Shown: positions 1 through 64,000 of the stretch, in pieces
Position numbering within the stretch: the stretch's first letter is position 1
How the letters are laid out: every line of letters starts with the position of its first letter
Assembly (NCBI RefSeq): GCF_018598185.1
Contig: NZ_JAHESC010000042.1
Span: 1-64,000 of the forward strand
Direction: 5' to 3'
Source of the DNA: Dawidia soli
GTDB lineage: Bacteria > Bacteroidota > Bacteroidia > Cytophagales > Cyclobacteriaceae
Length of the DNA: 64,000 nucleotides
Program-made: the position numbers and the translations under genes
The notes under the pieces: model-generated
The model's database searches: none
What the model was told of the DNA's origin: nothing
What the model saw: the letters and a program-made list of their open reading frames with translations, nothing else

Positions 1-235
1 CCACACGTCCTTCGATCATGCCGCGGGGGCTCGCTTAGTTGTAAAAGAGACAGGCCGTGCGGTTGGTGGGCCGGGTGCCGTGGAGGTGCCGCGGCCGGGG
101 CAGTCCTTGCCGGAAAATTCTCGTCCGGCGGACCCAAAATCGCCCCAACGACAGGCATTCGTAGCGCTTGGCTCCCTGATTTTGTAAATTATTTCGATTT
201 TGTCACAAGTTTTGTTTGTCGTTTGGTCGAATAGT

Positions 236-266
236 TTTGTTAATCTGCGAAGCTTTGCTACTTTTG
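236..266 (+). promoter_or_regulatory. Bacteroidota-type promoter for the tRNA-Leu genes
   Basis: A TTTG box at 236-239 and TACTTTTG at 259-266 are separated by 19 bp. This matches the Bacteroidota consensus TTTG-N19-TAnnTTTG read by the primary sigma factor. Transcription would start near 273, about 37 nt before the first tRNA-Leu. The rest of 1-235 shows no convincing gene; the minus-strand open frame there has no protein-like composition. Confidence 0.7.
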
Positions 267-309
267 TCGCCCCAACACGCACACACACTGCACTACCCAC
301 ACACAAAAT

Positions 310-393
310 GCCCAGGTGGTGAAATTGGTAGACACGCTACTTTGAGGGGGTAGTGCCTTAACCGGTGTGCTGGTTCGAGTCCAGTCCTGGGCA
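310..393 (+). tRNA. tRNA-Leu (GAG)
   Basis: A class II tRNA with a long variable arm. The acceptor strands GCCCAGG (310-316) and CCTGGGC (386-392) pair, with discriminator A at 393. The anticodon loop TTGAGGG gives anticodon GAG, so it reads CUC/CUU leucine codons. The T-arm has the usual GGTTCGAGTCC. CCA is not encoded. Confidence 0.95.
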
Positions 394-470
394 CCCGGCT
401 AGTCCGCTGGATCACAATAGGGAGACAGGAGGACTACACGTTGTAAGAACAGAAACAAACATAACATTAT

Positions 471-552
471 ACCGAAGTGGTGGAATTGGTAGACACGCAC
501 GTTTCAGGGGCGTGTGTCGCAAGACATGAGGGTTCGAGTCCCTCCTTCGGTA
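471..552 (+). tRNA. tRNA-Leu (CAG)
   Basis: Acceptor strands ACCGAAG (471-477) and CTTCGGT (545-551) pair, with discriminator A at 552. The anticodon loop TTCAGGG gives anticodon CAG, reading CUG. It has a long variable arm as expected for tRNA-Leu, and CCA is not encoded. It probably shares a transcript with the upstream tRNA-Leu(GAG). Everything from its D-loop (490) to the terminator is repeated at 854, after a GIY-YIG gene. Confidence 0.95.
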
Positions 553-554
553 CG

Positions 555-584
555 AAAGGCTTGTCATTGACAAGCCTTTTTTGT
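555..584 (+). terminator. Rho-independent terminator after tRNA-Leu(CAG)
   Basis: AAAGGCTTGTC (555-565) pairs perfectly with GACAAGCCTTT (569-579) around a 3-nt loop, followed by a T run. A degenerate copy lies at 936-962. Confidence 0.85.
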
Positions 585-610
585 TTCTTATTATCTTAAA
601 ACACGTTGAT

Positions 611-856
611 ATGAATTACTATGTCTATGCTATCCGTAGCTATTCTCGGAACTACATTTATGTCGGCTTAACTGACAATCCGGAAAGACGGCTCCATCAG
701 TATAACACTGGGCTAAATCGAACGACCAAACCCTATGCGCCTTTTAGCTTGATTTGGTCTGAGACTTTTCCATACAGGCAAGAAGCGAGAAATCGAGAGA
801 AGTATTTGAAGAGCGGCGTGGGAAAAGAGTTTTTGAAATCGTTGCTACCAAGATAG
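611..856 (+). CDS. GIY-YIG family nuclease (small, UPF0213-like)
   Basis: An 81-aa protein with the whole GIY-YIG core: YVY at residues 4-6, YVG at 17-19, the catalytic-type arginine in ERRL (25-28), and an EAR-REKYLKSG helix near the C-terminus. I chose the ATG at 611; the frame is open to 581, but that part lies in the tRNA terminator. Family members are one-domain nucleases, often of unknown role, found in many copies in Bacteroidota. The stop codon TAG (854-856) is at the same time the first three bases of a partial copy of tRNA-Leu(CAG). This placement suggests that the gene arrived together with, or duplicated, a tRNA segment. Confidence 0.85.
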   Translation: MNYYVYAIRSYSRNYIYVGLTDNPERRLHQYNTGLNRTTKPYAPFSLIWSETFPYRQEARNREKYLKSGVGKEFLKSLLPR

Positions 857-932
857 ACACGCACGTTTCAGGGGCGTGTGTCGCAAGACATGAGGGCCTG
901 CCTGCCGGCAGGTTCGAGTCTCTCCTTCGGTA
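854..932 (+). pseudogene. Truncated duplicate of tRNA-Leu(CAG)
   Basis: The segment repeats the tRNA at 490-552 from the D-loop through the anticodon arm, variable arm, T-arm and 3' acceptor strand, exactly 364 bp downstream of the original. It lacks the 5' acceptor strand and D-stem. A GC-rich palindromic insert (about 896-910) interrupts the junction of variable arm and T-arm. It cannot fold as a tRNA. It overlaps the GIY-YIG stop codon. Confidence 0.85.
896..912. repeat. Short GC-rich palindromic repeat (copy 1)
   Basis: Contains CTGCCTGCCGGCAG (898-911), whose core CCTGCCGGCAGG is a perfect 12-bp palindrome. The same 14-mer recurs at 15361-15374. Here it interrupts the duplicated tRNA remnant; the intact tRNA lacks it, so it is an insertion. 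Confidence 0.55.
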
Positions 933-935
933 CAA

Positions 936-963
936 AAGGCTTGTCAACGACAAACCTTTTTTT
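936..963 (+). terminator. Duplicated terminator after the partial tRNA-Leu
   Basis: A copy of the terminator at 555-584 with one mismatch in the stem, followed by a run of seven or more T. It would serve as terminator of the GIY-YIG gene. From here to 1201 I see no further gene. Confidence 0.7.
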
Positions 964-1201
964 GTGTACAGAAAAAGATCGTATATTAGGTAACAGCAGT
1001 AGTACGGTTGCTGTGGCTGATGTTCCGTGTTATTGGCAGTGCCTGTTGCCAGGTTATGATAAGCAATAAAATACAGGTGTCATTTCCTGATCTTTAGATT
1101 TCGTCACGCCAGTTGTAAGGAGTAATGTGTTGGAGTGAAATGGCGTAGCCGGCTTTGCGAGTGGCCGGGGATAGCGGTGAACAAAACAACCCCTTTATGA
1201 T

Positions 1202-2275
1202 ATGAAAAAGACAGTCCGTTTTTCTCTCATGCTGGCGCTTTGCGCCTGGTTTGTACAATGCTCCACAGACGACACCCGCGAGGTGGCGGTTCAGAAAATT
1301 CAGTTTACCGTAGCCTCGACCCTTGACGACGGCACGATCGATGATGCTTTCGTGCGCGACGTTCCCGAAGGGGCATCTGTCAGAATTTCGCTGACGACAC
1401 CTGGCGGCAAAGCCGTATGGACCGACCAGCAGCTTACCCTGCTGGCGACAGAAGACGGCGGATATGCCACAGAGCCGATACGCCTGGCACGCGGTAGCTA
1501 TGTTGTGTCTGCGTTTACCATTGTCGACAAGAATGCAGACGAGCTGTATGTGGCGGCCGATGTGGAAGGTATGCTGATTGAGGCGGCTTCATTTGATAAG
1601 GTTACTGTTGGGCCGGAGAACGAGAACGTCGCGGCTGTGTTGATGCAAGTAAACCGATGCCATGGCGGGCATGGCAGAAAACCATCCCTGAAAGAATTCG
1701 TGCTGAACGGTCGGAGTTATAAGCTGTATTATAACACGTGGGGGGCGGTAGATTCAATCGTGGCAACGGATGCTCCGTTGCGGTATGTGTACCGGGCGGT
1801 GTATACAAATGGTCGGCTAGATTCTGTCGGTACGTATGATGGCGGTCAGTATGTGTCGGTGAATAAAGATTTTCAGTACAACAATAAAGGAAAGATCACA
1901 GGTTTTAATTATTACTTCCGGTATCCCGGGGCTCCGTGGGATTTGGCGTTTCCGTCCGCCGTTACGTATGACCACCGCGGGCGTGTGTCAGGGATTGATG
2001 GCACGACGTTACACTATAATTGGAATAATAATGTTACCCAGTATAATAATGGAATTGATGTGTTTACGTATACGTATGACTGGGGGCGGAATCCATTTAA
2101 TACGGTAGATAACTTGTTTGTTATTATGGTAGAAGAGCGGTTTATGTGGGAGTATGTTTTCAGTAGAAATAATATGGTGACAAAAAATGATGGTGGAGGT
2201 GTGACGAATTTTACGAACGTGTATGATTATCGTGGAAGATTGGTTTCGAATGGAATGTTTGATTTTTACTACTAG
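1202..2275 (+). CDS. Surface lipoprotein with YD-like repeats
   Basis: A 357-aa protein with a lipoprotein signal peptide: the hydrophobic stretch ends in FVQC, with Cys20 as the lipidated residue. Residues 25-150 resemble a beta-sandwich domain. From about residue 170 onward there are aromatic-rich repeats of the type YTNGRLDSV, YNNKGKITGF, YDHRGRVSGI and YDYRGRLVS, which are degenerate YD (Rhs-like) repeats seen in Bacteroidota lipoproteins of the DUF4595 type. It probably sits in the outer membrane and may bind carbohydrate, but no function is assigned. It is monocistronic, with a terminator 32 nt after the stop. The third quarter is richer in A/T than the first half. Confidence 0.75.
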   Translation: MKKTVRFSLMLALCAWFVQCSTDDTREVAVQKIQFTVASTLDDGTIDDAFVRDVPEGASVRISLTTPGGKAVWTDQQLTLLATEDGGYATEPIRLARGSYVVSAFTIVDKNADELYVAADVEGMLIEAASFDKVTVGPENENVAAVLMQVNRCHGGHGRKPSLKEFVLNGRSYKLYYNTWGAVDSIVATDAPLRYVYRAVYTNGRLDSVGTYDGGQYVSVNKDFQYNNKGKITGFNYYFRYPGAPWDLAFPSAVTYDHRGRVSGIDGTTLHYNWNNNVTQYNNGIDVFTYTYDWGRNPFNTVDNLFVIMVEERFMWEYVFSRNNMVTKNDGGGVTNFTNVYDYRGRLVSNGMFDFYY

Positions 2276-2306
2276 CGTTACGTTTTAGCAGAGTATAGTA
2301 CTTGGT

Positions 2307-2338
2307 AAGAGGCTGTCTCAAAAGGGCAGCCTCTTTTG
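2307..2338. terminator. Bidirectional terminator hairpin
   Basis: AAGAGGCTG (2307-2315) pairs with CAGCCTCTT (2327-2335), with T/A tracts on the outer flanks. It lies between the lipoprotein gene and a convergent small membrane ORF whose stop codon (2318-2320) is inside the loop. Confidence 0.75.
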
Positions 2339-2645
2339 AATAAAAAACTTCTCCTTAGAGGATTCTCGCGTTATGGCTTTTTCATTTTTGAGTTGAATCA
2401 CAGCGGCAAATGTGAGCGGAACCATCACAAATAAGCTCGAGACCAAAAGGATTTTCACGTCAAGAGACTCTTCTAATCTTATTGAAAGTATCATTTTTGG
2501 GATTTATTCCAGCTAAGAAGCTCTTCAAAAAGACAAACGTGGGTACGACAACGATAATGATCCATTGCAGCATGGAAGAAACGTATTCTTGAAACCGTTC
2601 CTTTTCATCTTTTTTAACTCCTGCCGGATATAGGTAATTGTCCAT
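2318..2645 (-). pseudogene. Small two-TM protein, split by a frameshift or two overlapping ORFs
   Basis: The first frame (2460-2645, 61 aa, from MDNYLYPAGV) has one membrane segment (about residues 28-45) and ends in a polar stretch. A second frame (2318-2494, 58 aa, from MILSIRLEES) starts inside it and carries another membrane segment (KILLVSSLFVMVPLTFAAVI) with a charged tail. Joined near 2480-2495 the two would give a plausible protein of about 110 aa with two membrane helices. It is either a gene broken by a frameshift or a pair of overlapping small-protein genes. I see no family. Confidence 0.4.
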
Positions 2646-2846
2646 TCAGGTCGGATGATTTTTTTTAAAAAAAAGTCTTTGAAGTTTGTAATATCCATAG
2701 ACAAATTTCATAGATCAGTTCTTCGGCAGAACGAATGAGCTTGATAAAATCCACTGTGTTTGGTCTTGATGCTAATTAATTCACGGCTAATACATTGGTG
2801 AAAGTTATGGTTGTGGCATCATGCTTATGTCGTAGTGGTGGATAAA

Positions 2847-3827
2847 TTAGTGTTGGATAATGGAGAACACATCGATCTGATTTTCCGAAGTCCCCACCGC
2901 CACCTTATTCAGCTCCCGGTTATACACGATCGGAGGGACGCGCTTTAAATAATGAAGGATAGACGACACCTGCTCGCCGGCCGCCACATCTTCCATTTTA
3001 TCCAGCACCACGCCTGTTTGAATATCGATGATCTTGGGATACTTGTAGAAATCCCACGCGATACCATCGCGTACGCCCACGATATTTCCGAACTCTCCCG
3101 AAACGGTAACAGTATTCTTTACTGCGCCCGCTATAAAATCCCACGTAGCCAGGTTATGCGGCGGCAGCTCGTCGTCGGGTTCTGTGGCTCCCAGCAGCAC
3201 TTCCCGTTCGTTGATAAACGCACCGATGTTTTGCTCCATAAATCGGTCTACTGTCAGAAAGCGGCCATCGTCCAGCAGGGTCGGATCCGCCAGGCAGGCT
3301 TCGATATCATACAGGGCGCACACATCCAACGGATGCCACACCCACCCTTTCACCATCAGGAACTTACTATCAGGACTCAGTTCCAGCCGCGAATGAAATA
3401 TGTCCATCGGCTTTCTGCCGGAGATGTTGGTTACAATCTCCCCTGATTCGATATCCTCGAAATCCAGTTGATCGTAGCGTATCGGGCAGTGGATGAGATA
3501 AGTCTTACCTGCCGGTGATGTATAAAATGCTGCAGGATACTCGTAGGTCGTGGCATGGTAATACGTGCGATTGATCTCCCGCAGGAATTTACCCGACTTT
3601 AAAAGTACACCCTTGGTGCTGAGATTCTGGTAGACAAATACATACTGACCATCCTGCGAGGTGATACAACGGTCAAAAGGATGGGAGAGAACGAAGCCCG
3701 TGCGGCTCACGCTGCCGTCAAGTCCATAAAACGTCCAGTTGGTTCCATCGAGGATCGTGTTACCGAACCAGCAAATAGAGCCATTCCACCACTCGGTGGT
3801 AATAGTCTCTTTTTTAATCGTGAACAT
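2847..3827 (-). CDS. Orphan 326-aa protein, probable beta-propeller-like fold
   Basis: I do not recognise a named family. The protein has no signal peptide or membrane segment. It is rich in short beta-like stretches with WD/SPD-type turns (for example YVFVYQNLST, LELSPDSKFLMVKGWVWHP, YDIEACLADP), which suggests a cytoplasmic beta-propeller. It is transcribed from a promoter at 4006-4038 behind a leader of about 170 nt. A second, decayed copy with the same promoter and leader lies at 5071-5806. The first 60 or so codons and the leader are almost identical between the copies. Confidence 0.65.
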   Translation of the reverse strand: MFTIKKETITTEWWNGSICWFGNTILDGTNWTFYGLDGSVSRTGFVLSHPFDRCITSQDGQYVFVYQNLSTKGVLLKSGKFLREINRTYYHATTYEYPAAFYTSPAGKTYLIHCPIRYDQLDFEDIESGEIVTNISGRKPMDIFHSRLELSPDSKFLMVKGWVWHPLDVCALYDIEACLADPTLLDDGRFLTVDRFMEQNIGAFINEREVLLGATEPDDELPPHNLATWDFIAGAVKNTVTVSGEFGNIVGVRDGIAWDFYKYPKIIDIQTGVVLDKMEDVAAGEQVSSILHYLKRVPPIVYNRELNKVAVGTSENQIDVFSIIQH

Positions 3828-4000
3828 TGTTTGTTAAAATTGAAAAATCTGTAGCCTTAAAAAATAGTAATGACAATAACTTGTAAAGGCCATGCAAGGC
3901 AATGCCATATCAGGTATAGTAAACCTGAGAAAAGAAGAATTCTAAATGGACCGTTAACACACGAAGCCTGATGCAGGATCTACTTTAGACAAATGCTTCT
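3828..4000 (-). repeat. Conserved 5' leader of the orphan gene (copy 1)
   Basis: About 170 nt between the predicted start of transcription and the ATG. It is almost base-for-base the same as 5807-5980, with only a few substitutions and one indel, whereas the coding halves diverge much more. It contains no ORF. It may hold a regulatory RNA element or simply mark the youngest part of the duplication. Confidence 0.55.
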
Positions 4001-4005
4001 GGCTA

Positions 4006-4038
4006 CAAAGATATAAACATTAAATTAAAAAATGCAAA
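4006..4038 (-). promoter_or_regulatory. Promoter of the orphan gene (copy 1)
   Basis: Read on the minus strand, TATCTTTG (4013-4006) is preceded by TTTG (4038-4035) at a spacing of 21 bp. This fits the Bacteroidota -7/-33 boxes, with slightly long spacing. The -7 box is identical in the second copy. Confidence 0.55.
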
Positions 4039-4162
4039 CAGGTATATTTGGTGCTGTTCATTAGAACCTGCAAATTTGCTTAACATCCCGGAGATCGGCG
4101 GGGAAATTTATTAGTAAAGTAACACGTGTAAGCCTGCTTCAGCCGTTCCTGTAGCGTTCATT

Positions 4163-4648
4163 ATGAAAACATTCATATTCTCCATTCTTCTGGTTACATC
4201 GTGTAGGGCGTTCGCTCAAACACCCATCGATCTGAAAACGTTGATCGGTAAACCGCGGGAGGTTGCCGAACAACAATTGACGGCCTGGAACATCCCGGTA
4301 ACGCCATCGACCGACGACACCGGTCTTTGGGTGGGGTACGACGAAGGCATCCAGATAAAATTCAAAAAAGATATCATCACTACCATCTGGATCGAGTTCA
4401 CCGACAGGCGCTCGGGTGCATTTCCTTTTGTGGTTGACGCGGTGGTCACCCCCAACGTCGATATCCGTAACGTGGTGAAGGTCTTGGGAAATCCCAGTGA
4501 GACAGAAGAGGGTTTTACGATCGGCGATAAAACATCGGGCTGGGTAAAATGGATCACCAAGGCCTATCAGTTACACTGCCAGGTGAGTGATTCTGAAATT
4601 TACATGGTCACCCTTATGGAACCTGACTGGTATCCGGGTAAGGATTGA
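4163..4648 (+). CDS. Secreted hypothetical protein
   Basis: A 161-aa protein with a clear Sec signal peptide (MKTFIFSILLVTSCRAFAQ, cleavage after AFA or AQ), so periplasmic or exported. The mature part starts with a segment of the type LKTLIGKPREVAEQQLTAW, which recalls domains with the pattern 'G+..ev...L' in small exported or immunity-type proteins, but I cannot name a family. It lies between the intact and decayed copies of the orphan gene, on the opposite strand. Confidence 0.6.
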   Translation: MKTFIFSILLVTSCRAFAQTPIDLKTLIGKPREVAEQQLTAWNIPVTPSTDDTGLWVGYDEGIQIKFKKDIITTIWIEFTDRRSGAFPFVVDAVVTPNVDIRNVVKVLGNPSETEEGFTIGDKTSGWVKWITKAYQLHCQVSDSEIYMVTLMEPDWYPGKD

Positions 4649-4748
4649 GGGGGGCACTTTCCAGCTGTCGAACCATTCCAGATTTACCGGGGTCGGGTAG
4701 GACTTGTATTTTTAGCTATATTGTCGGATACTAAACACGGAAAACCGC

Positions 4749-4970
4749 ATGATACGGGGTCTTATAAATTTCGGGCTTGTAATATTTTTGGTCCTTTCTT
4801 TGTTGATAGCGCTGGCGTACTTCGCCGCGCTCTACGATAAGATCAGTGACCCGCAATTTAAAAATCTTCGCACCGGAGAGTTCATATTCCTGGGAGCGGT
4901 CGTGTCGGCTTTGCTTATCGCGGATTATTTTATTGTGAAACGCTTTATAAAATTGATAAGAAAGTCATGA
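4749..4970 (+). CDS. Small membrane protein (2 TM)
   Basis: A 73-aa protein with two hydrophobic helices (about residues 5-29 and 45-63) joined by a short polar loop, and a basic C-terminal tail (KRFIKLIRKS). No family is recognised. It sits 100 nt after the secreted hypothetical gene on the same strand and may share its transcript. Confidence 0.55.
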   Translation: MIRGLINFGLVIFLVLSLLIALAYFAALYDKISDPQFKNLRTGEFIFLGAVVSALLIADYFIVKRFIKLIRKS

Positions 4971-5070
4971 GCCTGAAGCTGACGTCCGTGATCTTTTTCG
5001 ATCGCTTGGTGAAGTCGTATACCTATGATCGGCATCGTCAGGCCTCTGCGCTCCTGACAATCGAAAACAC

Positions 5071-5806
5071 AGCGCCATGCCCGTCCTGATGTCGATGATC
5101 TTCGGATACTTGTAGAAATCCCAGGTAGCCGGATTATGAGGAGGCAGGCTCTCATCAGAGTCCACCGTTCCGAGCAAAACCTCATGATCACTGATAAATG
5201 CACCGACATGTTGCTCCATAAATCCGTCGGCAGTCGGCACAATCCCATCGTCCAGCAGCGTCGGGTCCGCCAGGCACGCTTCTATGTCATACAGAGAGCA
5301 CACATCCCGGGGATGCCATACCCAACCCTTCACCAGGAGAAACCTGTTATCAGGGCTCACCTCCAGCCGTGAATGAAATATATCCATCGGCTTTCTGCTG
5401 GAGATATTGGTGACAATCTCGCCTGATTCGACATCCTCAAAATCGAGCTGGTCGTAGCGTATCGGGCAATGAATGAGATAAGTCCTTCCTGCTGCCGATG
5501 TATAAAATGCAGCGGGATACTCATACGTGGCGGCGTGGTAATACGGACTATTTATTTCCCAGGAGGATCTCACCTGCTTCAAAAGCACACCTTTCGTACT
5601 GAGGTTCTGGTACACAAATACATAGCGGCATCTTGGGAAATGATACACCGGTCAAAGAGATGGGAGAGCACAAAGCCTGTTCGGCTGACACTGCCATCAA
5701 GCCCATAAAACGTCCAATTGGTTCCATCGAGGATCGTGTTACCGAACCAGCAAATAGAGCCATTCCACCACTCGGTGGTAATAGTCTCTTTTTTAATCGT
5801 GAACAT
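5071..5806 (-). pseudogene. Decayed duplicate of the 326-aa orphan gene
   Basis: It is similar to the gene at 2847-3827 but broken in three ways. A one-base deletion near 5625-5635 shifts the frame after about 58 codons. An in-frame loss of 29 codons removed the stretch between two AAATCCCA direct repeats that are still present in the intact copy (3049 and 3136). Similarity ends at about 5071, so the last 55 or so codons are missing and the frame runs on into unrelated sequence to 4965. The promoter and leader remain, so the stump may still be transcribed. Confidence 0.8.
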
Positions 5807-5980
5807 TGTTTGTTAAAATTGAAAAATCTGTAGCCTTAAAAAATAGTAATGACAATAACTTGTAAAGGCCATGCAAGGCAATGCCATATCAGGTATAGTA
5901 AAACCTGAGAAAAAACGAATTCTAGTTGGACCGTTAACACACGAAGCCTGATGCGGGATCTACTTTAGACAAATGCTTCT
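5807..5980 (-). repeat. Conserved 5' leader (copy 2)
   Basis: Near-identical to 3828-4000. The first 110 or so bases next to the start codon are the same in both copies, then scattered differences appear. The remainder up to 6155 holds the promoter and no gene that I can see. Confidence 0.6.
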
Positions 5981-5985
5981 GGTTA

Positions 5986-6018
5986 CAAAGATAGGGATAT
6001 TAATGTGAGAAATGCAAT
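5986..6018 (-). promoter_or_regulatory. Promoter remnant of the duplicate (copy 2)
   Basis: TATCTTTG (5993-5986, minus strand) is kept exactly as in copy 1. The -33 box is ATTG (6018-6015) instead of TTTG, with the same 21-bp spacing. Confidence 0.45.
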
Positions 6019-6155
6019 AGGCTTATTTGCGGCGGCGGCGGATGCGCCTGTTGATGATGGCGAGGAGGCTTATACGCTTCGATTCTGTATGTTTGTAACG
6101 CATATTGTAAGAGGCCCACCGATAAGTATGCGTTTTTATTGTAATCTGAGGTAAG

Positions 6156-6707
6156 ATGAGTGACTGGTTTATAACAATCGTTCCGGCCCATGTAACACGT
6201 GGCGAAACCGCTGATCTTTTTAAAAAGATCACGAACTGGCTGATGGAAAAAGAAATCATGGTGGAAACCTCGTCAGATTGCGTTTTGGGCGACGGTGAGC
6301 AGATGGGGTATAAACCCGGTCGGCGTTGCAAAGATATTATTGAGGATGACAAGGATGGTTTTCTCAGTCTGGACGTAAATGGTATAAAAATTTCGAATGA
6401 AAGAGAAGTCTTTCACAACGGCGAATATGGACTGGATGAAGTGCTCTGTCCGGTGTGTCGCGCTAACAACGTTGATACGGATTGGCCAGACGCAGTTGAC
6501 GCCTGGTATGCTCGTCAGGCCGATCCATGGCGATGTAATCAATGTGGAAACGAATCTCCAATAACAAAATACAAATTTAGACCCACCTGGGCCTTTGGCG
6601 AACTGGGTATAACCTTCTGGAATTGGCCGCCGCTAAAAGCAGAATTCCTGGACGAGCTAAGAAGTTTTATAGGCAAAGACATTCAAGTAGTGTACGGTCG
6701 GCTTTGA
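6156..6707 (+). CDS. Zinc-ribbon hypothetical protein
   Basis: A 183-aa cytoplasmic protein. Residues 97-100 (CPVC) and 126-129 (CNQC) form a four-cysteine zinc ribbon. The N-terminal half (from MSDWFITIVPAHV) looks like a small alpha/beta domain. The C-terminal part is rich in Trp and Phe (TWAFGELGITFWNWPP). No named family is recognised. The gene is A/T-richer than the later part of the window and is followed by a terminator at 6861, so it is a single-gene unit in the accessory island. Confidence 0.55.
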   Translation: MSDWFITIVPAHVTRGETADLFKKITNWLMEKEIMVETSSDCVLGDGEQMGYKPGRRCKDIIEDDKDGFLSLDVNGIKISNEREVFHNGEYGLDEVLCPVCRANNVDTDWPDAVDAWYARQADPWRCNQCGNESPITKYKFRPTWAFGELGITFWNWPPLKAEFLDELRSFIGKDIQVVYGRL

Positions 6708-6860
6708 TCAATTTTGATTAGAAGAACGAAACCTTTTTTTTAAATATTCGTCTATTCTACTCGATGCCATTACGAGAAGGCCATACGCGAAAACAGGAAA
6801 AGAATCGAGGTGCCCGACGAAGGTGAGGCGTATGCGCTGTTTAAAATACGATATACAGGA

Positions 6861-6896
6861 GCCCGGGCAAGGAAAATGTCCCGGGCTTTATTATTT
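6861..6896 (+). terminator. Rho-independent terminator
   Basis: GCCCGGG (6861-6867) pairs with CCCGGGC (6880-6886), followed by TTTATTATTTT. It ends transcription of the zinc-ribbon gene just before the DinB gene. Confidence 0.8.
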
Positions 6897-6905
6897 TGAT
6901 GAGAA

Positions 6906-7472
6906 ATGACAATGGATGATGTAATAAACGTGATCAGACACGAGATGTCGCAAGTACGAGAAGACCTTCTCGGATGGTTACATCACGACGAACCCCATTT
7001 GCACTATCGACCGGTTAACGGTGGGTGGTCGTCCCTGCAGGTGCTGGAGCATATCATGCTGACAAGTCACTTCCTGCTGATTATTATCGACAAGGGCGCC
7101 GCCAAAGCAAAGCGGCGCGCATTGACCATGCCAGTTCAGGAGGATTGGGAAAATTATTCCTTTATATCGGATGCATTAAATGAAGTGGCAATTCATAAGT
7201 CCTTTTCCTGGGAACGTCCCCTACACATGGAGCCAACCGGAAACTTGTCGTTAGGCGAGGTCAGGGAAAATGTTCGAGCGCAGTTTGTTCGGTGTGAAGC
7301 CTATCTGGAACTCCTGAAGCATGGCGAAGGGACCTTGTACTTAACAACGATGACTGTAAATGGAATTGGTAAACTGGATGTGTATCAGTACATCTACTTT
7401 CTCATTCTCCATGCGAAAAGGCATCTGACGCAGCTGCAACGCAACAAAGATGAATTTGCCGCAGGGAGGTAA
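6906..7472 (+). CDS. DinB-family (DinB_2-like) putative metal-dependent protein
   Basis: A 188-aa protein of the four-helix DinB/YfiT type. The expected metal histidines are visible: one in LEHIML in the second quarter and a pair in the C-terminal helix of the form HAKRHLTQLQR. Family members are often thiol-dependent (bacillithiol or mycothiol) transferases or have unknown roles. The start could be 6906 or 6912. It is 95 nt from the next gene, so co-transcription with the Lgt-like/radical SAM pair is possible but not shown. Confidence 0.75.
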   Translation: MTMDDVINVIRHEMSQVREDLLGWLHHDEPHLHYRPVNGGWSSLQVLEHIMLTSHFLLIIIDKGAAKAKRRALTMPVQEDWENYSFISDALNEVAIHKSFSWERPLHMEPTGNLSLGEVRENVRAQFVRCEAYLELLKHGEGTLYLTTMTVNGIGKLDVYQYIYFLILHAKRHLTQLQRNKDEFAAGR

Positions 7473-7566
7473 AATCTGTTTATATCGCCGTGCGGACATG
7501 GTGTGTCGATGATTCGGGTGACCGGTCGTATATTTTGCTTATTTTACAAGAGACAAAACCAACGTA

Positions 7567-8322
7567 ATGTCTATTCCTTTTGAGCCTGCCATCGGAGACT
7601 GGAACGTAAACATCCACCTGATCCTGGAGTATGTGGCTTTTTTTACCGCGTATCGCTACTATGTGTATTTGAAGAAAAACGCGGTGGATCAGATCTCGTC
7701 TGGGAACAGGCTCTCGATCATCCTGGGGGCGGCCCTGGGCGCCCTGGCCGGATCACGGATCATGGGATTACTGGAGAACCCGTTGATCGATTTTTCTGCT
7801 GTCGATTTTATGCAGCTATACAATGTCAAAACAATAATGGGAGGGTTGTTTGGTGGACTGCTGGGCGTGGAAATTGCCAAAACTATTATCCATGAAAAGA
7901 ACTCCTCGGGCGATCTGTTCACACTGCCGATCATCGTCGGTATTTTTATAGGACGAATCGGATGTTTTCTGTCGGGCACCAACGAGTTTACCTATGGAAC
8001 GCCCACTTCATTTTTGATGGCAATGGACCTGGGGGATGGCGTGCTGCGTCATCCGATTGCCCTGTATGAGCTCGTGTTTCTGATGATCCTGTTCGTTGTG
8101 ATCCGGAATCTTTATTATCGGAATAATCTCGCCAGTGGTACGCTCTTCAAGATCGTTATGCTAAGCTATTTTGGTTTCCGGTTTTTTATTGAATTCATCA
8201 AGCCGAATCCCTTCCTATTGCTGGGACTTAGCAGTATCCAATGGCTGTGTGTCGTATGTTTTGTATATTACCGAAAAACTTTGCTGAGCCTGTATGCCTA
8301 CACGAAAGTACACCTACTATGA
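7567..8322 (+). CDS. Lgt-like membrane protein (divergent prolipoprotein diacylglyceryl transferase homologue)
   Basis: A 251-aa protein with about seven membrane helices. The Lgt landmarks are there but altered. GRIGCF (129-134) replaces the Lgt signature GRxGNF, keeping the Arg but changing the key Asn (E. coli N146) to Cys133. MGGLFGGLLG (91-100) stands where Lgt has HGG, with Phe95 at the His103 position. RHPIALYE (161-168) and FRFFIEF (204-210, Arg205 and Glu209) are kept. The fold and phospholipid pocket are therefore probably conserved, but ordinary Lgt transfer is doubtful. The last 29 nt overlap the start of a Tes-like radical SAM gene, so the two are almost certainly translated together. 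I infer a role in binding or presenting a lipid substrate. Confidence 0.75.
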   Translation: MSIPFEPAIGDWNVNIHLILEYVAFFTAYRYYVYLKKNAVDQISSGNRLSIILGAALGALAGSRIMGLLENPLIDFSAVDFMQLYNVKTIMGGLFGGLLGVEIAKTIIHEKNSSGDLFTLPIIVGIFIGRIGCFLSGTNEFTYGTPTSFLMAMDLGDGVLRHPIALYELVFLMILFVVIRNLYYRNNLASGTLFKIVMLSYFGFRFFIEFIKPNPFLLLGLSSIQWLCVVCFVYYRKTLLSLYAYTKVHLL

Positions 8323-9679
8323 CTTTACGTTGAGTCTATGTCCGACCTGCCTCAAACGCGTCGACGCAAAGATCGTTTTTGAGGATAACAAGGTGTACAT
8401 GCTGAAGCGGTGCCCGGAGCATGGTCCGTCCACTGTTATCATCGCCGACGATGTCGCGTACTATAAGAACATCCGGAATTATAACAAACCTTCCGAAACG
8501 CCTTATACCTTTAATACCAGGACACACTACGGGTGCCCGTATGATTGTGGTCTATGCCCGGATCATGAACAGCATTCATGCCTGACTGTCGTCGAAATAA
8601 CGGATCGGTGTAATTTAACATGCCCGACGTGCTACGCCGGCTCATCACCTACCTACGGGCGGCATCGTACCCTGGACGAGGTGAAACGTATGCTGGACGC
8701 CGTCGTCACCAACGAACGCGAGCCCGATGTCGTACAGATCAGCGGGGGAGAACCGACGCTTCATCCGCAGCTGTTTGAAATCCTCGACTATGCCAAGTCG
8801 CTTCCCATCAAACACCTGATGCTGAATACGAATGGGATCGAGATCGCCAAAAATCCGGAGCTGGTAAAACGCCTGGCGTCATATGCACCTAACTTTGAGA
8901 TCTATCTGCAGTTCGATTCCTTCCGGAACGAAGTACTTCAGTCTATGCGCGGTGCCCATCTCGTCAGTATACGGGAACAGGCGCTGGAACATCTGAATGC
9001 CTTGAACCTGTCCACCACCCTGGTAATGACTGTTCAAATGAATCTCAACGACGATGAAATCGGCCAGGTCATCGACTTTGCGCTCAAGCAACGGTGCGTA
9101 CGCGGCGTTACGCTGCAGCCCACACAGATCGCGGGCAGATTGGAGAATTTTGACCCCGCCAAAGACCGCATTACGTTAACGGAAGTGCGCCGGAAGATCC
9201 TGGAGCAAACCGGTATCTTTAATGCCGATGACCTCATTCCGGTACCGTGTAACCCGGATGCGCTGGTCATGGGCTATGCGCTGAAGTTGGGAGGCGAAGT
9301 ATTTCCCCTGACACGGTATGTCAATCCCGCGGACTTGCTCGACAATAGTCGCAACACCATCGTTTACGAGCAGGATGAACAGCTCCACAGTAAAATGATC
9401 AAGCTCTTCAGTACAGGCAATTCCGTGGAAGAGGCTACCGAAAAGCTGCACTCGCTGCTATGCTGTCTGCCTCAGATCCATGCTCCGTCGCTTACCTATG
9501 ACAACCTGTTCCGGGTCATTATCATGCAATTTATCGACGCCTATAACTTTGACGTCCGGTCTGTAAAAAAATCGTGCGTGCACATCGTGAACAAAGACTG
9601 TAAGATCATCCCGTTTGAAACGATGAATCTGTTCTACCGGGACGAAAAACGGGAATACTTACAGCAGCTTATCAATTGA
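8294..9679 (+). CDS. Tes-like radical SAM enzyme (tetraether-lipid-synthase-type family)
   Basis: A 461-aa protein. Residues 16-43 form a zinc-ribbon-like site (CPTC, then CPEH). A cysteine-rich block CPYDCGLCPDHEQHSC (81-96) can hold an extra iron-sulfur cluster. It leads straight into the radical SAM triad C106-x3-C110-x2-C113, followed by ISGGEP (149-154). The C-terminal part has more cysteines (pairs near 440-460) and ends in IIPFETMNLFYR. This order is what I know from archaeal Tes/GDGT-MAS, which joins lipid tails through unactivated carbons, and from its uncharacterised bacterial relatives. Coupling to an Lgt-like gene supports a lipid or lipoprotein acyl chain as substrate. The exact reaction is unknown. 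Confidence 0.75.
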   Translation: MPTRKYTYYDFTLSLCPTCLKRVDAKIVFEDNKVYMLKRCPEHGPSTVIIADDVAYYKNIRNYNKPSETPYTFNTRTHYGCPYDCGLCPDHEQHSCLTVVEITDRCNLTCPTCYAGSSPTYGRHRTLDEVKRMLDAVVTNEREPDVVQISGGEPTLHPQLFEILDYAKSLPIKHLMLNTNGIEIAKNPELVKRLASYAPNFEIYLQFDSFRNEVLQSMRGAHLVSIREQALEHLNALNLSTTLVMTVQMNLNDDEIGQVIDFALKQRCVRGVTLQPTQIAGRLENFDPAKDRITLTEVRRKILEQTGIFNADDLIPVPCNPDALVMGYALKLGGEVFPLTRYVNPADLLDNSRNTIVYEQDEQLHSKMIKLFSTGNSVEEATEKLHSLLCCLPQIHAPSLTYDNLFRVIIMQFIDAYNFDVRSVKKSCVHIVNKDCKIIPFETMNLFYRDEKREYLQQLIN

Positions 9680-11102
9680 TCACTTTTGGTTTACAACTAT
9701 GGAAGGACTTGCAGTATTGATCTACCTGTGTTTTGCGATCACCTTTGGTCCGCCGATTCTTTTCTTTGCGATTGGCCTGGTCAAGCGACGCAATGATCCG
9801 AAGAACGCCAAATTCTTTCTCATCCTGGGAGCACTCTGGCTTCTTATAGGCGGCGGGATATGCGCCTCTATTCTGACGCAATAAGATGCCATTTTGCAGG
9901 TACCATTTGCCTGTATTTGTATACCCGCGTACGGGGTAAGTTGCTACGCGGGAAATCGCGCAACCCGGAGAAAGGTTTATGTCGATACCGGCGGAGTATA
10001 CCGGCGCGCTGACCTTTCCGACCGGAGAATAGGGCTCCCGATTCGCTGGACGCGCGTCTCCTGCAGGCGCTACATCTTCCACCGGATACGACATGGCATA
10101 GTGATAAGCCGTTGCTTCCGGCCTGACAGCGACCGTTTTATTCGTCGTATAGACATACCGTATTCCCGGCTCGCGATGTGTTTCGGGCTGCGGTTCGTTC
10201 TCCGGGGCAGGAGCATCCTCCGTCACGACGTCATCCACCGTATCCATACTATCTTTCCCGGCGCCGTCACCGCCATCCTCAGGCGCCCCATCCTTTCCGC
10301 GCAGTGCCAATATCTTCGCCGCTCCAAACCTTTTCACTTCGTCAATCTTCCCATTTTCCCGAAACACGCCGTACTGAATTCCGATCGCCAGCATCAACGT
10401 CCATCCATCCTCCGGCGGGAGCACATTCATCGCTAATTCCAACGTCGTGTTTCCCATCCCTTCCAGCGAAGGGTTCCAATCTGTCGAAGCAGTTTTCGCA
10501 TAACAGGCCTGATCATACCACTTCGCCGGCAGGTATTGTTTTTTAGCTATATCGTACCGTATGTCGGGCACAATCCCCAGCGTAATCGTCAGGCGAAACA
10601 TCGCATGGTTGTTTTGCGGGAAGTAGTTAATATCGCGCAGCAGCTCCGGAATTTCCACGCGCGCCGAGCGATTGGCCCGGTCCAGGGTATAGTATACCGG
10701 TGTACGCACGATCGAGTCGAAACTGGGCGCTTTCTTCGTAGTCTGAAAACCCTCGAGGATCCGGGCATGCTCGGAGAGTATAATTTTACGACGTCCCCAT
10801 TCACCGGTATCGTCGCGTAGTTGTACCAGGCGCATGACGCTGTTGATGTCGCTGCCGAAATTATAGTCTGAAAGCTGCCGGATAGAATGCATCGCCAGGC
10901 GCACATAGCTGCCCAGGCGCGAGCAGCCGCCGAACTCAGACATGGTGTGCCGCGTATTTTCAAAGCTGGGGCTTGTCTTGATTTTTTCCCGGCTCGGGCC
11001 GCCCTTGCGGCGAACAACGATCTTGTCAACGCCGCGCATACGATACGCGCTGAGCATGTCCAGCTTGCCGGTAAAAGCGAAAGGTCCTTCGAGGAATGGC
11101 AT
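9672..11102 (-). CDS. Orphan protein with a long low-complexity tail
   Basis: The frame is open from 11198, but the ATG at 11102 (MPFLEGPFAFTG) is the likely start, giving about 476 aa. Residues 1-270 form a compact domain with conserved-looking stretches (FGGCSRLGSYVRLAMHSIR, RDDTGEWGRRKIILSEHARIL, TTLELAMNVLPPEDGW). The rest is an acidic/proline-rich linker and a basic tail. No family is recognised; similar proteins of unknown role occur in Bacteroidota as far as I recall. The last 210 nt lie antisense to the small membrane protein gene, so the true stop may have been lost and the tail may be read-through. The upstream AT-rich region has repeated CTATTGAA motifs. Confidence 0.5.
   Translation of the reverse strand: MPFLEGPFAFTGKLDMLSAYRMRGVDKIVVRRKGGPSREKIKTSPSFENTRHTMSEFGGCSRLGSYVRLAMHSIRQLSDYNFGSDINSVMRLVQLRDDTGEWGRRKIILSEHARILEGFQTTKKAPSFDSIVRTPVYYTLDRANRSARVEIPELLRDINYFPQNNHAMFRLTITLGIVPDIRYDIAKKQYLPAKWYDQACYAKTASTDWNPSLEGMGNTTLELAMNVLPPEDGWTLMLAIGIQYGVFRENGKIDEVKRFGAAKILALRGKDGAPEDGGDGAGKDSMDTVDDVVTEDAPAPENEPQPETHREPGIRYVYTTNKTVAVRPEATAYHYAMSYPVEDVAPAGDARPANREPYSPVGKVSAPVYSAGIDINLSPGCAISRVATYPVRGYTNTGKWYLQNGILLRQNRGAYPAAYKKPECSQDEKEFGVLRIIASLDQANRKEKNRRTKGDRKTQVDQYCKSFHSCKPKVIN
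9699..9884 (+). CDS. Small membrane protein (2 TM)
   Basis: A 61-aa protein with two strongly hydrophobic helices (about residues 4-27 and 38-58) and a basic loop (VKRRNDPKNAK). It starts 19 nt after the radical SAM stop, so it is probably the third gene of that operon. The opposite strand carries the open 3' extension of the next gene. The clean helix-loop-helix pattern makes me think that this plus-strand ORF is the real one here. Confidence 0.6.
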   Translation: MEGLAVLIYLCFAITFGPPILFFAIGLVKRRNDPKNAKFFLILGALWLLIGGGICASILTQ

Positions 11103-11198
11103 AGTCGATGGGTTAGGGTAACGAGAGGATTTTAGCCAACAGCCGCGGTAAACAGACGGTGTCTGAGCCGAAGATAGGCAATCGTTATTTCCCGTCAA

Positions 11199-11506
11199 TC
11201 AATTGGATAAATTAAATTTAGAAAAAATGGTTATGCATAAAACATATTCAATAGCTATATAGCGGTTTAATATCTATTGAATAAAAGTTGGTTAACTATT
11301 GGATATCTATTCAATATCCTAGGGTTTCAATAGCACGATGCCGGATTTTTCGGGGTACGTCTGTGAGAGTCGTTGAAAAATCGGGAAATTGACCCGATAA
11401 GGCGTTTAGAAAGGGAAAATGTGAGGGGAGTGCGCCTTACTTTAACGGTCGAAAGTAAGTAAAATGGTATTTGATTCCGGAGATGGTGAGATATTCAGAT
11501 CTTCTT
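11199..11506. promoter_or_regulatory. AT-rich control region with repeated CTATTGAA/TTCAATAG motifs
   Basis: There is no gene in this gap. Within 90 bp, five copies of an 8-bp motif occur in both orientations: TTCAATAG at 11247 and 11326, CTATTGAA at 11274, and variants CTATTGGA at 11296 and CTATTCAA at 11307. GGATAT and ATATCC around 11301-11319 form an inverted repeat. The array lies about 145-230 bp upstream of the orphan gene at 11102. It may bind a regulator, but no regulator is identified. Confidence 0.4.
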
Positions 11507-11877
11507 TTATTCAACGACCACGTCTTCCTCAATGAAGACCGCATTCTGATTCAAGTCAAAGAAGCCAAACTCATTGTCTTCCACGGCGTATTGATTCTTA
11601 ACTTGTCAGCCGTAACAGTGCCGCGCTGCACAAACTCCTCAAACAGCGGTCGTATATTCTTTACTAATACCCGCACAACCGATCCTCCCAGCAGCGGGTC
11701 ATCGGCTGTATCCGCATGCCATTGCAAATGTAGAATAAGGTTGTCGCGGTATAACACGGCATACATGTTGTCGGCAAAGTATACCTGAAGGCCCAGCTTT
11801 TCCTGATACCAGGGAACGTCCCGTGCGAGGTCGGCACTGGGAAGGACGGGGATGGTATGGAGGAACGTGGTGCTCAT
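11507..11877 (-). pseudogene. VOC (glyoxalase/bleomycin-resistance) superfamily protein, frameshifted
   Basis: Residues 1-96 read as a normal VOC protein (LPSADLARDVPWYQEKLGLQVYF, LHLQWHAD, VVRVLVKNI). After KLRINTPW the frame runs into a stop at 11551. One frame over, the sequence continues with the expected ending DNEFGFFDLNQNAVFIEED to a stop at 11507. The loss of a single G in a short G run near 11580 explains this. It is a recent inactivation or a sequencing error. The ATG overlaps the stop of the upstream gene (ATGA), so both belong to one operon. Confidence 0.75.
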
Positions 11878-12701
11878 TTGATTTTTTGCTTTTCAGCATC
11901 CATTACTCTGTTCCATGCCTTTCGTGTCATGACGATCAACTCCTTTTTCTTACAGTCCCAGATCGAAACATTCTTCTCGCTCAGGACCAGGTGCTGTCCC
12001 CAGGTGACATGCGGACCATAGAGCATCAGCGTGCAAACATCGGTAGCGGTGATCAGGTCGCCTGTTTCCGGCAAGTGCGTGTGCGCCGTAACGAGCACCA
12101 GCTTGTTGTCGGACGGGTTGTATTTTATAGGGATCAGATTTTTGTGGAGCTGTCGTTTTTGCTTCAGGGTGTTGTTTTTGTCGAACGTCAGAAGGTAATC
12201 GTTGCCAAAGACTACAAGACCCTCTTCCTGCGGGCCTGTCAGTATATATACTCTTTTGCCTTGCTGGTCGCTGACGGGAATGAAATTGGGGTTCATGTTT
12301 TTGTACGAGCGGAAGAGCGTGTCCGAATTATATTCGTGCAGGGCCGCCTGGCGGATCGCGACCAGGTCTTGCTCGTGTCCGGTCAGCGGCCGCTCCTGTC
12401 CATCGACAACGGCCGTCTCGGTGTTGTAGGTGCTGTCAAATGTAAACGTACCGACGGCTTGGGGAGTATCACCTTTTGAAAAGAATACGCAGATGGCTTT
12501 GTCATCGGATACATAAGAGAAGTAGCCGCCGACATTTTCCCGGCGTTCGCCATATTTTTTCAGAAAGAGATCGGTGCCGTACCAGGAGGCCATTTCCGAT
12601 CGGTACAGCAGCGTACCCTCCTGCATGATCTCATCCTGAGATTGCGAATAGGAGCGAAGCCCCAGGGAGATAAAAGCGCAGAGGAAGAAGAGCTTGGTCA
12701 T
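11874..12701 (-). CDS. Secreted/periplasmic hypothetical protein
   Basis: The ATG at 12701 gives a 275-aa protein with a Sec signal peptide (MTKLFFLCAFISLGLRSYSQ); the frame is open further upstream without sense. The mature part has several beta-like segments and KR-rich turns, resembling exported Bacteroidota proteins without an assigned role. It overlaps the VOC gene downstream by 4 nt. Confidence 0.6.
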   Translation of the reverse strand: MTKLFFLCAFISLGLRSYSQSQDEIMQEGTLLYRSEMASWYGTDLFLKKYGERRENVGGYFSYVSDDKAICVFFSKGDTPQAVGTFTFDSTYNTETAVVDGQERPLTGHEQDLVAIRQAALHEYNSDTLFRSYKNMNPNFIPVSDQQGKRVYILTGPQEEGLVVFGNDYLLTFDKNNTLKQKRQLHKNLIPIKYNPSDNKLVLVTAHTHLPETGDLITATDVCTLMLYGPHVTWGQHLVLSEKNVSIWDCKKKELIVMTRKAWNRVMDAEKQKIK

Positions 12702-12756
12702 ACAATGGAGTGTGACGCAAGTTAATATTTTGTTTGGACTTCCCGCTGGGGATGTC

Positions 12757-13587
12757 TTACGAAGCGATGATGTTGTTCCCCGCGTTCGCAATTGTTTTGG
12801 GAGCCCGGTAGTTTAGGGCAGCGGTCGTACCGGCGGTTGCATCGACAGTAACGCCGGTGATCATGGCGGCCAGGTCCGAAGCGAGGAACAAGGCTATGTT
12901 GGCGATGTCTTGCATGCGGGGCAGGGCTTTGAGCATCGTGTCGTTTTGCATGCTGTCGAGCACGTCGTTCATCACCCCGGGATATTGCCGGATAGCATCG
13001 ACAAATACGCGCGAGTCGGGGGAGCCTGCCGAGCGGATGTTCACGGCACGCACGCCGTAGGCGCCCAGCTCGCTTGCGAGGTTTTGTGAGAAGCATTCCA
13101 TGGCCGTGCAGGCCGGCGCGAAGCCTCCGGTATAGGGATAACCGATGCCGCCGGGCGTGGCGGTCAGTGAAAGTATCACACCCGACCGTTGCTGTTGCAT
13201 GATCTTGCCCGCCGCGGTAGCGGTAAGGAAAAAGGATTGCAGGCCGATGGTGACAGGGCGCAGGAAATCCTCCAGGCTCATATCGATCAACGGCAGATCT
13301 TGTACGGATTGCGTATCGATGAGGCAGAACGATATATCCACGCTACCGGCTGTGGCGATGACGCGGCTGAGGTGCTCGTCTATTTGATTTTTATTCAATG
13401 CATCGACAACATCTGCTTCGGCTTGTCCGCCAGCCGTTCGGATCTCATCGGCAACGGATTGAACCGATTCCCGGCGGTGTCCTGTTAAAAATACACGCGC
13501 ACCGGCCATGGCGAGCGTCCTGGCCACGGTGCGACCGAGCGAGCCGCCCGCGCCGTAGATAACGGCATTCTTGTTGTGTAGTTGCAT
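12757..13587 (-). CDS. Short-chain dehydrogenase/reductase (SDR) fold protein lacking the catalytic Tyr/Lys
   Basis: A 276-aa Rossmann-fold protein with the glycine-rich nucleotide motif YGAGGSLGR (11-19) and the SDR strand order. At the catalytic YxxxK position the sequence is F156-A-P-A-C160, so both Tyr and Lys are replaced, while the next helix (AMECFSQNLASELG) is typical of SDRs. Such 'PACTAMEG' SDRs recur in bacteria and may be binding proteins or use another chemistry. It still ends in a typical SDR tail (ASDLAAMITGVTVDATAG). The substrate is unknown. Confidence 0.8.
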   Translation of the reverse strand: MQLHNKNAVIYGAGGSLGRTVARTLAMAGARVFLTGHRRESVQSVADEIRTAGGQAEADVVDALNKNQIDEHLSRVIATAGSVDISFCLIDTQSVQDLPLIDMSLEDFLRPVTIGLQSFFLTATAAGKIMQQQRSGVILSLTATPGGIGYPYTGGFAPACTAMECFSQNLASELGAYGVRAVNIRSAGSPDSRVFVDAIRQYPGVMNDVLDSMQNDTMLKALPRMQDIANIALFLASDLAAMITGVTVDATAGTTAALNYRAPKTIANAGNNIIAS

Positions 13588-13680
13588 GGGGAAGTATTAT
13601 ATCATAAAGATAACGGGTGGTGGTCGGGTAATGGCGGTGCTCTTGTGACAACAACGGGTTGTTGATGTGACAAGTGTTTG

Positions 13681-13723
13681 GGAGACCCAGCGCCTGCCGG
13701 CGTTGCGTCAGCGTTGGGTCTCC
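13681..13723 (-). terminator. Stable hairpin at the 3' end of the antiporter gene
   Basis: GGAGACCCAGCGC (13681-13693) pairs with GCGTTGGGTCTCC (13711-13723) with one wobble. It covers the last codons and stop of the antiporter gene. There is no T run on either side, so it may protect the mRNA 3' end or attenuate rather than act as a classic terminator. Confidence 0.5.
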
Positions 13724-15324
13724 TCGCCAAATCGTTGTCGTAGCTTCTCCTCTTCGAGGTCCAGTTGTGTTAAATACTTCCGCACCAGCTCCTCATCGAA
13801 TTCCTCCTTCCGGTTGATCTTGTGCAGCAGCTCGCGCTTGTGCTGGATCAATTCGGTTACAATGGTATGATACCGGTGGCCGCTGTCGGCGGAGACATCC
13901 CTTTCAGGCGACACCTGCGCGGCTAAAAAGCGCAGGTCATTCTGGACCGTGGTGCGCAGGTTTTGCAGCGGCATATTCTGGGTAAGGTCTGTGGTATATC
14001 TTTCATCGAGCAGGGCGAGCGTTCTTTCGTTCAGCTTTCGCTGGATGATGGCTTCCTGTTGTGTGGCGGGAATGACCACATCGCGGTCGGGCAGTTGCAG
14101 CCAGCGGATGACGGCAGGCAGGGTGAGCCCCTGCAACACCAGCGTGATGAGGATGACCATGAACGTGATGAAGAGGATCATGTTGCGTTGGGGAAAGGCC
14201 TGGCCGTTGTCCAATAGCAACGGTATAGACAATGCCGACGCCAGCGAGACCACGCCGCGCATACCGGCCCAGCCGAATACCAGCGGCATGCGCCACCCCG
14301 GGCTGCTGTCGGCCGTAGTGATGAACCGGCTGATAAACACCGTAAAGACCGAGGCGCCGAGGCAGGAGAGGAGCCGCGTGATGATGATCACGACCGAGAT
14401 AATGAACCCGTAGAGGATCGCGCCGGGCAGCGCGTCGGGGCCGAGGCCTTCGACGATGACCGGCAGCTCCAGGCCGATAAACATAAAGACCAGGCCGTTC
14501 AGTACAAAGCCGAGCGTGGTCCACACGTTGACCCCTTGCAGGCGGCTGATGTGGTTCATGATCTCGTATCGCCGGCTGGAGAGGAACAAGCCACCGCTTA
14601 CCACGGCCAGCACACCCGACACGTGGAAATGTTCGGCTGTTATATACATGGCGTATGGTGCGATCAGCGTCAGCACGGTATCCATGCTGGGTGTGGTCGG
14701 CAGCCAGCGGATGATGGCATAGAAGATCAGGGCAATGACGAGGCCGGTGATCGTGCCCATGACAATGACGATCACAAAGCTGACGGATGCCTGTTGCCAG
14801 ACAAACGTTCCCGACGCCACGGCCGCCAGGGCAAACCGGAACACCACTAAGCTGGACGCGTCGTTCAGCAGGCTTTCGCCTTCAATGATCGCGACGAGGC
14901 GTTTGGGTACCTGCACGCCGCGCATGATCGACGTGGCCGACACCGCATCGGGTGGCGAAATGATACCGCCCAGGAGAAAGCCGAGGGCGAGGGTAAAGCC
15001 CGGGATGACGCTGGCCGAAACAACGGCCACGACACCGGCCGTGAGAATGACGATGCCAAAGGCGAAGGAGCCGATCACGCGCCGCCATTTCCAGAAATCT
15101 TTCCACGAGGTCTGCCATGCGGCTTCGAAGAGCAACGGCGGCAGGAAGATGAGGAAAATGATCTCGGGGTCAATGGAGATCTCGGGCAGCGCCGGCACAA
15201 AGCTGATGGCCAGCCCGCCGAGCACCAGCACGATGGGGTACGAGATCTTCAGGCGCTGGGCCAGCATGACCAGCGCCAGGATGATAAACAATAAGACGAT
15301 GTAAAGGGTAATGATCTGGGGCAT
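13708..15324 (-). CDS. Na+/H+ antiporter, CPA1 (NhaP/YjcE-like) family
   Basis: A 538-aa protein with about 12 membrane helices, starting with a typical CPA1 N-terminus. FLPPLLFEAAW (about residues 60-70) and GGIISPPDAVSATSI (about 120-135, with the PDAV ion-binding motif) are diagnostic, and IEGESLLNDASSLVVF follows. The last 120 or so residues form a cytoplasmic helical tail rich in Glu, Arg and Leu. It exchanges Na+ (or K+) for H+ in the inner membrane for pH and salt balance. It has its own promoter, with a -7 box 20 nt upstream of the ATG. Confidence 0.9.
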   Translation of the reverse strand: MPQIITLYIVLLFIILALVMLAQRLKISYPIVLVLGGLAISFVPALPEISIDPEIIFLIFLPPLLFEAAWQTSWKDFWKWRRVIGSFAFGIVILTAGVVAVVSASVIPGFTLALGFLLGGIISPPDAVSATSIMRGVQVPKRLVAIIEGESLLNDASSLVVFRFALAAVASGTFVWQQASVSFVIVIVMGTITGLVIALIFYAIIRWLPTTPSMDTVLTLIAPYAMYITAEHFHVSGVLAVVSGGLFLSSRRYEIMNHISRLQGVNVWTTLGFVLNGLVFMFIGLELPVIVEGLGPDALPGAILYGFIISVVIIITRLLSCLGASVFTVFISRFITTADSSPGWRMPLVFGWAGMRGVVSLASALSIPLLLDNGQAFPQRNMILFITFMVILITLVLQGLTLPAVIRWLQLPDRDVVIPATQQEAIIQRKLNERTLALLDERYTTDLTQNMPLQNLRTTVQNDLRFLAAQVSPERDVSADSGHRYHTIVTELIQHKRELLHKINRKEEFDEELVRKYLTQLDLEEEKLRQRFGEETQR

Positions 15325-15343
15325 GAAGGAGGCAGTGTGTAGA

Positions 15344-15351
15344 CAAAGATA
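15344..15351 (-). promoter_or_regulatory. -7 box of the antiporter gene
   Basis: TATCTTTG on the minus strand, 20 nt upstream of the ATG. No clear TTTG is visible at -33. That position is instead covered by the palindromic repeat at 15361-15374, which may have replaced or may modulate the upstream element. Confidence 0.5.
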
Positions 15352-15360
15352 GTAAAGATT

Positions 15361-15374
15361 CTGCCTGCCGGCAG
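15361..15374. repeat. Short GC-rich palindromic repeat (copy 2)
   Basis: The 14-mer CTGCCTGCCGGCAG is identical to 898-911. Here it lies between the antiporter promoter box and a divergent DinB gene. Confidence 0.55.
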
Positions 15375-15528
15375 TTGCGATCGGGCGACCGATCCTTACA
15401 AATTTCCGATTTTTTCAGGGAGGGGAACAGAGGCCCGCCGAAAGTCTTTCAGTTTTTTGCCAAATGTTGATGTATATTACCATCAGACTGCGCGGCGCCC
15501 CCGGGCCAGCGATAAACTATAGACTTGA

Positions 15529-15984
15529 ATGGATCGTATCGCTATGCTGGAAAACCTGACAAACTTATACGACCGCGACCTGCGGCGCCTGGAGACAGAG
15601 CTGGCTACATTCCGCCGGGAGGAGAACCTGTGGAAGGTTACCGGGCAGATCGTCAACCCCGCCGGCAACCTGGGCCTGCACCTGGTGGGCAACCTGACCA
15701 CCTACATCGGCAAGAACCTCAGTGGCATAGACTATACCCGCGACCGCCCTGCCGAGTTCTCCCGCCGCAACGTACCCCTGCCGGAACTGTTGGCGATGGT
15801 GCGCACCACGCACGGACATGTGATCACTACGTTGCAGAAGCTGAAGCACGATGACCTGGAAGCAAGGTATCCCGAGGACGTGTTGGGGTTTGAAATGACG
15901 ACGGGATATTTTCTTTTACACTTATTGGCCCACTTGGCGTATCATACAGGGCAGATCAATTATATACGAAGAGCGCTGGAATGA
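15529..15984 (+). CDS. DinB-family (DUF1572-like) protein
   Basis: A 151-aa four-helix DinB fold. The histidine in GNLGLHLVGNLTTYIG and the pair in LAHLAYHTGQINYIRR are the usual metal ligands, with the order typical of this subfamily. A start at 15529 fits; M6 (15544) is an alternative. It is the second of three DinB proteins in the window and is not similar to the others beyond the fold. Function unknown. Confidence 0.8.
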   Translation: MDRIAMLENLTNLYDRDLRRLETELATFRREENLWKVTGQIVNPAGNLGLHLVGNLTTYIGKNLSGIDYTRDRPAEFSRRNVPLPELLAMVRTTHGHVITTLQKLKHDDLEARYPEDVLGFEMTTGYFLLHLLAHLAYHTGQINYIRRALE

Positions 15985-16052
15985 TATCCGTGGCATCTCG
16001 CACTGACGCACGATGCTTAAACGTCCACCCGTTATTTTCAACGCCATGTGTG

Positions 16053-16505
16053 TTATTCATCGTGGAGTGGGACTCTTTTAATCAAAATAGAATCGTTTGT
16101 ATTTTCATTTGTGACATAAACCTCTTTATTCAGAGCAGCGGCGATGTCGTCGAGGTAATCAACAAGGCTGTCGTGATCTGTCTTTGATCTGAATTCTTTC
16201 GGATTGAGGTCGTTTTCGATTTCGCTACTGTCAAAGAAGTAGCACATGATATTAGTGGAGCCTATTTTAATGCAGGCTTGGATCACTTCTCTTTCGCCGT
16301 TTGAATCCCAGTATTCCTTCACAAGTTTGAAGTCGATCTTGTCATTTGTTATCCCTGTCCTGGCGTCATAAAATTCAACGGTGTATTTTCGATTTACCAA
16401 GTCTATCCATTTTTGCCAGTCTGCCCTGGTTATGTCGAGCACGTAGATGTCTCGCAACGATCCGTCCTCAAAATAAATTTCGTCCTTTAATTCCTGCCAA
16501 TGCAT
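16053..16505 (-). CDS. Low-GC hypothetical protein
   Basis: A 150-aa acidic cytoplasmic protein (MHWQELKDEIYFEDGSLRDI...). The N-terminal 60 residues look like a small beta-rich domain with conserved-looking Trp and Tyr. The rest alternates beta strands and an acidic helix (DSLVDYLDDIAAALNKEVYV). The composition is much A/T-richer than the flanking genes, which points to recent transfer. I recognise no family. The size and acidity resemble immunity proteins, but no toxin is adjacent. Confidence 0.55.
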   Translation of the reverse strand: MHWQELKDEIYFEDGSLRDIYVLDITRADWQKWIDLVNRKYTVEFYDARTGITNDKIDFKLVKEYWDSNGEREVIQACIKIGSTNIMCYFFDSSEIENDLNPKEFRSKTDHDSLVDYLDDIAAALNKEVYVTNENTNDSILIKRVPLHDE

Positions 16506-16524
16506 GTGAGTTTGTTATTGAATC

Positions 16525-16863
16525 CTACAGAAGTTTGAGAAGATCTTTGTTTTTATCGACAACCGCCTGCAGCCGTTTATTCATCTTCTGATACGCCGCT
16601 ACAACCTTGCGGCCGGTTTCGGTCACTTCGGCGTAGCCGCCTTGCTGTCCGCCCTTTTGGGTGATCACAAAAGGTTTGCGGCCGCGGGTGTTCATTTCGT
16701 CTACCATGGCCCAGGCCTTTTTATAGGACATGCCCATCTGGCGGGCCGCCTGGGCGATGGAGCCGGATTCCTGGATCAATTCCAACAGCTCTGCCCGGCC
16801 GGGGCCGAAGAATTTTTCGCCGTCAAGGTCGATCCAGCAGCGGACACGTATTTCTTTTTTCAT
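16525..16863 (-). CDS. ModE-type winged-helix regulator (LysR-like N-terminal domain only)
   Basis: A 112-aa protein with the ModE N-terminal helix-turn-helix: GPGRAELLELIQESGSIAQAARQMGMSYKKAWAMVDEMN. It lacks the C-terminal molybdate-binding (TOBE) domains of full ModE, as is common for such short bacterial proteins. GGQQGGYAEVTETGRKVV is the usual wing. It probably regulates molybdate uptake or cofactor genes, but none of these lie in the window. Confidence 0.85.
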   Translation of the reverse strand: MKKEIRVRCWIDLDGEKFFGPGRAELLELIQESGSIAQAARQMGMSYKKAWAMVDEMNTRGRKPFVITQKGGQQGGYAEVTETGRKVVAAYQKMNKRLQAVVDKNKDLLKLL

Positions 16864-16923
16864 AGGCGGGTATATTTGTTGGTATAGGGGAGTAGTATAT
16901 TATTTTATCATTCTGCGGGATAC

Positions 16924-16973
16924 GCCAGTCTGGAGACTGGCACAATGGTAGGCACAAGTCTGTGACTCGCGCC
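16924..16973. repeat. Double-hairpin intergenic repeat
   Basis: GCCAGTCT/AGACTGGC (16924-16941) forms a perfect 8-bp stem. GGCACAAGTC/GACTCGCGCC (16951-16973) forms a second stem with 8 of 10 pairs. Both share the AGTC core, so the second looks like a decayed relative of the first. Such pairs resemble dispersed intergenic palindromes in Cytophagales. The gap 16864-17031 holds nothing else. Confidence 0.5.
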
Positions 16974-17031
16974 AGAGGCCAATATATATAGGGGTTCGCC
17001 CCTATGACCCCGGACTTGCTTGCGTCGAATA

Positions 17032-18111
17032 TCATTCAAAGCCATAGTTTTCCCCTGGGTCCAATACCCTCAGTTTCCCGTGTATTTTTCCCTCACGCTC
17101 CAACGCCCGCAATACCCGTATGGGTTCGCCGATCGGTTCATCACTCAGGTTGAACGTACCATAGTGCATCGGCACCAACACTTTCGAGCCCAGATCATGA
17201 AAGGCCCGCACGGCGTCGGTTGGCGAAATATGCACCGGGTGCATAAACCACTCCGGCTTATAGGCCCCTACACCGATGATGGCCACATCGATGGAAGGAA
17301 ATGCGGCTCGGGCATCCGCAAAGTGGCTTCCGTAGCCGGTATCACCGCTGAAGTACAATGTATGGTGCTCGCTCTGCAGAACAAACGCACCCCACAGCCG
17401 CTTATTGGTGTCATTGAGCCCGCGCTTTGCCCAGTGGCGTGTGGGCAGAAAGTATATATTCAGGTTGGGTGTGGTGGTATATTGCTGATACCAGCCGGCC
17501 ATTTGGACCGGTGCGCGCCCTACCCACGGGCGCAAGAGCTTTTCCATTTGCAATCCCGTCAGGACGGCCGCCGGGGGGTGGAGCGCCATGACCCTTTTAA
17601 CAGACTCTTCCTGGCAATGGTCGCGGTGATCGTGCGAGATCAACAGGTAATCCAGTGGTGGGAGCGTTTCGGGCGTGAAGGGTGACGGCGTATAGCGGTG
17701 TGTGAGCGGTATATCATAGAATACCGGGTCGATCAGGATGTTTATACCCGCCAGCCGTATAAAAAAAGAAGCATGCCCCAGCCACACGATACAGTCGGCT
17801 GTATCATGAATGAAATGTGTGTCGTGCCGGGTCGTTAACCGAAAGGTGTCGGCTTCTTTCTCTTGTTGTTGCGGTTTTGGTCCGAGCTTCCATTTTAATA
17901 CACTGGAAAGCGTGGGTATATACGGATATTCATGGTTTATAAACCGTCCGCTCCCGTCTACGGGGGTACCGGGCCAATCACCTTTGCAGGTATATAGCGC
18001 GGGATTATACGTGTATTGCGTTGCTCGATCCAAGGCGTGTAAAATAGCAATTGTAGGGGGAAACATAACATTTCCCCAAAAATGATTTGGGATTTGCTTT
18101 TCTTTGGGCAT
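17032..18111 (-). CDS. MBL-fold metallohydrolase (UlaG/NAPE-PLD-like)
   Basis: The start at 18111 gives 359 aa; the frame is open to 18183. The N-terminal region contains the family block GRFINHEYPYIP...LKWKLGPKPQ. The metallo-beta-lactamase motif SHDHRDH (HxHxDH) follows in the middle, with a later GDTGYG and a C-terminal PMHYGTF supplying further metal ligands. Family members hydrolyse phosphodiester or lactone bonds; some act on N-acyl phosphatidylethanolamine. The substrate is not known here. It is divergent from, and shares its start-codon bases with, the next gene. Confidence 0.85.
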   Translation of the reverse strand: MPKEKQIPNHFWGNVMFPPTIAILHALDRATQYTYNPALYTCKGDWPGTPVDGSGRFINHEYPYIPTLSSVLKWKLGPKPQQQEKEADTFRLTTRHDTHFIHDTADCIVWLGHASFFIRLAGINILIDPVFYDIPLTHRYTPSPFTPETLPPLDYLLISHDHRDHCQEESVKRVMALHPPAAVLTGLQMEKLLRPWVGRAPVQMAGWYQQYTTTPNLNIYFLPTRHWAKRGLNDTNKRLWGAFVLQSEHHTLYFSGDTGYGSHFADARAAFPSIDVAIIGVGAYKPEWFMHPVHISPTDAVRAFHDLGSKVLVPMHYGTFNLSDEPIGEPIRVLRALEREGKIHGKLRVLDPGENYGFE

Positions 18112-18562
18112 GGACCTTTTTTTAACGATCGTTCTCGCCCTCAATACCGTTTGGTTTGCTATTGCATTTTGGTTTTTCAGCATCCGGCCACTCCGTGCTG
18201 CGCGGTTGCTGGTGCCCTGGCGAGACCGGCATGAGGCTTCTTTTGCGGTGTTAATTCATGCGCTGCGGTTCCTGGGCGGCATGAACCTGGCGTTGGCGCT
18301 GTATTCGCTGTTATTGTTATTACATCCCGAGATGTGGGATGTGGCCTTGCAGGTGGTTATACCGCTGATGATCTTTGGTGTGGCGCACGGCAGCCAGTTC
18401 TATTTTAATCTGCCCCTGGCCGTTCGCCAGGCACGCGGACAACGTTACCTGTGGCCGGTATGGAACGGGCCGATGCTGGGCATCTTCCTGGTGGATGGTT
18501 TACTCTGCGTGCTGAACTTTGCGTGCAGTATACTTCTGTTTCCGCCGACTATTCCGCACTGA
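18110..18562 (+). CDS. Four-TM membrane protein of unknown function
   Basis: A protein of about 150 aa, with four hydrophobic helices (about residues 2-25, 45-70, 80-100, 120-145). The start is ATG 18110, or TTG 18104 two codons upstream. No family is recognised. The ATG overlaps the divergent MBL start in the palindrome CATG (18109-18112), so at least one of the two genes must start elsewhere or be leaderless. It is convergent with the adenosyltransferase gene, 2 nt away. Confidence 0.55.
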   Translation: MDLFLTIVLALNTVWFAIAFWFFSIRPLRAARLLVPWRDRHEASFAVLIHALRFLGGMNLALALYSLLLLLHPEMWDVALQVVIPLMIFGVAHGSQFYFNLPLAVRQARGQRYLWPVWNGPMLGIFLVDGLLCVLNFACSILLFPPTIPH

Positions 18563-18564
18563 TC

Positions 18565-19113
18565 TTACATGCGGGGCTTCCACGGTGTTTCGGGTGCGTT
18601 CAGGTCCTGTGTCATCTGGCGGGACAATACAAAGAGATAGTCTGAAAGCCTGTTCAGGTATTTGATCACTTCCGAAGGCACGCCTTCTGCGTTATTCAGA
18701 CTGATGATGAGGCGCTCGGCGCGACGGCATACCGTGCGGGCCAGGTGACAGAACGATATCGCCTGGTGACCACCGGGCAATACAAAAAAGCGCAGCGGTG
18801 GAAGGCCCGCTTCCAGGGCGTCAATTTCTTTTTCGAGCAGTTGTGTGTCGGCCTCGGAGAGGGCGGGGATCTTTACTTTGGTGTTACCCGGCTCGGTGGC
18901 CAAAATAGAGCCGATGGTGAACAGGCGGTCTTGTATCTCCACCAACAGGGCCTGGCGGGACTGATTTACCTCCTGGTCGCGTACCAGGCCGATCCACGAG
19001 TTGAGCTCGTCGATGGTGCCATAGGTATCGATGCGCAGGTCGTCTTTGGATACACGTTTGCCTCCGAACAGGGCGGTCGTGCCCTGGTCTCCGGTTTTGG
19101 TATAGATCTTCAT
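18565..19113 (-). CDS. Cob(I)yrinic acid a,c-diamide/cobalamin adenosyltransferase, PduO type
   Basis: A 182-aa protein with the PduO/MMAB signature: [23 protein letters not shown] (ATP-binding loop), [13 protein letters not shown], and FVLPGGH with the C-terminal CRRAER motif. It transfers adenosyl from ATP to cobalt of corrinoids, making adenosylcobalamin. The length equals the family norm. Its ATG overlaps the stop of the upstream ABC ATPase gene by 4 nt, so they form one operon. No cobalamin riboswitch is visible. Confidence 0.95.
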
Positions 19114-19826
19114 GAATGCACGACGGCCGGTCGGCGGTTGATGGTGTCGTTCTTTTTATCCCATTCGATCAGCCCGTCGCGCAGGCGTATGATGCGGTGG
19201 GCGTAGTGGGCGATGTCGTCTTCGTGTGTTACCATGATGATGGTATTGCCGCGGTCGTGCAGCTCCTGGAACAGGTCCATGATGTCGTACGACGTTTTGG
19301 TATCGAGGTTACCCGTGGGCTCGTCGGCCAGGATGATGGACGGGTTGTTGACCAGGGCCCGGGCAATGGCGACGCGCTGACGCTGACCGCCGGAGAGCTC
19401 GTTGGGCTTGTGGTGATAGCGGTCGGCCAGGTTTACGCTTTCCAGGGCGGCCATGGCGCGGTCTTCGCGTTCGGCTTTGCCGTAGCCGGCATAGATCAGG
19501 GGCAGCGCCACGTTCTCCAGCGCCGATGCGCGGGGCAGGAGGTTGAAGGTCTGAAACACAAAGCCGATCTCCTTGTTGCGAACCTCGGCCAGCTGGTTTT
19601 CGGTCATTTCGCTGACCAGGTGGTTGTTGAGGCGATAGGTGCCGCTGGAGGGGGTATCGAGACACCCCACGATGTTCATCAGGGTCGATTTTCCCGAGCC
19701 TGACGGGCCCATAAACGCCACGTATTCGCCCTTATCGATGGAAATGGTCACATCTTGTAAAGCGTTTACAATGTTGGTACCCATTTTATACACCCTGGCC
19801 AGGTGGCTGGTTTCGATGATCTTCAT
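19110..19826 (-). CDS. ABC transporter ATP-binding protein (MacB/LolD-like)
   Basis: A 238-aa protein with Walker [10 protein letters not shown] (40-48), Q-loop [10 protein letters not shown], signature [14 protein letters not shown], Walker [10 protein letters not shown] and the H-loop MVTHE. The MNIVGCLD segment is typical of the MacB/LolD group, which drives export or lipoprotein release. No permease gene is adjacent, so the partner must lie elsewhere. It is co-transcribed with the adenosyltransferase. Confidence 0.9.
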
Positions 19827-19871
19827 GTTGGATTAGTTGACGATTTAACGGCAGAATTACAAATCATATTT

Positions 19872-20759
19872 TCATTGAGACGACGGAGTAGTGATAAAAG
19901 TTTCACATGCCCGGATCACTTCGTCGTCTTTCAGAATGCGGGTGTGGCCGAGCCCCTCCGTACGCAGCAGCCTGGCTGCCGGATACACCCGCACCAGCGC
20001 CTCGGCATGCGCCAGCGATACCTCCCGGTCGCCGGCATCGTGCACGAGCATCAACGGCAGCGGCGCGGGCAGGTGGCGGATAAAATGCAGGGCGGTGAAC
20101 TCGTCAAAGGGCTTGCCATAGGTGCGCAACACATAGGCTTTGAAGAAGGTGCCGGTGGCGGGTGAGCCCTGGATGGCGCGCAGGTATGTTTGGATGATCT
20201 CGTCGCCGATGGTGGGGCTGGCGATGTTGATGAGCTTTTTAACAGGCAAGCCGTGCATCGCGGCCATCAGCACGGCGCCGCCGCCAAAGGAGTGGGCGAT
20301 GATGGCTTCGGGTATGCCTTTCAGCGCAATGATCTTTTGGAGCGTTTCTTCAAATTCAACGATGTGGGTGGTGGTGCCTTGCGAATGGCCATGCGCGGGG
20401 CCGTCAAAGCCGATCACGCTGTACCCCTTGGCCAGCAGTGGTTTTATGAAACGCCGGAACTGCGTGGCGCGACCGGACCAGCCGTGTACGACCAACACGT
20501 ACGGGCTGCCCGCCGGCGGCCCCGCGACCGGGGTGGGACTCCAGGTATAGGCCTGAATGCGTTTGCCGGCGGCTGCGAACGTAAAGGGCTGCGCAAACGA
20601 CTCGGCCTTCTTCTCCTTTTCCGGCACCGGATAGCGCACCGGACGGAAGAACAATCGTACAAAGTAACGGTGGGCAAGGCCCGGCGCAACTTTTTCAACG
20701 CGCGGGTAGGCCCAACGCACAAATTTCAACAGGGCCGGTGTCTGATCCTTTTTTTTCAT
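19872..20759 (-). CDS. Alpha/beta hydrolase
   Basis: A 295-aa protein with an oxyanion-hole motif VHGWSG (91-96) and a nucleophile elbow AHSFGG with Ser157; a late Asp (DAGDREVS) and His (GLGHTRI) complete the triad. FDGPAHGHS is typical of small esterases of this group. There is no signal peptide. The substrate is unknown. Its start and the stop of the NRDE gene overlap by one base. Confidence 0.9.
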   Translation of the reverse strand: MKKKDQTPALLKFVRWAYPRVEKVAPGLAHRYFVRLFFRPVRYPVPEKEKKAESFAQPFTFAAAGKRIQAYTWSPTPVAGPPAGSPYVLVVHGWSGRATQFRRFIKPLLAKGYSVIGFDGPAHGHSQGTTTHIVEFEETLQKIIALKGIPEAIIAHSFGGGAVLMAAMHGLPVKKLINIASPTIGDEIIQTYLRAIQGSPATGTFFKAYVLRTYGKPFDEFTALHFIRHLPAPLPLMLVHDAGDREVSLAHAEALVRVYPAARLLRTEGLGHTRILKDDEVIRACETFITTPSSQ

Positions 20760-21532
20760 CAGGAAGCGGGGTCGACCGTAAAGGTAAAGTCGTTTTGCCG
20801 GTAAGCAAAGGTGCTCAGGTCGTATACCCGTTCGGTATACCGCACGTGGTTGTCGTGGTCCACCAACACTACCGTGGAGCAGCGCGTGCCGTAGTTGCCG
20901 GCTTTGATGAACATCGACGACAGGGCTTCTTCACGTTCTTGTGTCAGGCCGGTGTCGGGCAGCGCGTCTTTGGCCGCGCGGTGCTCGTCGTACAGTGCGG
21001 TGAACAGATCATCGGGCCGGAGGGTCTGCTGCAGCAGGAGCGGTTTGATCTTTTCCTTGCCGCGCACTACTTTGGGCCACGGTGTTTCCAGCAGGTGGTT
21101 GCTGAGCCCGTAGAACCCCGGCGGCAGTGTATCGACGCCTTCTTTATAGTTGGAGTAATACCACAGCTGGTCGGGATGGCCCATCACGAGGTTAAAGCCG
21201 TTATAGCGTTTACCGTTTTGCGCGATGCGTTGCAGATACGCGTCGGGCGCTTCGGGGCCGGTGAGGTAGTCTGAAACCAGCGCGCCGCGGGTGGGCGCCT
21301 GCGGGTCGATGTGCAGCGGGTCGCGGTAGTTGGTCAGCAGGCTGATGCGGCCGCTGCGGGTCATGCCCATCCACGTGCCGCCGCCTTCGAGGTCGCGCCC
21401 GCCGACAAGCGTGGGGTGATCTTCCCAGAAATGGGCGTCCTGGGTTTTGCGCTGATAGAACTCGTCGCGGTTGGTGGCGACAACCAGTTTATAGGTCGGG
21501 TGGACGCCCACCGCAAAGAATGCGAGACACAT
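20759..21532 (-). CDS. NRDE-domain (TANGO2-like) protein
   Basis: A 257-aa protein beginning MCLAFFA, where Cys2 is the putative N-terminal nucleophile after Met removal, followed by the family's name-giving ATNRDEFY motif (about residues 19-26) and GGRDLEGGGTWMG. These are features of the NRDE/TANGO2 family of Ntn-hydrolase fold; the biochemical role is uncertain (haem or lipid handling has been proposed). It has a TATCTTTG box 5 nt upstream. Confidence 0.9.
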   Translation of the reverse strand: MCLAFFAVGVHPTYKLVVATNRDEFYQRKTQDAHFWEDHPTLVGGRDLEGGGTWMGMTRSGRISLLTNYRDPLHIDPQAPTRGALVSDYLTGPEAPDAYLQRIAQNGKRYNGFNLVMGHPDQLWYYSNYKEGVDTLPPGFYGLSNHLLETPWPKVVRGKEKIKPLLLQQTLRPDDLFTALYDEHRAAKDALPDTGLTQEREEALSSMFIKAGNYGTRCSTVVLVDHDNHVRYTERVYDLSTFAYRQNDFTFTVDPAS

Positions 21533-21536
21533 GGTG

Positions 21537-21544
21537 CAAAGATA
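21537..21544 (-). promoter_or_regulatory. -7 box next to the NRDE start (near-leaderless)
   Basis: TATCTTTG on the minus strand ends only 4 nt before the ATG at 21532. Transcription would start at or inside the first codons, which implies a leaderless mRNA or a different -7 box. No -33 TTTG is seen. Confidence 0.4.
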
Positions 21545-21546
21545 GC

Positions 21547-22962
21547 TTACTTGATCCGATACCGGTAATTGCTATTCCACCAAAGCTTTTGCACCCCTCC
21601 GTCTTTATCGCGTTCAAAATATAGCTCTTCGCCCAGCTCGCCGTTGTCGCGAATGCGGCGGAACGTATTGTCTTGTGTGCGTTTCCACAGGATCATGGCA
21701 TGTTTGGGATTGTCGGCCGGCAGGAACATCGTGGCCAGCTTATCGCCCCACGTCGATACCGCAAGCTCGGTGCCCCAGGGCTGGCCGCCGTACAGCCCGC
21801 AGAACGGTGTCAACGAGGGATCTACTTTGTCGGCCGGTTTATCTTCCTCGGCTTTGGTGAACAGGGCGCGCATGCCTTCGAAGTATTTGTTCGGATCGGT
21901 GCCGATCGCATTGATCAGTACGATGAACGCGAGCTTGTCGTCGGGGCTGAGGATGATCAGGCTTTGATAACCGGGGCAATAACCGCTGTGGCTGACAAAG
22001 GTCTTGTTGTCGGTGTGTGTTATTTTGAAACCAAGGCCCCAGCTCGTTTTCCAGTTAGGATCCATGTATTGCACCTGCTGCATCTCTTTCAGCGTTGAGG
22101 CGCGCAGTATTTCCGTATCGTCGTTCTTTTCCAGCAGGCGGAACTGCCACGACGCAAAGCGTGCCAGGTCTTCTACCGTGGAAGTATACCCGGCCGCGGG
22201 CGCAATGCCTTTCGGATCGAACCGTGGTACCGGCCGGCGCTCGCCTTTGCGGCTGAGCTCGCTATAGCCACTTGCCACTTTTTCTTTTTCACCTGCGGGG
22301 AATGTCGTGTGCGTATGGATCAACTGCAGCGGCCGCAGGATGTGCTCTTCCACGTACTGTGTATACGACATGCCGCTGACCTGCTCGACTATATACCCCA
22401 GCAGTGTAATACCGAGATTGCTATACTGAAAATAGGTCGAGGCCGGGTAAAGTGTTTGCTGCTCTTTTATTTTCTCGATGATCTGCTCTTTGGAAGGGAA
22501 GTTGTTCTCGGTCCAATAAGGAAAGTCGACCTCGCGCGGTAAGCCCGACGAGTGCGTCAGCAGGGAACGTATGGTGATGGGAGCGCTGCCCGGATATACC
22601 TGTTTGATCGAGAACCACGGCAGGAGCGAAGCGACGTCGTCGTCGAGGCGCAGCTTGCCGGCGTCGCGCAGCTGCAACACCGCCACCGACGTGAACAGCT
22701 TGGAGATGGAGCAGATGCTATAGAGTGTGCTGGCTTCTGCCGGGATCTTTTTTGCTACATCGGCTTTGCCATAACCTTTACTCCAGATCAGCTCCTGATC
22801 TTTGACGATGCCCACGGAAATGCCGGGCAGCCTGTCGTAGTCGACCTGCGCATCGAACCAGGCATCCAGCAGCTTGATGGCTTCGGCATACGCCGGTGGA
22901 ACCGATTGCGCGTGTGTGTGCACAACGGGAAACAGCAGCAGTATGAGCAAAATTCTTTTCAT
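21547..22962 (-). CDS. Serine beta-lactamase-like hydrolase (S12 family)
   Basis: The ATG at 22962 gives 471 aa with a Sec signal peptide (MKRILLILLLFPVVHTHAQ). The catalytic motif SISK (S85-K88, the SxxK motif) and the tyrosine motif YSN are present, with HSG near residue 330 as the third motif. The C-terminal 110 residues form an extra domain. Periplasmic. Family members are esterases, D-peptidases or beta-lactam-binding proteins; no claim for antibiotic resistance can be made. Confidence 0.9.
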   Translation of the reverse strand: MKRILLILLLFPVVHTHAQSVPPAYAEAIKLLDAWFDAQVDYDRLPGISVGIVKDQELIWSKGYGKADVAKKIPAEASTLYSICSISKLFTSVAVLQLRDAGKLRLDDDVASLLPWFSIKQVYPGSAPITIRSLLTHSSGLPREVDFPYWTENNFPSKEQIIEKIKEQQTLYPASTYFQYSNLGITLLGYIVEQVSGMSYTQYVEEHILRPLQLIHTHTTFPAGEKEKVASGYSELSRKGERRPVPRFDPKGIAPAAGYTSTVEDLARFASWQFRLLEKNDDTEILRASTLKEMQQVQYMDPNWKTSWGLGFKITHTDNKTFVSHSGYCPGYQSLIILSPDDKLAFIVLINAIGTDPNKYFEGMRALFTKAEEDKPADKVDPSLTPFCGLYGGQPWGTELAVSTWGDKLATMFLPADNPKHAMILWKRTQDNTFRRIRDNGELGEELYFERDKDGGVQKLWWNSNYRYRIK

Positions 22963-23096
22963 GACGAGGGTTGTTGGCTTCAATATAGAAGTATCCGGGT
23001 GGGGAGAGGAATTGTTTTCAGGATGAAAGGTTGATACGAGGGCCTCCACGGTTCAGACGTGTCCTCACCGGACGGTGACGGCCGGCGCGGTTGTCG

Positions 23097-23693
23097 CTAA
23101 AACAACTCGAGCTGCTCGGGAAGAAGTGTAAAGGATTTGCGATGGTAGGGGGTAATGCCGCGCTGGCGGATGCCTTCACGGTGTGCGTCTGTAGGGTAGC
23201 CGGCATTCGTTTCCCAGCTGTAGCCGGGGTAATGCGCTGCCAGCGATGTCATCAGGTCGTCGCGGTAGGTCTTGGCCAGGATCGACGCCGCGGCGATCGA
23301 CAGATATTTGCCGTCGCCTTTGATAATGCACTCGTGACGGATGTCGAGGTACGGCACAAACCGGTTGCCGTCAATGAGCAGCAGGGAGGGCATCACGGTA
23401 AGCCGTGCGATGGCGTGGTGCATGGCCTTGAACGATGCGTTCAGGATGTTGATGGTGTCGATCTCTTCGTTGCTGATCTCTGCCACGGCCCAGGCCAGGG
23501 CGTCGCGCTGCACATCGATGCGCAGCAGCTCACGTTCGGCCTTGGTAAGCTGTTTGGAATCGTTTAACAGCGGATGGCTGTATTTTTTTGGGAGCACGAC
23601 GGCCGCCGCCACCACCGGCCCTGCCAGGCAGCCGCGTCCGGCTTCATCGCAACCGGCTTCAATATGATCGTCGGAAAAGGAGGCGAGTAACAT
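23097..23693 (-). CDS. rnhB: Ribonuclease HII
   Basis: A 198-aa protein with the acidic DEAGRG motif (D16, E17), the strand LLIDGN with another catalytic Asp, and SILAKTYRD. It cuts RNA in RNA/DNA hybrids, chiefly at single ribonucleotides. The length matches the family. Confidence 0.95.
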   Translation of the reverse strand: MLLASFSDDHIEAGCDEAGRGCLAGPVVAAAVVLPKKYSHPLLNDSKQLTKAERELLRIDVQRDALAWAVAEISNEEIDTINILNASFKAMHHAIARLTVMPSLLLIDGNRFVPYLDIRHECIIKGDGKYLSIAAASILAKTYRDDLMTSLAAHYPGYSWETNAGYPTDAHREGIRQRGITPYHRKSFTLLPEQLELF

Positions 23694-23760
23694 GAGCGGG
23701 TAAAAATAAGGAAAGTCGGACGCAGAAAAAATGTGATATATTGCCGGCTACGAGTTTTTT

Positions 23761-24318
23761 ATGGCAGAGAAGCGTGCAAACCCTTGGACAACGTTGTCGG
23801 GCGCGGAAAAATATGACAATCCCTGGATCAACGTGACCGAGTACCAGGTCATCAATCCCGGCGGCGGCCGTGGCATCTACGGCAAAGTTCATTTTAAAAA
23901 TAAAGCCATTGGCATTGTTGCGCTCGATGCGGAAGGTTACACCTGGCTGGTGGGACAATTCCGCTATACGCTGGAGGAATTTCACTGGGAAATTCCCGAA
24001 GGCGGCGCGCCCGCCGGGGAGGACCCGCTCGTTGCCGCGCAACGCGAGCTGCGCGAAGAAACCGGCCTGATAGCCCGCAAGTGGTCTGTGCTGGTAAAAG
24101 TGCACACCTCCAATTCGGTAACCGACGAGGAGGGTGTTGTCTTCCTGGCCGAAGACCTGGAGGCGGGGCCTCAAACGTTGGAAGAAAGCGAAGCCGACCT
24201 GCAGGTGCGCCGCGTGCCCTTAAAAGAAGCTGTAGAGATGGTCATGCGCAGTGAAATAACCGACAGCATGAGCATGGTCGGCCTGCTGGCGGTCGCCCGC
24301 ACAAAAGGACTGGCATGA
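23761..24318 (+). CDS. Nudix hydrolase (ADP-ribose pyrophosphatase-like)
   Basis: A 185-aa protein with a perfect Nudix box from G81 to G102 (GX5EX7REUXEEXG: E87, R95-E96, E99-E100). The upstream FHWEIPEGG and the N-terminal beta domain fit the ADP-ribose/sugar-nucleotide subgroup (NudF-like). Overlaps the MATE gene by 4 nt (ATGA), so they are probably coupled. Confidence 0.9.
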   Translation: MAEKRANPWTTLSGAEKYDNPWINVTEYQVINPGGGRGIYGKVHFKNKAIGIVALDAEGYTWLVGQFRYTLEEFHWEIPEGGAPAGEDPLVAAQRELREETGLIARKWSVLVKVHTSNSVTDEEGVVFLAEDLEAGPQTLEESEADLQVRRVPLKEAVEMVMRSEITDSMSMVGLLAVARTKGLA

Positions 24319-25643
24319 CCTTACGCACGCACTTCCGCGAAAATCTTATCCTGGCCCTGCCCGTCATGCTGAGCAACCTCGGGCACGTGCTCATGGGCGT
24401 AACCGATACCATGATGGTGGGCCACCTCGGCGCAGAATCGCTGGCGGCGGCCGGCCTGGCGCTGGTGGTCTTTAACGTCTTTATGTTGTTTGGCGTCGGC
24501 GTGTCGTATGCCATGACGCCGCTGGTGGCCGCCGCGCACGGTGCCGGCGATACGAGCACCATCGCGGCCGTGGTGCGACACGGCCTGGTCGTGAATGTGC
24601 TGAACGCCCTGGCCCTGGTAGGGGTGGTGACGGTCGGTAAGAACGTATTGTATTACATGGGGCAATCGGATGCGGTGGTAGCGCAGGCGTTGCCCTTCCT
24701 CGACATCGTGGCCTGGTCGCTTGTGCCGATGATGGTCTTCCAAACCTGTAAGCAATTTGCCGAAGGCATGTCCAACACGCGCGTGGCGCTGATCGTGATG
24801 GTGGCGGCCAACCTGCTGAACGTGCTGCTCAATTACATATTTATCTATGGCCACTTCGGCATGCCGGCGCTGGGCCTTACCGGTGCGGCGTGGGCTACCT
24901 TTACGTCGCGCGTGTTTATGGCGCTGGCCATGGCCGCGCTGGTGTACGCGTTGCCGTCCTTTCGCAGCTACCGCGCGGGATTCGGCGTGGGCGATTATGC
25001 GCGGCCGTTGTTCCGACGGTTGCTGGGGCTGGGTATTCCCAGCGGGGTGCAGTTTATTTTCGAAGCGGCCGCGTTTGACTTTTCGCTGGTCATGATGGGG
25101 TGGTACGGCGCCCGTGTGCAGGCCGCTCACCAGATCGCGATCAACCTCGCCTCGCTCAGCTACATGACGACCGCCGGCCTGGGTGCCGCGGCGACCGTGC
25201 GCGTGGGCTATTACCTCGGGCGGCAGGACGGTATCAATATGCGCCGGGCGTCGTACACGCTGATCGTGATGGCGATGGCGTTTATGAGTGTCTGTGCCGT
25301 GGTATTTGTCGTGTTCCGCCAGGTGCTGCCCACCTGGTATGTGCATGACGCCGACGTGGTGCCGCTGGCGGCTACGTTGCTGATCATTGCCGGCATGTTT
25401 CAGCTTTCCGACGGTATGCAGGTCGTGTGCGCTTCGGCGTTGCGCGGTTTACAGGATGTGAAGATCCCCTCGCTGTTCATCTTCCTGTCGTACTGGGCCA
25501 TCGGGTTACCGCTGGGCTACTGGCTGGGCTTTCACGCCGGCGTGGGGCCGGTCGGCATCTGGTGGGGGCTGGTGGTGGGGCTGACGCTCACCGCGACCGC
25601 CCTGTTCATCCGGCTGCGCTGGGCCCTGCGGCGCATACCTTGA
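24315..25643 (+). CDS. MATE family efflux transporter
   Basis: A 442-aa protein with 12 predicted helices in two similar halves. MGVTDTMMVGHLGAESLAAAGLA near the N-terminus is the MATE signature; the second half repeats it as QIAINLASLSYMTTAGLGAAATVRVG. It exports cationic drugs or metabolites in exchange for Na+ or H+. Confidence 0.92.
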   Translation: MTLRTHFRENLILALPVMLSNLGHVLMGVTDTMMVGHLGAESLAAAGLALVVFNVFMLFGVGVSYAMTPLVAAAHGAGDTSTIAAVVRHGLVVNVLNALALVGVVTVGKNVLYYMGQSDAVVAQALPFLDIVAWSLVPMMVFQTCKQFAEGMSNTRVALIVMVAANLLNVLLNYIFIYGHFGMPALGLTGAAWATFTSRVFMALAMAALVYALPSFRSYRAGFGVGDYARPLFRRLLGLGIPSGVQFIFEAAAFDFSLVMMGWYGARVQAAHQIAINLASLSYMTTAGLGAAATVRVGYYLGRQDGINMRRASYTLIVMAMAFMSVCAVVFVVFRQVLPTWYVHDADVVPLAATLLIIAGMFQLSDGMQVVCASALRGLQDVKIPSLFIFLSYWAIGLPLGYWLGFHAGVGPVGIWWGLVVGLTLTATALFIRLRWALRRIP

Positions 25644-25692
25644 ATAATAATTTAGTAACTTCATCGCTATACCTACCGAATCATTTCTCACT

Positions 25693-26241
25693 ATGACAGG
25701 CAAAGCCGTACGGGTTTCACAAACCACGATTACCGAATTGATGATACCCGCGTACGCCAACTTTGGCGGCAAGATCCACGGGGGCATATTATTATCACTC
25801 ATGGACAAGGTCGCTTATGCTTGCGCCAGCCGCCACGCCGGCACGTACTGTGTAACCGTTACCGTCGACAAGGTCGAGTTTTTACAGCCCGTAGAAGTGG
25901 GCGAGCTGGTATCGCTGCACGCCTCGGTAAACTACGTGGGCAACTCGTCCATGATCGTGGGGATCCGTGTAGAGTCGCAGAACGTCAAGCTCGGCACCGT
26001 CAACCATACCAATTCGTCGTACTTCACCATGGTGGCCAAAGGCGACAACGACAAGCCCGTAACGGTGCCGCCATTGATCCTGGAAGATGGCGAGCAGGTG
26101 CGCCGGTTTATCGAAGCCATGCGCATGAAAGAGATCCGCCAGAAGATGAAAGAAGAGATGCACGACGCCAAGTCGACGGTCGACCTCAGCCAGGCGACGG
26201 AAATGCTGCGCGCCGAGCGGTGCATCATTCAAATGGCTTGA
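25693..26241 (+). CDS. Hotdog acyl-CoA thioesterase (YciA/BFIT-like)
   Basis: A 182-aa protein with a hotdog core: the helix NFGGKIHGGILLSLMDKVAYACASRHA carries the catalytic-type Asp, and VTVDKVEFLQPVEVG is the conserved strand. It hydrolyses acyl-CoA to free acid and CoA. The last 40 residues form a charged helix. The adjacent PlsC gene on the same strand suggests a role in phospholipid or acyl-CoA turnover. Confidence 0.88.
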   Translation: MTGKAVRVSQTTITELMIPAYANFGGKIHGGILLSLMDKVAYACASRHAGTYCVTVTVDKVEFLQPVEVGELVSLHASVNYVGNSSMIVGIRVESQNVKLGTVNHTNSSYFTMVAKGDNDKPVTVPPLILEDGEQVRRFIEAMRMKEIRQKMKEEMHDAKSTVDLSQATEMLRAERCIIQMA

Positions 26242-26264
26242 AAATGTTATCTTCGTAACAACGT

Positions 26265-27056
26265 ATGAAAGTAGTCCGGTGGGTACATACCGCATATGGT
26301 GTACTAGTATTTGCAGTACTGTTCGCGCTTGTTTGCCCGTTGCTGGCGATCCCCATTGTTTTTCCGGCCACCTTCCGGCTGGTGGGCGTGGTTAACCGTT
26401 GGTGGGCGCGCCTCATGTTCATCTTCATCGGCATGCCCTACCGGGTGGTGTACCGGCGGCGGCTCGACCCGAAGCGCCAGTATGTTTTTTGTCCGAACCA
26501 CTTTTCGTACATCGACATTCCCGCCATGGGCCTCAACCACCTGAACGCGATTTTTGTGGGCAAAAGCGGCATTGGTAAAATACCTGTGTTCGGCTACATG
26601 TACGAGCGGCTGCACATCACGGTGGACCGCCAGAACATGCGCAGCCGGTATACCTCCGTAAAACGGTCGCTGGAGGCGATAGACGAAGGAAAAAGCCTGG
26701 TGATCTTTCCGGAAGGGGGCATCATCACGCTCAAAGAGCCCGTGCTGGCGCGTTTTAAGGACGGCGCCTTCCGGGTGGCCATCGAGAAACAAATTCCCAT
26801 CGTGCCTGTCACGATTCCATACAATTGGATAATTTTGCCGCCGGATCAATTCCTGCTGCGGTGGCATCCGCTGCACGTGATCTTTCACGAGCCGATCGAA
26901 ACCAAAGGCCTCACCCTGGAGGATGTCGGCACTCTGCGTGAAAAGACATTTGCCGTCATTGCCGCCGAGCTGCAACAACAGCTGCAGGGAAAGGCCGTGG
27001 CTTTGCAGCACACAAACGTTCACAACTATGAAGATCGACCGCGCACTATTGGATAA
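26265..27056 (+). CDS. 1-acyl-sn-glycerol-3-phosphate acyltransferase (PlsC-like)
   Basis: A 263-aa protein with one N-terminal membrane helix and the acyltransferase motifs NHFSYID (HX4D) and FPEGGI, plus PIVPVTI. It transfers an acyl chain to lysophosphatidate or a related lysophospholipid. The 3' end overlaps the gatC start by 29 nt. Because several PlsC-like proteins exist per genome, the exact acceptor is open. Confidence 0.9.
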   Translation: MKVVRWVHTAYGVLVFAVLFALVCPLLAIPIVFPATFRLVGVVNRWWARLMFIFIGMPYRVVYRRRLDPKRQYVFCPNHFSYIDIPAMGLNHLNAIFVGKSGIGKIPVFGYMYERLHITVDRQNMRSRYTSVKRSLEAIDEGKSLVIFPEGGIITLKEPVLARFKDGAFRVAIEKQIPIVPVTIPYNWIILPPDQFLLRWHPLHVIFHEPIETKGLTLEDVGTLREKTFAVIAAELQQQLQGKAVALQHTNVHNYEDRPRTIG

Positions 27057-27315
27057 GATCGCTCACCTGGCCCGCCTCGAATTTGACGAGAAAGACGCGG
27101 CCAAGATGATGCAGGATATGACCGCCATCGTTGACTGGGTAGAAAAACTGAAAGAGGTCGATACGGAGGGCGTGGAGCCCCTCACTACCATGAGCCACGA
27201 GATCAACGTGCTGCGCGAAGACGAGGTGAAAGAACACCTTTCCCACGAGCGTGCCCTGCGCAACGCACCCAAGAAAGACTCCGACTACTTCCGCGTACCC
27301 AAGGTGCTGGAATAA
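27028..27315 (+). CDS. gatC: Asp-tRNA(Asn)/Glu-tRNA(Gln) amidotransferase subunit C
   Basis: A 95-aa protein starting MKIDRALLDKIAHLARLEF, with the family motif 'hLArLef...e' and the tail KKDSDYFRVPKVLE (GatC proteins end in 'fkVPkvi'). The start was placed at 27028, since the longer open frame from 26923 lies inside plsC. GatC stabilises GatA in the GatCAB complex; gatA/gatB are not nearby, which is usual in Bacteroidota. Confidence 0.93.
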   Translation: MKIDRALLDKIAHLARLEFDEKDAAKMMQDMTAIVDWVEKLKEVDTEGVEPLTTMSHEINVLREDEVKEHLSHERALRNAPKKDSDYFRVPKVLE

Positions 27316-27324
27316 CCCCGCTGC

Positions 27325-30264
27325 ATGCAAGCCCGCTTTTTCTGGAAACTATGGCCCCAGGGCGAACGCCGCTTCTGGTATGGCACTGCTTTGCTTTTTG
27401 TCGTATCCCTGTGCTTCCTGTGGTTCTCCTACTTCCGGGGCCTGGACGGCGTCGTGACCTGGGACAACGTGCAGGAGCAAAAGGTCGTCGAGATCAACGT
27501 ACATATTTTTCGTCTCGGCCCGTTTCAGCTCCAGGTGCCCGCCGAGAGCTATGTCGTTTTTGATTATTTCAATGGCAGCGTGCTGACGCCCAACACCGCG
27601 GCGTCGTATCTCTTCCTGGCCGTGCTGGCCCTTAGCCTGACCGTGCTGATCACTGTCGTCAGTACGATGGAGCGTTTTTGGTTCCTGGTGGCCATGGGCG
27701 TTTTTATATTGATACTGGTCACGTTGCGCTGGGAGGTGCTGGGGTTGCTGGGCCTGTATAACCGCATCCCTGCGATGGCCGTGCTGCTGCTCTATACCCT
27801 GCCGGCATTTTACTTTGCACGGTTTGCCACGTCTACCTCGTTGGGCTTGCGGTTGCTGGTATTTGCCGGCATCACGGCGTTGCTCGGCGGCCTGGTCGTT
27901 GCGCTGTCGGCGGTGGAGCAACCGCTTTATCACCTGGCGGTAACGGCCTATGCGCCGGCGCTGGTACTGTCGGTATTGTTTATTATCCTGGTGGCCCACG
28001 AGATCTTTGCGGGCTTCCTGGCGATCACCAGCCAGGGCTCTTCCAGGAGCTTGCGTCATTTCAGCCTCCTGGCCCTGATCTATTTTGCCAACCTGGTCAT
28101 TACATGTTTGTACCGGTTGGAGGTGATCGACTGGAGCTTTGTATACATCAACCTGTACCTGCTGCTGACGGTGTCGGCGGTGTTGGGGATCTGGGGTTTC
28201 CGCCACCGCGAGCCGATCTATGCCGGTATAATCGCGTTCCGGCCTGCCGGTGCCTGTTTCTATCTCGCCCTGGGCGCGATCTGCTTTGCTACGGTCGGGC
28301 AACTGCTGGGCAATGCCAATGACCCCGCGCTGGAGATCGTGGGCGATGCCATCATCTTCAGCCACACGGCCTATGGGGTCATCTTTGTGACCTATATCTT
28401 CTCGAATTTTATCCTGATGATGGCCCAGAGCATGCCGGTGTACAAGGTGCTGTACAATCCCAACCGCATGCCGTATTTTACCTACCGCCTGGCGGGTACC
28501 ATCGCCATGCTCGGATTCGTCTTTGTGTCCGACTGGCACGTATATGTATACAACGGCGTGGCGGGTTTTTACAACGCTACGGGCGACCTGTACGCGCAGC
28601 TCGGCGACGAGCGCTATGCGCAATCGTTCTACGAGCAGTCCAGCCACTACGCACCCTACAGCAACCGTGCTCATTATGTGCTGGGCACGATGAAGGCCGC
28701 GCAGCTGGATTTTGATGGCGCGCAACAAGAATACAACGCCGCCAACCTGGTCAATCCCACGGCGTACTCGCTGGCCAACGTGGCCAACCTGCTGTCGTGG
28801 CAGGGCGATACGTTCGGCGCCATCGAGTCGTTGCGGCTGGCGCAGCGGCAGATGCCCAACTCCGGCCCGATCTTAAACAACCTGGGCCGCGCGTATACGG
28901 CCACGCATAACATCGATTCGTCGCTGGTATACCTCAGCCGCGCGAAAGATAAAGCCATATCAAGAGACGCCGCCGAGACCAACTTCTTTGCGCTGACTGC
29001 CGCCGAGCGCATACCCTTCTTCAAGACCGACTCGACGCTCACGGCCTTTGGCGCCCGCGCGCCCGGTACGCTGGCCAATGCGCTGGCGCTGGCCTCGCTT
29101 TACCGCGACACCCTGCGCCAGGACATCCGTCCGCTGGACAACAAGGTGCTGACCCTCCAGACGGCCACGCTGCTGAACAACTATATACTATACCATGTGC
29201 GGTCGTTGGACTCGACGTTCCTGAACGAAGCCTATCGCATCGCCGCCGACTCGCTCAATGCCGCGTACAGCGAAGCGCTAAAGGCTACACTGGCGTACGG
29301 CTATTATCACCAGGGTAACATCGCGCGTGCCTTGCAACTGCTGGCCGAGCAGGTATACCTCAGCCAGGCGCACCAGGGCAAGTTCAATTACATCATGGGC
29401 CTGTGGGCGCTGGAGCAGGGTGACCCCGAGCGGGCTTCCAGCTATTTTACCTACGCCGATACCTACGACTACAAAGACGCCAGGTTCTATAACGCCATTG
29501 CGTTGACCGAAGCTCACAGCCCCGAAGCGCTGGCGGCGTGGTACGTGGTGTCAACCGGCCCGGACGAGAACCAGCGGGCCATCGCCGCCAGCATCCAGAA
29601 GATCCTGGCACTACCCGTACAATTTGCCCTGGAGCTGAACGACGCCGAGAAGTACCAGTTCTGCCGGTACCGGTTGGACCTGCCGGACTCTGCTCTCTTC
29701 GACCGGCTGGCCAATACGTTTGAGAATGCAAACTACAAAGCGCAGGCGCTGTTAGACAGAAGCCGCCGCTATTACCAGGCGGAGCAATTCGTTCCCGCGA
29801 TCAAGCTCTTTCAACGCATTGCGGGGCTGGAGCTGACCGATGCCCTGTTATACGACGACGTGCAGCATTTTGAGCTTCGCATGCTCGCGGCCCGCCGCGA
29901 GTTGCGCGCCCTGGCCGGTCAGATCAACAAAGGCGTTACGTTTGGCTACCGTCGCCCGCTGGAGAAAATGTTATACACGGCATTGCTAAGCGAATCAAGT
30001 GGCGATACCACGAAGGCCAGGCAGCACTATGCGGTGCTGGCCCGGTATAATCCGTACTATGAGGAGGGCATTCTGGCGGCCGCTGATTTTTACCGTCGCC
30101 ATCATCCGAAAGACACGCGGCCTTATCATATTTTATCCGAGGCGATCCAGGTGAATGCCAACTCGTACCGGTTGTTGAAAGCGTATGCCGAGGAGGCGCG
30201 GCGGCAGGCGCTTGATGAGTATGCTGTCAGCGCGGAAGAGCGAATGCGTGCGGTACGGCCTTGA
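27325..30264 (+). CDS. Large multi-TM protein with TPR repeats
   Basis: A 979-aa protein. Residues 1-405 contain about 10 hydrophobic helices; the part from about residue 415 to the end is a long array of degenerate TPR-like helices (for example GDLYAQLGDERYAQSFYEQSSHYAP, AHYVLGTMKAAQLDFDGAQQEYNAANLVNP). It is an inner-membrane protein with a large soluble domain. It starts 9 nt after gatC. No function is assigned; a role in assembly or scaffolding is likely. Transcription ends at the hairpin at 30322. Confidence 0.75.
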   Translation: MQARFFWKLWPQGERRFWYGTALLFVVSLCFLWFSYFRGLDGVVTWDNVQEQKVVEINVHIFRLGPFQLQVPAESYVVFDYFNGSVLTPNTAASYLFLAVLALSLTVLITVVSTMERFWFLVAMGVFILILVTLRWEVLGLLGLYNRIPAMAVLLLYTLPAFYFARFATSTSLGLRLLVFAGITALLGGLVVALSAVEQPLYHLAVTAYAPALVLSVLFIILVAHEIFAGFLAITSQGSSRSLRHFSLLALIYFANLVITCLYRLEVIDWSFVYINLYLLLTVSAVLGIWGFRHREPIYAGIIAFRPAGACFYLALGAICFATVGQLLGNANDPALEIVGDAIIFSHTAYGVIFVTYIFSNFILMMAQSMPVYKVLYNPNRMPYFTYRLAGTIAMLGFVFVSDWHVYVYNGVAGFYNATGDLYAQLGDERYAQSFYEQSSHYAPYSNRAHYVLGTMKAAQLDFDGAQQEYNAANLVNPTAYSLANVANLLSWQGDTFGAIESLRLAQRQMPNSGPILNNLGRAYTATHNIDSSLVYLSRAKDKAISRDAAETNFFALTAAERIPFFKTDSTLTAFGARAPGTLANALALASLYRDTLRQDIRPLDNKVLTLQTATLLNNYILYHVRSLDSTFLNEAYRIAADSLNAAYSEALKATLAYGYYHQGNIARALQLLAEQVYLSQAHQGKFNYIMGLWALEQGDPERASSYFTYADTYDYKDARFYNAIALTEAHSPEALAAWYVVSTGPDENQRAIAASIQKILALPVQFALELNDAEKYQFCRYRLDLPDSALFDRLANTFENANYKAQALLDRSRRYYQAEQFVPAIKLFQRIAGLELTDALLYDDVQHFELRMLAARRELRALAGQINKGVTFGYRRPLEKMLYTALLSESSGDTTKARQHYAVLARYNPYYEEGILAAADFYRRHHPKDTRPYHILSEAIQVNANSYRLLKAYAEEARRQALDEYAVSAEERMRAVRP

Positions 30265-30321
30265 GGCTTTAAAGGCATGAGAATTTGTAAGATTCAGTAA
30301 ATCAGGGTTTTGTAAATGAAA

Positions 30322-30350
30322 AAAGGCGGGCTCAGACCCGCCTTTATTTC
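30322..30350 (+). terminator. Rho-independent terminator
   Basis: AAAGGCGGG (30322-30330) pairs with CCCGCCTTT (30337-30345), followed by a short T-rich tail; it is also preceded by an A run, so it could serve both strands. Confidence 0.85.
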
Positions 30351-30400
30351 TGGCGCAAGTTGCCAGGTGATTTTATATGATTTCTTTAACCTTCATTTCT

Positions 30401-31399
30401 TTATCTTTTAGATAAAACTACACAAAATCCATGACTTTTGAAAGCCACCCCGTCGTACTCCCTTACGAAGCAACCTTCTCCATTCTTTAACGGATTAAAC
30501 TCTCCAATAGTTTTACTGATAAACGAAGCGTTCAGTATTTTCTCGTCATAGCGGAAATCGAGATACAGTCCGTTTGCCATACGCGAGAGCTCAAACAGGT
30601 GCTGCTCATTCGTTGGTAAATTAAAGTTGAACTTTCTCTCCTCCTTCTTTAGGAAACTGTGTCTTGTCCCGCCGTTCAATTCAATGGCGTACTCTGTATA
30701 ATTCTTTCCGTCCGCATTCGCATTGTTATACAGGCCCGGATCGATCTCTTTCCCATCGATTATAAAGGATGTCACTTTTCTATATGAATTGGCATCTAAA
30801 ACGGCGTAAAACTTGTTGATGAACGAGAACGTCCCCTTGGTGTCCACCGGGATGATCTTAGCGCTTGTTGTCAAATTATAGGATAAGTACTCGATCCCGT
30901 TTTCTTTTTCGAGCTTAACATTATCGAAATAGAATTTAAAAGATTCAAAATAGTATTCCTCTCCCGGATGGAGGATCGTATCCAGGATCGCTTTAGTGAT
31001 CTTATCTTTAATGGCTGGAAAATTTTTCGTATGAAGAGCATGCATCAATCGCTCCCACTGCCTCGACAGGTACCCCGGATCCTGCTTTCCCAAATATTCA
31101 TCGCTGAAAATTACTTTCCCCAATTCTTCCTGGAAGAGACCTGTGAATTGGAATGATTTCAGGACCGCAGCAAAAATGCCGGCACCTAAGATTGCCGAGC
31201 CGCCACTTTGCAAAACGCTGCCGATGATCCTTACCACCCGGTCGGAAAAAGGATAATGCAGAGGCGCGGGTTCTCCGTTGATCAGGATCAGCTCTCTGGG
31301 GTAATATGATTCAATCAGATAACCACTCAGTAACATGATTATTCCCAAGGCAAAGAATAGCCACGGCAGGTTTGTCAAGAGCCACTTTTTTGTTTGCAT
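30401..31399 (-). CDS. Orphan protein with two TM helices and a beta-rich cytoplasmic domain
   Basis: The ATG at 31399 (MQTKKWLLTN) gives 332 aa; a longer frame up to 31606 is open. TM1 is about residues 10-28 and TM2 about 57-80, with a short external loop. The remaining 250 residues are a soluble part with a helix-rich start (about 85-145) and then many beta strands. It is A/T-richer than its neighbours. No family is recognised. The layout '2 TM plus beta-domain' resembles some defence effectors, such as CBASS Cap15-like proteins, but that is only a shape comparison. Confidence 0.55.
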   Translation of the reverse strand: MQTKKWLLTNLPWLFFALGIIMLLSGYLIESYYPRELILINGEPAPLHYPFSDRVVRIIGSVLQSGGSAILGAGIFAAVLKSFQFTGLFQEELGKVIFSDEYLGKQDPGYLSRQWERLMHALHTKNFPAIKDKITKAILDTILHPGEEYYFESFKFYFDNVKLEKENGIEYLSYNLTTSAKIIPVDTKGTFSFINKFYAVLDANSYRKVTSFIIDGKEIDPGLYNNANADGKNYTEYAIELNGGTRHSFLKKEERKFNFNLPTNEQHLFELSRMANGLYLDFRYDEKILNASFISKTIGEFNPLKNGEGCFVREYDGVAFKSHGFCVVLSKR

Positions 31400-31649
31400 A
31401 TGATCACTCACAACGTTCGTTGCAGATTGGTAAATCGATGTCCGGTAATGGAATTTTAAATTAGATATTTTTGGCGATATATGTATTACCGATTCCGGAG
31501 CATTTTTGGTAACGGTCATGTTAAAGGTAGCTTTTTTCAGAGCGCGATCATGGCTATTGCGCGGATCTACGCTTTCAGCGATCAAGGGAGGAGCCCGTTC
31601 GGGCACATATTGGCCTGCGATCCGGTAAGGGCAGGAGGGAAGTATCCGA

Positions 31650-32267
31650 TTATTTCTCCTGCAAATCGTTTAGCAGGCTCTTCAATTTTTCAAGGTGGTT
31701 GCCGTAGAGCTTTTTGAGATACCAGTTGGCCAGCCACGTGCTGCAAAAGAAAAAGACGCCCGCCAGGACGGCCAGGTATACCAGCGTGCGGGGTTGTATC
31801 AGTAATTCAATGAACCGATCCATGCCGCGCTCCAGCGCGCCAAACAGCAGGCCCAGGCCAAAGTAGATGGGGTATAAAATGGTATAGCTGCTTTTATATA
31901 CTTTCAGGTAGCTCGACAGGTTGTCGATCAGACGTTCGAGTGTTTCGCGCAGGTTTTCGGTGGCCGGGTTGAAACGGTTCAGGATCGTGATCTTTTTGAT
32001 GTAGTAGATGGTGTATACCACAAAGACACCCAGGATCGAAACCGACGTCCATTTCAGCGCGCCGCTGGACAGCGTGAGCGCATACGACAACAAGACAATG
32101 CCCGTGATCAGGGTGATGATTAGCTCGAACCACACGTTGCGTTTCAGCTTGTCGACAATGGAGCGACTGTTGCCTCTGAGCATGCGCGCGATCTCCGCTT
32201 CGTCCTTCGGTTGGAAGGCAGCGTCGTTCTGGCGCCATATACTTTTTAGTTCATCCAGTTCTTCCAT
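31650..32267 (-). CDS. Anti-sigma factor-like membrane protein
   Basis: A 205-aa protein. The N-terminal 70 residues are a cytoplasmic acidic/helical part (ELDELKSIWRQNDAAF...), followed by four hydrophobic stretches (about 45-85, 120-160, 165-185), and a short C-terminal tail. Placed 2 nt after the ECF sigma gene, it is most simply the membrane anti-sigma partner, but it lacks a visible zinc HxxxCxxC motif. Confidence 0.65.
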   Translation of the reverse strand: MEELDELKSIWRQNDAAFQPKDEAEIARMLRGNSRSIVDKLKRNVWFELIITLITGIVLLSYALTLSSGALKWTSVSILGVFVVYTIYYIKKITILNRFNPATENLRETLERLIDNLSSYLKVYKSSYTILYPIYFGLGLLFGALERGMDRFIELLIQPRTLVYLAVLAGVFFFCSTWLANWYLKKLYGNHLEKLKSLLNDLQEK

Positions 32268-32269
32268 GA

Positions 32270-32794
32270 TTACGGGAGCATAAGTTTTCGGAGCTTTTCG
32301 CGGATGCGGTTCATGCGGACCCGCACGTTGTTTTGGGTGATGCCGATGGTTTCTGCGATCTCATCGTAGGGTATTTCTTCCAGCGCCATCATGATCATGG
32401 CGCGCTCGATCTCCGAGAGCTGCCGGATGGCCCACTGCAACTTTTGAAAGTCTTCTTCGCGGTCGTCGGCCGCCCAGCCATCCGAAATGTTCATGTGTAC
32501 CTCCTGCATGGTCTCGGTGCGTGGCAGACGTGTTTGCTTGCGGAAGCCGGAGATGGCCGTGTTCAGCGCGATGCGATACATCCAGGTGGTGATCTTGGCT
32601 TCGCCGCGGAACGACGGGAACGACCGCCACAGTTGCAACACGACTTCCTGGAACAGATCATTCCGAACCTCGGGGTCGTGCTCATACATAAAACAGATCT
32701 TATGGATGAGTCCCTGGTGCTGGTTGATCAGATCAATGAATTTTTTTTCGTCGTCGCTTGCCAAGGGTGTTCGGTCGTTGGGTAAAGATAACAC
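32270..32794 (-). CDS. ECF-type RNA polymerase sigma factor
   Basis: A protein of about 174 aa. Region 2 carries DLFQEVVLQLWRSFPSFRGEAKITTWMYRIALNTAI; region 4 has LSEIERAMIMMALEEIPYDEIAETIGITQNNVRVRMNRIREKLRK. The frame is open to a TTG at 32806, but that codon touches the T run of the upstream gene's terminator. GTG 32794 or TTG 32764 are better starts; I used 32794. It is translated just ahead of the anti-sigma-like gene. Confidence 0.9.
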   Translation of the reverse strand: MLSLPNDRTPLASDDEKKFIDLINQHQGLIHKICFMYEHDPEVRNDLFQEVVLQLWRSFPSFRGEAKITTWMYRIALNTAISGFRKQTRLPRTETMQEVHMNISDGWAADDREEDFQKLQWAIRQLSEIERAMIMMALEEIPYDEIAETIGITQNNVRVRMNRIREKLRKLMLP

Positions 32795-32804
32795 ACCGGT
32801 TGGC

Positions 32805-32857
32805 AAAAAAAAGAACCCGCTCCGGGGCCAGGCGTAGAGGCCCTGGGGAGCAGGTTC
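32805..32857 (-). terminator. Rho-independent terminator of the cytochrome c gene
   Basis: On the minus strand a GC-rich stem (32857-32839 with 32830-32813, a few mismatches) is followed by eight T (32812-32805). It ends the cytochrome gene transcript right at the start of the sigma factor gene. Confidence 0.8.
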
Positions 32858-32925
32858 AAACCGCTGTAAAAAACACGTCAGATCACGCGGTCTACTCAGT
32901 CGGGGTCTTGTGTATAAAAAGCCGG

Positions 32926-33804
32926 TTACAGGCTGTTGAGGTACAGGTGCAGGGCCTTCAGCTCGAGGTCGGTAAACTCCTTGGCCATGGTCCAGGGCAT
33001 TTCGTCCGGCTTCAGGGTGTGGCCTTCGGGCGTCTTGCCAGTACGCAGTGTGGCGATAAACTGCTCGTCACTCCACTTACCCGGCCGGCCGCTCGAAGAG
33101 ATATCCATTACCGGTGGGAAGCCCGGGGCAAGGGGCTCGCCACCCTTCATATTTTCACGATGGCAGCCCTGGCAGGACGTAGACAGGTATTTGCCATACG
33201 CCACCGAAATTTCGGCCTTTACTTCTTTTACCAGCGGGCGTTGGTGGTCGATCATCTCCGCCGGCAGCAGGGGTAGCTGGCCCAGGTCGGTCAGCACGTA
33301 GCCGATCGGCCCGAGGCTGTTGCCTTCGGGAAACCCGCGGTCTACCGGCGCCAATTGCGCGCAGTAGGAAATGATGGCGCCCATATCCTGTTCGGTCAGG
33401 AACGTAAATTCGTGTGAAGGCATAAAGAGCAGCGGTTTGCCCTGGCGGTTGACGGCGTGCTTCAGGGCGCGTACCCAGTCCGTAGTAGAATAATCGGCGG
33501 GCAGGCCGCCTTTGCCCTTTGTCAGGTTCGATGCGATGAGGTGGCCCAGGGCCGGGTCGTCAACAAATACTTTGCCGCCCAGGTCGGCGCCGTGGCACTC
33601 GGTACAACCTTTGGCTTTGGCCAACCGGCCGCCCAAGGCGAGAATGGCCGAGTCGGACGAGATCGGTACCTGCTGCACGTCGACGGCGTAGTTTGTATTG
33701 CGGCGACCGTTTACGCTGATATAGGCCTTTGTTAAATAACCTGCGATGACAACAACGACGATGCCGAGGATCATGCCGGCGATCTTAATAATCTTGCGAA
33801 ACAT
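32926..33804 (-). CDS. Diheme c-type cytochrome, membrane anchored
   Basis: A 292-aa protein with one N-terminal membrane helix (about 8-28) that anchors it, then two haem sites: CTECH (67-71) and CQGCH (211-215). Between and after them lie Met-containing segments usable as distal ligands (MPSHEF, KPDEMPW). Two cytochrome c domains are therefore arranged in tandem in the periplasm. It is probably an electron carrier or the donor of an unidentified oxidoreductase. Confidence 0.9.
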   Translation of the reverse strand: MFRKIIKIAGMILGIVVVVIAGYLTKAYISVNGRRNTNYAVDVQQVPISSDSAILALGGRLAKAKGCTECHGADLGGKVFVDDPALGHLIASNLTKGKGGLPADYSTTDWVRALKHAVNRQGKPLLFMPSHEFTFLTEQDMGAIISYCAQLAPVDRGFPEGNSLGPIGYVLTDLGQLPLLPAEMIDHQRPLVKEVKAEISVAYGKYLSTSCQGCHRENMKGGEPLAPGFPPVMDISSSGRPGKWSDEQFIATLRTGKTPEGHTLKPDEMPWTMAKEFTDLELKALHLYLNSL

Positions 33805-33895
33805 AATGTCTGTAAGTGTTTTTAAAAATGGGTTGCAAGATATACGGCGAGGGGGCCTTGCAGTTGTACGACAGCGGGAGCGAACCCTCCGCGAA

Positions 33896-33908
33896 ACGGA
33901 ATATCCGT
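33896..33908. promoter_or_regulatory. Palindrome ACGGA-N3-TCCGT
   Basis: An inverted repeat in the space between the divergent cytochrome and AraC genes. A second palindrome built from the same pentamers in reverse order is at 33992-34006. Together they look like paired operator sites. Confidence 0.4.
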
Positions 33909-33987
33909 ATTAAAATGCATTTACGGCGTTGTTATACAGGTTTTTAACACTCCTACATAATGATGCAGTTCACCCAACCTTGCGGCG

Positions 33988-34010
33988 GATGCTCCGTTAT
34001 ACGGAGCATC
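33988..34010. promoter_or_regulatory. Perfect 9-bp inverted repeat before the AraC gene
   Basis: GATGCTCCG (33988-33996) and CGGAGCATC (34002-34010) with a 5-nt spacer, ending 10 nt before the ATG. It may be an operator or an mRNA hairpin that covers the ribosome binding site. Confidence 0.55.
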
Positions 34011-34020
34011 TAACCGACCC

Positions 34021-35001
34021 ATGATCACCGCACAACAGACCTTGTCCTACAACGATGTACTCTCCTGCCTGCGCACGGCGCCGGAGACCGATGAATTTGG
34101 CTTTACCCGCCGCGTGGCAAGCGACCAGACCTGGGGCCGCTGGGAGGAGCGCCTGCTTGTGGGCGACCACTATCGTCTGGCCAACATCAAAGCGGAGCTG
34201 ACAGACACGGTACGGTTTCAGTTTGTAGACGAGCACATGCTGCACAGCCTGAACATCTGTGCCGCGCTGGACGGCAACATTGCCCTGCACCTGCCGGGCA
34301 GCGGTCTGTCTGCGGGCCTGCAAACACGTCGCCACCACGCGGTGCATTCCTGCGAGCCGGCCTATACATTGACCATCCCCGGCATGGTGAACGTACTGCA
34401 CCTTTCAATAGACTGTGATTATTATACCGGTTTGCTTTGCGACCAGGAGCGCTGGATGGCTCAACTGAAAGAACGGCTGTTGAATAAAGAACAGGTGCTG
34501 CAGGGCGATGCCGAGTTAAAACTGGAAATGGCGCAGGTGATCCAGCAGCTCTGTAACAACCCGCTGCGCGGCACGCTCGGAAAATTGATGACCGAAGCAA
34601 AGATCCTGGAGCTGGTGGCGTTGCAGCTGACACAGTTTGCCAACAGCGTTACACCCCACACTACACCGCGCACACCGGTCTTGCGTCCCGCGGACCGCGA
34701 TACGTTCCATGCCTTGCGAGACTACCTCGATATACACTTTGCCAGCGACCTGTCGCTGCGCTCTCTCTCGCGTACCTTTGGACTGAATGAGTTCAAGCTG
34801 AAGAAAGGTTTTAAAGAGCTATTTCAGACAACAGTCTTTGATCATATCCACAGGCGCCGCATGGAGCATGCGCGGTATTTGCTGGCCGATCAGAAAATGT
34901 ATGTACACCAGGTGGCGAACCTTGTGGGGTATAAAAATGCCAATCACTTTTCCACCGCGTTCAAGCGTACCTTCGGCGTAAAGCCCACGAGCCTGGGCTA
35001 A
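34021..35001 (+). CDS. AraC-family transcriptional regulator
   Basis: A 326-aa protein. The C-terminal 100 residues form the double helix-turn-helix (DLSLRSLSRTFGLNEFKLKKGFKELF, then HQVANLVGYKNANHFSTAFKRTFGVKP). The N-terminal part is a cupin-like sensor without a recognised ligand. It converges on paaC, 3 nt away, and diverges from the cytochrome gene. Confidence 0.92.
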   Translation: MITAQQTLSYNDVLSCLRTAPETDEFGFTRRVASDQTWGRWEERLLVGDHYRLANIKAELTDTVRFQFVDEHMLHSLNICAALDGNIALHLPGSGLSAGLQTRRHHAVHSCEPAYTLTIPGMVNVLHLSIDCDYYTGLLCDQERWMAQLKERLLNKEQVLQGDAELKLEMAQVIQQLCNNPLRGTLGKLMTEAKILELVALQLTQFANSVTPHTTPRTPVLRPADRDTFHALRDYLDIHFASDLSLRSLSRTFGLNEFKLKKGFKELFQTTVFDHIHRRRMEHARYLLADQKMYVHQVANLVGYKNANHFSTAFKRTFGVKPTSLG

Positions 35002-35004
35002 GGC

Positions 35005-35754
35005 TTACCACTCTGCCGCGGGATCGATGCGGAACACTTCCGACATCTCTTCCAGCAAGTGTGCCAGGTGCTCGGTGTGGCGGCCTTGCCGGCCGCCGAG
35101 GCGTGGCGTCAGGCTGCCCCAGGCGGGAAGCGACAGCTGCGTGGGGCGCAGTACTTCTTCCACGACTTCCTGCCACCGCAGATACAGCGCCTGCTCGCCG
35201 GCAAAGATGCGTGCATCGATGAGCTCGTCTTCATACGGCGACGGCTCGAATATACCCAACGCATAGGGTAAGGCATATTCCAGCGAATGTTGCAGCCGCG
35301 TAATGCTTTCTTCGGTCGCCGAGCCCAGCTGGCGGATCCACGTATTGGCATGCAGCGTATGGTAGCGCAGCTCGCCGCGGATCTTTTTGGACAGTTCCGC
35401 CAGCGGTATATGCGATGACTGCGTCAGCATCTCGAAGCGCAGCGCCTCCGCGGTATCAAACAGGAAGTGACGGATCAGGCTGAAGTCGTATTCACCGTTC
35501 GGCAGCTCGACCAGCTGGCAGTTGCGAAACAGCGAAGCCTCGCGCATGAACGCGACGGTATCCGGTGGGGGTTCACCCAGGGAGTTCAGCATTTGATACA
35601 GCGCATAGCTCTGGCCCACTTTGTCCTGGGCCATCGAAGAGAAGGCGATGTCTTCTTCCAGCAGCGGGCCGAACCCGGTCCATTCGGAATTGCGATGGCC
35701 GATGATGAGTTGATCGTCGGCGATCTTGTATAAAAGCTCTTGCAGGGCGGTCAT
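35005..35754 (-). CDS. paaC: 1,2-phenylacetyl-CoA epoxidase subunit PaaC
   Basis: A 249-aa ferritin-like helical protein. LIIGHRNSEWTGFGPLLEEDIAFSSMAQDKVGQS and RGELRYHTLHANTWIRQLG are typical of PaaC, the structural partner of catalytic PaaA. Last gene of the local paa operon, 15 nt after paaB. Confidence 0.93.
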   Translation of the reverse strand: MTALQELLYKIADDQLIIGHRNSEWTGFGPLLEEDIAFSSMAQDKVGQSYALYQMLNSLGEPPPDTVAFMREASLFRNCQLVELPNGEYDFSLIRHFLFDTAEALRFEMLTQSSHIPLAELSKKIRGELRYHTLHANTWIRQLGSATEESITRLQHSLEYALPYALGIFEPSPYEDELIDARIFAGEQALYLRWQEVVEEVLRPTQLSLPAWGSLTPRLGGRQGRHTEHLAHLLEEMSEVFRIDPAAEW

Positions 35755-35769
35755 GGAGATACGGGTTGG

Positions 35770-36369
35770 TTAGCGCGGGGTGTCGAGAAAACGCTGGAGC
35801 TTCTCACCACCTTTATAGGCAGCGGCGTCGCGGAATTTTTTGTCGGGCAGGGTTTGCCAGAAGTCCTGCTCTTCCGGTGATGTAAACCGGATGGCACGAC
35901 GATCCATCGCCCAGAAGGCATACGGCATAGGTGTTGTCGTACATTGCCGGTGCGCCAGGGCAAGTGCTTCCTGCGGTGAGGTGGCTTCGATCGCCCCTGT
36001 TTGCACGGCTTGCTTGCCGCGCCTGGGCAGTTGGAAGATCTCGAAGGTGGTGAACGTCGCTGCTTTGTCGGCCATGTCATGCATGGGGGGCGATTGCTCG
36101 TCGGGCGCGAAGACATGTACGTCGTGGGTGTCTGCAACAAACAGGGAAGAACATGTAAAGCGGCGTGTAAAAGCTTCTTTGGCGAGCACGTACGCCATTT
36201 CCAGACCGGGCGCATGAACGGGGCCTTCGTGGCGGAATGGTTTACCCGGCGCCGGTTGTACAAAGACTTCAAACGTACTGAATTGATCCAACGGTGGCTT
36301 GGTCGGATTGTCGGTTTGGGGAAGCCGGCCGACGCGTGGGTCCAGTGATTTTATCGGGTCTGATTTCAT
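35770..36369 (-). CDS. paaB: Tandem PaaB-domain phenylacetyl-CoA epoxidase subunit
   Basis: A 199-aa protein, about twice the length of E. coli PaaB (about 95 aa). Two copies of the PaaB fold follow each other: FEVFVQPAPGKPFRHEG...VADTHDVHV (about 32-85) and FEIFQLPRRGKQAVQTG...WAMDRRAI (about 108-162). The first seems to keep the contact surface better. PaaB bridges PaaAC heterodimers; a fused double copy would supply two bridge modules in one chain. Confidence 0.85.
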   Translation of the reverse strand: MKSDPIKSLDPRVGRLPQTDNPTKPPLDQFSTFEVFVQPAPGKPFRHEGPVHAPGLEMAYVLAKEAFTRRFTCSSLFVADTHDVHVFAPDEQSPPMHDMADKAATFTTFEIFQLPRRGKQAVQTGAIEATSPQEALALAHRQCTTTPMPYAFWAMDRRAIRFTSPEEQDFWQTLPDKKFRDAAAYKGGEKLQRFLDTPR

Positions 36370-36422
36370 GGCGCTTTTCTGAAACTTTCAGTAACTTGAT
36401 TACGTGTTTGTGTAACACAGCT

Positions 36423-36668
36423 ATGAAATACCTGGACTTTCTTTGGGCGTTGGATATGATGTATCGGTATTATCCGAAATATCATTCTAATGAATTGCTG
36501 TTGCTGGCCGACGACATCCTGAAGTGGTTCAACAACGAGCTGCCCGAAGATAGTAGTGCCCTGATATACCTCAAGAGCTGCTATAATTCTCCTTATGATG
36601 CCCTGATGGCGGTGTGGAAAGAGATCCTCCTCATCAGCGACACATTCCTTCTCTTCCGGCGAAATTGA
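36423..36668 (+). CDS. Small hypothetical protein antisense within the paa operon
   Basis: An 81-aa protein from ATG 36423 (MKYLDFLWALDMMYRYYPKYHS...), acidic and helical, with protein-like composition. It lies on the plus strand between paaB and paaA, which both run on the minus strand and are 303 nt apart. It ends 4 nt before the paaA stop. No family is recognised. The larger frame from 36294 overlaps paaB and is probably not the start. Confidence 0.45.
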   Translation: MKYLDFLWALDMMYRYYPKYHSNELLLLADDILKWFNNELPEDSSALIYLKSCYNSPYDALMAVWKEILLISDTFLLFRRN

Positions 36669-36672
36669 CACG

Positions 36673-37659
36673 CTACGCCAACGGCATACTATATACCGCG
36701 CGCGGTGAGCGCAGTGCTTCGCGCACCCAGCGGCCGCGTGCTTCGGCAATTCGTCGGACCTCCAGTCGCTCGCGGTTGCAGGGGCCGTCGCCCTGGATCA
36801 CACGCTTAAACTCTTCCCAGTCGGGTTCGGTATAGTTCCATACGCCCGTCCCGGGATTCTTGGCCAGCTTGGGATCGGGTATGGTAAATCCGAGCTCGAG
36901 GATCTTGGGCACATACATGTCCAGGAACTGGTTGCGCATGGCGTCGTTGGTGGCCATCTTCACTTTCCACTTCATGAGGATGCGCGTATGATCGGAAAGC
37001 TTATCGGCCGGACCGAAGAAGTGCATCATGGGCTGCCACCAGCGGTTCAGGGCCTCCTGGAACATGGCGCGCTGTTGCGGCGTGCCGGCGGCCAGGTAAA
37101 TGACACAATGGTGACCATATTTTAAGTGGAAGGACTCTTCGGCACAGATGCGCTCCAGCGCGCGGCAGTAGGGGCCATAGCTCCCCTTGGCGTTGGCCAG
37201 CTGGTTTACGATGGCGCCGGCATCGACCAGCCACGAAATAAAGCAGGCGTCCGCCCAGGTGTAGGCCGGGTAGTTAAAGATGTTGGAGTATTTGGATTTG
37301 CCGCTGATCAGGTCGGTGATCATTTCCTCGCGGGTCTTGCCGAGTGTTTCGGCGGCGCTGTACAGCAGCTGGGCATGGCCTACCTCGTCCTGCACCTTGG
37401 CCATAAGCGACAGCTTGCGCTTAAAGCCGGGTGCACGGGTGATCCAGGTGCCTTCCGGAAGGGCGCCGATGATCTCGCTGTGCGCATGCTGTTCGATCAT
37501 GCGGATCAGCTGCCGCCGGTACAGGGCGGGCATCCAGTCTGTAGGTTCAATCTTTTCCCCCAGGGCGATACGAGCCTCGAATGCCTGCAGCCGCCCGGGA
37601 TCCTCCGACGCCACCGTGTCGGCACCGGCGCCATCAAAAGTGGTTCCTCCTCCGTACAT
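36673..37659 (-). CDS. paaA: 1,2-phenylacetyl-CoA epoxidase catalytic subunit PaaA
   Basis: A 328-aa diiron ferritin-like protein. The metal site is visible as E in [14 protein letters not shown], the E-x2-H in [12 protein letters not shown], and E..H in [13 protein letters not shown]. It epoxidises the ring of phenylacetyl-CoA with O2. The length and sequence fit the family. Confidence 0.95.
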
Positions 37660-37727
37660 AAAGCTGTAATTTCTTACTATTTACAACTTTAAAACGATTG
37701 CGGCAAACAGTTGTTAGTGAAAGCGGG

Positions 37728-38318
37728 CTAGTTCTTTTTGAGGCCGTTGATGAGCATATCGGCCAGTTGGTAGCCGAGTTGCGAAGGGTCGATGGCTGAT
37801 CCCGGATCGTACCACATGGGCATCCAGTTCAACGATGAGAACAGTGTCATCACCGCCAGCTTCTTGTCGATGGAGTCTTTGAATTCGCCCTGTTGCACAC
37901 CTTCTTCGATAATGCTCTTGAAGCGATTAATGTAATTGATACGCATCAGCAGGAAGTCGCGCAGGTACGGCTGGCTGAGGTGGCGGTGCTCGTTCATAAA
38001 GACAGCCGAGGCCGTCAGGTCTTTTGCCATTACCTGGATGTGACCGATAATGCCGTTGCGAAGCTTTTCGCTGGCGGGTGCCTTTTGCTTTTCAACGTCG
38101 TCCAATGATTTCCTGAACTCGGCGGCCATGTCGAAACACAGGCTGCGCAGGATCTCTTCCTTTGATTTGATGTGTGAGTAGAGGCTGGCCGCTTCAATGC
38201 CCAGCAGTTGCGCGAGGTCACGCATCGAGGCTGCGGCATAGCCTTTATCTTTGAAAAGCTCGGCGGCTTTCCGGATCACTTGCTCTTTCCTGGATAAGTT
38301 TGTCGTGGCGTCACTCAT
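37728..38318 (-). CDS. TetR-family transcriptional regulator (PaaR-like candidate)
   Basis: A 196-aa protein with an N-terminal HTH (AAASMRDLAQLLGIEAASLYSHIKSKEEIL). It lies 68 nt upstream of paaA on the same strand, so it is the first gene of the paa operon and probably its repressor, responding to phenylacetyl-CoA or a downstream intermediate. That assignment is from position only. Confidence 0.88.
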   Translation of the reverse strand: MSDATTNLSRKEQVIRKAAELFKDKGYAAASMRDLAQLLGIEAASLYSHIKSKEEILRSLCFDMAAEFRKSLDDVEKQKAPASEKLRNGIIGHIQVMAKDLTASAVFMNEHRHLSQPYLRDFLLMRINYINRFKSIIEEGVQQGEFKDSIDKKLAVMTLFSSLNWMPMWYDPGSAIDPSQLGYQLADMLINGLKKN

Positions 38319-38325
38319 GTCATGT

Positions 38326-38333
38326 CAAAGATA
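38326..38333 (-). promoter_or_regulatory. -7 box of the TetR/paa operon
   Basis: TATCTTTG on the minus strand ends 7 nt before the TetR ATG. A clear TTTG at -33 is not seen. Confidence 0.45.
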
Positions 38334-38434
38334 TACAATATCAGTTCTTAAAAGTAGGGATTTGAATGGTTGCACAGAAGGAAACAACCGGAAAAAAATA
38401 GAGGGGTGCAGGTAACGACTGTTAGTTAAAAATG

Positions 38435-38470
38435 CAACGCCCCGGCACTGGGTGTAAGGCCGGGGCGTTG
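38435..38470. terminator. Strong GC-rich terminator hairpin
   Basis: CAACGCCCCGGC (38435-38446) pairs perfectly with GCCGGGGCGTTG (38459-38470). Preceded by an A run, it works as terminator for the outer-membrane gene on the minus strand (T run after the hairpin). Confidence 0.8.
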
Positions 38471-38493
38471 TACACGTATGCATATAGGGAACC

Positions 38494-39546
38494 TCAGAAG
38501 ATCACACCGAAGCTGAACGCATTCAGGTCGGGGCCCTTGCCATCGGTAAAGAGCTTGTTGATGTCGTAGTTGAAGAACAGGTCTGTCGAGTGAAAGCCGA
38601 TCTGTAACCGGGCGCCATAGCGCAGGTTGTTGAGGTAAAAGTTATTGCGCTCTTTGTCTTTCTCGCGATCGCCGTCTACCGAGTACACCAGCTTGGAGTG
38701 GCTGCCGATGCGGTAACCGATATAGGGGCCGATGCCGATGCGAAAGGCGCTGCCACCCTCCCACACGCGCGTACGCTGGTCGTTGTCGTCGAGGTCGATC
38801 ATCGGAATGAACGATGCCATGATATACGAGGCGGATAGTTTACTCTTCTTGTAGGTGGCATCGGGTATATCTGCCGCGGTAAACGTTACGCCGTCATCGG
38901 TTTCCGTAATGAGCACGTCGTCGTCCTGGAACTTGAAATTATACCAGCTCAGGCCGAGGGCCCACTCGAGGAAGAAGTTGCGGCCCACGCGCGAGCGCTG
39001 GGTGGACCAAACCCCCACATACCACGAGCCCCAGGGACGTACCGCATACTTTTCGTTGCTGGCGTCGGAGAAGCTGCCGTCAGACATATAGTTGTTGATG
39101 CCCACGTCAAAGTTTGTCGACTGCCAGGTGCGACCCCAGCGGCGGCCGTGCACATCGATGTGAATGTCGACGTGTTCGTGCTCGCCGTCGCTATAAGAGC
39201 CACCGTCGCTGTAGGTGCCGCCTTCGCGCGGGTTGCCGTTCTCGTCGTAGCGGCTGTCGCCTTTGCGCGTCCAGTATACTTCTTCGCTGTCGGTCGAATG
39301 CGCCGTGTCGTTGCGCACCAGCGCGGACGTGTCGTTGGCTTCGAGCTTGGTGAGCACATCGTGAAAGAGCTGGTTGAAGTTATAGTGCTTCAGCTGCTGG
39401 ATGTCGCTGCGGTCGCGGATGGTGAAGATCACGCGGCTCGTCCTGGCAAGCTCAACGATAATGGTGTCGTTCTTTTGTTCGGGGGCCTGGGCCTGTGCTA
39501 CTGCAGAGAGTATACACGCCAGTATACATACGGCTGTTGTTTTCAT
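38494..39546 (-). CDS. Outer-membrane beta-barrel protein
   Basis: The ATG at 39546 gives 350 aa with a signal peptide ending AQA. A Gly/Asp-rich linker with repeated TYSDGGSYSDG (about 110-130) leads into a C-terminal half of amphipathic strands ending in aromatic/hydrophobic FSFGVIF, as in small OMPs. Together with the sigma/anti-sigma genes 7 nt upstream it is most likely a target or part of an envelope-stress response. Confidence 0.7.
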   Translation of the reverse strand: MKTTAVCILACILSAVAQAQAPEQKNDTIIVELARTSRVIFTIRDRSDIQQLKHYNFNQLFHDVLTKLEANDTSALVRNDTAHSTDSEEVYWTRKGDSRYDENGNPREGGTYSDGGSYSDGEHEHVDIHIDVHGRRWGRTWQSTNFDVGINNYMSDGSFSDASNEKYAVRPWGSWYVGVWSTQRSRVGRNFFLEWALGLSWYNFKFQDDDVLITETDDGVTFTAADIPDATYKKSKLSASYIMASFIPMIDLDDNDQRTRVWEGGSAFRIGIGPYIGYRIGSHSKLVYSVDGDREKDKERNNFYLNNLRYGARLQIGFHSTDLFFNYDINKLFTDGKGPDLNAFSFGVIF

Positions 39547-39553
39547 ACACTCG

Positions 39554-40345
39554 TTACTTGTTTTGTCCACGTTTATCATTCTTGAAATTCAGCGCCAGAA
39601 TCTCATTCTTTTTCAGCCGCAGATCGCCGATCGGGTCCTGGTTGGTCTTCAGGTCGCGTGCTTTCTGCAGCAGCTTTTTAAACGTAGATGCGTCTTTGCC
39701 GTCTTCGGTTGCTTCGCCTAAACTATTTTTATCGAGGTATGCTTCTGTTTCACTTGCGTTAAATACCAATGTCATACTACGCTCGTGTACAAGGGCAGGC
39801 GCAGTGGTCTGCGTCGTGACCGTAACCGGCGCAGGGGCACCGGTCGATGCCGGGGTGTGGGCATCGGCTACCAACGGCGCTTCTGTGTGCGCCGGTGTGA
39901 CGGTGGCAGACACCGGAGCGGGCGTAAGGGTAACGCGCGCCGGTTGCGTCGCCGTTTTTCCTGTGTGCTTCGGCGCGACGTTGTTTGCCGTATAGGTATC
40001 ACGTTGTTCCGGCGACGTTGCCGGGATGGGTACGACCACCGGTGCTGTTTTTTCGGTGGCCGCGGTATCGACCTTTGCCGGTGCCGGCGTTTGTATGTAC
40101 GGTGTTGTGGCCGGGGTATTGCCCTGGTCGGCTACGGGGCCGGTGGCAGTATCGCGATGCCAGTATAAATAGATGGCAGCACCCGCCGCCAGGGGCAGGA
40201 GGATGGACGCGGCGATCTTCCAGGTGAATGTCCGGCGTACCGGCGGCTGGAGTCCCTGGCTGATGCGGTCCCAGGCAGCCGGGGGTACCGGCCGTGAAAG
40301 ACCGGACAGCTTATCGCGAAATAATTTGTCAGGTTGTTGATTCAT
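39554..40345 (-). CDS. Anti-sigma factor-like single-pass membrane protein
   Basis: A 263-aa protein: a short cytoplasmic N-terminus with LFRDKLSGLSRPVPPAAWDRI, one membrane helix (about 44-62), a Thr/Pro/Ala-rich periplasmic stalk (about 75-190) and a charged C-terminal part. This layout, directly behind an ECF sigma gene (17-nt overlap), is that of a membrane-anchored anti-sigma. Confidence 0.75.
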   Translation of the reverse strand: MNQQPDKLFRDKLSGLSRPVPPAAWDRISQGLQPPVRRTFTWKIAASILLPLAAGAAIYLYWHRDTATGPVADQGNTPATTPYIQTPAPAKVDTAATEKTAPVVVPIPATSPEQRDTYTANNVAPKHTGKTATQPARVTLTPAPVSATVTPAHTEAPLVADAHTPASTGAPAPVTVTTQTTAPALVHERSMTLVFNASETEAYLDKNSLGEATEDGKDASTFKKLLQKARDLKTNQDPIGDLRLKKNEILALNFKNDKRGQNK

Positions 40346-40916
40346 GATTGCTGGCTTTTTGGTCAGACGGCCACGCGTGCTCCGTCAATCTCTTTTGCAG
40401 GTATACCCGTGCGCGGCTTAATTGTGACTTCGAGGTGTTCTCGGTAATGCCGAGCTGCTCGGCAATCTCTTTATGTGAATATCCATCCACCGCATACAGG
40501 TTGAATACGATGCGGTACCCGGTGGGCAGCTCATGGATGAGGTTTTGCAGGTCTTCGGCTTCGAGGTGATCCGACAGATGATGATAGTCGGGTTCGTGGG
40601 AGGCGTATTCCAGGTCGGTTTCCAGGTACATGGACCGGTTGCGGCGCAGGTGTGTAAGGGCTTCGTTCACCACGATGCGGCGGATCCATCCCTCGAAACT
40701 GCCTTCCTGCTTGAATTGCCCGATCTTGTCAAAAACCTTCATAAACGCCGTTACCAGTACGTCTTCGGCCTCCATCGGGTCCTTGACGTACCGGTAACTG
40801 AGCGCGTACATTTTCGGCGCAAAGGTTTCATACAGGTGTTTCTGTGCGCTTGCGTCACGCCTTAAACACCCCCGGATAAGCTCATCTTCTTTTGCGCGGT
40901 AGATCTTGAGTTCCAT
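40329..40916 (-). CDS. ECF-type RNA polymerase sigma factor
   Basis: A 195-aa protein. Region 2: FAPKMYALSYRYVKDPMEAEDVLVTAFMKVFDKIGQF; region 4: ELPTGYRIVFNLYAVDGYSHKEIAEQLGITENTSKSQLSRARVYLQKRL. Typical of the many Bacteroidota ECF factors. First gene of sigma/anti-sigma/OMP operon. Confidence 0.93.
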   Translation of the reverse strand: MELKIYRAKEDELIRGCLRRDASAQKHLYETFAPKMYALSYRYVKDPMEAEDVLVTAFMKVFDKIGQFKQEGSFEGWIRRIVVNEALTHLRRNRSMYLETDLEYASHEPDYHHLSDHLEAEDLQNLIHELPTGYRIVFNLYAVDGYSHKEIAEQLGITENTSKSQLSRARVYLQKRLTEHAWPSDQKASNHESTT

Positions 40917-40978
40917 TTAGTGGTACACAACGAAGATGCAACTTTACTGCCGGGGGTTGCACGGCCATTTTTATTTTT

Positions 40979-43336
40979 TTATTCATCCTCCGTCACCTCC
41001 GGATTGCCGCGGTGTTCCACGCTGCTGACAAGATCTTTCTTGATTTGCAGGTGCTCGGTGACGTTGACCTTGGCCGATGACGCTCCGCTCACGTCCACGG
41101 AGGCATCTTTTGTCGTGAAGCGATACGCTTCCAGCGACGACAGGCCGCTGAGGTCGGCGTTCAAGGTATTGCCGTTGCCCTTCAGGTCCAGGTCGCAGGC
41201 GCCGGAAAGATCGAGTGTCAGGTCCAGGGCTTCCATTTCGCCATGGCCGCTGATCTTGCCACTGAACTCGATGTTCATGTGCTCGGAACGAAAGCCGGTA
41301 AAGCGCACGGTACCTCTGCCGCTGGCGCTCAGGCTTTCCAGGGCGGGCAGCGTCAGGCGGATCTTCACGTCCTTTAAAAGATCGTTTGCATGAAACCCGC
41401 CCTCGTTGTCGTAGTCGATGAGCAGCGTGTTGTCGTGCTGCTCTACGCGGTAGTTGGCCTTTTCACTTTGCGAGTCGTCAATTTCCAAGGAATATTTATC
41501 GCCGCGGGTAATTTCCAGGTCGAACAGGCCGTCGATCTCCACGTCGGTGATATTGTCGCCGGGCGCAGGATGCAGCGCATCGGCCGCCGGTGCCGATACC
41601 GGAGTAGGGCAGCTCAGGCACGAGAGTCCGTCGGGGGTCATGCGCCAGGTTTCATTGTCGAGCGCTTCGGTTTCGACGAACTGCGTGATGAACCGCGCTA
41701 CGTCTTCGGTCATGGTGAACGGATAGTCGTAGGGGATGAACAGCGTCATCTTGAGGTTTTGGGCGCGGAAGATCGCGTCTTTCTTAAAGGTCACGTTAGA
41801 GTCGAAGGTAAAGATCGAGTCTTCCACGGCCACATGGTAATCCACCATCTGGGCGTTTTCAATCGCTGCCTTGCGGCTGCTGCCGTGGGCTTCAAATTCC
41901 TGCACCAGTTTGATCTCTTTGCCGTTGTAGCCTTGCAGCGACAACGAGATCTCGTCGTAGTCGTCCATGCCGGTTTCGTTCAACCGGAACACGGCGCGTT
42001 TTGCATTGATCGGATACAGGGTCTCTACCCGGTGCGTGCCTTCTTCTTTGAAATCAAAGAGTAATTTGGGTACACCCAGGGTCAGCGCCACGATGCTGAC
42101 AAAGAACAATACAAACAGGGTCCATCCGGCAGGGCCGGCAAAGGTAATGCGTTTAGACACCGCTGAAGCTCCTAACAGGATGATGAAGATACAGGGGATG
42201 AAGCAGGCTACAAATCCGGCGATCACGATCCAGGCGGGGAAGGCCCGCGTCATGGCCTCTACCGGCAGTGTAAAGTGCTCGCTGGCGAAGGTGGCCGTAG
42301 ACAAATAGCCCAGGGTAATGCCGGCGGTGAGCAGTGTTGCGAAGGCCAGGGCAACGCCCAACAGGATAATAACGATGCCGACGGCTACACGCAACACTTC
42401 TACCAGCGGGCCAATGATCTTTGCCAGGGCCAGCAGCAGTGCTGCCAGCACGCGGAAGGGCAACAGCAGGATCTTCGCCGCGGCGCTTTCCTCCTTATCG
42501 GGATCTTCCTTTAAATTTTTTTTTATGGTCGACTCGATGTTTGAAAGCGTCACCGGCTCCCCCTGCATCTGCATCCGTTCCGTCAGGCTTTTGGCTTCCG
42601 GCACGGCAATCCACAAGACGATATATACGACCAGGCCCAGGCCACCGGTAACGGTGAATACGACGAAGAGCACCCGTACGAGCAGGATGTCGATGCCCAG
42701 GTACGAGGCGATACCCCCCGAGACACCGCCCAGCACCTTGCGATCGGGATCGCGGAACATTTTCTTGTCGATCTGCGGCTCTTCCAGCGTGTACGAGCCC
42801 GGCAGAACGATCCACAACACCAGGTAGACGACCACGCTCAAGCCATACGCAAACGCCATGACGGCAAAAAGCAGGCGGACCCAGATCGGGTCGATGTTAA
42901 AGTAATTTCCCAACCCTGTACACACCCCTCCCAGGATCTTGCGGCGCTGGTCGCGCATCAGCGGCCGTGGCGTGGAGGTAGCCTGTTGGCGGTTACTATC
43001 GCCGCCGGCGTTGTCGTTGGCGCCGCCGGCTGTGGCAAATGTATTTCTGGCCTGCGGGGGATCTTGTTCCTCGGCGGCTTTGAAATCGCTCACGCTGCCC
43101 ATGGTGGTCATCAGGAACGTGACGTCCTCTGCCGTGATCACCTGTTTGCCCTCGTTTAGCTTGGAGAGAAAGATCTCGGCAATGCGCCCCTCGATATCGG
43201 CCATGATCTCGCTGCTGTCATCGAACGATGAGAAATACTTGGTGATCGAGTCCAGGTATTTGCGCAGGGTATCGTAGCCATCTTCTTCGATGTGGAAAAT
43301 GATGCCGCTGATGTTTATGCTGATGTTCTTTTTCAT
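40979..43336 (-). CDS. PspC-domain membrane protein with a C-terminal GIN/DUF2807-like domain
   Basis: A 785-aa protein. Residues 1-90 form a small alpha/beta domain; 131-180 and 199-247 are two PspC domains in tandem (RRKILGGVCTGLGNYF and RKVLGGVSGGIASYL); about 300-420 holds four or five membrane helices; the C-terminal 200 residues (about 575-770) are a beta-helix-like GIN region (EIDGLFDLEITRGDKYSLEI, TLPALESLSASGRGTVRF). It is an envelope-stress/phage-shock type protein. Its ATG overlaps the PadR stop by 4 nt. Confidence 0.88.
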   Translation of the reverse strand: MKKNISINISGIIFHIEEDGYDTLRKYLDSITKYFSSFDDSSEIMADIEGRIAEIFLSKLNEGKQVITAEDVTFLMTTMGSVSDFKAAEEQDPPQARNTFATAGGANDNAGGDSNRQQATSTPRPLMRDQRRKILGGVCTGLGNYFNIDPIWVRLLFAVMAFAYGLSVVVYLVLWIVLPGSYTLEEPQIDKKMFRDPDRKVLGGVSGGIASYLGIDILLVRVLFVVFTVTGGLGLVVYIVLWIAVPEAKSLTERMQMQGEPVTLSNIESTIKKNLKEDPDKEESAAAKILLLPFRVLAALLLALAKIIGPLVEVLRVAVGIVIILLGVALAFATLLTAGITLGYLSTATFASEHFTLPVEAMTRAFPAWIVIAGFVACFIPCIFIILLGASAVSKRITFAGPAGWTLFVLFFVSIVALTLGVPKLLFDFKEEGTHRVETLYPINAKRAVFRLNETGMDDYDEISLSLQGYNGKEIKLVQEFEAHGSSRKAAIENAQMVDYHVAVEDSIFTFDSNVTFKKDAIFRAQNLKMTLFIPYDYPFTMTEDVARFITQFVETEALDNETWRMTPDGLSCLSCPTPVSAPAADALHPAPGDNITDVEIDGLFDLEITRGDKYSLEIDDSQSEKANYRVEQHDNTLLIDYDNEGGFHANDLLKDVKIRLTLPALESLSASGRGTVRFTGFRSEHMNIEFSGKISGHGEMEALDLTLDLSGACDLDLKGNGNTLNADLSGLSSLEAYRFTTKDASVDVSGASSAKVNVTEHLQIKKDLVSSVEHRGNPEVTEDE

Positions 43337-43689
43337 ATGGTCTCGGGGCGTGAGATATTAGTAGATTTATTGGTGATGGTTTGTGTAGAGTGGACCAGCT
43401 CGTCCCAGGTTTCTGTCAGCTTTTCCAGGAACTTGCTGCCGCGGTCCGTGAGCGTGTAATACTTACGCGGGGGGCCTGACTTGGACTCGATCCACTTGTA
43501 CTCCAACAGGCCGGCATTCTTCAGCCGGGTGAGGAGGGGATAAAGTGTCCCTTCTACGACAATGATCCGCGCGGCCGTAAGCTCATCGAGCATGTCTGAC
43601 GCATACACTTCGCCGCGCGAAATGATGTGAAGGATGCAGTACTCCAATATTCCTTTTCTCATTTGTACTTGCGTGTTTTCAAGGTTCAT
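43333..43689 (-). CDS. PadR-family transcriptional regulator
   Basis: A 118-aa winged-helix protein: MRKGILEYCILHIISRGEVYASDMLDEL and IVVEGTLYPLLTRLKNAGLLEYKW..GPPRKYYTLTDRG are diagnostic. It precedes the PspC-domain gene in a coupled operon and probably controls it; this gene pair is common in Bacteroidota. Confidence 0.93.
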   Translation of the reverse strand: MNLENTQVQMRKGILEYCILHIISRGEVYASDMLDELTAARIIVVEGTLYPLLTRLKNAGLLEYKWIESKSGPPRKYYTLTDRGSKFLEKLTETWDELVHSTQTITNKSTNISRPETI

Positions 43690-44048
43690 ACATCCCGTTG
43701 TTTACTATGGTATTATTAACGAAAGGGTACTATGTATGGCCAAGTACTTGTCGCGGAAACTTAAAAAAGCGCATTTTTAAGCTAATTTCGAAGAAAAAAT
43801 TTTTTTAAGTGCTTTGGCGGACTTCACAGTCCGGTAAAAAATGTCCAGAAGTGTACACGCTTTCTGACAAAACCGTACAGCCTTCAGTCCGCCGGGGAAG
43901 CTGTATCAAGGAGCTGTGGCTGGACAAAGGTACGGGCCTATAAGCTTGCCTCCGGAAGCCTGTGTTGCATGCTCTTTTCTTACTTACGTTTTGACTTTAC
44001 ACGGTATTCATTTCTGTTTCCCTCAGCGTGTATTATTTTAGGGTTTGC
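43690..44048. other. Intergenic region with competing inverted repeats
   Basis: There is no gene. It contains two TACTATG direct repeats (43703-43736) near the PadR start. GGCGGACT at 43816 can pair either with the nearby AGTCC (43828) or with AGTCCGCC at 43886-43893. The rest holds nothing recognisable. Confidence 0.4.
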
Positions 44049-47000
44049 ATGAGAACGAGTATTGCGGTATTGGGTGTGCTTTTGGCTTCTATGCTGTCGG
44101 CATATGGTCAGATCGGCAACGAGTGGATCAATTTCGGCCGACCCTATTATCGCATCCCGGTCGGCAAAGACGGGATTTACCGCATTGACTACAACGCCCT
44201 GCAGGCCGCCGGTATTCCCGTGGGTGCCGTCGATCCGCGCACGCTGCAGCTTTTCCACCGCGGGGCCGAGCAGGCCCTGTACATTGCCGGCGAGGCCGAC
44301 GGCCAGCTTCAGGCCTCCGACTACCTCGAGTTTTACGGCCAGCGCAACGACGGCACGCTCGACGCCAGTTTGTATAAGCCGGCTACCTTTCAACCGCACC
44401 AGTACTACAATATCTTCAGCGACACCTCCGCCTACTTTCTGACCTTCGGTGCGATGCCGGGCAAACGCATGGAGCAGCGCGCGCCGGCCGATCCCGGACT
44501 GGCGCCCAACGACTACCACATCGATGAAAAGTTATTGGTGAACACCAATTTTTATTCGACGGGCACGGACTACGGCGCCGAGCTGCAGAATACGTATTTC
44601 GACCAGGGGGAGGGGTGGACCGGTACACAGCTGAACCTGGGCCAGTCCGCGGATTATACCCTTACGGGAATTCAAAACATGGCGACAAGTTCCGGCCTCC
44701 CGCAGCTGGAAGTGCTCCTGGTAGGACGGGGCATGATGGATCACCGCGCCGAGATCTACGCCGGCGGACGCCTGCTGACGACGGTGACCTTTTCGGTCTT
44801 CAATACACAAACGGTCACGCAGGATATAGCCTGGAGCGATATCGCCGGCAGCTCTCTCACCGTGCGGGTACGGGTGATCGGCGTCGCGGCGTCAGACCGC
44901 CTGTGTGTGTCGTACGTCCGGCTGCGGTATCCGCAGACGATAGATGCTGCGAATGCTACGGAGAAGATCTTCCGGCTGGCGGCCAGCGGCACGAACGTTT
45001 CCAATATAGCGATACAACGCACCGTTGCCGGCACCCGGTTGTTTGATATTACCGATCCGGACAACGTCGGGATCATCAGCACCACCCCGGCAGGGGCCAC
45101 GCTGAAAGCATCGGTACCCGGCACGACGCAATCCCGCAAGCTGCTGGCCACGACGCTTACCGCCACGGCCCCGGTGCGGGCAGTATCGTTTCGGGAGATC
45201 ACACCGACGGCGAATAATTTTGTCATCATCAGCCACCCCTTGCTGCGCACACCGGCGGGTGGTTACGCCGACCCTGTAAAAGCCTATGGGGGATACCGGG
45301 CATCTGCGGAAGGCGGTGGCTACGATACGATCGTAGTCAACATCGATCAGCTATACGACCAGTTTAACTATGGTGAGAAATCGCCGCGGGCCATCTTTCA
45401 GTGTATGAAGTACTTTGCGCAGCGCCATCTGCCCAGGTATTTGTTCCTGATCGGCAAAGGGTTGGATGCGAGCTATGCGTACAACCGGGGCCCGACGCCG
45501 TTTAAACTCTACAAAGACCTGGTGCCCTCTTCGGGTATGCCGGGTTCGGACGCCTATTACACCGTCGGCCTCGCCGGCACGACTCACAGCAACGCAGTGG
45601 CCACGGGGCGGTTGACGGCCATGAAGCCCGACGATGTCGCCGCGTATCTCAACAAAGTGATCGAGACGGAAGCGCGTCCTTTTGATGACCTCACGCGCAA
45701 GCACATCCTTCACCTGAGCGGCGGTATCGAGGTTGGCGAGCCGGAACGCTTTCGCGGTTTCCTGGAAGACTTTGCCAGGATCGCCAAAACGTATTACCTC
45801 GGTGGCCGCGTGTCGGCCATCGCCAAGCACTCGGTAGACATCGAGCTGATCAACATTGCCACCGAAGTAAACAAGGGCCTGGGCCTGGTAACGTTCTTCG
45901 GGCATTCCTCGCCGAGCACACTCGATTTTGATATCGGCTTTGTGACCGATCCCATCATGGGCTATAACAACCCCGGCAAGTATCCCATGCTGCTCATGAA
46001 CGGCTGCAACGCCGGGTCTTTCTTTCTGTACTCCAAGTTGTTTGGCGAAGACTGGGTCATGGCCCCCCGAAAAGGTGCTGCCGGCTTTATCGCCCACAGC
46101 TCGTACGGCTTTGTGTCGAATCTCAGGAGTTACACCGAGACCGTGTACGAGGTAGGCTTCGGCGATTCGACCTATATATACAAGGGGATCGGCGACATTC
46201 AGCGCGAGGCAGCCCGGCGGTACGTACAGGAGAACGGTGACTATATCGGCATCACCACGCAGGGGCAGCAGATGATCCTGCTGGGTGACCCGGCAGTGCC
46301 GCTGTTTGGAGCGCCCAAACCCGACCTGGAGATCAACAACAATAACTTCTTTATTTCGTCTTTCGACGGCGGCCCGGTGACGACGCAAACAGATTCATTT
46401 GCCGTGCGCATGATCGTACGCAACTTTGGCCGCGCGCAGCAAGATACCATCCGCATCGAAGTGAAACGCTACCTGCAGGACAACTCCGTCGTGGTATACG
46501 ATTCATTATACCCCTCAGCGTTATACAGCGACACCCTCACCCTGGTGGTGCGCAAGGGGCGTGAGTCGGGTGGGGGCAACAATCGCTTTGACGTGACGAT
46601 CGACCCGGAGAATGTCCTGGCGGAGCTGAATGAAAACAATAACTCGGCGTCCATCGAGTGGCTGATCCCGTTGAACGGAACACGCAATCTCTTTCCCGGC
46701 AACTTTTCCATTGTGCATACCGCCTCCGTTGACCTGGCCTGGCAGGCCACGGACCTGCTCTCGGGCAAGCGGTCGTTTATCGTGGAAGTAGACACCGCCT
46801 ATACCTTCGACAGCCCCTATAAAAAACAATTTACGCTGGAAGGCACCGTGCTGGCACGGCAAACATGGCCCATGCTGACGGCCGACACGCTGGTATATTA
46901 CTGGCGCACGAAACTGGCCGAACCACTGGCCGGCGAGAACGATGCCTGGACCACGACCTCCTTTACCTATATAGAAGACGGTCCGGAAGGATGGGCGCAG

Positions 47001-48962
47001 GTCGAGTTTCCCCAGTACCTGGAAAACGCGGCCGAAGGCCTGGTGCAGAATGCCACAGCACGCCGGCTGAGCTTCCGCGAAACGGTAACGCCCTTTGCGG
47101 TGCGGAACATGGGGAGCAGCTATCCCGGGGGGTCGGCGCAAACGGTCAGTGTAAAGATCGCCGGCGCGGAGTATAATCTTTTTACACAGGGGTTCTCCTG
47201 CCGGATGGGGACCCTCAACCTGATCGCTTTTGACAGACGCTCGACAGTGCCCTACATCGGTGTGCCGTTTACCTGGCGCAACCGCGCCGGGCGGGCGTGT
47301 GGCCGTGAGCCCTGGGTGATCAATAGCTTCACGTCTACAGAGATGGTGACCGGGAAGAACGATGACCTGATCAAGTATGTCGATAACATCGCCCCGGGCG
47401 ATTCTGTACTGTTATATACCATGGGCAATGCGTCGTACAACCTCTGGCCCGCGGCGGCCAAGGCCAAGCTCGGCGAGCTCGGCTTGTCGCTGGCGCAGCT
47501 GAACGTATATACGTCGGGTGAGCCGATGATCGCGGTCGGCCGCAAAGGCCTGGCGCCGGGCAAAGCGAAAGTGTATCGCGCCACAGGGACACCCCTCAAC
47601 CAGAAGGCGCTTGAAGTAAGCGGCACGATCACCGGCGGCTACAGCTCGGGCAGCATGCAGACGGCGCTCATCGGCCCGGCCGTTGCCTGGAACTCGTTTG
47701 TGTTCGACCCGGAGGCATTGGCCGCGGCCGATGTGGCGGTAGCCGACATCCGGGGGGTGAAGCTCACTGGAGAAGAAACCCCGCTGTGGACCGGCCTGAC
47801 AACCGACCAGGACCTGACCGGCGTAGACGCCACGCAGTATCCTTACCTGCGCATTATCTACCACACGGCCGACGATGTAAACCTCACGCCCGTACAGCTG
47901 CGGCAGTGGCTGGTGCTCTATACCCCCGCGCCCGAGGGGTTGCTGGTGTACCGCGGTGAGGCTATTCCCCACGTACTGAACGAAGGCGACGCCTGGCCCG
48001 GCGCCTATAGCTTTGTCAACATCAGCGACAAAACCTTTAGCGATTCACTTACGGTGCAATACGAGCTGTTTAACCAGGACCAGCGGTTCTCGCAACGCGC
48101 CGCCATGAAGATCGCCCCACCGCCACCGGGCGATACCACTCACTTTATTGTTAGTATTCCCACGGCCGACCGGCAGGGACTGAACGACGTGAATGTGTAT
48201 GTAAACCCACACATCCTGCCCGAGCAGTATTACGAGAACAACCTGCTGGGCCTGCCCGGCTACCTCAACGTGCGGAAGGACATGCTTAACCCCGTACTGG
48301 CCGTCACCATCGATGGACGCCACGTAGAGAATGGTGACTTTGTATCGGCCAACCCGCTCATCGCGGTACGGATATGGGACGAGAACCGCATTATCCGAAA
48401 GACCACCCCCGAGGGCATTCGCATGTTCCTGACATACCCGTGTGCTACCGAACCCTGTACGCCCGTGCAGGTCACCCTGGAAAGCGATTCGGTCACGTGG
48501 CAATCTGCGACAGCGACAACCGACTTTACCCTGCAGCTGACGCCACGCAATCTACCCGACGGCAAGTATACCTTGCAGGTAGAGGCGGCCGATGCGCGCG
48601 ACAACAGCAGTGGCGGGAATCCTTATTTGGTAACCTTTACCGTCACGACAGAAGAGGCTTTGACGGTGTCCGAACCGTACCCCAATCCGTCGTATGGTGA
48701 TGTATATTTCCGCGTAGTGCTGTCGGGGCAGACGTTGCCGGGTGATATTTCGCTGGACATCATCGATGTCAATGGCAAACAGGTAGCGGTGTTCCCCCGC
48801 GAGGCATTTGCAGACTTCCACATCGGCGTTAACCGCTTGCGGTGGGACGGTCGCGACCTGGCTGGCAATGTACTGCCGGTAGGTGTTTATATCTATAGAT
48901 TGCGGATTGCAACAGAAAAGACGGGTGTGAGCCGGAATGGCAAGATCCTGTTGCGTCGTTAG
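44049..48962 (+). CDS. C25-family (gingipain-like) cysteine peptidase, PorU2-like type IX secretion sortase
   Basis: The ATG at 44049 gives 1637 aa with a signal peptide (cleavage near SAYGQ). The C25 peptidase domain lies at about 390-770, with the catalytic His619 (FFGHSS) and Cys653 (LMNGCNAG). It is followed by Ig/CARDB-like modules (about 775-900, 1300-1400). The C-terminal 80 residues start with SEPYPNPS and end in YRLRIATEKTG...GKILLRR, a FlgD-like/T9SS type A sorting signal. PorU cleaves sorting signals and attaches cargo to A-LPS; the length and tail fit the longer PorU2 group. Confidence 0.8.
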   Translation: MRTSIAVLGVLLASMLSAYGQIGNEWINFGRPYYRIPVGKDGIYRIDYNALQAAGIPVGAVDPRTLQLFHRGAEQALYIAGEADGQLQASDYLEFYGQRNDGTLDASLYKPATFQPHQYYNIFSDTSAYFLTFGAMPGKRMEQRAPADPGLAPNDYHIDEKLLVNTNFYSTGTDYGAELQNTYFDQGEGWTGTQLNLGQSADYTLTGIQNMATSSGLPQLEVLLVGRGMMDHRAEIYAGGRLLTTVTFSVFNTQTVTQDIAWSDIAGSSLTVRVRVIGVAASDRLCVSYVRLRYPQTIDAANATEKIFRLAASGTNVSNIAIQRTVAGTRLFDITDPDNVGIISTTPAGATLKASVPGTTQSRKLLATTLTATAPVRAVSFREITPTANNFVIISHPLLRTPAGGYADPVKAYGGYRASAEGGGYDTIVVNIDQLYDQFNYGEKSPRAIFQCMKYFAQRHLPRYLFLIGKGLDASYAYNRGPTPFKLYKDLVPSSGMPGSDAYYTVGLAGTTHSNAVATGRLTAMKPDDVAAYLNKVIETEARPFDDLTRKHILHLSGGIEVGEPERFRGFLEDFARIAKTYYLGGRVSAIAKHSVDIELINIATEVNKGLGLVTFFGHSSPSTLDFDIGFVTDPIMGYNNPGKYPMLLMNGCNAGSFFLYSKLFGEDWVMAPRKGAAGFIAHSSYGFVSNLRSYTETVYEVGFGDSTYIYKGIGDIQREAARRYVQENGDYIGITTQGQQMILLGDPAVPLFGAPKPDLEINNNNFFISSFDGGPVTTQTDSFAVRMIVRNFGRAQQDTIRIEVKRYLQDNSVVVYDSLYPSALYSDTLTLVVRKGRESGGGNNRFDVTIDPENVLAELNENNNSASIEWLIPLNGTRNLFPGNFSIVHTASVDLAWQATDLLSGKRSFIVEVDTAYTFDSPYKKQFTLEGTVLARQTWPMLTADTLVYYWRTKLAEPLAGENDAWTTTSFTYIEDGPEGWAQVEFPQYLENAAEGLVQNATARRLSFRETVTPFAVRNMGSSYPGGSAQTVSVKIAGAEYNLFTQGFSCRMGTLNLIAFDRRSTVPYIGVPFTWRNRAGRACGREPWVINSFTSTEMVTGKNDDLIKYVDNIAPGDSVLLYTMGNASYNLWPAAAKAKLGELGLSLAQLNVYTSGEPMIAVGRKGLAPGKAKVYRATGTPLNQKALEVSGTITGGYSSGSMQTALIGPAVAWNSFVFDPEALAAADVAVADIRGVKLTGEETPLWTGLTTDQDLTGVDATQYPYLRIIYHTADDVNLTPVQLRQWLVLYTPAPEGLLVYRGEAIPHVLNEGDAWPGAYSFVNISDKTFSDSLTVQYELFNQDQRFSQRAAMKIAPPPPGDTTHFIVSIPTADRQGLNDVNVYVNPHILPEQYYENNLLGLPGYLNVRKDMLNPVLAVTIDGRHVENGDFVSANPLIAVRIWDENRIIRKTTPEGIRMFLTYPCATEPCTPVQVTLESDSVTWQSATATTDFTLQLTPRNLPDGKYTLQVEAADARDNSSGGNPYLVTFTVTTEEALTVSEPYPNPSYGDVYFRVVLSGQTLPGDISLDIIDVNGKQVAVFPREAFADFHIGVNRLRWDGRDLAGNVLPVGVYIYRLRIATEKTGVSRNGKILLRR

Positions 48963-48969
48963 GCAGGAC

Positions 48970-49581
48970 CTATTCTTTTTCGTCGGCTACCATCTGAAAG
49001 AGGGGCCGCTTTTCGATCGTGGGCTGGACATCTATTTCGCGGATGTCTTCGCGATTTTCTTCCAGGAATCTGTTATACGTGGCTACGATGGCGTCGTAGT
49101 CGTCGCGGTAAATGTATACACGCTGGTCGGCCATGCGGATCTCGTCGGCCAGTTTTTGCAGCGTAGAGTTATACTGAAATTGCGGTTGCGATTCCGCCAT
49201 CGTGATCAGCTCGGTTACGAGCGAGTTGGATGCGAAGTCGTATTCTTCTACTACATCCGCGTTAGCCATGGTCTTCTGCGTGTAGCGCAGGCGCAGCAGC
49301 TGCTCGAGGCGTTGCTCATAGGCCTCGAGTTGTTCGGGGTCGGCCGATGCGGACACCGTCAGCTCGTGCAGCAGGTTGTGCATGGCCTTTATTTTCTGGT
49401 TGTCGTCGTGGATCATGATGTTCCACGCCTGTAGCATGCTGTCCTGTAACCCCAGGTAATAATCCGTCAGCGAATCCAACCGCGTAAAGGTCGTTTGCTG
49501 GCGCGGCGCGTTCCTGTCACCGCAATTCAGCAGTGTCAACACGCAACCGGTGATCATGATACCAGAAAAGAGAGATCTCAT
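48970..49581 (-). CDS. LemA-like lipoprotein
   Basis: A 203-aa protein with a lipobox ending in LLNC20. The rest is helical (about 35-190); ADEIRMADQRVYIYRDDYDAIVATYNRFLEE resembles the LemA core helix with its conserved R-DYN pattern. Bound to the membrane by its lipid. Convergent with the PorU2-like gene, 7 nt apart. Family match is moderate. Confidence 0.65.
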   Translation of the reverse strand: MRSLFSGIMITGCVLTLLNCGDRNAPRQQTTFTRLDSLTDYYLGLQDSMLQAWNIMIHDDNQKIKAMHNLLHELTVSASADPEQLEAYEQRLEQLLRLRYTQKTMANADVVEEYDFASNSLVTELITMAESQPQFQYNSTLQKLADEIRMADQRVYIYRDDYDAIVATYNRFLEENREDIREIDVQPTIEKRPLFQMVADEKE

Positions 49582-49702
49582 AACTCGTTATAGTGGGCTC
49601 AGGGTGAGATACGATGCAAAGAAAGAAAATGTTGTTGAGGTTCAGCGCGTTTTGGTAGATAAGTATGATTTCGTGGAATTTTAAACGATTCAGGGGCCTG
49701 AT

Positions 49703-50185
49703 TTATAAGGTTTTAAACTGCTCAAAAGCCTCTCTGCAATCGTGGCAGTAATGAATCGAACGGCAGCGCGTAGCACCAAATAAATTTCGCAGCTCGGTGT
49801 TATTGCCCTGACAACGCGGACACGTAGCTTTTTCCAGTATATCCAGGTCGGAGACCAGCCCCGGTGCCGGCGGTGCCAGCCCAAATTCCCGCAAGGCGCG
49901 TCGGCCTTTTTCCGAAATGCGATCGGACGACCACGGCACATGATATTGTACCGCAATGTGTACATCGTGTACGTGGTGGCGCGCCAGGGCTTCGGTAATT
50001 TCCTGCTGCATCAGGTCCAGCGCGGGGCAGCCGACAAACGTCGGCGTCATTTCGATCTGTACCTGTCCGCCGTGTATCGCTACCGAGGTGATCACGCCCA
50101 GGTCTACCAGCGACAATACCGGGATCTCAGGGTCTTTTACCTCCTCCAGCCATTGGTATATTTCCGGAACGGTGGGCATGTGCAT
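49703..50185 (-). CDS. paaD: 1,2-phenylacetyl-CoA epoxidase subunit PaaD
   Basis: A 160-aa protein with a MIP18-like N-terminal domain (EEVKDPEIPVLSLVDLGVI, FVGCPALDLMQ) and a C-terminal zinc ribbon (CPRC ... YCHDC), which together mark PaaD/PaaJ. PaaD is needed for maturation of the PaaA iron site. It stands 12 kb away from paaABC, third in an operon behind hemA and a DinB gene. Confidence 0.92.
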   Translation of the reverse strand: MHMPTVPEIYQWLEEVKDPEIPVLSLVDLGVITSVAIHGGQVQIEMTPTFVGCPALDLMQQEITEALARHHVHDVHIAVQYHVPWSSDRISEKGRRALREFGLAPPAPGLVSDLDILEKATCPRCQGNNTELRNLFGATRCRSIHYCHDCREAFEQFKTL

Positions 50186-50191
50186 GTGCTG

Positions 50192-50647
50192 TTATAACGC
50201 ACCGGGGAAGATCTGGTTCAAATGATGTTTGAGGTGGCGTATATAATCACTCGCCAGCCATTCGAGGGAGTGCAACGACGCCGAGCCTTTGCCGGTATTG
50301 CAGGTAAGCGTATAGCGTTGGGACGGCATGTTGCCGATGAGGTGGGCTATCCGGTTGTTCAGCAATTTCCACAACAGGATCAGCTCTTCGCGTGGCACCT
50401 GTTGGTAGCCCTGTAAGGCCACCCATTGATCCTGGTCGTAAACGATATTGGGGGGAATGTTTTCGTATTGTGCGCAGATAAACCGGCGCAGGTTGTTGTG
50501 CGCCGAGTCACACAGGTGACCGAGTATTTCTTTTTTACTCCACCGGGCAGGGAGAGGTTTGTGTGTAAAGTCGTGTTCGGGGATCTCGCGGAGGCGATCC
50601 GAGAAGGCATGAACAAGCTGGAGCAGCTCGGTTGCTACAGCGTCCAC
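50192..50647 (-). CDS. DinB-family protein
   Basis: A 151-aa four-helix protein; ARWSKKEILGHLCDSAHNNLRRF and the C-terminal SDYIRHLKHHLNQI give the metal histidines of the DinB/YfiT fold. It sits 6 nt from paaD and 2 nt from hemA in the same operon. Role unknown. Confidence 0.82.
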   Translation of the reverse strand: MDAVATELLQLVHAFSDRLREIPEHDFTHKPLPARWSKKEILGHLCDSAHNNLRRFICAQYENIPPNIVYDQDQWVALQGYQQVPREELILLWKLLNNRIAHLIGNMPSQRYTLTCNTGKGSASLHSLEWLASDYIRHLKHHLNQIFPGAL

Positions 50648-50649
50648 GC

Positions 50650-51909
50650 TTATTTCTTTTCGGTTACGCGTTCCAGGTTAAAGAGCTCGTGCAGCATCTC
50701 GGAAAGCGACTCTGCATCGCCGCGTTTGCAGGCAGCCTTCAGCTGGAGCACCGGGTACTTCAGGATCTTCTGCATCAGCGAGCGGCTCATCTCTTCCAGT
50801 TTTTCGGCTTCTTCCGGTTTCGCATTTTTCATGTAGCGAACCAGTTCCTCCTGGCGGATCTTTTCGAGCGTATTCTTTAGCTTCTGGATCGTCGGAGAGA
50901 CGATCATTTCCTTGGACCAGTCTTCAAACTCGGCAATGGTCTCCCGGATCATCTCGCGGATGCGCGGGATGGAAGCTTTCCGTTTTTCAACGGCTTCGTT
51001 TGTTTTTTCCTGGATATCGTCCAGGTTGTATACGATCGCACCGGGGATCTCTTCGATCGAAGGCTCGATGCTGCGGGGCATCGACAAGTCGATAAAGAAT
51101 TTGTGCGACAGGATCTTCATGTCTTTCAACAGCTCGCGGGTAACGAGCGGCTCGTTGCCGGAGACGGAGCTCACGACCACGTCGGCCTTGGCCAGCTCTT
51201 CCTGCAGGAGATCGATAGAACCCGCGCGGAAACCACACTTCTGCGCCAGCTTTTCGGCCTTGTCCGCGGTGCGGTTCAGGATCATGACATTTTGCAGGCT
51301 CGAATTGACCAGGTTCAGACAGAAGTCCTGACCGATCTCGCCTACGCCCAGCAGCAATACCTTGGGATCGCGCAGCGACATCGTTACGTCTTCGGCCAGT
51401 TCTTTGGCTGCGTAGGAGATGGAAGCGGCACCGTCGCGGAAAGAAGTTTCCTGTACAACACGTTTGTTCAGGAAGAAGATGGTGTGCATGAGGCGGTGCA
51501 GGAACGGGCCCGCCATGTTTTCATCGGCGCTCCACTGGTAGGCGTTTTTTACCTGCCCCGAGATCTGCAGGTCACCCACCACCTGGGCATCCAGGCCGAT
51601 CGCTACTTCCAACAGGTGGTTTACGGCCTGCAGGCCGTCCAACAGGGTGAAATGCTGTTCAAAACCAGCCTCTATTTGTTTGATGAGGGCAAGCCCTCTG
51701 AAAATTTCTGTGGAATAGTCCTTGTCGGACACGTAGTAGATCTCCGTGCGGTTGCAGGTGGACACCACCAGCACATCCGTCGTTACCGCATAGTCACGAA
51801 TGAAATGCAAAAACTGTTTGACCCCTGCCTCATTCAACGAAACCTGCTCGCGCACGGCCACAGGAGCGGTTTTGTAGGTCAGTACTAATGCTTTAAAATT
51901 CTGTGTCAT
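50650..51909 (-). CDS. hemA: Glutamyl-tRNA reductase
   Basis: A 419-aa protein with the nucleophile Cys52 in STCNRTE, the Rossmann motif LLGVGEIGQDFCLNL, and the C-terminal dimer helix. It reduces Glu-tRNA to glutamate-1-semialdehyde, the first step of tetrapyrrole synthesis by the C5 route. Length and motifs are typical. Confidence 0.95.
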   Translation of the reverse strand: MTQNFKALVLTYKTAPVAVREQVSLNEAGVKQFLHFIRDYAVTTDVLVVSTCNRTEIYYVSDKDYSTEIFRGLALIKQIEAGFEQHFTLLDGLQAVNHLLEVAIGLDAQVVGDLQISGQVKNAYQWSADENMAGPFLHRLMHTIFFLNKRVVQETSFRDGAASISYAAKELAEDVTMSLRDPKVLLLGVGEIGQDFCLNLVNSSLQNVMILNRTADKAEKLAQKCGFRAGSIDLLQEELAKADVVVSSVSGNEPLVTRELLKDMKILSHKFFIDLSMPRSIEPSIEEIPGAIVYNLDDIQEKTNEAVEKRKASIPRIREMIRETIAEFEDWSKEMIVSPTIQKLKNTLEKIRQEELVRYMKNAKPEEAEKLEEMSRSLMQKILKYPVLQLKAACKRGDAESLSEMLHELFNLERVTEKK

Positions 51910-51919
51910 TTTCGAAGTA

Positions 51920-51927
51920 CAAAAGTA
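51920..51927 (-). promoter_or_regulatory. -7 box next to the hemA start
   Basis: TACTTTTG on the minus strand, 10 nt from the ATG. No TTTG at -33. It implies a very short leader. The rest of 51928-52182 shows no feature that I can name. Confidence 0.45.
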
Positions 51928-52182
51928 AAACCTGATTGAAGATCAAGCATGATAAATGTCACTCGTTATTTAATTTAGAATTTGTATAAATAGATTGAAC
52001 TATCATCAGATCAGTCTTTTACGAGGCCCATGCGCTTTCGGTTTTGACGTTGACGGATTATATTTCCATCAGGGATCGCCGCGCGCTTCCGACCCCGGTC
52101 AGGGTGTGCTCACAAGACGATACTTTGTGCGTCGGGGCTGCCTGCCAGTGTAAATAACATCTTCCGTCAACCGTTAGTTGCC

Positions 52183-53103
52183 ATGAAACAGCTGAAACAC
52201 AGCTTCCGTTCCGCGCTAGGTTTTTCACGTGCACAAGCCAGCGGCTTTGTCCTGCTGATCGCCCTGGTGTTGGGGTTTGTTTTTTCGGGAGCGCTGTACG
52301 CGCCGACACCGCAGGCGGCGGAAGATCCTGAGGCTGTGCGTGTTCTCGACAGCTTGCTGGCCTGTTGGAACGACGTAGCGGCCGATAGCGCCAAAATAAA
52401 TACGCGTCCTTTTCGTTTTGATCCCAACAAACTTTCGATACAAGAACTGCAAAAGGTGGGATTTTCACCGCTGCTGGCGCAGCGCATGGTGCGGTACCGC
52501 CAGGCGGGCGGAGTCTTTCGCAGCCGTAAAGACCTGTTGCGGATCTACGGCATGGACACCGCCGTATACCGGCGGCTGGAGTCTTACATTCAGCTCCCGG
52601 CCGGGCGCCCTGCGCCAAAACCGAAGAAGACCTGGCAGGCGTACCCGTCGGTGGCGGCCCGGAAGGCAACGCCTTTTGACCTGAATCTGGCCGATACGGC
52701 GCAGCTGAAAAAGATCTTTGGCATCGGCGACAAGCGGGCCATGCGCATTGTGGCGTACCGTGAAAAGCTGGGAGGCTTTGTGACGGTTGCGCAAATTGGG
52801 GAAATTTATACCCTCGATTCGGCTGTGGCGGGGCGGCTGGCGCAGGCATCGTTTGTGTCAGAGAACTTCCGGCCCCGGCGGATCGATATCAACAAGGCCG
52901 GCGAAAGCGAGCTCGCCGCTCATCCGTATTTATCGAAGTCTGCCGCCCAAGCCCTTGTGGCTTATCGATTTCAGCATGGAGAATTCTCGACCCTTTCAGA
53001 TCTTGCTAAGATACAGGTCCTTGATACGAAGACCATTCAGAAAATCGCACCATATTTGGAGTTCCAAATATACCATCACCCGGCACCGGACACGGACCAA
53101 TAA
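52183..53103 (+). CDS. ComEA-like protein with three helix-hairpin-helix motifs
   Basis: A 306-aa protein with one N-terminal membrane helix (about 20-40) and three HhH repeats: about 70-115 (FSPLLAQRMVRYRQAGGVF), about 163-210 (FGIGDKRAMRIVAYREKLGGF) and about 230-280 (LSKSAAQALVAYRFQHGEF). Anchored in the membrane with the HhH part outside, it probably binds DNA non-specifically. A role in DNA uptake is a family inference. Confidence 0.88.
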   Translation: MKQLKHSFRSALGFSRAQASGFVLLIALVLGFVFSGALYAPTPQAAEDPEAVRVLDSLLACWNDVAADSAKINTRPFRFDPNKLSIQELQKVGFSPLLAQRMVRYRQAGGVFRSRKDLLRIYGMDTAVYRRLESYIQLPAGRPAPKPKKTWQAYPSVAARKATPFDLNLADTAQLKKIFGIGDKRAMRIVAYREKLGGFVTVAQIGEIYTLDSAVAGRLAQASFVSENFRPRRIDINKAGESELAAHPYLSKSAAQALVAYRFQHGEFSTLSDLAKIQVLDTKTIQKIAPYLEFQIYHHPAPDTDQ

Positions 53104-53162
53104 ACGATAGTACTTAGTTATTTATAGCTTACAGCGCGGGGAACTGCCCCTATACACGACAC

Positions 53163-56100
53163 ATGCCAGAGAACACGAAGCATATTCTTCAAACCTATCT
53201 ACGCAGGCTCACCAACCTGTCGGGAAACAGCCGTTCATTATTGCTCCTGCGGTTGCACGCCGAGCAGCTGATGGACCTTCATACCCTCAGCTTCCTGGCC
53301 GGCGACCGCTCGTTTGAGATCATACGCTCGCTCATGAGCGGCCGTGGCCGCAAGATCGCCCAGGTGCTCGACAGCCGGATGGAGGCCAACAACGAAGCCA
53401 GTAAAAAGCTTAAGAAGCTGCAGCGCATCGACCAGTTCTTATACGAGGAACGTGGCTCGAACGACCTGCACGTAGGCTGGCCCTTTGTACACGGTAAGTT
53501 CTCCGACGGCACGAGTGTGCGTTGCCCGTTGCTATACTTCCCCGTATCCATCGTACAGCAGGGAGCACACTGGGTGTTAGAGCCGCGCGCCGATGCCGGT
53601 ATAACCTTTAACAAGTCGTTCCTCCTGGCGTATGCATACTATAATAAGGTAACGCTCGACGAGAACCTGGCCGAGGCGGCGTTTGACGACTTTGATACCG
53701 ACAGCACGGTGTTCCGCACACAGCTGTACCAGTTGCTGCGCGACAAGATCGAGCTCAACTTCAACTCCGATAATTTCCGCGACGAGCTGATCGCGTTCCA
53801 GGAATTTAAGAAAGATGAATTCGAAGCGACCCATCATAACGGCGAGCTGAAATTATACCCCGAGGCCGTGCTGGGTATATTCCCGCAAGCCGGGTCACAG
53901 CTCGTGCCCGACTACCTCGCGCTGCTGGAAAAAGACAGTATTGCCGACCTGGAAGATTTCTTTGCCGGCAAGTCGTCAGAGGCAGAAGCGCCGCGTGTGC
54001 GCGAAGAGAATCTGTATACGCCCTTTGTGCTCGATGCCTACCAGGAGGCCGCCATCAAGGCGGTGAAGCATGGCCGCTCGATCGTCGTGCAGGGCCCTCC
54101 GGGTACCGGCAAGTCGCAGCTGATCTGTAACCTGCTGGCCGACGCGATGGCGGCGGGCAAACGTGCCCTGCTGGTATGCCAGAAGCGTGCCGCATTGGAC
54201 GTGGTGTATAAGCGCATGCAGGATGCCGAGCTGGGCGACTTCCTCGGACTGATCCACGACTTCCGCAACGACCGTCAGGAATTGTATTCGAAGATCGCCC
54301 GCCAGATCGATCACATCGATACCTATAAAACATTAAACCGCGGTGTCGATGTCATACAGCAGGAGCGACGCTTCTACCAGGCCAGCCGCCGCATCGACCA
54401 GATCACAGAAGAGCTGGACGACTTTAAAGCCGCATTGTTCAGTGACACGGAGTGTGGCCTTTCGGTCAAGTCCCTGTACCTGTTGTCCGACCCGCATGCG
54501 CCATCGGTCAACCTGCGGTGGGAATACCCGAACTTCCGCTTTGAAGACCTCGATGTCTTTGTGCGCAAGCTGAAGCTCTATGCCAATTACGCCGCGTGGT
54601 TTGAAGGAGACGACTACCTGTGGCGCGAGCGCAAGTCGTTTGCCGGCTACCGACCTGGCGACGAACGCACGATCGAACAGACTGTCTACGACGTCGTCAA
54701 TTACCAGAAGCAGCTCTCGCAGGAGCTGTACCGCTTGCTGGGCATTACCATGAACCTGGAAGACTGTGCTTCGCTGCGCGTGCGCGAAGACGATATCATG
54801 GGCATGATCACGGTGTTGAAGGATGACGAAGTATACCAATACTTCCAGGCCATGATGCCGGAGAGCGACGACGAGACGAGCATGCTGTGGCTCTCCAACA
54901 TGGAGCGCGTCAGCATGAACTGTTACCACGACGAAGCCCCCGAAACGACGGTCCCGAGCGACCAGCTGGGCATCTTCCAGGAGGCATTGCAACAACGCAT
55001 GGACGCTCGCAGCAACATCATACGGCTGGCCCGCTGGGAGCTGTTCTCGGAGAGCAAGTTCCTCGTAAAACGGGTATTGGTCGCCAACGGACTGGCCTAT
55101 AACAGCACGGGATTGAATGTGCTGGAGAAGCGTATCGACAGCCGGCTGAACCTGGAGCATCACTTAACATCGCTGAAAGCTAAACCGTGGCTGATCAACC
55201 TGCCGGTCGGGTACGACCGTGTAACACTCAAGAAGTGGTTCGAGAAAAAGAAACTGGCCATCCGTGCCAAGCTGGTCTTTAACAGCCTGCGTGAATTGCG
55301 CGAGGTGGTGAATGTACATAAATATACCCGCGCCGAGTTTGTCGACCTCATGCGGCAACTGCTGCGGGCCGTCAGCGATGTGCCCGGCAAACGTGCAGCC
55401 TGGCTGGAGTATCTTTCGCCGTACCAGCTGCGTCAGCTGATCCTCGACCCGTCGCTCGCGGCGCCGATGACCACCGCGCTGCGCAACGACTTTGATAACC
55501 TCTGCGACTACGACAAGCTCAAGGAAGAACTGGTGTCGCACGAACGCGAGGTAATCGACAAGCTCTACGAAGCCACCCAGGAGTGGGACGCTCCCCGACT
55601 GGAGGCGCTCTTCCGCAACAGCCTGGGCCTTGCCTGGATCGATCACATCGAAACGAAGTATCCCGTGTTGCGCAGTGTGTCGTCACTGCAGATGTACCAG
55701 CTGGAGACGGAGCTGCAGGCCCTGGTGGCCGAAAAGCAGAAGCTGAGCGAGCAGATCCTGGTGGTCCGCGCGCGCGAGCGGGTATATGAGGGCATCATTG
55801 TCAACCGGTTGAACAACCGTGTGACGTACCGCGACCTGCACCACCAGGTCACCAAGAAGAAAAAGATCTGGCCCATGCGCAAGGTCATCTCCACCTTCGA
55901 AGAAGAGCTGTTCCAATTGATACCGTGCTGGATGGCTTCGCCCGAGTCGGTGTCGGCCATCTTCCCGATGCAGGAGCTGTTTGACGTGGTGATCTTTGAC
56001 GAAGCGTCGCAGTGTTTTGCCGAGCGCAGCATACCGGCCATGTACCGGGGCAAGCAGGTAGTGGTAGCGGGCGACGACCAGCAGCTGCGCCCCAACGAGC

Positions 56101-57170
56101 TCTACCAGGTGCGTTGGGAAGACGATCGTGAGACGCCCGACCTGGAAGTAGACTCTGTGTTGGAGCTCGCGGGCCGCTACATGCGCACCGTGCACCTGCA
56201 GGGCCACTACCGCAGCCGGTCGCTGGAGCTGATCGATTTCTCTAACCGCCACTTCTACGGCAACCGCCTGCAGCTTTTGCCCGACCGGAACTATATCAAC
56301 CGCAACGAGCCCGCGATATCGTATGTAAAAGTAGACGGCGTGTGGGAGAACCAGGTAAACCCCGTGGAGGCGGAAGCCGTGGTGGAACAGGTCATGACGC
56401 TGCTGCAGCAACAGGCCAACAAAGAGATCGGCGTGGTGACGTTCAACGCCCCGCAGCAAACGCTCATCCTCGACCTCCTGGAAGCTGCCTTACAACGCGA
56501 AGGCCGCGCCATGCCCGCGTCGGTGTTCGTCAAAAACATTGAGAATGTGCAGGGCGATGAAAAAGACATCATCATCTTTTCGGTAGGCTATGCGCCCGAC
56601 AAGAAAGGCAAGATGATGATGCAGTTCGGCAGCCTGACACAAGCCGGTGGTGAGAACCGCCTGAACGTGGCGGTAACGCGTGCCCGCGAGCGGATCATAC
56701 TGGTGACCAGCATCTGGCCGGAGCAGCTCAAGACCGAGGAGGTGAAGAACGAAGGCCCGAAGCTGTTGCAACAATACCTGGCCTTTGCCCGCGAGGTGGA
56801 CCAGCGGCGCTTTGTGCCGCAGAACCACTACCCCGTACCGGAAGAGACCAGCCCGTGGTACCTCAAAGACCAACTGCGCCGGTGGAGCGCCGAGCGCCTG
56901 GGCGACATAGCGTTCCAGACTAATGCCCTGCCGTTCTCGGATGTCAGCATTCGCCAGCAGGACCAATATACCGGCATCGTGCTGACAGACGACGTACGGT
57001 ACCAGCAAAGCCTGTCGGCCAAAGATGCGCACGTATATACGCCGGCGCTGTTGCAGCAGAAGAACTGGAGCTACCGCACCGTTTATAGCCGTAACTTCTG
57101 GAAGGACCGCGAGCGTGTGGAATACGAGCTGATGTTACTGGCGGGCAGCCGGCAACCGGCGGCTCAATAA
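53163..57170 (+). CDS. Large superfamily 1 (Upf1/DNA2-like) helicase with a DUF4011-like N-terminus
   Basis: A 1335-aa protein. The N-terminus (about 10-60, YLRRLTNLSGNSRSLLLLRL) resembles the DUF4011 opening. Walker A GPPGTGKS lies at about 311-318, Walker B VIFDEASQC at about 940-950, and the SF1 C-terminal motifs GHYRSRS and NRLNVAVTRARERIILV follow. A long insertion (about 390-930) with helical segments separates Walker A and B. ATP-driven action on RNA or DNA is likely; the cellular role is unknown. Confidence 0.88.
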   Translation: MPENTKHILQTYLRRLTNLSGNSRSLLLLRLHAEQLMDLHTLSFLAGDRSFEIIRSLMSGRGRKIAQVLDSRMEANNEASKKLKKLQRIDQFLYEERGSNDLHVGWPFVHGKFSDGTSVRCPLLYFPVSIVQQGAHWVLEPRADAGITFNKSFLLAYAYYNKVTLDENLAEAAFDDFDTDSTVFRTQLYQLLRDKIELNFNSDNFRDELIAFQEFKKDEFEATHHNGELKLYPEAVLGIFPQAGSQLVPDYLALLEKDSIADLEDFFAGKSSEAEAPRVREENLYTPFVLDAYQEAAIKAVKHGRSIVVQGPPGTGKSQLICNLLADAMAAGKRALLVCQKRAALDVVYKRMQDAELGDFLGLIHDFRNDRQELYSKIARQIDHIDTYKTLNRGVDVIQQERRFYQASRRIDQITEELDDFKAALFSDTECGLSVKSLYLLSDPHAPSVNLRWEYPNFRFEDLDVFVRKLKLYANYAAWFEGDDYLWRERKSFAGYRPGDERTIEQTVYDVVNYQKQLSQELYRLLGITMNLEDCASLRVREDDIMGMITVLKDDEVYQYFQAMMPESDDETSMLWLSNMERVSMNCYHDEAPETTVPSDQLGIFQEALQQRMDARSNIIRLARWELFSESKFLVKRVLVANGLAYNSTGLNVLEKRIDSRLNLEHHLTSLKAKPWLINLPVGYDRVTLKKWFEKKKLAIRAKLVFNSLRELREVVNVHKYTRAEFVDLMRQLLRAVSDVPGKRAAWLEYLSPYQLRQLILDPSLAAPMTTALRNDFDNLCDYDKLKEELVSHEREVIDKLYEATQEWDAPRLEALFRNSLGLAWIDHIETKYPVLRSVSSLQMYQLETELQALVAEKQKLSEQILVVRARERVYEGIIVNRLNNRVTYRDLHHQVTKKKKIWPMRKVISTFEEELFQLIPCWMASPESVSAIFPMQELFDVVIFDEASQCFAERSIPAMYRGKQVVVAGDDQQLRPNELYQVRWEDDRETPDLEVDSVLELAGRYMRTVHLQGHYRSRSLELIDFSNRHFYGNRLQLLPDRNYINRNEPAISYVKVDGVWENQVNPVEAEAVVEQVMTLLQQQANKEIGVVTFNAPQQTLILDLLEAALQREGRAMPASVFVKNIENVQGDEKDIIIFSVGYAPDKKGKMMMQFGSLTQAGGENRLNVAVTRARERIILVTSIWPEQLKTEEVKNEGPKLLQQYLAFAREVDQRRFVPQNHYPVPEETSPWYLKDQLRRWSAERLGDIAFQTNALPFSDVSIRQQDQYTGIVLTDDVRYQQSLSAKDAHVYTPALLQQKNWSYRTVYSRNFWKDRERVEYELMLLAGSRQPAAQ

Positions 57171-58036
57171 AAACGGGCCGTCCAGCGGCGTGACCACTGC
57201 AGGCCGGCTTCGAGTTGCTCGATGCCTTCTTTCGCGGTGAGCTGCTGGTTGTGGCTTACGCTGTCGGCAATGCCGCACCACGGCTCGATGCAGACGAAGT
57301 CCGCGCCGGGCGCGGCCCACAGCCCCATATAGGGAAAGTCGGTATAGGTAAAATCCAATCCATGCGGATGTTTGTCGCACCGCAGCGAGATCACATCCGA
57401 CCGCAGATCCTTTAATACGATCGCATCGTTCTTAAACAGCGCATGCTGCAGCGTCACGCGATTTGTATTCTGTAAAAAGGGCTGCGGTGTAGTCTCGATC
57501 AGTCCTTGTGCGCTGATGGGCCAGCGAGGAGAATCTTCTGTCAGCGTGAACGCCAGGTAATGATCTTCATACTGTGTACCATCTACCAGCGGCGCACGGA
57601 AGGCCGGGTGGGCACCGAGTGAAAAATACATCGGCGCGGCGCCTGTATTGGTTACCGTATAGGCTACCTGCAAGGCATCTTCCAACAACACATACCGAAC
57701 GCGCAGCTCGAACGGAAACGGATAGCGGGCCAACATCTCGTCGTTGCTGCGCAGCAGGAACACGACACTGTCGCTAGTGTGTTCTTCTACGGCAAAGACA
57801 TGATCGCGTGCGAAGCCGTGGCGCGTGAGCGTATAGGCTTTGTCATGGTAGTAGTACGTATTGTCTTTCAGCGTGCCGACGATGGGAAACAACACGGGCG
57901 ACGTCTTGCCCCAGAAGGCCGGGTCACCGCTCCACATATACTCCAGGTTGTGCTGGCGATGGTGGATGCTGTATAATTCGGCGCCTTTTTCGTGGATGCG
58001 GACCGCGAGGTGTGTGTTCTGGATAGTAATGCTCAT
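57164..58036 (-). CDS. Aldose 1-epimerase family protein (LacX-like)
   Basis: A 290-aa beta-sandwich protein: GAELYSIHHRQHNLEYMWSGDPAFWGKTSPVLFPIVG, RHGFARDHVF and SLGAHPAFRAP carry the family pattern with the active-site histidines (RHGF, GAHPAF). Converts between anomers of sugars, here possibly uronates or xylose from xylan. Stops overlap those of the helicase gene by 7 nt. Confidence 0.88.
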   Translation of the reverse strand: MSITIQNTHLAVRIHEKGAELYSIHHRQHNLEYMWSGDPAFWGKTSPVLFPIVGTLKDNTYYYHDKAYTLTRHGFARDHVFAVEEHTSDSVVFLLRSNDEMLARYPFPFELRVRYVLLEDALQVAYTVTNTGAAPMYFSLGAHPAFRAPLVDGTQYEDHYLAFTLTEDSPRWPISAQGLIETTPQPFLQNTNRVTLQHALFKNDAIVLKDLRSDVISLRCDKHPHGLDFTYTDFPYMGLWAAPGADFVCIEPWCGIADSVSHNQQLTAKEGIEQLEAGLQWSRRWTARFY

Positions 58037-58051
58037 GACAGGATAAAGGGA

Positions 58052-59221
58052 TCATTTTGTGAGTAGCAGCCGGATGCCCGCCTCCAGGCCGCGCAGCTCG
58101 GCCAGGCCACGCAAGCGGCCGATGGCGGAATAACCGGGATATGTTTTTTTCTGAAGGTCGTCCAGCATTTGGTGGCCGTGGTCGGGACGCATCGGCAGCG
58201 ATACGCCGCGGCGTTGCTGCAGCAGCACGATCTCGCGCATGACCTCAGGCATGTTGGCGTCACCCTCCAGGTGGTTGGCCTCGTAAAAGTCGCCCTTATA
58301 GTCGCGTTGTGTGCTGCGCAGGTGCAGGAAGTGAATGCGGTCGCCGAGGCGGCGCACCATGCCCGGCAGATCGTTGTCGGCGCGCGCGCCGTAGGAACCC
58401 GTGCAGAAACACAAGCCGTTGGCCGGCGAGGGCACCGCGTCCAGCAACGTGGTGGCATCTTGCTCGGTGCTGACGATGCGGGGCAAGCCTAAGATCGGAT
58501 ACGGCGGATCGTCGGGGTGTATCGCCAACTGTACCCCTGCGCGGTCGGCCGCCGGTGTTACCTCTTTCAGGAAGTGAATAAGGTGCCCGCGCAGCCGGGC
58601 GGCGTCGATGCCTTTGTATTTTTCGAGCGCCGCCAGGATCTCCGGCGCGGTAAACGGGTCGTCGCTGCCCGGCAACCCCAGCGTGGCATTGTGAAAGAGC
58701 TTTTCACGCTCGGCGTTGCTCATGCCGTCAAAACGCTGGCGGGCGGTTTCGCGCTCGGCGTCGGTATAATCTTTTTCTGCGCCGGGGCGCTTGAGGAGGA
58801 ACAGGTCAAAGGCAATAAAGGCGGCACGCTCGAAGTATAACGCCTTGCTGCCGTCGGCCATGGGATAGGAAATGTCCGTGCGCATCCAGTCCAGCACCGG
58901 CATGAAGTTATAGGTCACCACGCGCAGGCCGCAGCGACCCACGTTGTGCAGGCTCTCCTTGTATTGCTCGATGTATTGTTGATACGGGCCGGTCTGGCGT
59001 TTGATGTCTTCGTGTACGGGCAGGCTTTCAATGACCGTCCAGGTCATACCGGCCTGTTCGATCTCAGCCTTGCGTTTTTCAATTTCGGCCACGGTCCATA
59101 CGTCGCCTACGGGAATGTGGTGCAACGCCGTCACCACCCCGGTGCAACCGGCCTGGCGTATGTCGGCAAGGCTGACAGGGTCCTTCGGACCGTACCAGCG
59201 CATCGTCTGTTCGAGCATCAT
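58052..59221 (-). CDS. uxuA: Mannonate dehydratase
   Basis: A 389-aa TIM-barrel protein: [31 protein letters not shown] and [17 protein letters not shown], with [15 protein letters not shown] and RPDHGHQM, are typical of UxuA. It turns D-mannonate into 2-keto-3-deoxygluconate in glucuronate breakdown. Behind a GH115 and a GH10 gene it would channel the released glucuronate. Confidence 0.95.
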
Positions 59222-59255
59222 GCGGATAAAGGTAATTGTTATTCGTGAATTGTTC

Positions 59256-60359
59256 TTACGGTGCGACCGTGCCGATCACGTCATTGTACACGGCCTTGGG
59301 CTGTAGTTGCTGGTCAAATAACAGAGGATAGTTCTTCCGGCCTTTTACCGGGTACTCGTCCAGCCAGGTGTGCCGGTCAGACACATTCCAGAAGGTCACG
59401 CCGGTAATGACGTTTTTATACTCCCGGAAAATGTTAAACACACGAGTGTACTGCTGCCGTTGCTGCGCCTCCAGCGCGGGGGTAAACGCATCGGTTTCGT
59501 CGGCGCGGCGCGCCCGCGGGAACTTCTCCCACCGGTAAACCGATACATCCAGCTCGGTAAACTGCACCGCGAGGTTGAGTGACGAGAACCGGTTGAGCGC
59601 CGCGCGCAACTCCTTTTCCGAGGGCTCGAAGATGGACCAGTGTGCTTGCAGCCCTACGCCGTGAATGGGCACACCGGCGTCTTTTAATTTTCTGAGCAGG
59701 CGGTAAACACGCTCCCGTTTCTCGGGGCGCTCGGTGTTGTAGTCGTTGTAAAAAAGCAACGCGTCGGGGTCGGCGTCGTGAGCGTACTCAAACGCTTTGG
59801 CGATAAAGTCTTCGCCGCAGATAGTATACCAGGGCGATTCGCGCAGGAATTTAGTGCTGTCGTCGGCAATGGCTTCGTTCACCACGTCCCAGGCGTAGAC
59901 CTTGCCGCGGTAGCGGCTTACCACGGTGGTGATATGCTCGCGCAGGCGTTGCAGCAATACGTCGCGCGTTACCGTCTTGCCGTCGGCGTCGGTGAACAGC
60001 CACGGCGGCGTTTGCTCGTGCCAGCAGAGCGCGTGACCCCGTACTTTCAGTCCGTGTTCCTGCGCAAAGCGCACGATGGCGTCGGCGCCTTCCCACGCGT
60101 AGCGGTTTTCTTCCGGATGGATCGGGCCCATCTTCATGGCATTCTCGGGTGTGACGCTGTTAAAGTGTTTCAGGATCAATGCCGCCTCGGGCCCTTGCAG
60201 GCTGCGCGGCGACACCGCTACGCCGATAGGATAATACCCCTGAAAGTGGTCTTTCAGGCCTTGATCGGTTGCCGGCCGCTGGGCCTGCACGCGTAGGAAG
60301 GACAGACAGCTCACAAAAAGCGCGAGCCGCAGAAGCAAAGAAAAAGAAAGTGTAGTCAT
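59256..60359 (-). CDS. Endo-1,4-beta-xylanase, glycoside hydrolase family 10
   Basis: The ATG at 60359 gives 367 aa with a signal peptide (cleavage near RVQAQ). The GH10 barrel has the acid/base Glu162 (WDVVNEA) and nucleophile Glu269 (FTELDVS), plus [13 protein letters not shown]. It cuts xylan backbones. It is a secreted or periplasmic single-domain enzyme, without a carbohydrate-binding module or sorting tail. Confidence 0.95.
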
Positions 60360-60369
60360 AAGGATGGGG

Positions 60370-63252
60370 TTATTCGTTGGAGGTGTTGGGAAAACGATAG
60401 CTCTCGGGCGGGCCCAGGTAGGAGGCGGGCACGTTGTTGCCGACCACGATCTTTTGCAGCACCACACCGGCGTCGACGCGCCAGAACTTCAGTACATGGC
60501 GGCCGGGGGTGAGATTGTGCGAGGAAGTACGGATCAGGATGTTGTCACCGACGGCTTGCTCCCAGGCGGCCTGCGAGAAGTCGGCATGCAGGTTGACCAA
60601 CCGGGGAGGTTCGTCGTCAACGGATACGGCGTAACGAAGGCCGCCCGTGTTGTGAAAATCGAGCGTGGGCGATAAATAGACCGACACGGTAATAGCGCCA
60701 TGTTGGCGGGTGTGGAAGGTATATTCCAAATGTGGCGCGCCCGGTTTGCCGGGTGCGGAGGCCGGCGCCGTGACCGGCAGGGTGATGACGCCGGCATCGG
60801 TGCGTCCCAGGTTGTGGATGACCTGCCAGTGTATACCATCGCCGGCTACCGCGCGGGTGAAGTGCGCAGCTTCCATAGCGGTATATCCACCGCTCTCTAC
60901 AAAACCCTCCGCGATCTCTCCCTTGGATAACGATTGTTTTTGTACAAGGGCCTGTATGACGACCGTGGCGTCGCCCGGCCCCCGGATGGTGACCGGAACA
61001 CGGTGCAAACCTTTCGGAGCTTGTTGCCAGTCCACGCTGACCCAGAGACGTTTTTCTGTATCGATCGTACCCTGTGTTTCCGATAGCCGGATATACTTCG
61101 CGCCAGCCTCGACGGTATAGGTAAACGGTACGCTGCCGCGGTTAAAGATGTCGACGGCATAGACCGGCTGCTGAAAAGAATCAAACACCGGCAGGACAGC
61201 CTGACGTTTCTCCTGTGGCCACCAGGCAGTGTCGCCTTCTATCGCAATGCCGAGCGCTGCGGTCTGCAATGGCGTGATGCGTTTTAGAACCGGTAGCACA
61301 TCGTGCTCGGGCTGTTGCCAATAGGTGTAGCTGATGTGCGTCTGGTCCATCATGTGATTCCATTTGCCCCCGGCCAATACGCGGTTGTAGTAATAGGAGC
61401 AGGCGGAATCTTCGGCGAACAAGGCGATCACACGGTCTGCCAGCGCGTTGGTAGCGGCGCGACCTTGTGCCGCATAGCGATGATTGCGCGCAGTAGTAAT
61501 ATGAAGGGCATTCAGAATGGCGCTGGCCCGGATGGGGTGAAGTACCAGTTGGTAGTATGCATCCTGGTGCGTGGCGGGCAGTTGTTGGGCAAGCGTTTCG
61601 GCTTGCTGCGTAAGGGCCACATAGTCTGCCTCGATGCGCTCGGCCTCACGATAATTTGTCAGACTATATGTCCCGGGCGAAAGCAGCTCGGGTTTCCGGC
61701 GGGCGTTGTACTTTGTATACGTATCCAGTAATGTGGCAATCGCCCGGGCGTGTGTCGGACCGAATTGGCGGGCCGCCCACTGGCGCGTATAGTCTGCCAG
61801 TGTAGTGGCATTCCAGGCGGTGGGATCCCAGGCATAGTCGAGAAAGAACTCCGTGGGGAGCTCCATAGGCTTCAGGTCGCCTACATTTACGATCCAGAGC
61901 TTCGTGGCGCCATGGCGGTATGCCAGGTGCATTTGCTCCCACGTGCGTTCGAGCTGATTGGTGTTGAGCCATTTGTAGTTGCGCGGACCGCCGACGTAAT
62001 CGAAGTGATAATAGATGCCGTAGCCACCGGTCCGCAGACTGTCGCCCACCGGGGGCAGCTTGCGCAGGTTGCCCCAGTTGTCGTCGCATAGCAACAGCGT
62101 GACGTCGTCGGGCACACGCATGCCCTTGTCGTAATAGTCTTGTACTTCTTTATAGAGCGCCCAAAGCTGTGGCGTGCGCGACGGGTCTTTGCCGGTTACC
62201 GTGTGCAGGATCTGGCGCTGGTCGTGTACGATCTTTTCCAGCAGGGCAATGTTGGTGGATTCGCTCATGGCCATGTCGCCGTCGCCGCGCATGCCCATCG
62301 ATACGATACTTTCGCGTGTGCCCATGCGTTTGACACCTTCGGTCCAGAAGTGACGCAGGGTGGGACCGTTGGTTTCGTAGTTCCACGGCCCCTGGCCGCC
62401 TTTCCGCCATTCGGCGTGTGCCCGCATCATCGGCTCGTGGTGTGTCGTGCCCATCACGATGCCATAGCGATCGGCAAGCGTGGGGTTGAGCGGATCGTCG
62501 CTGTTGAAGCTGGCCCACCACATGGCCGGCCACAGGTAGTTGCCCTTCATGCGCAGGATCAACTCAAAGAGGCGCTCATAGAATGCATGGGTAAAGCCGC
62601 CATACTTCGCGACAGCCCAGCGGCCCAACGCCGGCTCTTCGTCGTTTAGAAAGATACCCCGGTATTGTACGGCCGGAGGGCCTTGTGCGTACCGGCCCGG
62701 CGTGATATAAAGTGCGGACCGTTTTGCAATCGGCACATCCGCCCACCAATACCAGGGCGACACGCCCAGTTGTTTGCAAAGCTCGTAAATGCCGAAGATC
62801 GTACCGCGTTTATCACTCCCCGCGATCACCAATGCCTGGTCCACACCCGGAAAGGGTTTTTCGACCGTTTGTACGACGAATGACTCCCACTGTGCTGCGA
62901 TGCCGGTAACATCCAGCGTACCGCGTTCCACCAGGTCATTGATCCACGGGCTTTTTCCGATCGTGCCGGCGACAACCACATGCCTCGCTGCCGGAGCAGC
63001 ATCCATCGTCAACACCGGGTGGCTGCCTGTTACCTGGTATAGATCCTGGACAAGTGCTTCGGCCGCTAAGACAACACCGGCGTGATCATCGTGGCTGACA
63101 TAGAGCGGAGCCACTGTGCCCGCCGCAAATAATGGAAAGCTACCCGGTATATTTTCCGAACGGACATAGCCATCTTGTGCCGCCAGGGGCGAGCATACGA
63201 TCATGCAAAACAGGGTAACGCTTTGCGGAAGAAGAATATGGAGGAGCCTCAT
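60370..63252 (-). CDS. Glycoside hydrolase family 115 (xylan alpha-1,2-glucuronidase)
   Basis: The ATG at 63252 gives 960 aa with a signal peptide (cleavage near SPLAAQ). GH115 features: RGTIFGIYELCKQLGVSPWYWWADVP, QYRGIFLNDEEPALGRW, MKGNYLWPAMWWASFNSDDP and GMRGDGDMAM. The C-terminal 150 residues form a beta-sandwich module. It removes (4-O-methyl-)glucuronate from xylan, the product used by the next genes. First gene of the operon. Confidence 0.93.
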   Translation of the reverse strand: MRLLHILLPQSVTLFCMIVCSPLAAQDGYVRSENIPGSFPLFAAGTVAPLYVSHDDHAGVVLAAEALVQDLYQVTGSHPVLTMDAAPAARHVVVAGTIGKSPWINDLVERGTLDVTGIAAQWESFVVQTVEKPFPGVDQALVIAGSDKRGTIFGIYELCKQLGVSPWYWWADVPIAKRSALYITPGRYAQGPPAVQYRGIFLNDEEPALGRWAVAKYGGFTHAFYERLFELILRMKGNYLWPAMWWASFNSDDPLNPTLADRYGIVMGTTHHEPMMRAHAEWRKGGQGPWNYETNGPTLRHFWTEGVKRMGTRESIVSMGMRGDGDMAMSESTNIALLEKIVHDQRQILHTVTGKDPSRTPQLWALYKEVQDYYDKGMRVPDDVTLLLCDDNWGNLRKLPPVGDSLRTGGYGIYYHFDYVGGPRNYKWLNTNQLERTWEQMHLAYRHGATKLWIVNVGDLKPMELPTEFFLDYAWDPTAWNATTLADYTRQWAARQFGPTHARAIATLLDTYTKYNARRKPELLSPGTYSLTNYREAERIEADYVALTQQAETLAQQLPATHQDAYYQLVLHPIRASAILNALHITTARNHRYAAQGRAATNALADRVIALFAEDSACSYYYNRVLAGGKWNHMMDQTHISYTYWQQPEHDVLPVLKRITPLQTAALGIAIEGDTAWWPQEKRQAVLPVFDSFQQPVYAVDIFNRGSVPFTYTVEAGAKYIRLSETQGTIDTEKRLWVSVDWQQAPKGLHRVPVTIRGPGDATVVIQALVQKQSLSKGEIAEGFVESGGYTAMEAAHFTRAVAGDGIHWQVIHNLGRTDAGVITLPVTAPASAPGKPGAPHLEYTFHTRQHGAITVSVYLSPTLDFHNTGGLRYAVSVDDEPPRLVNLHADFSQAAWEQAVGDNILIRTSSHNLTPGRHVLKFWRVDAGVVLQKIVVGNNVPASYLGPPESYRFPNTSNE

Positions 63253-63281
63253 GAAAACGAATTTCCTGGATTGGAGAAGAT

Positions 63282-63299
63282 AATGCAACCGATTGCATT
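63282..63299. promoter_or_regulatory. LacI-type operator in the GH115-LacI intergenic space
   Basis: The 18-bp palindrome AATGCAACCGATTGCATT has the central CG and TGCAA-N-CG-N-TTGCA pattern typical of LacI-family sites. It lies 30 nt upstream of the GH115 ATG, so the divergent LacI protein would block the xylan operon from here. Confidence 0.75.
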
Positions 63300-63351
63300 T
63301 AATTATTTTATAAAAGGTGATTTTTAGATATATGAGCAACATATTTTCATA

Positions 63352-63365
63352 TGAAACCGATTTAA
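63352..63365. promoter_or_regulatory. Second, weaker LacI-type operator
   Basis: TGAAACCGATTTAA shares the core AACCGATT with the operator at 63282 but matches the palindrome less well. The spacing of about 68 bp would allow looping or cooperative binding. Confidence 0.4.
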
Positions 63366-63481
63366 CAAATGAAGCCTTTCGGACCGTATTCAGGAGGCTT
63401 TTTCGGCTTTTCGGGGCAAGTTGGTCGCCAGGCTTTTTTTCTCTCGCGACTTCTCGTTAACTACGCAGTACGACATCACTC

Positions 63482-64000
63482 ATGAGCGGACCCCACAAAG
63501 AGATCACGATATACGACATTGCCGAGGCACTCAGCCTTTCGCCGGCCACGGTCAGCCGTGGCCTGAAAGACCATCCCGCCATTCGCAAGGACACGCGCAA
63601 GCGCATTCTCGACAAGGCGCGGGAGATGGGCTACCAGCAAAACATGTTTGCCAGCAACCTGCGTCGTGCCCGCACCAACACCATCGGCGTGATCGTGCCG
63701 CGCCTGAACAGCTACTTCATGTCGGTGGTCATTGCGGGCATGGAGAAAGTGGCTAATGCCGCGGGGTATAATCTGATCATCAGCCAGTCGGCCGAGTCCA
63801 TGAAAAAGGAGGAGACCAATGTGCGGACACTCTATAATAGTCGTGTTGACGGTCTGCTGGTGTCGGTGGCGTACGACAGCGATAGTCTTTCGCACTTCAA
63901 CCTGTTCCTGGATAAAAGTATACCGCTCATCTTTTTCGATCGTGTGCTCGACCACCCGCAGTGTACCAGCATTGTCATCGATAATTATAAAGCGGCATAC
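63482..64000 (+). CDS. LacI-family transcriptional regulator (partial, cut by the window end)
   Basis: The ATG at 63482 opens a frame that is still open at 64000 (173 codons seen). The N-terminal HTH ITIYDIAEALSLSPATVSRGLKDHP is typical of LacI; the following periplasmic-binding-like domain starts at about residue 60 (TIGVIVPRLNSYFMSVVIAGM). It diverges from the GH115 operon and is the expected regulator of xylan/glucuronate use. Confidence 0.93.
   Translation, partial: MSGPHKEITIYDIAEALSLSPATVSRGLKDHPAIRKDTRKRILDKAREMGYQQNMFASNLRRARTNTIGVIVPRLNSYFMSVVIAGMEKVANAAGYNLIISQSAESMKKEETNVRTLYNSRVDGLLVSVAYDSDSLSHFNLFLDKSIPLIFFDRVLDHPQCTSIVIDNYKAAY

Follow-up and report, generated by a model that had tools for sequence, protein, structure and literature searches.

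The first kilobase of the DNA analysed here, a 64-kb window of the Dawidia soli genome (contig NZ_JAHESC010000042.1, positions 1 to 64,000), contains a small GIY-YIG nuclease gene flanked by a tRNA-Leu gene and a partial copy of the same tRNA. Does this arrangement represent a mobile element that resides in tRNA genes, or did a host tRNA segment simply duplicate in tandem, taking along a nearby GIY-YIG gene that chanced to fall within it, without any mobility?

The tRNA-Leu(CAG) locus in D. soli and its congeners

All features of the locus lie in line on the forward strand. Two Bacteroidota-type promoter-like sites (TTTG-N17/19-TAnnTTTG) are found at 211..266, 5' of a pair of tRNA genes; they are consensus matches, and make up two of the three matches in the window, where 0.7 would be expected. 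The upstream member of the pair is tRNA-Leu(GAG) (309..396), a neighbour that the congeners keep in the same order. It is followed by the intact tRNA-Leu(CAG) (471..553), identified with ARAGORN and 100% identical to the single clean gene in four congeners, and by the intrinsic terminator of this tRNA, AAAGGCTTGTCA-T-TGACAAGCCTTTTTT (554..582). The nuclease gene (611..856, 81 aa) starts with ATG at 611 and is the only ORF between the tRNA copies. Repeat comparison places after it a 5'-truncated tRNA-Leu copy (854..933, tRNA positions 20-83) and a second, slightly decayed copy of the same terminator (934..962). The first triplet of the broken copy serves as the nuclease stop codon (TAG, 854-856), as a preliminary description of the locus had noted. 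Elsewhere in the window, on the minus strand, 2847-3827 and 4965-5806 encode near-duplicate proteins (MFTIKKETITTEWWNGSICWFG...), the second coding stretch being in pieces.

The preliminary description had treated the two tRNA copies as one repeat, 490-582 and 854-962, with a period of 364 bp. The repeat stands, but its period is not single: bases 490-532 recur at 854-896 without mismatch (43 nt, offset 364), and 531-582 match 911-962 at 90% with an offset of 380. The offset shifts because a 16-nt palindrome, CCTGCCTGCCGGCAGG, is inserted at the T-arm of the broken copy (897..912). This palindrome, which the earlier description lacked, is a signature of the Leu/Arg nuclease lineage. A 43-nt exact repeat within 3 kb is not a chance occurrence, since, of 65 control stretches taken 760-1100 nt 3' of small GIY-YIG genes, one reached a tRNA alignment score of at least 18. 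A direct repeat of tRNA and terminator is in itself in keeping with a plain tandem duplication.

The genus offers a comparison of the same site, as had been proposed at the outset. A single clean tRNA-Leu(CAG) gene is present in all six congeners, a distribution that speaks against the duplication of a host segment; one of them, G002, has the same upstream spacer and type of terminator as D. soli, and no such nuclease was found in its genome. Nucleases of this kind do occur in the other five congeners, for the most part at different tRNAs (Val, Asn, Met, Glu, Leu-CAA). A PF01541 search of the 7.5-Mb D. soli genome likewise revealed two further small GIY-YIG genes, both in one tRNA-Met array of the same design as the Leu locus. 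The array consists of a broken copy; an intact tRNA with terminator and nuclease; a broken copy with terminator and nuclease; and a last broken copy. In every broken copy a TCCGCC..GGCGGA palindrome (or a close variant) replaces part of the anticodon arm.

One tRNA-Val site of the genus exists in several states: two units in G003, one unit in G005 (with 94% identical flanks), a nuclease-less scar of intact and broken tRNA in G004, and a clean tRNA in G006. Within the genus, both occupancy and copy number are therefore in flux, which argues against an arrangement that is ancient and fixed in the clade, the finding that the preliminary description would have held against mobility. No occupied and empty pair with homologous DNA on both sides was found among the close relatives, and for this reason the exact insertion junctions at the window locus are unreadable; the tRNA-Val site, with its scar in G004 and clean gene in G006, yielded no insertion junction either. 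At the best candidate for an empty site, the tRNA-Asn of G003 (L319, G003:C6), 1219 N stand directly after the terminator, where relatives carry the element; they probably represent a collapsed or unassembled repeat.

Recurrence of the unit and its ties to tRNA isotype and palindrome

Small GIY-YIG genes were located in 60 genomes of the family and 148 of the phylum, and a sample of the loci was retrieved. A same-strand tRNA directly adjoins the nuclease at 94 sampled loci, and at 74 of these a recognisable second tRNA copy lies on the other side of the nuclease, compared with 1 of 65 control stretches. The unit occurs in two layouts. In the U layout an intact tRNA is followed by the nuclease and by a 3'-type copy with terminator; in the D layout a 5'-type copy precedes the nuclease, which is followed by the intact tRNA. 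The two layouts mix within nuclease lineages, the breakpoints of the broken copies span about tRNA positions 4-58, and tandem arrays reach 8 units with a period of ~320-410 bp. The earlier suggestion of a mobile GIY-YIG element with partial tRNA flanks thus gains from both sides, as relatives overwhelmingly have tRNA-derived flanks and the window site is empty in the congeners. Its more specific form, an insertion into the D-arm that carries a replacement 3' part of the tRNA, fails as a general rule, given that breakpoints vary and that 34 of 70 loci of the Leu lineage have the mirror layout.

The three-part design is found across a wide range of tRNA isotypes and genera, and in several phyla. 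This recurrence is hard to reconcile with plain tandem duplication as the origin of the locus, even though the arrays clearly vary in copy number by tandem duplication. A one-off duplication is refuted by the recurrence, the clean congener sites and the lineage-specific palindromes of the copies, and we regard the whole immobile alternative as very improbable.

Some loci depart from the usual layouts. An eight-unit tandem array (L203 1488-4280, G132:C34) contains nucleases with TCCGCC-bearing broken tRNA-Met copies; no intact tRNA was found in the array, the first tRNA is without its 5' part, and the array is apparently orphaned. Rows of 5'-type broken tRNA copies with a period of ~80-93 bp (L069 1040-1510, L121 952-1470, L122 867-1510) lie upstream of an intact tRNA, with no nuclease between the copies; some of these copies have palindromic anticodon arms.

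A sister clade of 41 GIY-YIG genes (~95 aa), from the same genomes, has no adjoining tRNA and is a built-in negative control for tRNA adjacency. An Rfam search of 20 loci of this clade found nothing, and these loci are therefore not at rRNA or other described RNA. The genes of the clade sit among palindromic repeats in intergenic DNA, of the GTCATTGCGAG / GTCATTCC type (L041, L046, L053, L098, L138 and others, in the family genomes), often with direct repeats of 100-330 bp on both sides.

Among the tRNA-flanked genes, the lineage of the nuclease tracks the isotype of the tRNA. A tree of 52 such nucleases from 30 genera, built on only ~80-95 alignment columns, requires 17 changes of isotype label for 12 types (the minimum being 11), compared with a mean of 38 and a lowest value of 32 in 500 shuffles. 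The Met, Val, Leu and Ser nucleases each form one clade with 98-100% bootstrap. Neither the host genome (47 vs 45 expected) nor the U/D layout clusters on the same tree. An independent set of 80 loci from named genomes was picked solely by protein similarity to the Leu lineage; the collection was scanned with the closer Leu set (A2), alignment A1 being too diverse. Seventy of the 80 have an adjoining same-strand tRNA (36 U, 34 D), which is tRNA-Leu at 68 and tRNA-Ser at 2; six of the ten loci without a tRNA reach a contig end. The hosts include Algoriphagus, Flavobacterium, Ekhidna, Mucilaginibacter, Ignavibacteria and relatives of Balneola, together with several candidate phyla and one Verrucomicrobiota bin, with the proviso that metagenome bins may contain stray contigs. 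The candidate-phyla nucleases fall among those of Bacteroidota, on too few alignment columns for a claim of cross-phylum transfer.

The palindromes follow the same lineages. A perfect palindrome with a stem of at least 6 bp is present in 34 of 43 aligned second tRNA copies, most often replacing the anticodon arm, and in 11 of the 43 intact tRNAs. The CCTGCC..GGCAGG type, CCTG[CT]C..G[AG]CAGG, stands beside 55 of 70 Leu-lineage loci (62 counting half-sites); in the lineages outside Leu and Arg it was found, half-sites included, at none of 78 loci. The Met lineage has TCCGCC..GGCGGA in 10 of 13 loci, and the Thr, Asp, Ala and Val copies have palindromes of the TCCCGA or TTCCGA type. Pairs of the same isotype share the palindrome type in 73% of cases vs 19% when shuffled, for types that were picked by eye on the same data; the Leu set is independent of that choice. 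The broken copy is therefore more than the decaying remnant that the preliminary description had taken it for, as it bears a palindrome specific to its lineage.

Where do the palindromes come from? They could be REP elements moved by RAYT transposases that pile up in unneeded tRNA copies. Palindromes of these types are indeed more frequent than a reversed-pattern control in most of the genomes tested, and in D. soli a gene for a 182-aa RAYT-like transposase (L153 1501-2224, G000:C87; assigned by eye, no profile) lies ~160 bp from another CCTGCCTGCCGGCAGG palindrome. Random invasion, however, would hardly account for a single type of palindrome in each nuclease lineage across phyla, or for the very low density of the palindromes genome-wide. 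In G053, taken as Chryseotalea sanaruensis, the 16-mer palindrome occurs at one place in the genome, within the element, and the palindromes therefore do not derive from an abundant genomic pool. A REP origin is in our view improbable. Across 60 genomes, dispersed CCTGCC palindromes showed no clear relation to the presence of a Leu-lineage nuclease.

The nuclease and its possible homing to tRNA genes

The window protein matches the GIY-YIG model PF01541 with 62.2 bits (cut-off 22.6, E=6e-17) over residues 2-68 of its 81 and has the invariant residues Y, Y-x-G, R, E and K. Y4, Y15, G17, R25 and E61 are invariant across 23 aligned members, which places the protein in the GIY-YIG superfamily. Values of dN/dS are ~0.04-0.17 for the informative cross-genus pairs and the G000 tandem pair, and 1.2 for one decaying pair; judged from these substitution rates, the protein sequence is under purifying selection. 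The protein has no NCBIfam model. Nor does it match any of the curated anti-phage defence models in PADLOC, where PDC-S14 gives weak matches (best E 2e-4) for a minority of relatives. No relative was found in 50,697 phage records or in the plasmids searched.

We consider it fairly probable that the locus is a minimal selfish element, in which a free-standing, catalytic-domain-only GIY-YIG gene sits inside a tRNA transcription unit and propagates through homing to the tRNA gene concerned. The units look like homing endonuclease genes because they keep to one isotype across genera and phyla, are patchy within a genus, almost always lie beside a working tRNA and encode a protein under selection. 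As is usual for such genes, the nuclease gene lies where its target is presumed to be and is missing from empty alleles, as in the clean congener tRNAs, and each lineage keeps one target gene across hosts. The anatomy and recurrence of the unit, its isotype and palindrome fidelity, the purifying selection, the arrays of varying copy number, the scars and the clean sites all support this reading. Against it, the proteins are without the extra DNA-binding region expected of textbook homing endonucleases.

We infer read-through expression, cleavage, homing and a role for the palindrome, which could be connected as follows. The nuclease would be made via read-through past the tRNA terminator, and would cut element-free genes of its own tRNA isotype, either in double-stranded form or as a hairpin-forming single strand. 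Repair of the break through tRNA homology from an element-bearing copy would then yield an intact tRNA, the nuclease gene and a broken tRNA copy. The palindrome in the broken copy may be the recognition or end structure of the enzyme, or may mark a cut site that has healed and is now immune. Recombination between the tRNA copies would make tandem arrays grow or shrink, and may delete the nuclease to leave a scar. It also counts against this reading that the intact tRNA next to the nuclease is identical to that of the empty allele, so that self-cutting must somehow be avoided. One possibility is that the target is the single-strand hairpin form, or a sequence that extends past the tRNA and that the element changes.

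If the homing reading holds, the units point to widespread chromosomal selfish genes of ~320-410 bp per unit, which parasitise essential and highly conserved genes without destroying them. They may also account for the incomplete tRNA genes and hairpin inserts that are a puzzle in genomes of Bacteroidota and candidate phyla. The three-way match of enzyme lineage, tRNA isotype and palindrome supplies nucleases that are naturally paired with their sites, so that the specificity of very small nucleases with a single domain can be tested directly. We tentatively put forward, as a possibility that goes further, a hitherto undescribed type of minimal mobile element in bacteria, composed of a nuclease gene and its cognate palindrome in isotype-specialised lineages and distributed across Bacteroidota, Ignavibacteriota, Balneolota and candidate-phyla bacteria; the enzyme would target tRNA-gene hairpin arms in single-stranded DNA and swap one arm of the duplicated copy for its own palindrome. 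The literature searched contained no report linking GIY-YIG proteins with partial tRNAs or with these palindromes; subscription papers were outside its scope, and a prior description is possible.

Comparison with known systems

Islands that carry tyrosine integrases also use tRNA genes as sites, keep the working tRNA and leave a partial copy. The present unit, in contrast, has neither an integrase nor a fixed attachment core; its breakpoints vary, and its copies are of both 5' and 3' type. REP/RAYT systems likewise combine short palindromes with a dedicated enzyme, but the enzyme here is a GIY-YIG protein (the sole ORF between the tRNA copies) rather than a Y1 tyrosine transposase, and the palindromes lie in tRNA copies. 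The solved structures nearest in sequence are UPF0213 GIY-YIG proteins, PDB 1zg2 (E 6e-16) and 1ywl (E 8e-14), followed by SLX1 and I-TevI. The UPF0213 entries are labelled hypothetical proteins, and to our knowledge these proteins have no tie to tRNA genes.

The Ssn family of Neisseria consists of site-specific single-strand GIY-YIG nucleases, and pairs such enzymes with a repeated site. The present nucleases resemble them as small GIY-YIG enzymes with a cognate, repeated palindrome-like site, and differ in being tied to tRNA genes by isotype. An Ssn-like enzyme would recognise its palindrome in single-stranded DNA and modulate the uptake or recombination of incoming DNA, its residence in tRNA genes being a by-product of hairpins that resemble the target. 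The catalytic-domain-only size, the single cognate palindrome of each lineage and the location of palindromes in, or in place of, tRNA hairpin arms (the anticodon arm more often than any other) are consistent with such a function; the rarity of cognate palindromes elsewhere, exemplified by the single site in G053, is not. On balance we think it rather unlikely.

The nearest experimentally studied parallel is SegB of phages T4 and T6. Enzymes of the Seg/I-TevI type have a catalytic domain followed by a separate DNA-binding region, and the 81-aa window protein, with its domain at residues 2-68, has no such region. SegB, a free-standing homing endonuclease of the GIY-YIG type, is over-represented next to tRNAs and has been implicated in the cleavage of tRNA-containing DNA, with no isotype preference reported (PMC13096335). 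It drives tandem amplification of a tRNA together with a C-terminally truncated segB, through microhomology between the 5' end of the tRNA and the 3' end of segB (PMC13096335). By analogy with SegB in phage T6, the present nuclease could be a domesticated amplifier that raises the dosage of its own tRNA, for example against tRNA-cutting toxins. The tandem arrays, the purifying selection and the SegB precedent itself (PMC13096335) would fit this function, but almost all of the additional copies are broken, in many cases within the anticodon arm, and the dosage of working tRNA is therefore not raised; we give this explanation little weight. In both systems a GIY-YIG nuclease lies beside tRNA genes, and the fused nuclease stop codons and tandem arrays of the present elements resemble the product of SegB amplification. 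What is new relative to SegB is that the present elements reside in bacterial chromosomes, encode proteins of ~80 aa that comprise only the catalytic domain, match lineage strictly to isotype, and contain a broken tRNA copy with its cognate palindrome.

Follow-up and report, generated by a model that had tools for sequence, protein, structure and literature searches.

The window analysed here, a 64,000-nt stretch of contig NZ_JAHESC010000042.1 from Dawidia soli (GCF_018598185.1), contains a three-gene operon at 7567-9884 on the + strand, in the following order:

7567..8322, + strand: Lgt-like integral membrane protein, 251 aa, assigned by Pfam LGT, fold and residue table
8294..9679, + strand: radical SAM enzyme of the Tes/TrsS superfamily, 461 aa, assigned by domain and curated profiles, residues and tree
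9699..9884, + strand: small membrane protein with two TM helices, 61 aa, assigned by a filter for a C-terminal TM helix with G-x-C, by homologues and by its presence in 80/80 loci

The start of the radical SAM gene overlaps the end of the Lgt-like gene by 29 nt. Both the coordinates and the Pfam matches agree with the original prediction, which described an operon of an Lgt-like gene, an overlapping radical SAM gene and a gene for a small membrane protein. The operon is real, and it is a conserved module of three genes rather than of two.

The Lgt-like protein matches Pfam LGT with 82 bits (cut-off 24.9) and stays below the cut-off of the lgt equivalog TIGR00544 (45.1 vs 118.9 bits). Its AlphaFold2 model (pLDDT 82) is predicted to adopt the Lgt fold, with E. 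coli Lgt (5azb) as the best PDB match (Z 15.0, 237 residues, rmsd 4.6). In addition to the fold, it shares with E. coli Lgt (5AZB) the equivalents of Arg143, Arg239, Glu243, Glu202, Gly154, D129 and H196. The R143/R239/E243-type residues, which are reported to bind phospholipid in Lgt (PMC4728403), are R130, R205 and E209 in the window protein and are kept in 29/29 members of the Lgt-like family, with E or D at the E243 site; the lipid-site arginines are therefore retained, as had been predicted. Likewise, the predicted lack of the Asn and the His essential in E. coli Lgt (His103 and Asn146; PMC13251419) extends to the whole family. The His103 site is occupied by M, V, L or T (M91 in the window protein) and the Asn146 site by Cys (C133) in all 29 members, and His stands at the Tyr26 site in 26 of them (H17). 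The essential set Y26, H103, R143, N146, G154 and R239 (PMC13251419) is consequently incomplete, only R143, G154 and R239 being retained in the family. All three canonical Lgts encoded elsewhere in the same genome carry His at 103 and Asn at 146. Among true Lgts H103 varies, and distant ones include N146C (PMC13251419). Moreover, MSMEG_5408, a second Lgt homologue of M. smegmatis for which low Lgt activity is presumed (PMC13251419), is reported to have the same two changes as the present family (Y26H and N146C). The absence of His103 and Asn146 suggests that Lgt activity may have been lost from the family. Because the Lgt fold and the phospholipid-binding arginines are retained, a role of the protein, and of the system, in membrane or lipid chemistry appears likely from the sequences and the predicted model.

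The radical SAM protein matches Pfam Radical_SAM (97 bits) and the HMPTM/Tes N-terminal zinc ribbon (73 bits), and its closest solved relative is Tes/GDGT-MAS (MJ0619, PDB 7TOL/7TOM; E 8e-69; Foldseek 6.8e-26). The two have in common the superfamily, the domain order, a rubredoxin-like site (C16-C19-C40-H43), an N-terminal auxiliary site (C81-C85-C88 and H91, CX3CX2C + His) and the SAM site (C106-C110-C113, CX3CX2C), and the enzyme retains two motifs known from the C-terminal domain of Tes, DAYNFDV and IIPF. The Tes cysteine layout originally proposed for this enzyme thus holds at these three sites and fails at the C-terminal auxiliary site, which is altered to C319, C390, C391 and C428. At the positions of Tes C455, C456, PFC Cys, M439 and Y459, the enzyme has S427, C428, E442, M411 and I431, respectively. 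The equivalents of C456 and of the ligand M439 are kept, whereas none of the 25 Bacteroidota members compared retains C455 or the PFC Cys, two cysteines associated with coupling by Tes, or Y459, which is strictly conserved in Tes; C455, C456 and the PFC Cys are taken as probable ligands of the C-terminal cluster by their position rather than from coordinates. Furthermore, C319, C390 and C391 are additional invariant cysteines of the family, and C319, which is no Tes feature, is shared with TrsS-like, methyltransferase-linked enzymes. The N-terminal auxiliary site is missing from the Actinomycetota branch of the family. The AlphaFold2 model of the enzyme is weak (pLDDT 65), with values below 55 over much of the C-terminal domain.

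Curated profiles place the radical SAM enzyme below the cut-off for Tes (NF045702, 296.5 vs 450 bits), on which a true Tes from other Bacteroidota (L115), used as a positive control, scored 493.8 bits. The best-scoring curated model is that for the radical SAM (seleno)protein TrsS (NF045646; source Haft & Tolstoy 2025, listed in PMC13188914), and here too the score lies below the cut-off (328 vs 490 bits). The enzyme is set apart from TrsS by this score and by its neighbours, which do not include a methyltransferase partner. In the tree, the family groups apart from Tes with a branch support of 100/99. In addition, the radical SAM gene comes with Lgt-like and small membrane-protein genes, whereas the true Tes genes in the other Bacteroidota genomes tested have no Lgt-like partner. 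By these sequence comparisons, the enzyme is related to Tes and TrsS and lies outside Tes.

The third gene had been predicted to encode a small membrane protein; it proved to be near-obligate and often tandem, with an invariant Cys close to the C-terminus of its product. The invariant G53-x-C55 motif lies at the end of TM2 and is followed by six residues, and both G53 and C55 are found in 95/97 homologues. Across 133 copies, a C-terminal Cys ends the last TM helix in 131, the two Cys-less ones being extra copies next to a Cys copy; Gly occupies position -2 in 117, and the Cys sits a median of 5 residues from the C-terminus. The mean net charge in these copies is +3.8 before the last helix and about none after it, and the predicted membrane topology follows from this charge only. 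Position -1 is held mainly by Ile or Val rather than by the Gly/Ala/Ser of a lipobox, and the protein accordingly lacks the pattern [LVI][ASTVI][GAS]C while having the charged and hydrophobic pattern, with its Cys near the C-terminus. The last helix looks like a lipoprotein signal peptide with the mature part missing. The protein has no family above cut-off in Pfam and NCBIfam. It drifts fast outside G-x-C, and the motif outlasts this drift in Chitinophagaceae-type variants, divergent Bacteroidota and Mycobacterium/Nonomuraea. The ORF at 9699-9884 is the sole one in the window that passes the C-terminal TM + G-x-C filter, and candidate small genes reach a density of 1.38 per kb downstream of the radical SAM gene vs 0.011 per kb elsewhere. 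At least two candidate copies are found in 36/80 loci, the filter giving a maximum of three or four.

Gene order and gene content are strictly conserved. In 80/80 named Bacteroidota loci, the radical SAM gene is preceded on the same strand by the Lgt-like gene, and the small membrane-protein gene completes the trio in all 80, which rules out that the third gene is an unrelated small ORF. One scan of species genomes returned at least 505 relatives; this number and the conserved gene order are far above chance. Among 296 evenly drawn Bacteroidota genomes, 25 of the 26 holding each enzyme held both (p 5e-34), including two in which the genes sit on different contigs. The original prediction called for a search for such pairs across genomes, and the pairing holds across Bacteroidota, even where the genes are unlinked, in agreement with a dedicated system. 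Similarly, the distances of the two enzymes correlate (Mantel r 0.88, 0/2000 permutations). A small-protein profile at E <= 1e-13 matched 10 genomes, all with the enzyme pair, and 0 genomes without it; in one genome with both enzymes unlinked (G092), the several kb around each of them yielded no small gene. The same trio was found on Mycobacterium and Nonomuraea replicons, the breadth beyond Bacteroidota being drawn from a plasmid collection. The trio is shared by hundreds of Bacteroidota genomes and some Actinomycetota. The locus is in stable synteny in Flavobacteriaceae. The window radical SAM enzyme is 90% identical to that of Chryseolinea and just 66-72% identical to those of its own genus. 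The distribution suggests horizontal transfer.

From the gene association, fold families, residue changes, invariant Cys and charge pattern observed here, we infer the functions of all three proteins, together with membrane topology, substrate role, lipid attachment and order of steps. We tentatively favour a three-part maturation system in which the small protein, a predicted membrane hairpin, would be the substrate, for which it is the best candidate; the tandem small-gene copies, which are usual for peptide substrates, support this role. The last helix would mimic a lipoprotein signal peptide, with its positively charged start on the cytoplasmic side, then a hydrophobic stretch, and Gly-x-Cys at the outer membrane face. 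The Lgt paralogue would bind phospholipid via its kept arginines and modify the Cys of the small protein, most simply by (diacyl)glyceryl attachment, so that the lipidated Cys would sit almost at the C-terminus. It has been proposed that the lipobox peptide enters Lgt through a side cleft with the Cys on the periplasmic side (PMC4728403), which fits the predicted place of the Cys in the small protein. The Cys of the Lgt paralogue at the Asn146 site may participate in this step or form a link with the substrate Cys. The radical SAM enzyme, presumably cytoplasmic, would change the lipid donor or the peptide, before or after the Cys step; as the Cys would be periplasmic, the two enzymes would share no target atom unless order or topology differs. 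With more reserve, we consider it possible that the Lgt paralogue, with its active-site Cys, and the radical SAM enzyme jointly mature the C-terminal Cys into a new type of lipid-protein conjugate. In such a conjugate, the membrane peptide would remain uncleaved and carry its lipid at the C-terminus, and the chain might be radically altered or cross-linked. The absence of His103 and Asn146, the Ile or Val before the Cys and the one genome without a small gene argue against the three-part maturation system.

Obligate co-occurrence fits a structural subunit equally well as a substrate. The three proteins might be subunits of one membrane enzyme whose product is a modified phospholipid in free form. 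In this case, the Lgt-like protein would hold the lipid, its tails would be altered by the radical SAM enzyme, and the small protein would serve as a membrane anchor or gate, with the small-protein Cys and Cys133 of the Lgt-like protein paired as a disulfide or a metal site. This arrangement, which we regard as less likely, is consistent with the invariance of both cysteines, with the strict three-way gene association and with the finding that Tes itself has a hydrophobic pocket in which it binds phospholipids (PMC9433317), while tandem copies and fast drift outside G-x-C would be unusual in a subunit.

The original prediction proposed that C-C bonds could be formed between the acyl chains of a diacylglyceryl lipid or lipoprotein, or these chains changed in another way. 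Although Tes/GDGT-MAS is the closest solved relative, with three of four metal sites in common and the motifs of its C-terminal domain kept, coupling of the chains is improbable in view of the replaced C455, PFC Cys and Y459, the C319 foreign to Tes, the auxiliary site missing in Actinomycetota, the score below the Tes cut-off and the separate clade, as well as true Tes genes occurring without an Lgt-like partner. As Tes Y459 variants remain active (PMC9433317), the loss of Y459 by itself is weak evidence against Tes chemistry. A multi-copy gene whose small product carries one invariant Cys, lying next to a radical SAM gene in a distribution hinting at horizontal transfer, would also suit a RiPP-like system. 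Here the small peptide would be cross-linked or modified at its Cys by the radical SAM enzyme, and the Lgt-like protein would act as membrane partner or in the immunity or export of a bioactive peptide. We consider this improbable as well, since the neighbourhood comparison found no conserved protease, exporter or immunity gene standing out near the locus, a Pfam search of the radical SAM protein found no SPASM or PqqD-like domain, the locus is in stable synteny in Flavobacteriaceae, and known precursors do not resemble a protein with two strongly hydrophobic helices.

Each of the two enzymes falls within a known superfamily and yet scores below the cut-offs of the described families, so that assigning the system to Tes or Lgt would presume a function, and we therefore treat it as separate as a whole. 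No described Lgt/radical SAM system was found in a search of the open-access literature, and the trio appears to be a membrane-modification system of Bacteroidota and Actinomycetota that has yet to be described. In surveys, bacterial Tes homologues are counted among the potential producers of membrane-spanning lipids (PMC8941075, PMC11868695). As the Bacteroidota group described here branches off separately and is consistently paired with an Lgt-like protein and a small membrane protein bearing a Cys, the presence of the gene should not count as tetraether-lipid capacity. If the C-terminal Cys is indeed lipidated, the maturation system proposed here would represent, in bacteria available in culture, a new kind of protein lipidation beside the N-terminal lipoprotein pathway.

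The window, part of a 7.5-Mb Bacteroidota genome, carries three genes in head-to-tail order:

7567-8322, Lgt-like gene
8294-9679, radical SAM gene
9699-9884, small protein gene (61 amino acids, two transmembrane segments)

A long minus-strand ORF (9672-11198), matching no Pfam family, converges on this operon and overlaps the small gene in antisense. Over residues 33-320 it shares 64% identity with the product of a gene beside a canonical lgt elsewhere in the same genome (L002, 339-1703), and the tail overlapping the small gene is absent from that relative.

Six homologues, used as queries against species genomes, brought up at least 505 relatives. The top 80, analyzed as loci, were all from Bacteroidota (Cytophagales, Flavobacteriales, Saprospiria and others). 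The Lgt-like gene lay upstream of the radical SAM gene on the same strand in 79 of these 80 loci, and in all 80 after re-examination of L045; their commonest overlap was 8 nt, and inserts of 1.6 to 5.5 kb separated them in a handful of loci. Every locus (80/80) encoded one or more small membrane proteins bearing a C-terminal Cys, and 36 had two or more candidates. With names assigned by eye, lepA was found near the operon (about 3-5 kb before or 3-5 kb after) in 54 of the 80 loci, and rbfA with a LolE-like lipoprotein-release permease upstream in 38-39, a neighborhood that is probably Flavobacteriaceae synteny.

The search for Lgt-like/Tes-like pairs across genomes, proposed as a check in the original prediction, upheld the pairing. 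Among 296 genomes drawn evenly across Bacteroidota, the radical SAM enzyme and the Lgt-like protein (called at 118 bits or more; next match, 94) each occurred in 26, and both in 25 (Fisher p 5e-34, uncorrected for shared ancestry). Linkage alone does not account for this pairing, because the two genes lie on separate contigs in G092 and G327. The distances of the two enzymes also correlated (Mantel r 0.88). Of the 25 genomes with both, 24 had the small gene as well, either next to the enzymes or at another place in the genome; G092 was the only one in which it was not found. The sole genome with a radical SAM match alone, G124, encodes a true Tes that clears the cut-off at 494 bits, and its only Lgt is of the canonical type. 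One Lgt-like gene of the family (L125, 2656-3498, genome G075) stands alone in the sample in having no radical SAM partner; it has Gln at the His17 site and no small G-x-C gene nearby.

The Lgt-like protein matched Pfam LGT at 82 bits but fell short of the curated lgt equivalog cut-off, and its AlphaFold2 model (pLDDT 82) aligned with E. coli Lgt over 237 residues (Z 15.0, rmsd 4.6; next match only 7.0). In E. coli Lgt the phospholipid is bound by the arginines and His103 is essential (PMC4728403); Y26, H103, R143, N146, G154 and R239 are essential (PMC13251419). Within the Lgt-like family, the equivalents of Arg143, Arg239, Glu202 and Gly154 do not vary, and the Glu243 site holds either Glu or Asp; the His103 site is Met, Val, Leu or Thr, the Asn146 site is Cys and the Tyr26 site is mostly His. 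N146C is known in distant Lgt homologs, including MSMEG_5408, which combines it with Y26H (PMC13251419). Retention of this set of residues speaks for a functional lipid-binding protein, not a product of decay. As the genome has three additional canonical Lgts (contigs C29, C50 and C56; L001-L003), the housekeeping role does not fall to this copy.

The radical SAM protein combines a Radical_SAM domain with the Tes-family zinc ribbon. Among solved structures it is closest to Methanocaldococcus jannaschii Tes, both by sequence (E 8e-69) and by fold; NCBIfam ranks TrsS first, with the TrsS and Tes models both below cut-off. The original prediction envisaged C-C bond formation between acyl chains or some other change to them. 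The coupling proposal is weakened by the tree, where Tes stands apart from the Lgt-linked enzymes (100/99), and by the residues: unlike Tes, the Bacteroidota branch lacks C455, the Cys after IIPF and Tyr459, while C456 and mostly M439 are kept, C319 is invariant and C390/C391 occur in 23/25. Since Tes chemistry is carried by the C-terminal cluster (PMC9433317), the reaction likely differs from that of Tes. Tes-type genes without an Lgt-like partner do occur in Bacteroidota (L115, 3864-5318, G124; L137, 2849-4324, G395), the former over the NCBIfam Tes cut-off (494 versus 450), and both are candidates for real bacterial tetraether-type chemistry.

The C-terminal Cys of the small protein was found in 131 of 133 gathered copies, 3-20 residues (median 5) before the C-terminus, with Gly at -2 in 117 and mostly Ile or Val at -1. 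The 13 residues leading into the last helix have a mean net charge of +3.8, against roughly zero past the Cys, a pattern that by the positive-inside rule would place the Cys on the periplasmic side. A filter on this anatomy retrieved exactly one ORF in the 64-kb window, the third gene, and in full-length loci its match density was 1.38 per kb immediately downstream of the radical SAM gene versus 0.011 per kb elsewhere. In helix, charge and Cys the arrangement resembles a lipoprotein signal peptide with its mature part cut down to a few residues, although the Cys box is not a lipobox.

Outside Bacteroidota, one plasmid each of Mycobacterium avium and M. branderi and a replicon of Nonomuraea, all from a plasmid collection, carry the radical SAM gene close to an Lgt-like gene and to one or two genes for small proteins. 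The C-termini of these small proteins read SxGxCTG[LI]NP or nearly so, on the same plan as the S-L-G-I-C-G of Flavobacteriaceae, although the enzymes share only about 28-31% identity with those of the window. Unlike Tes, the Actinomycetota branch lacks the N-terminal auxiliary site, and it retains the Tes-like CC pair and PFC Cys. All Lgt-linked radical SAM enzymes formed one group (support 89/66), so that a single origin is possible but unproved. Other relatives, from Mycolicibacterium vanbaalenii and haloarchaea, adjoin a methyltransferase gene without an Lgt-like gene. TrsS-like radical SAM genes, each followed by a methyltransferase gene, were seen at five such loci (L107, L109, L110, L138 and L139), several with DUF547, redoxin or thioredoxin genes close by.

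The operon appears to move horizontally, since the radical SAM enzyme of the window shares 90% identity with its Chryseolinea serpens counterpart and only 66-72% with those of its own genus, where it is present in only 4/7 genomes, the window's included. The best supported, although unproved, reading is that the small protein is the target, modified at its C-terminal Cys by the Lgt-like enzyme, with the radical SAM enzyme altering the lipid or peptide. The three-component system is real and widespread, and fits no described kind that we found.
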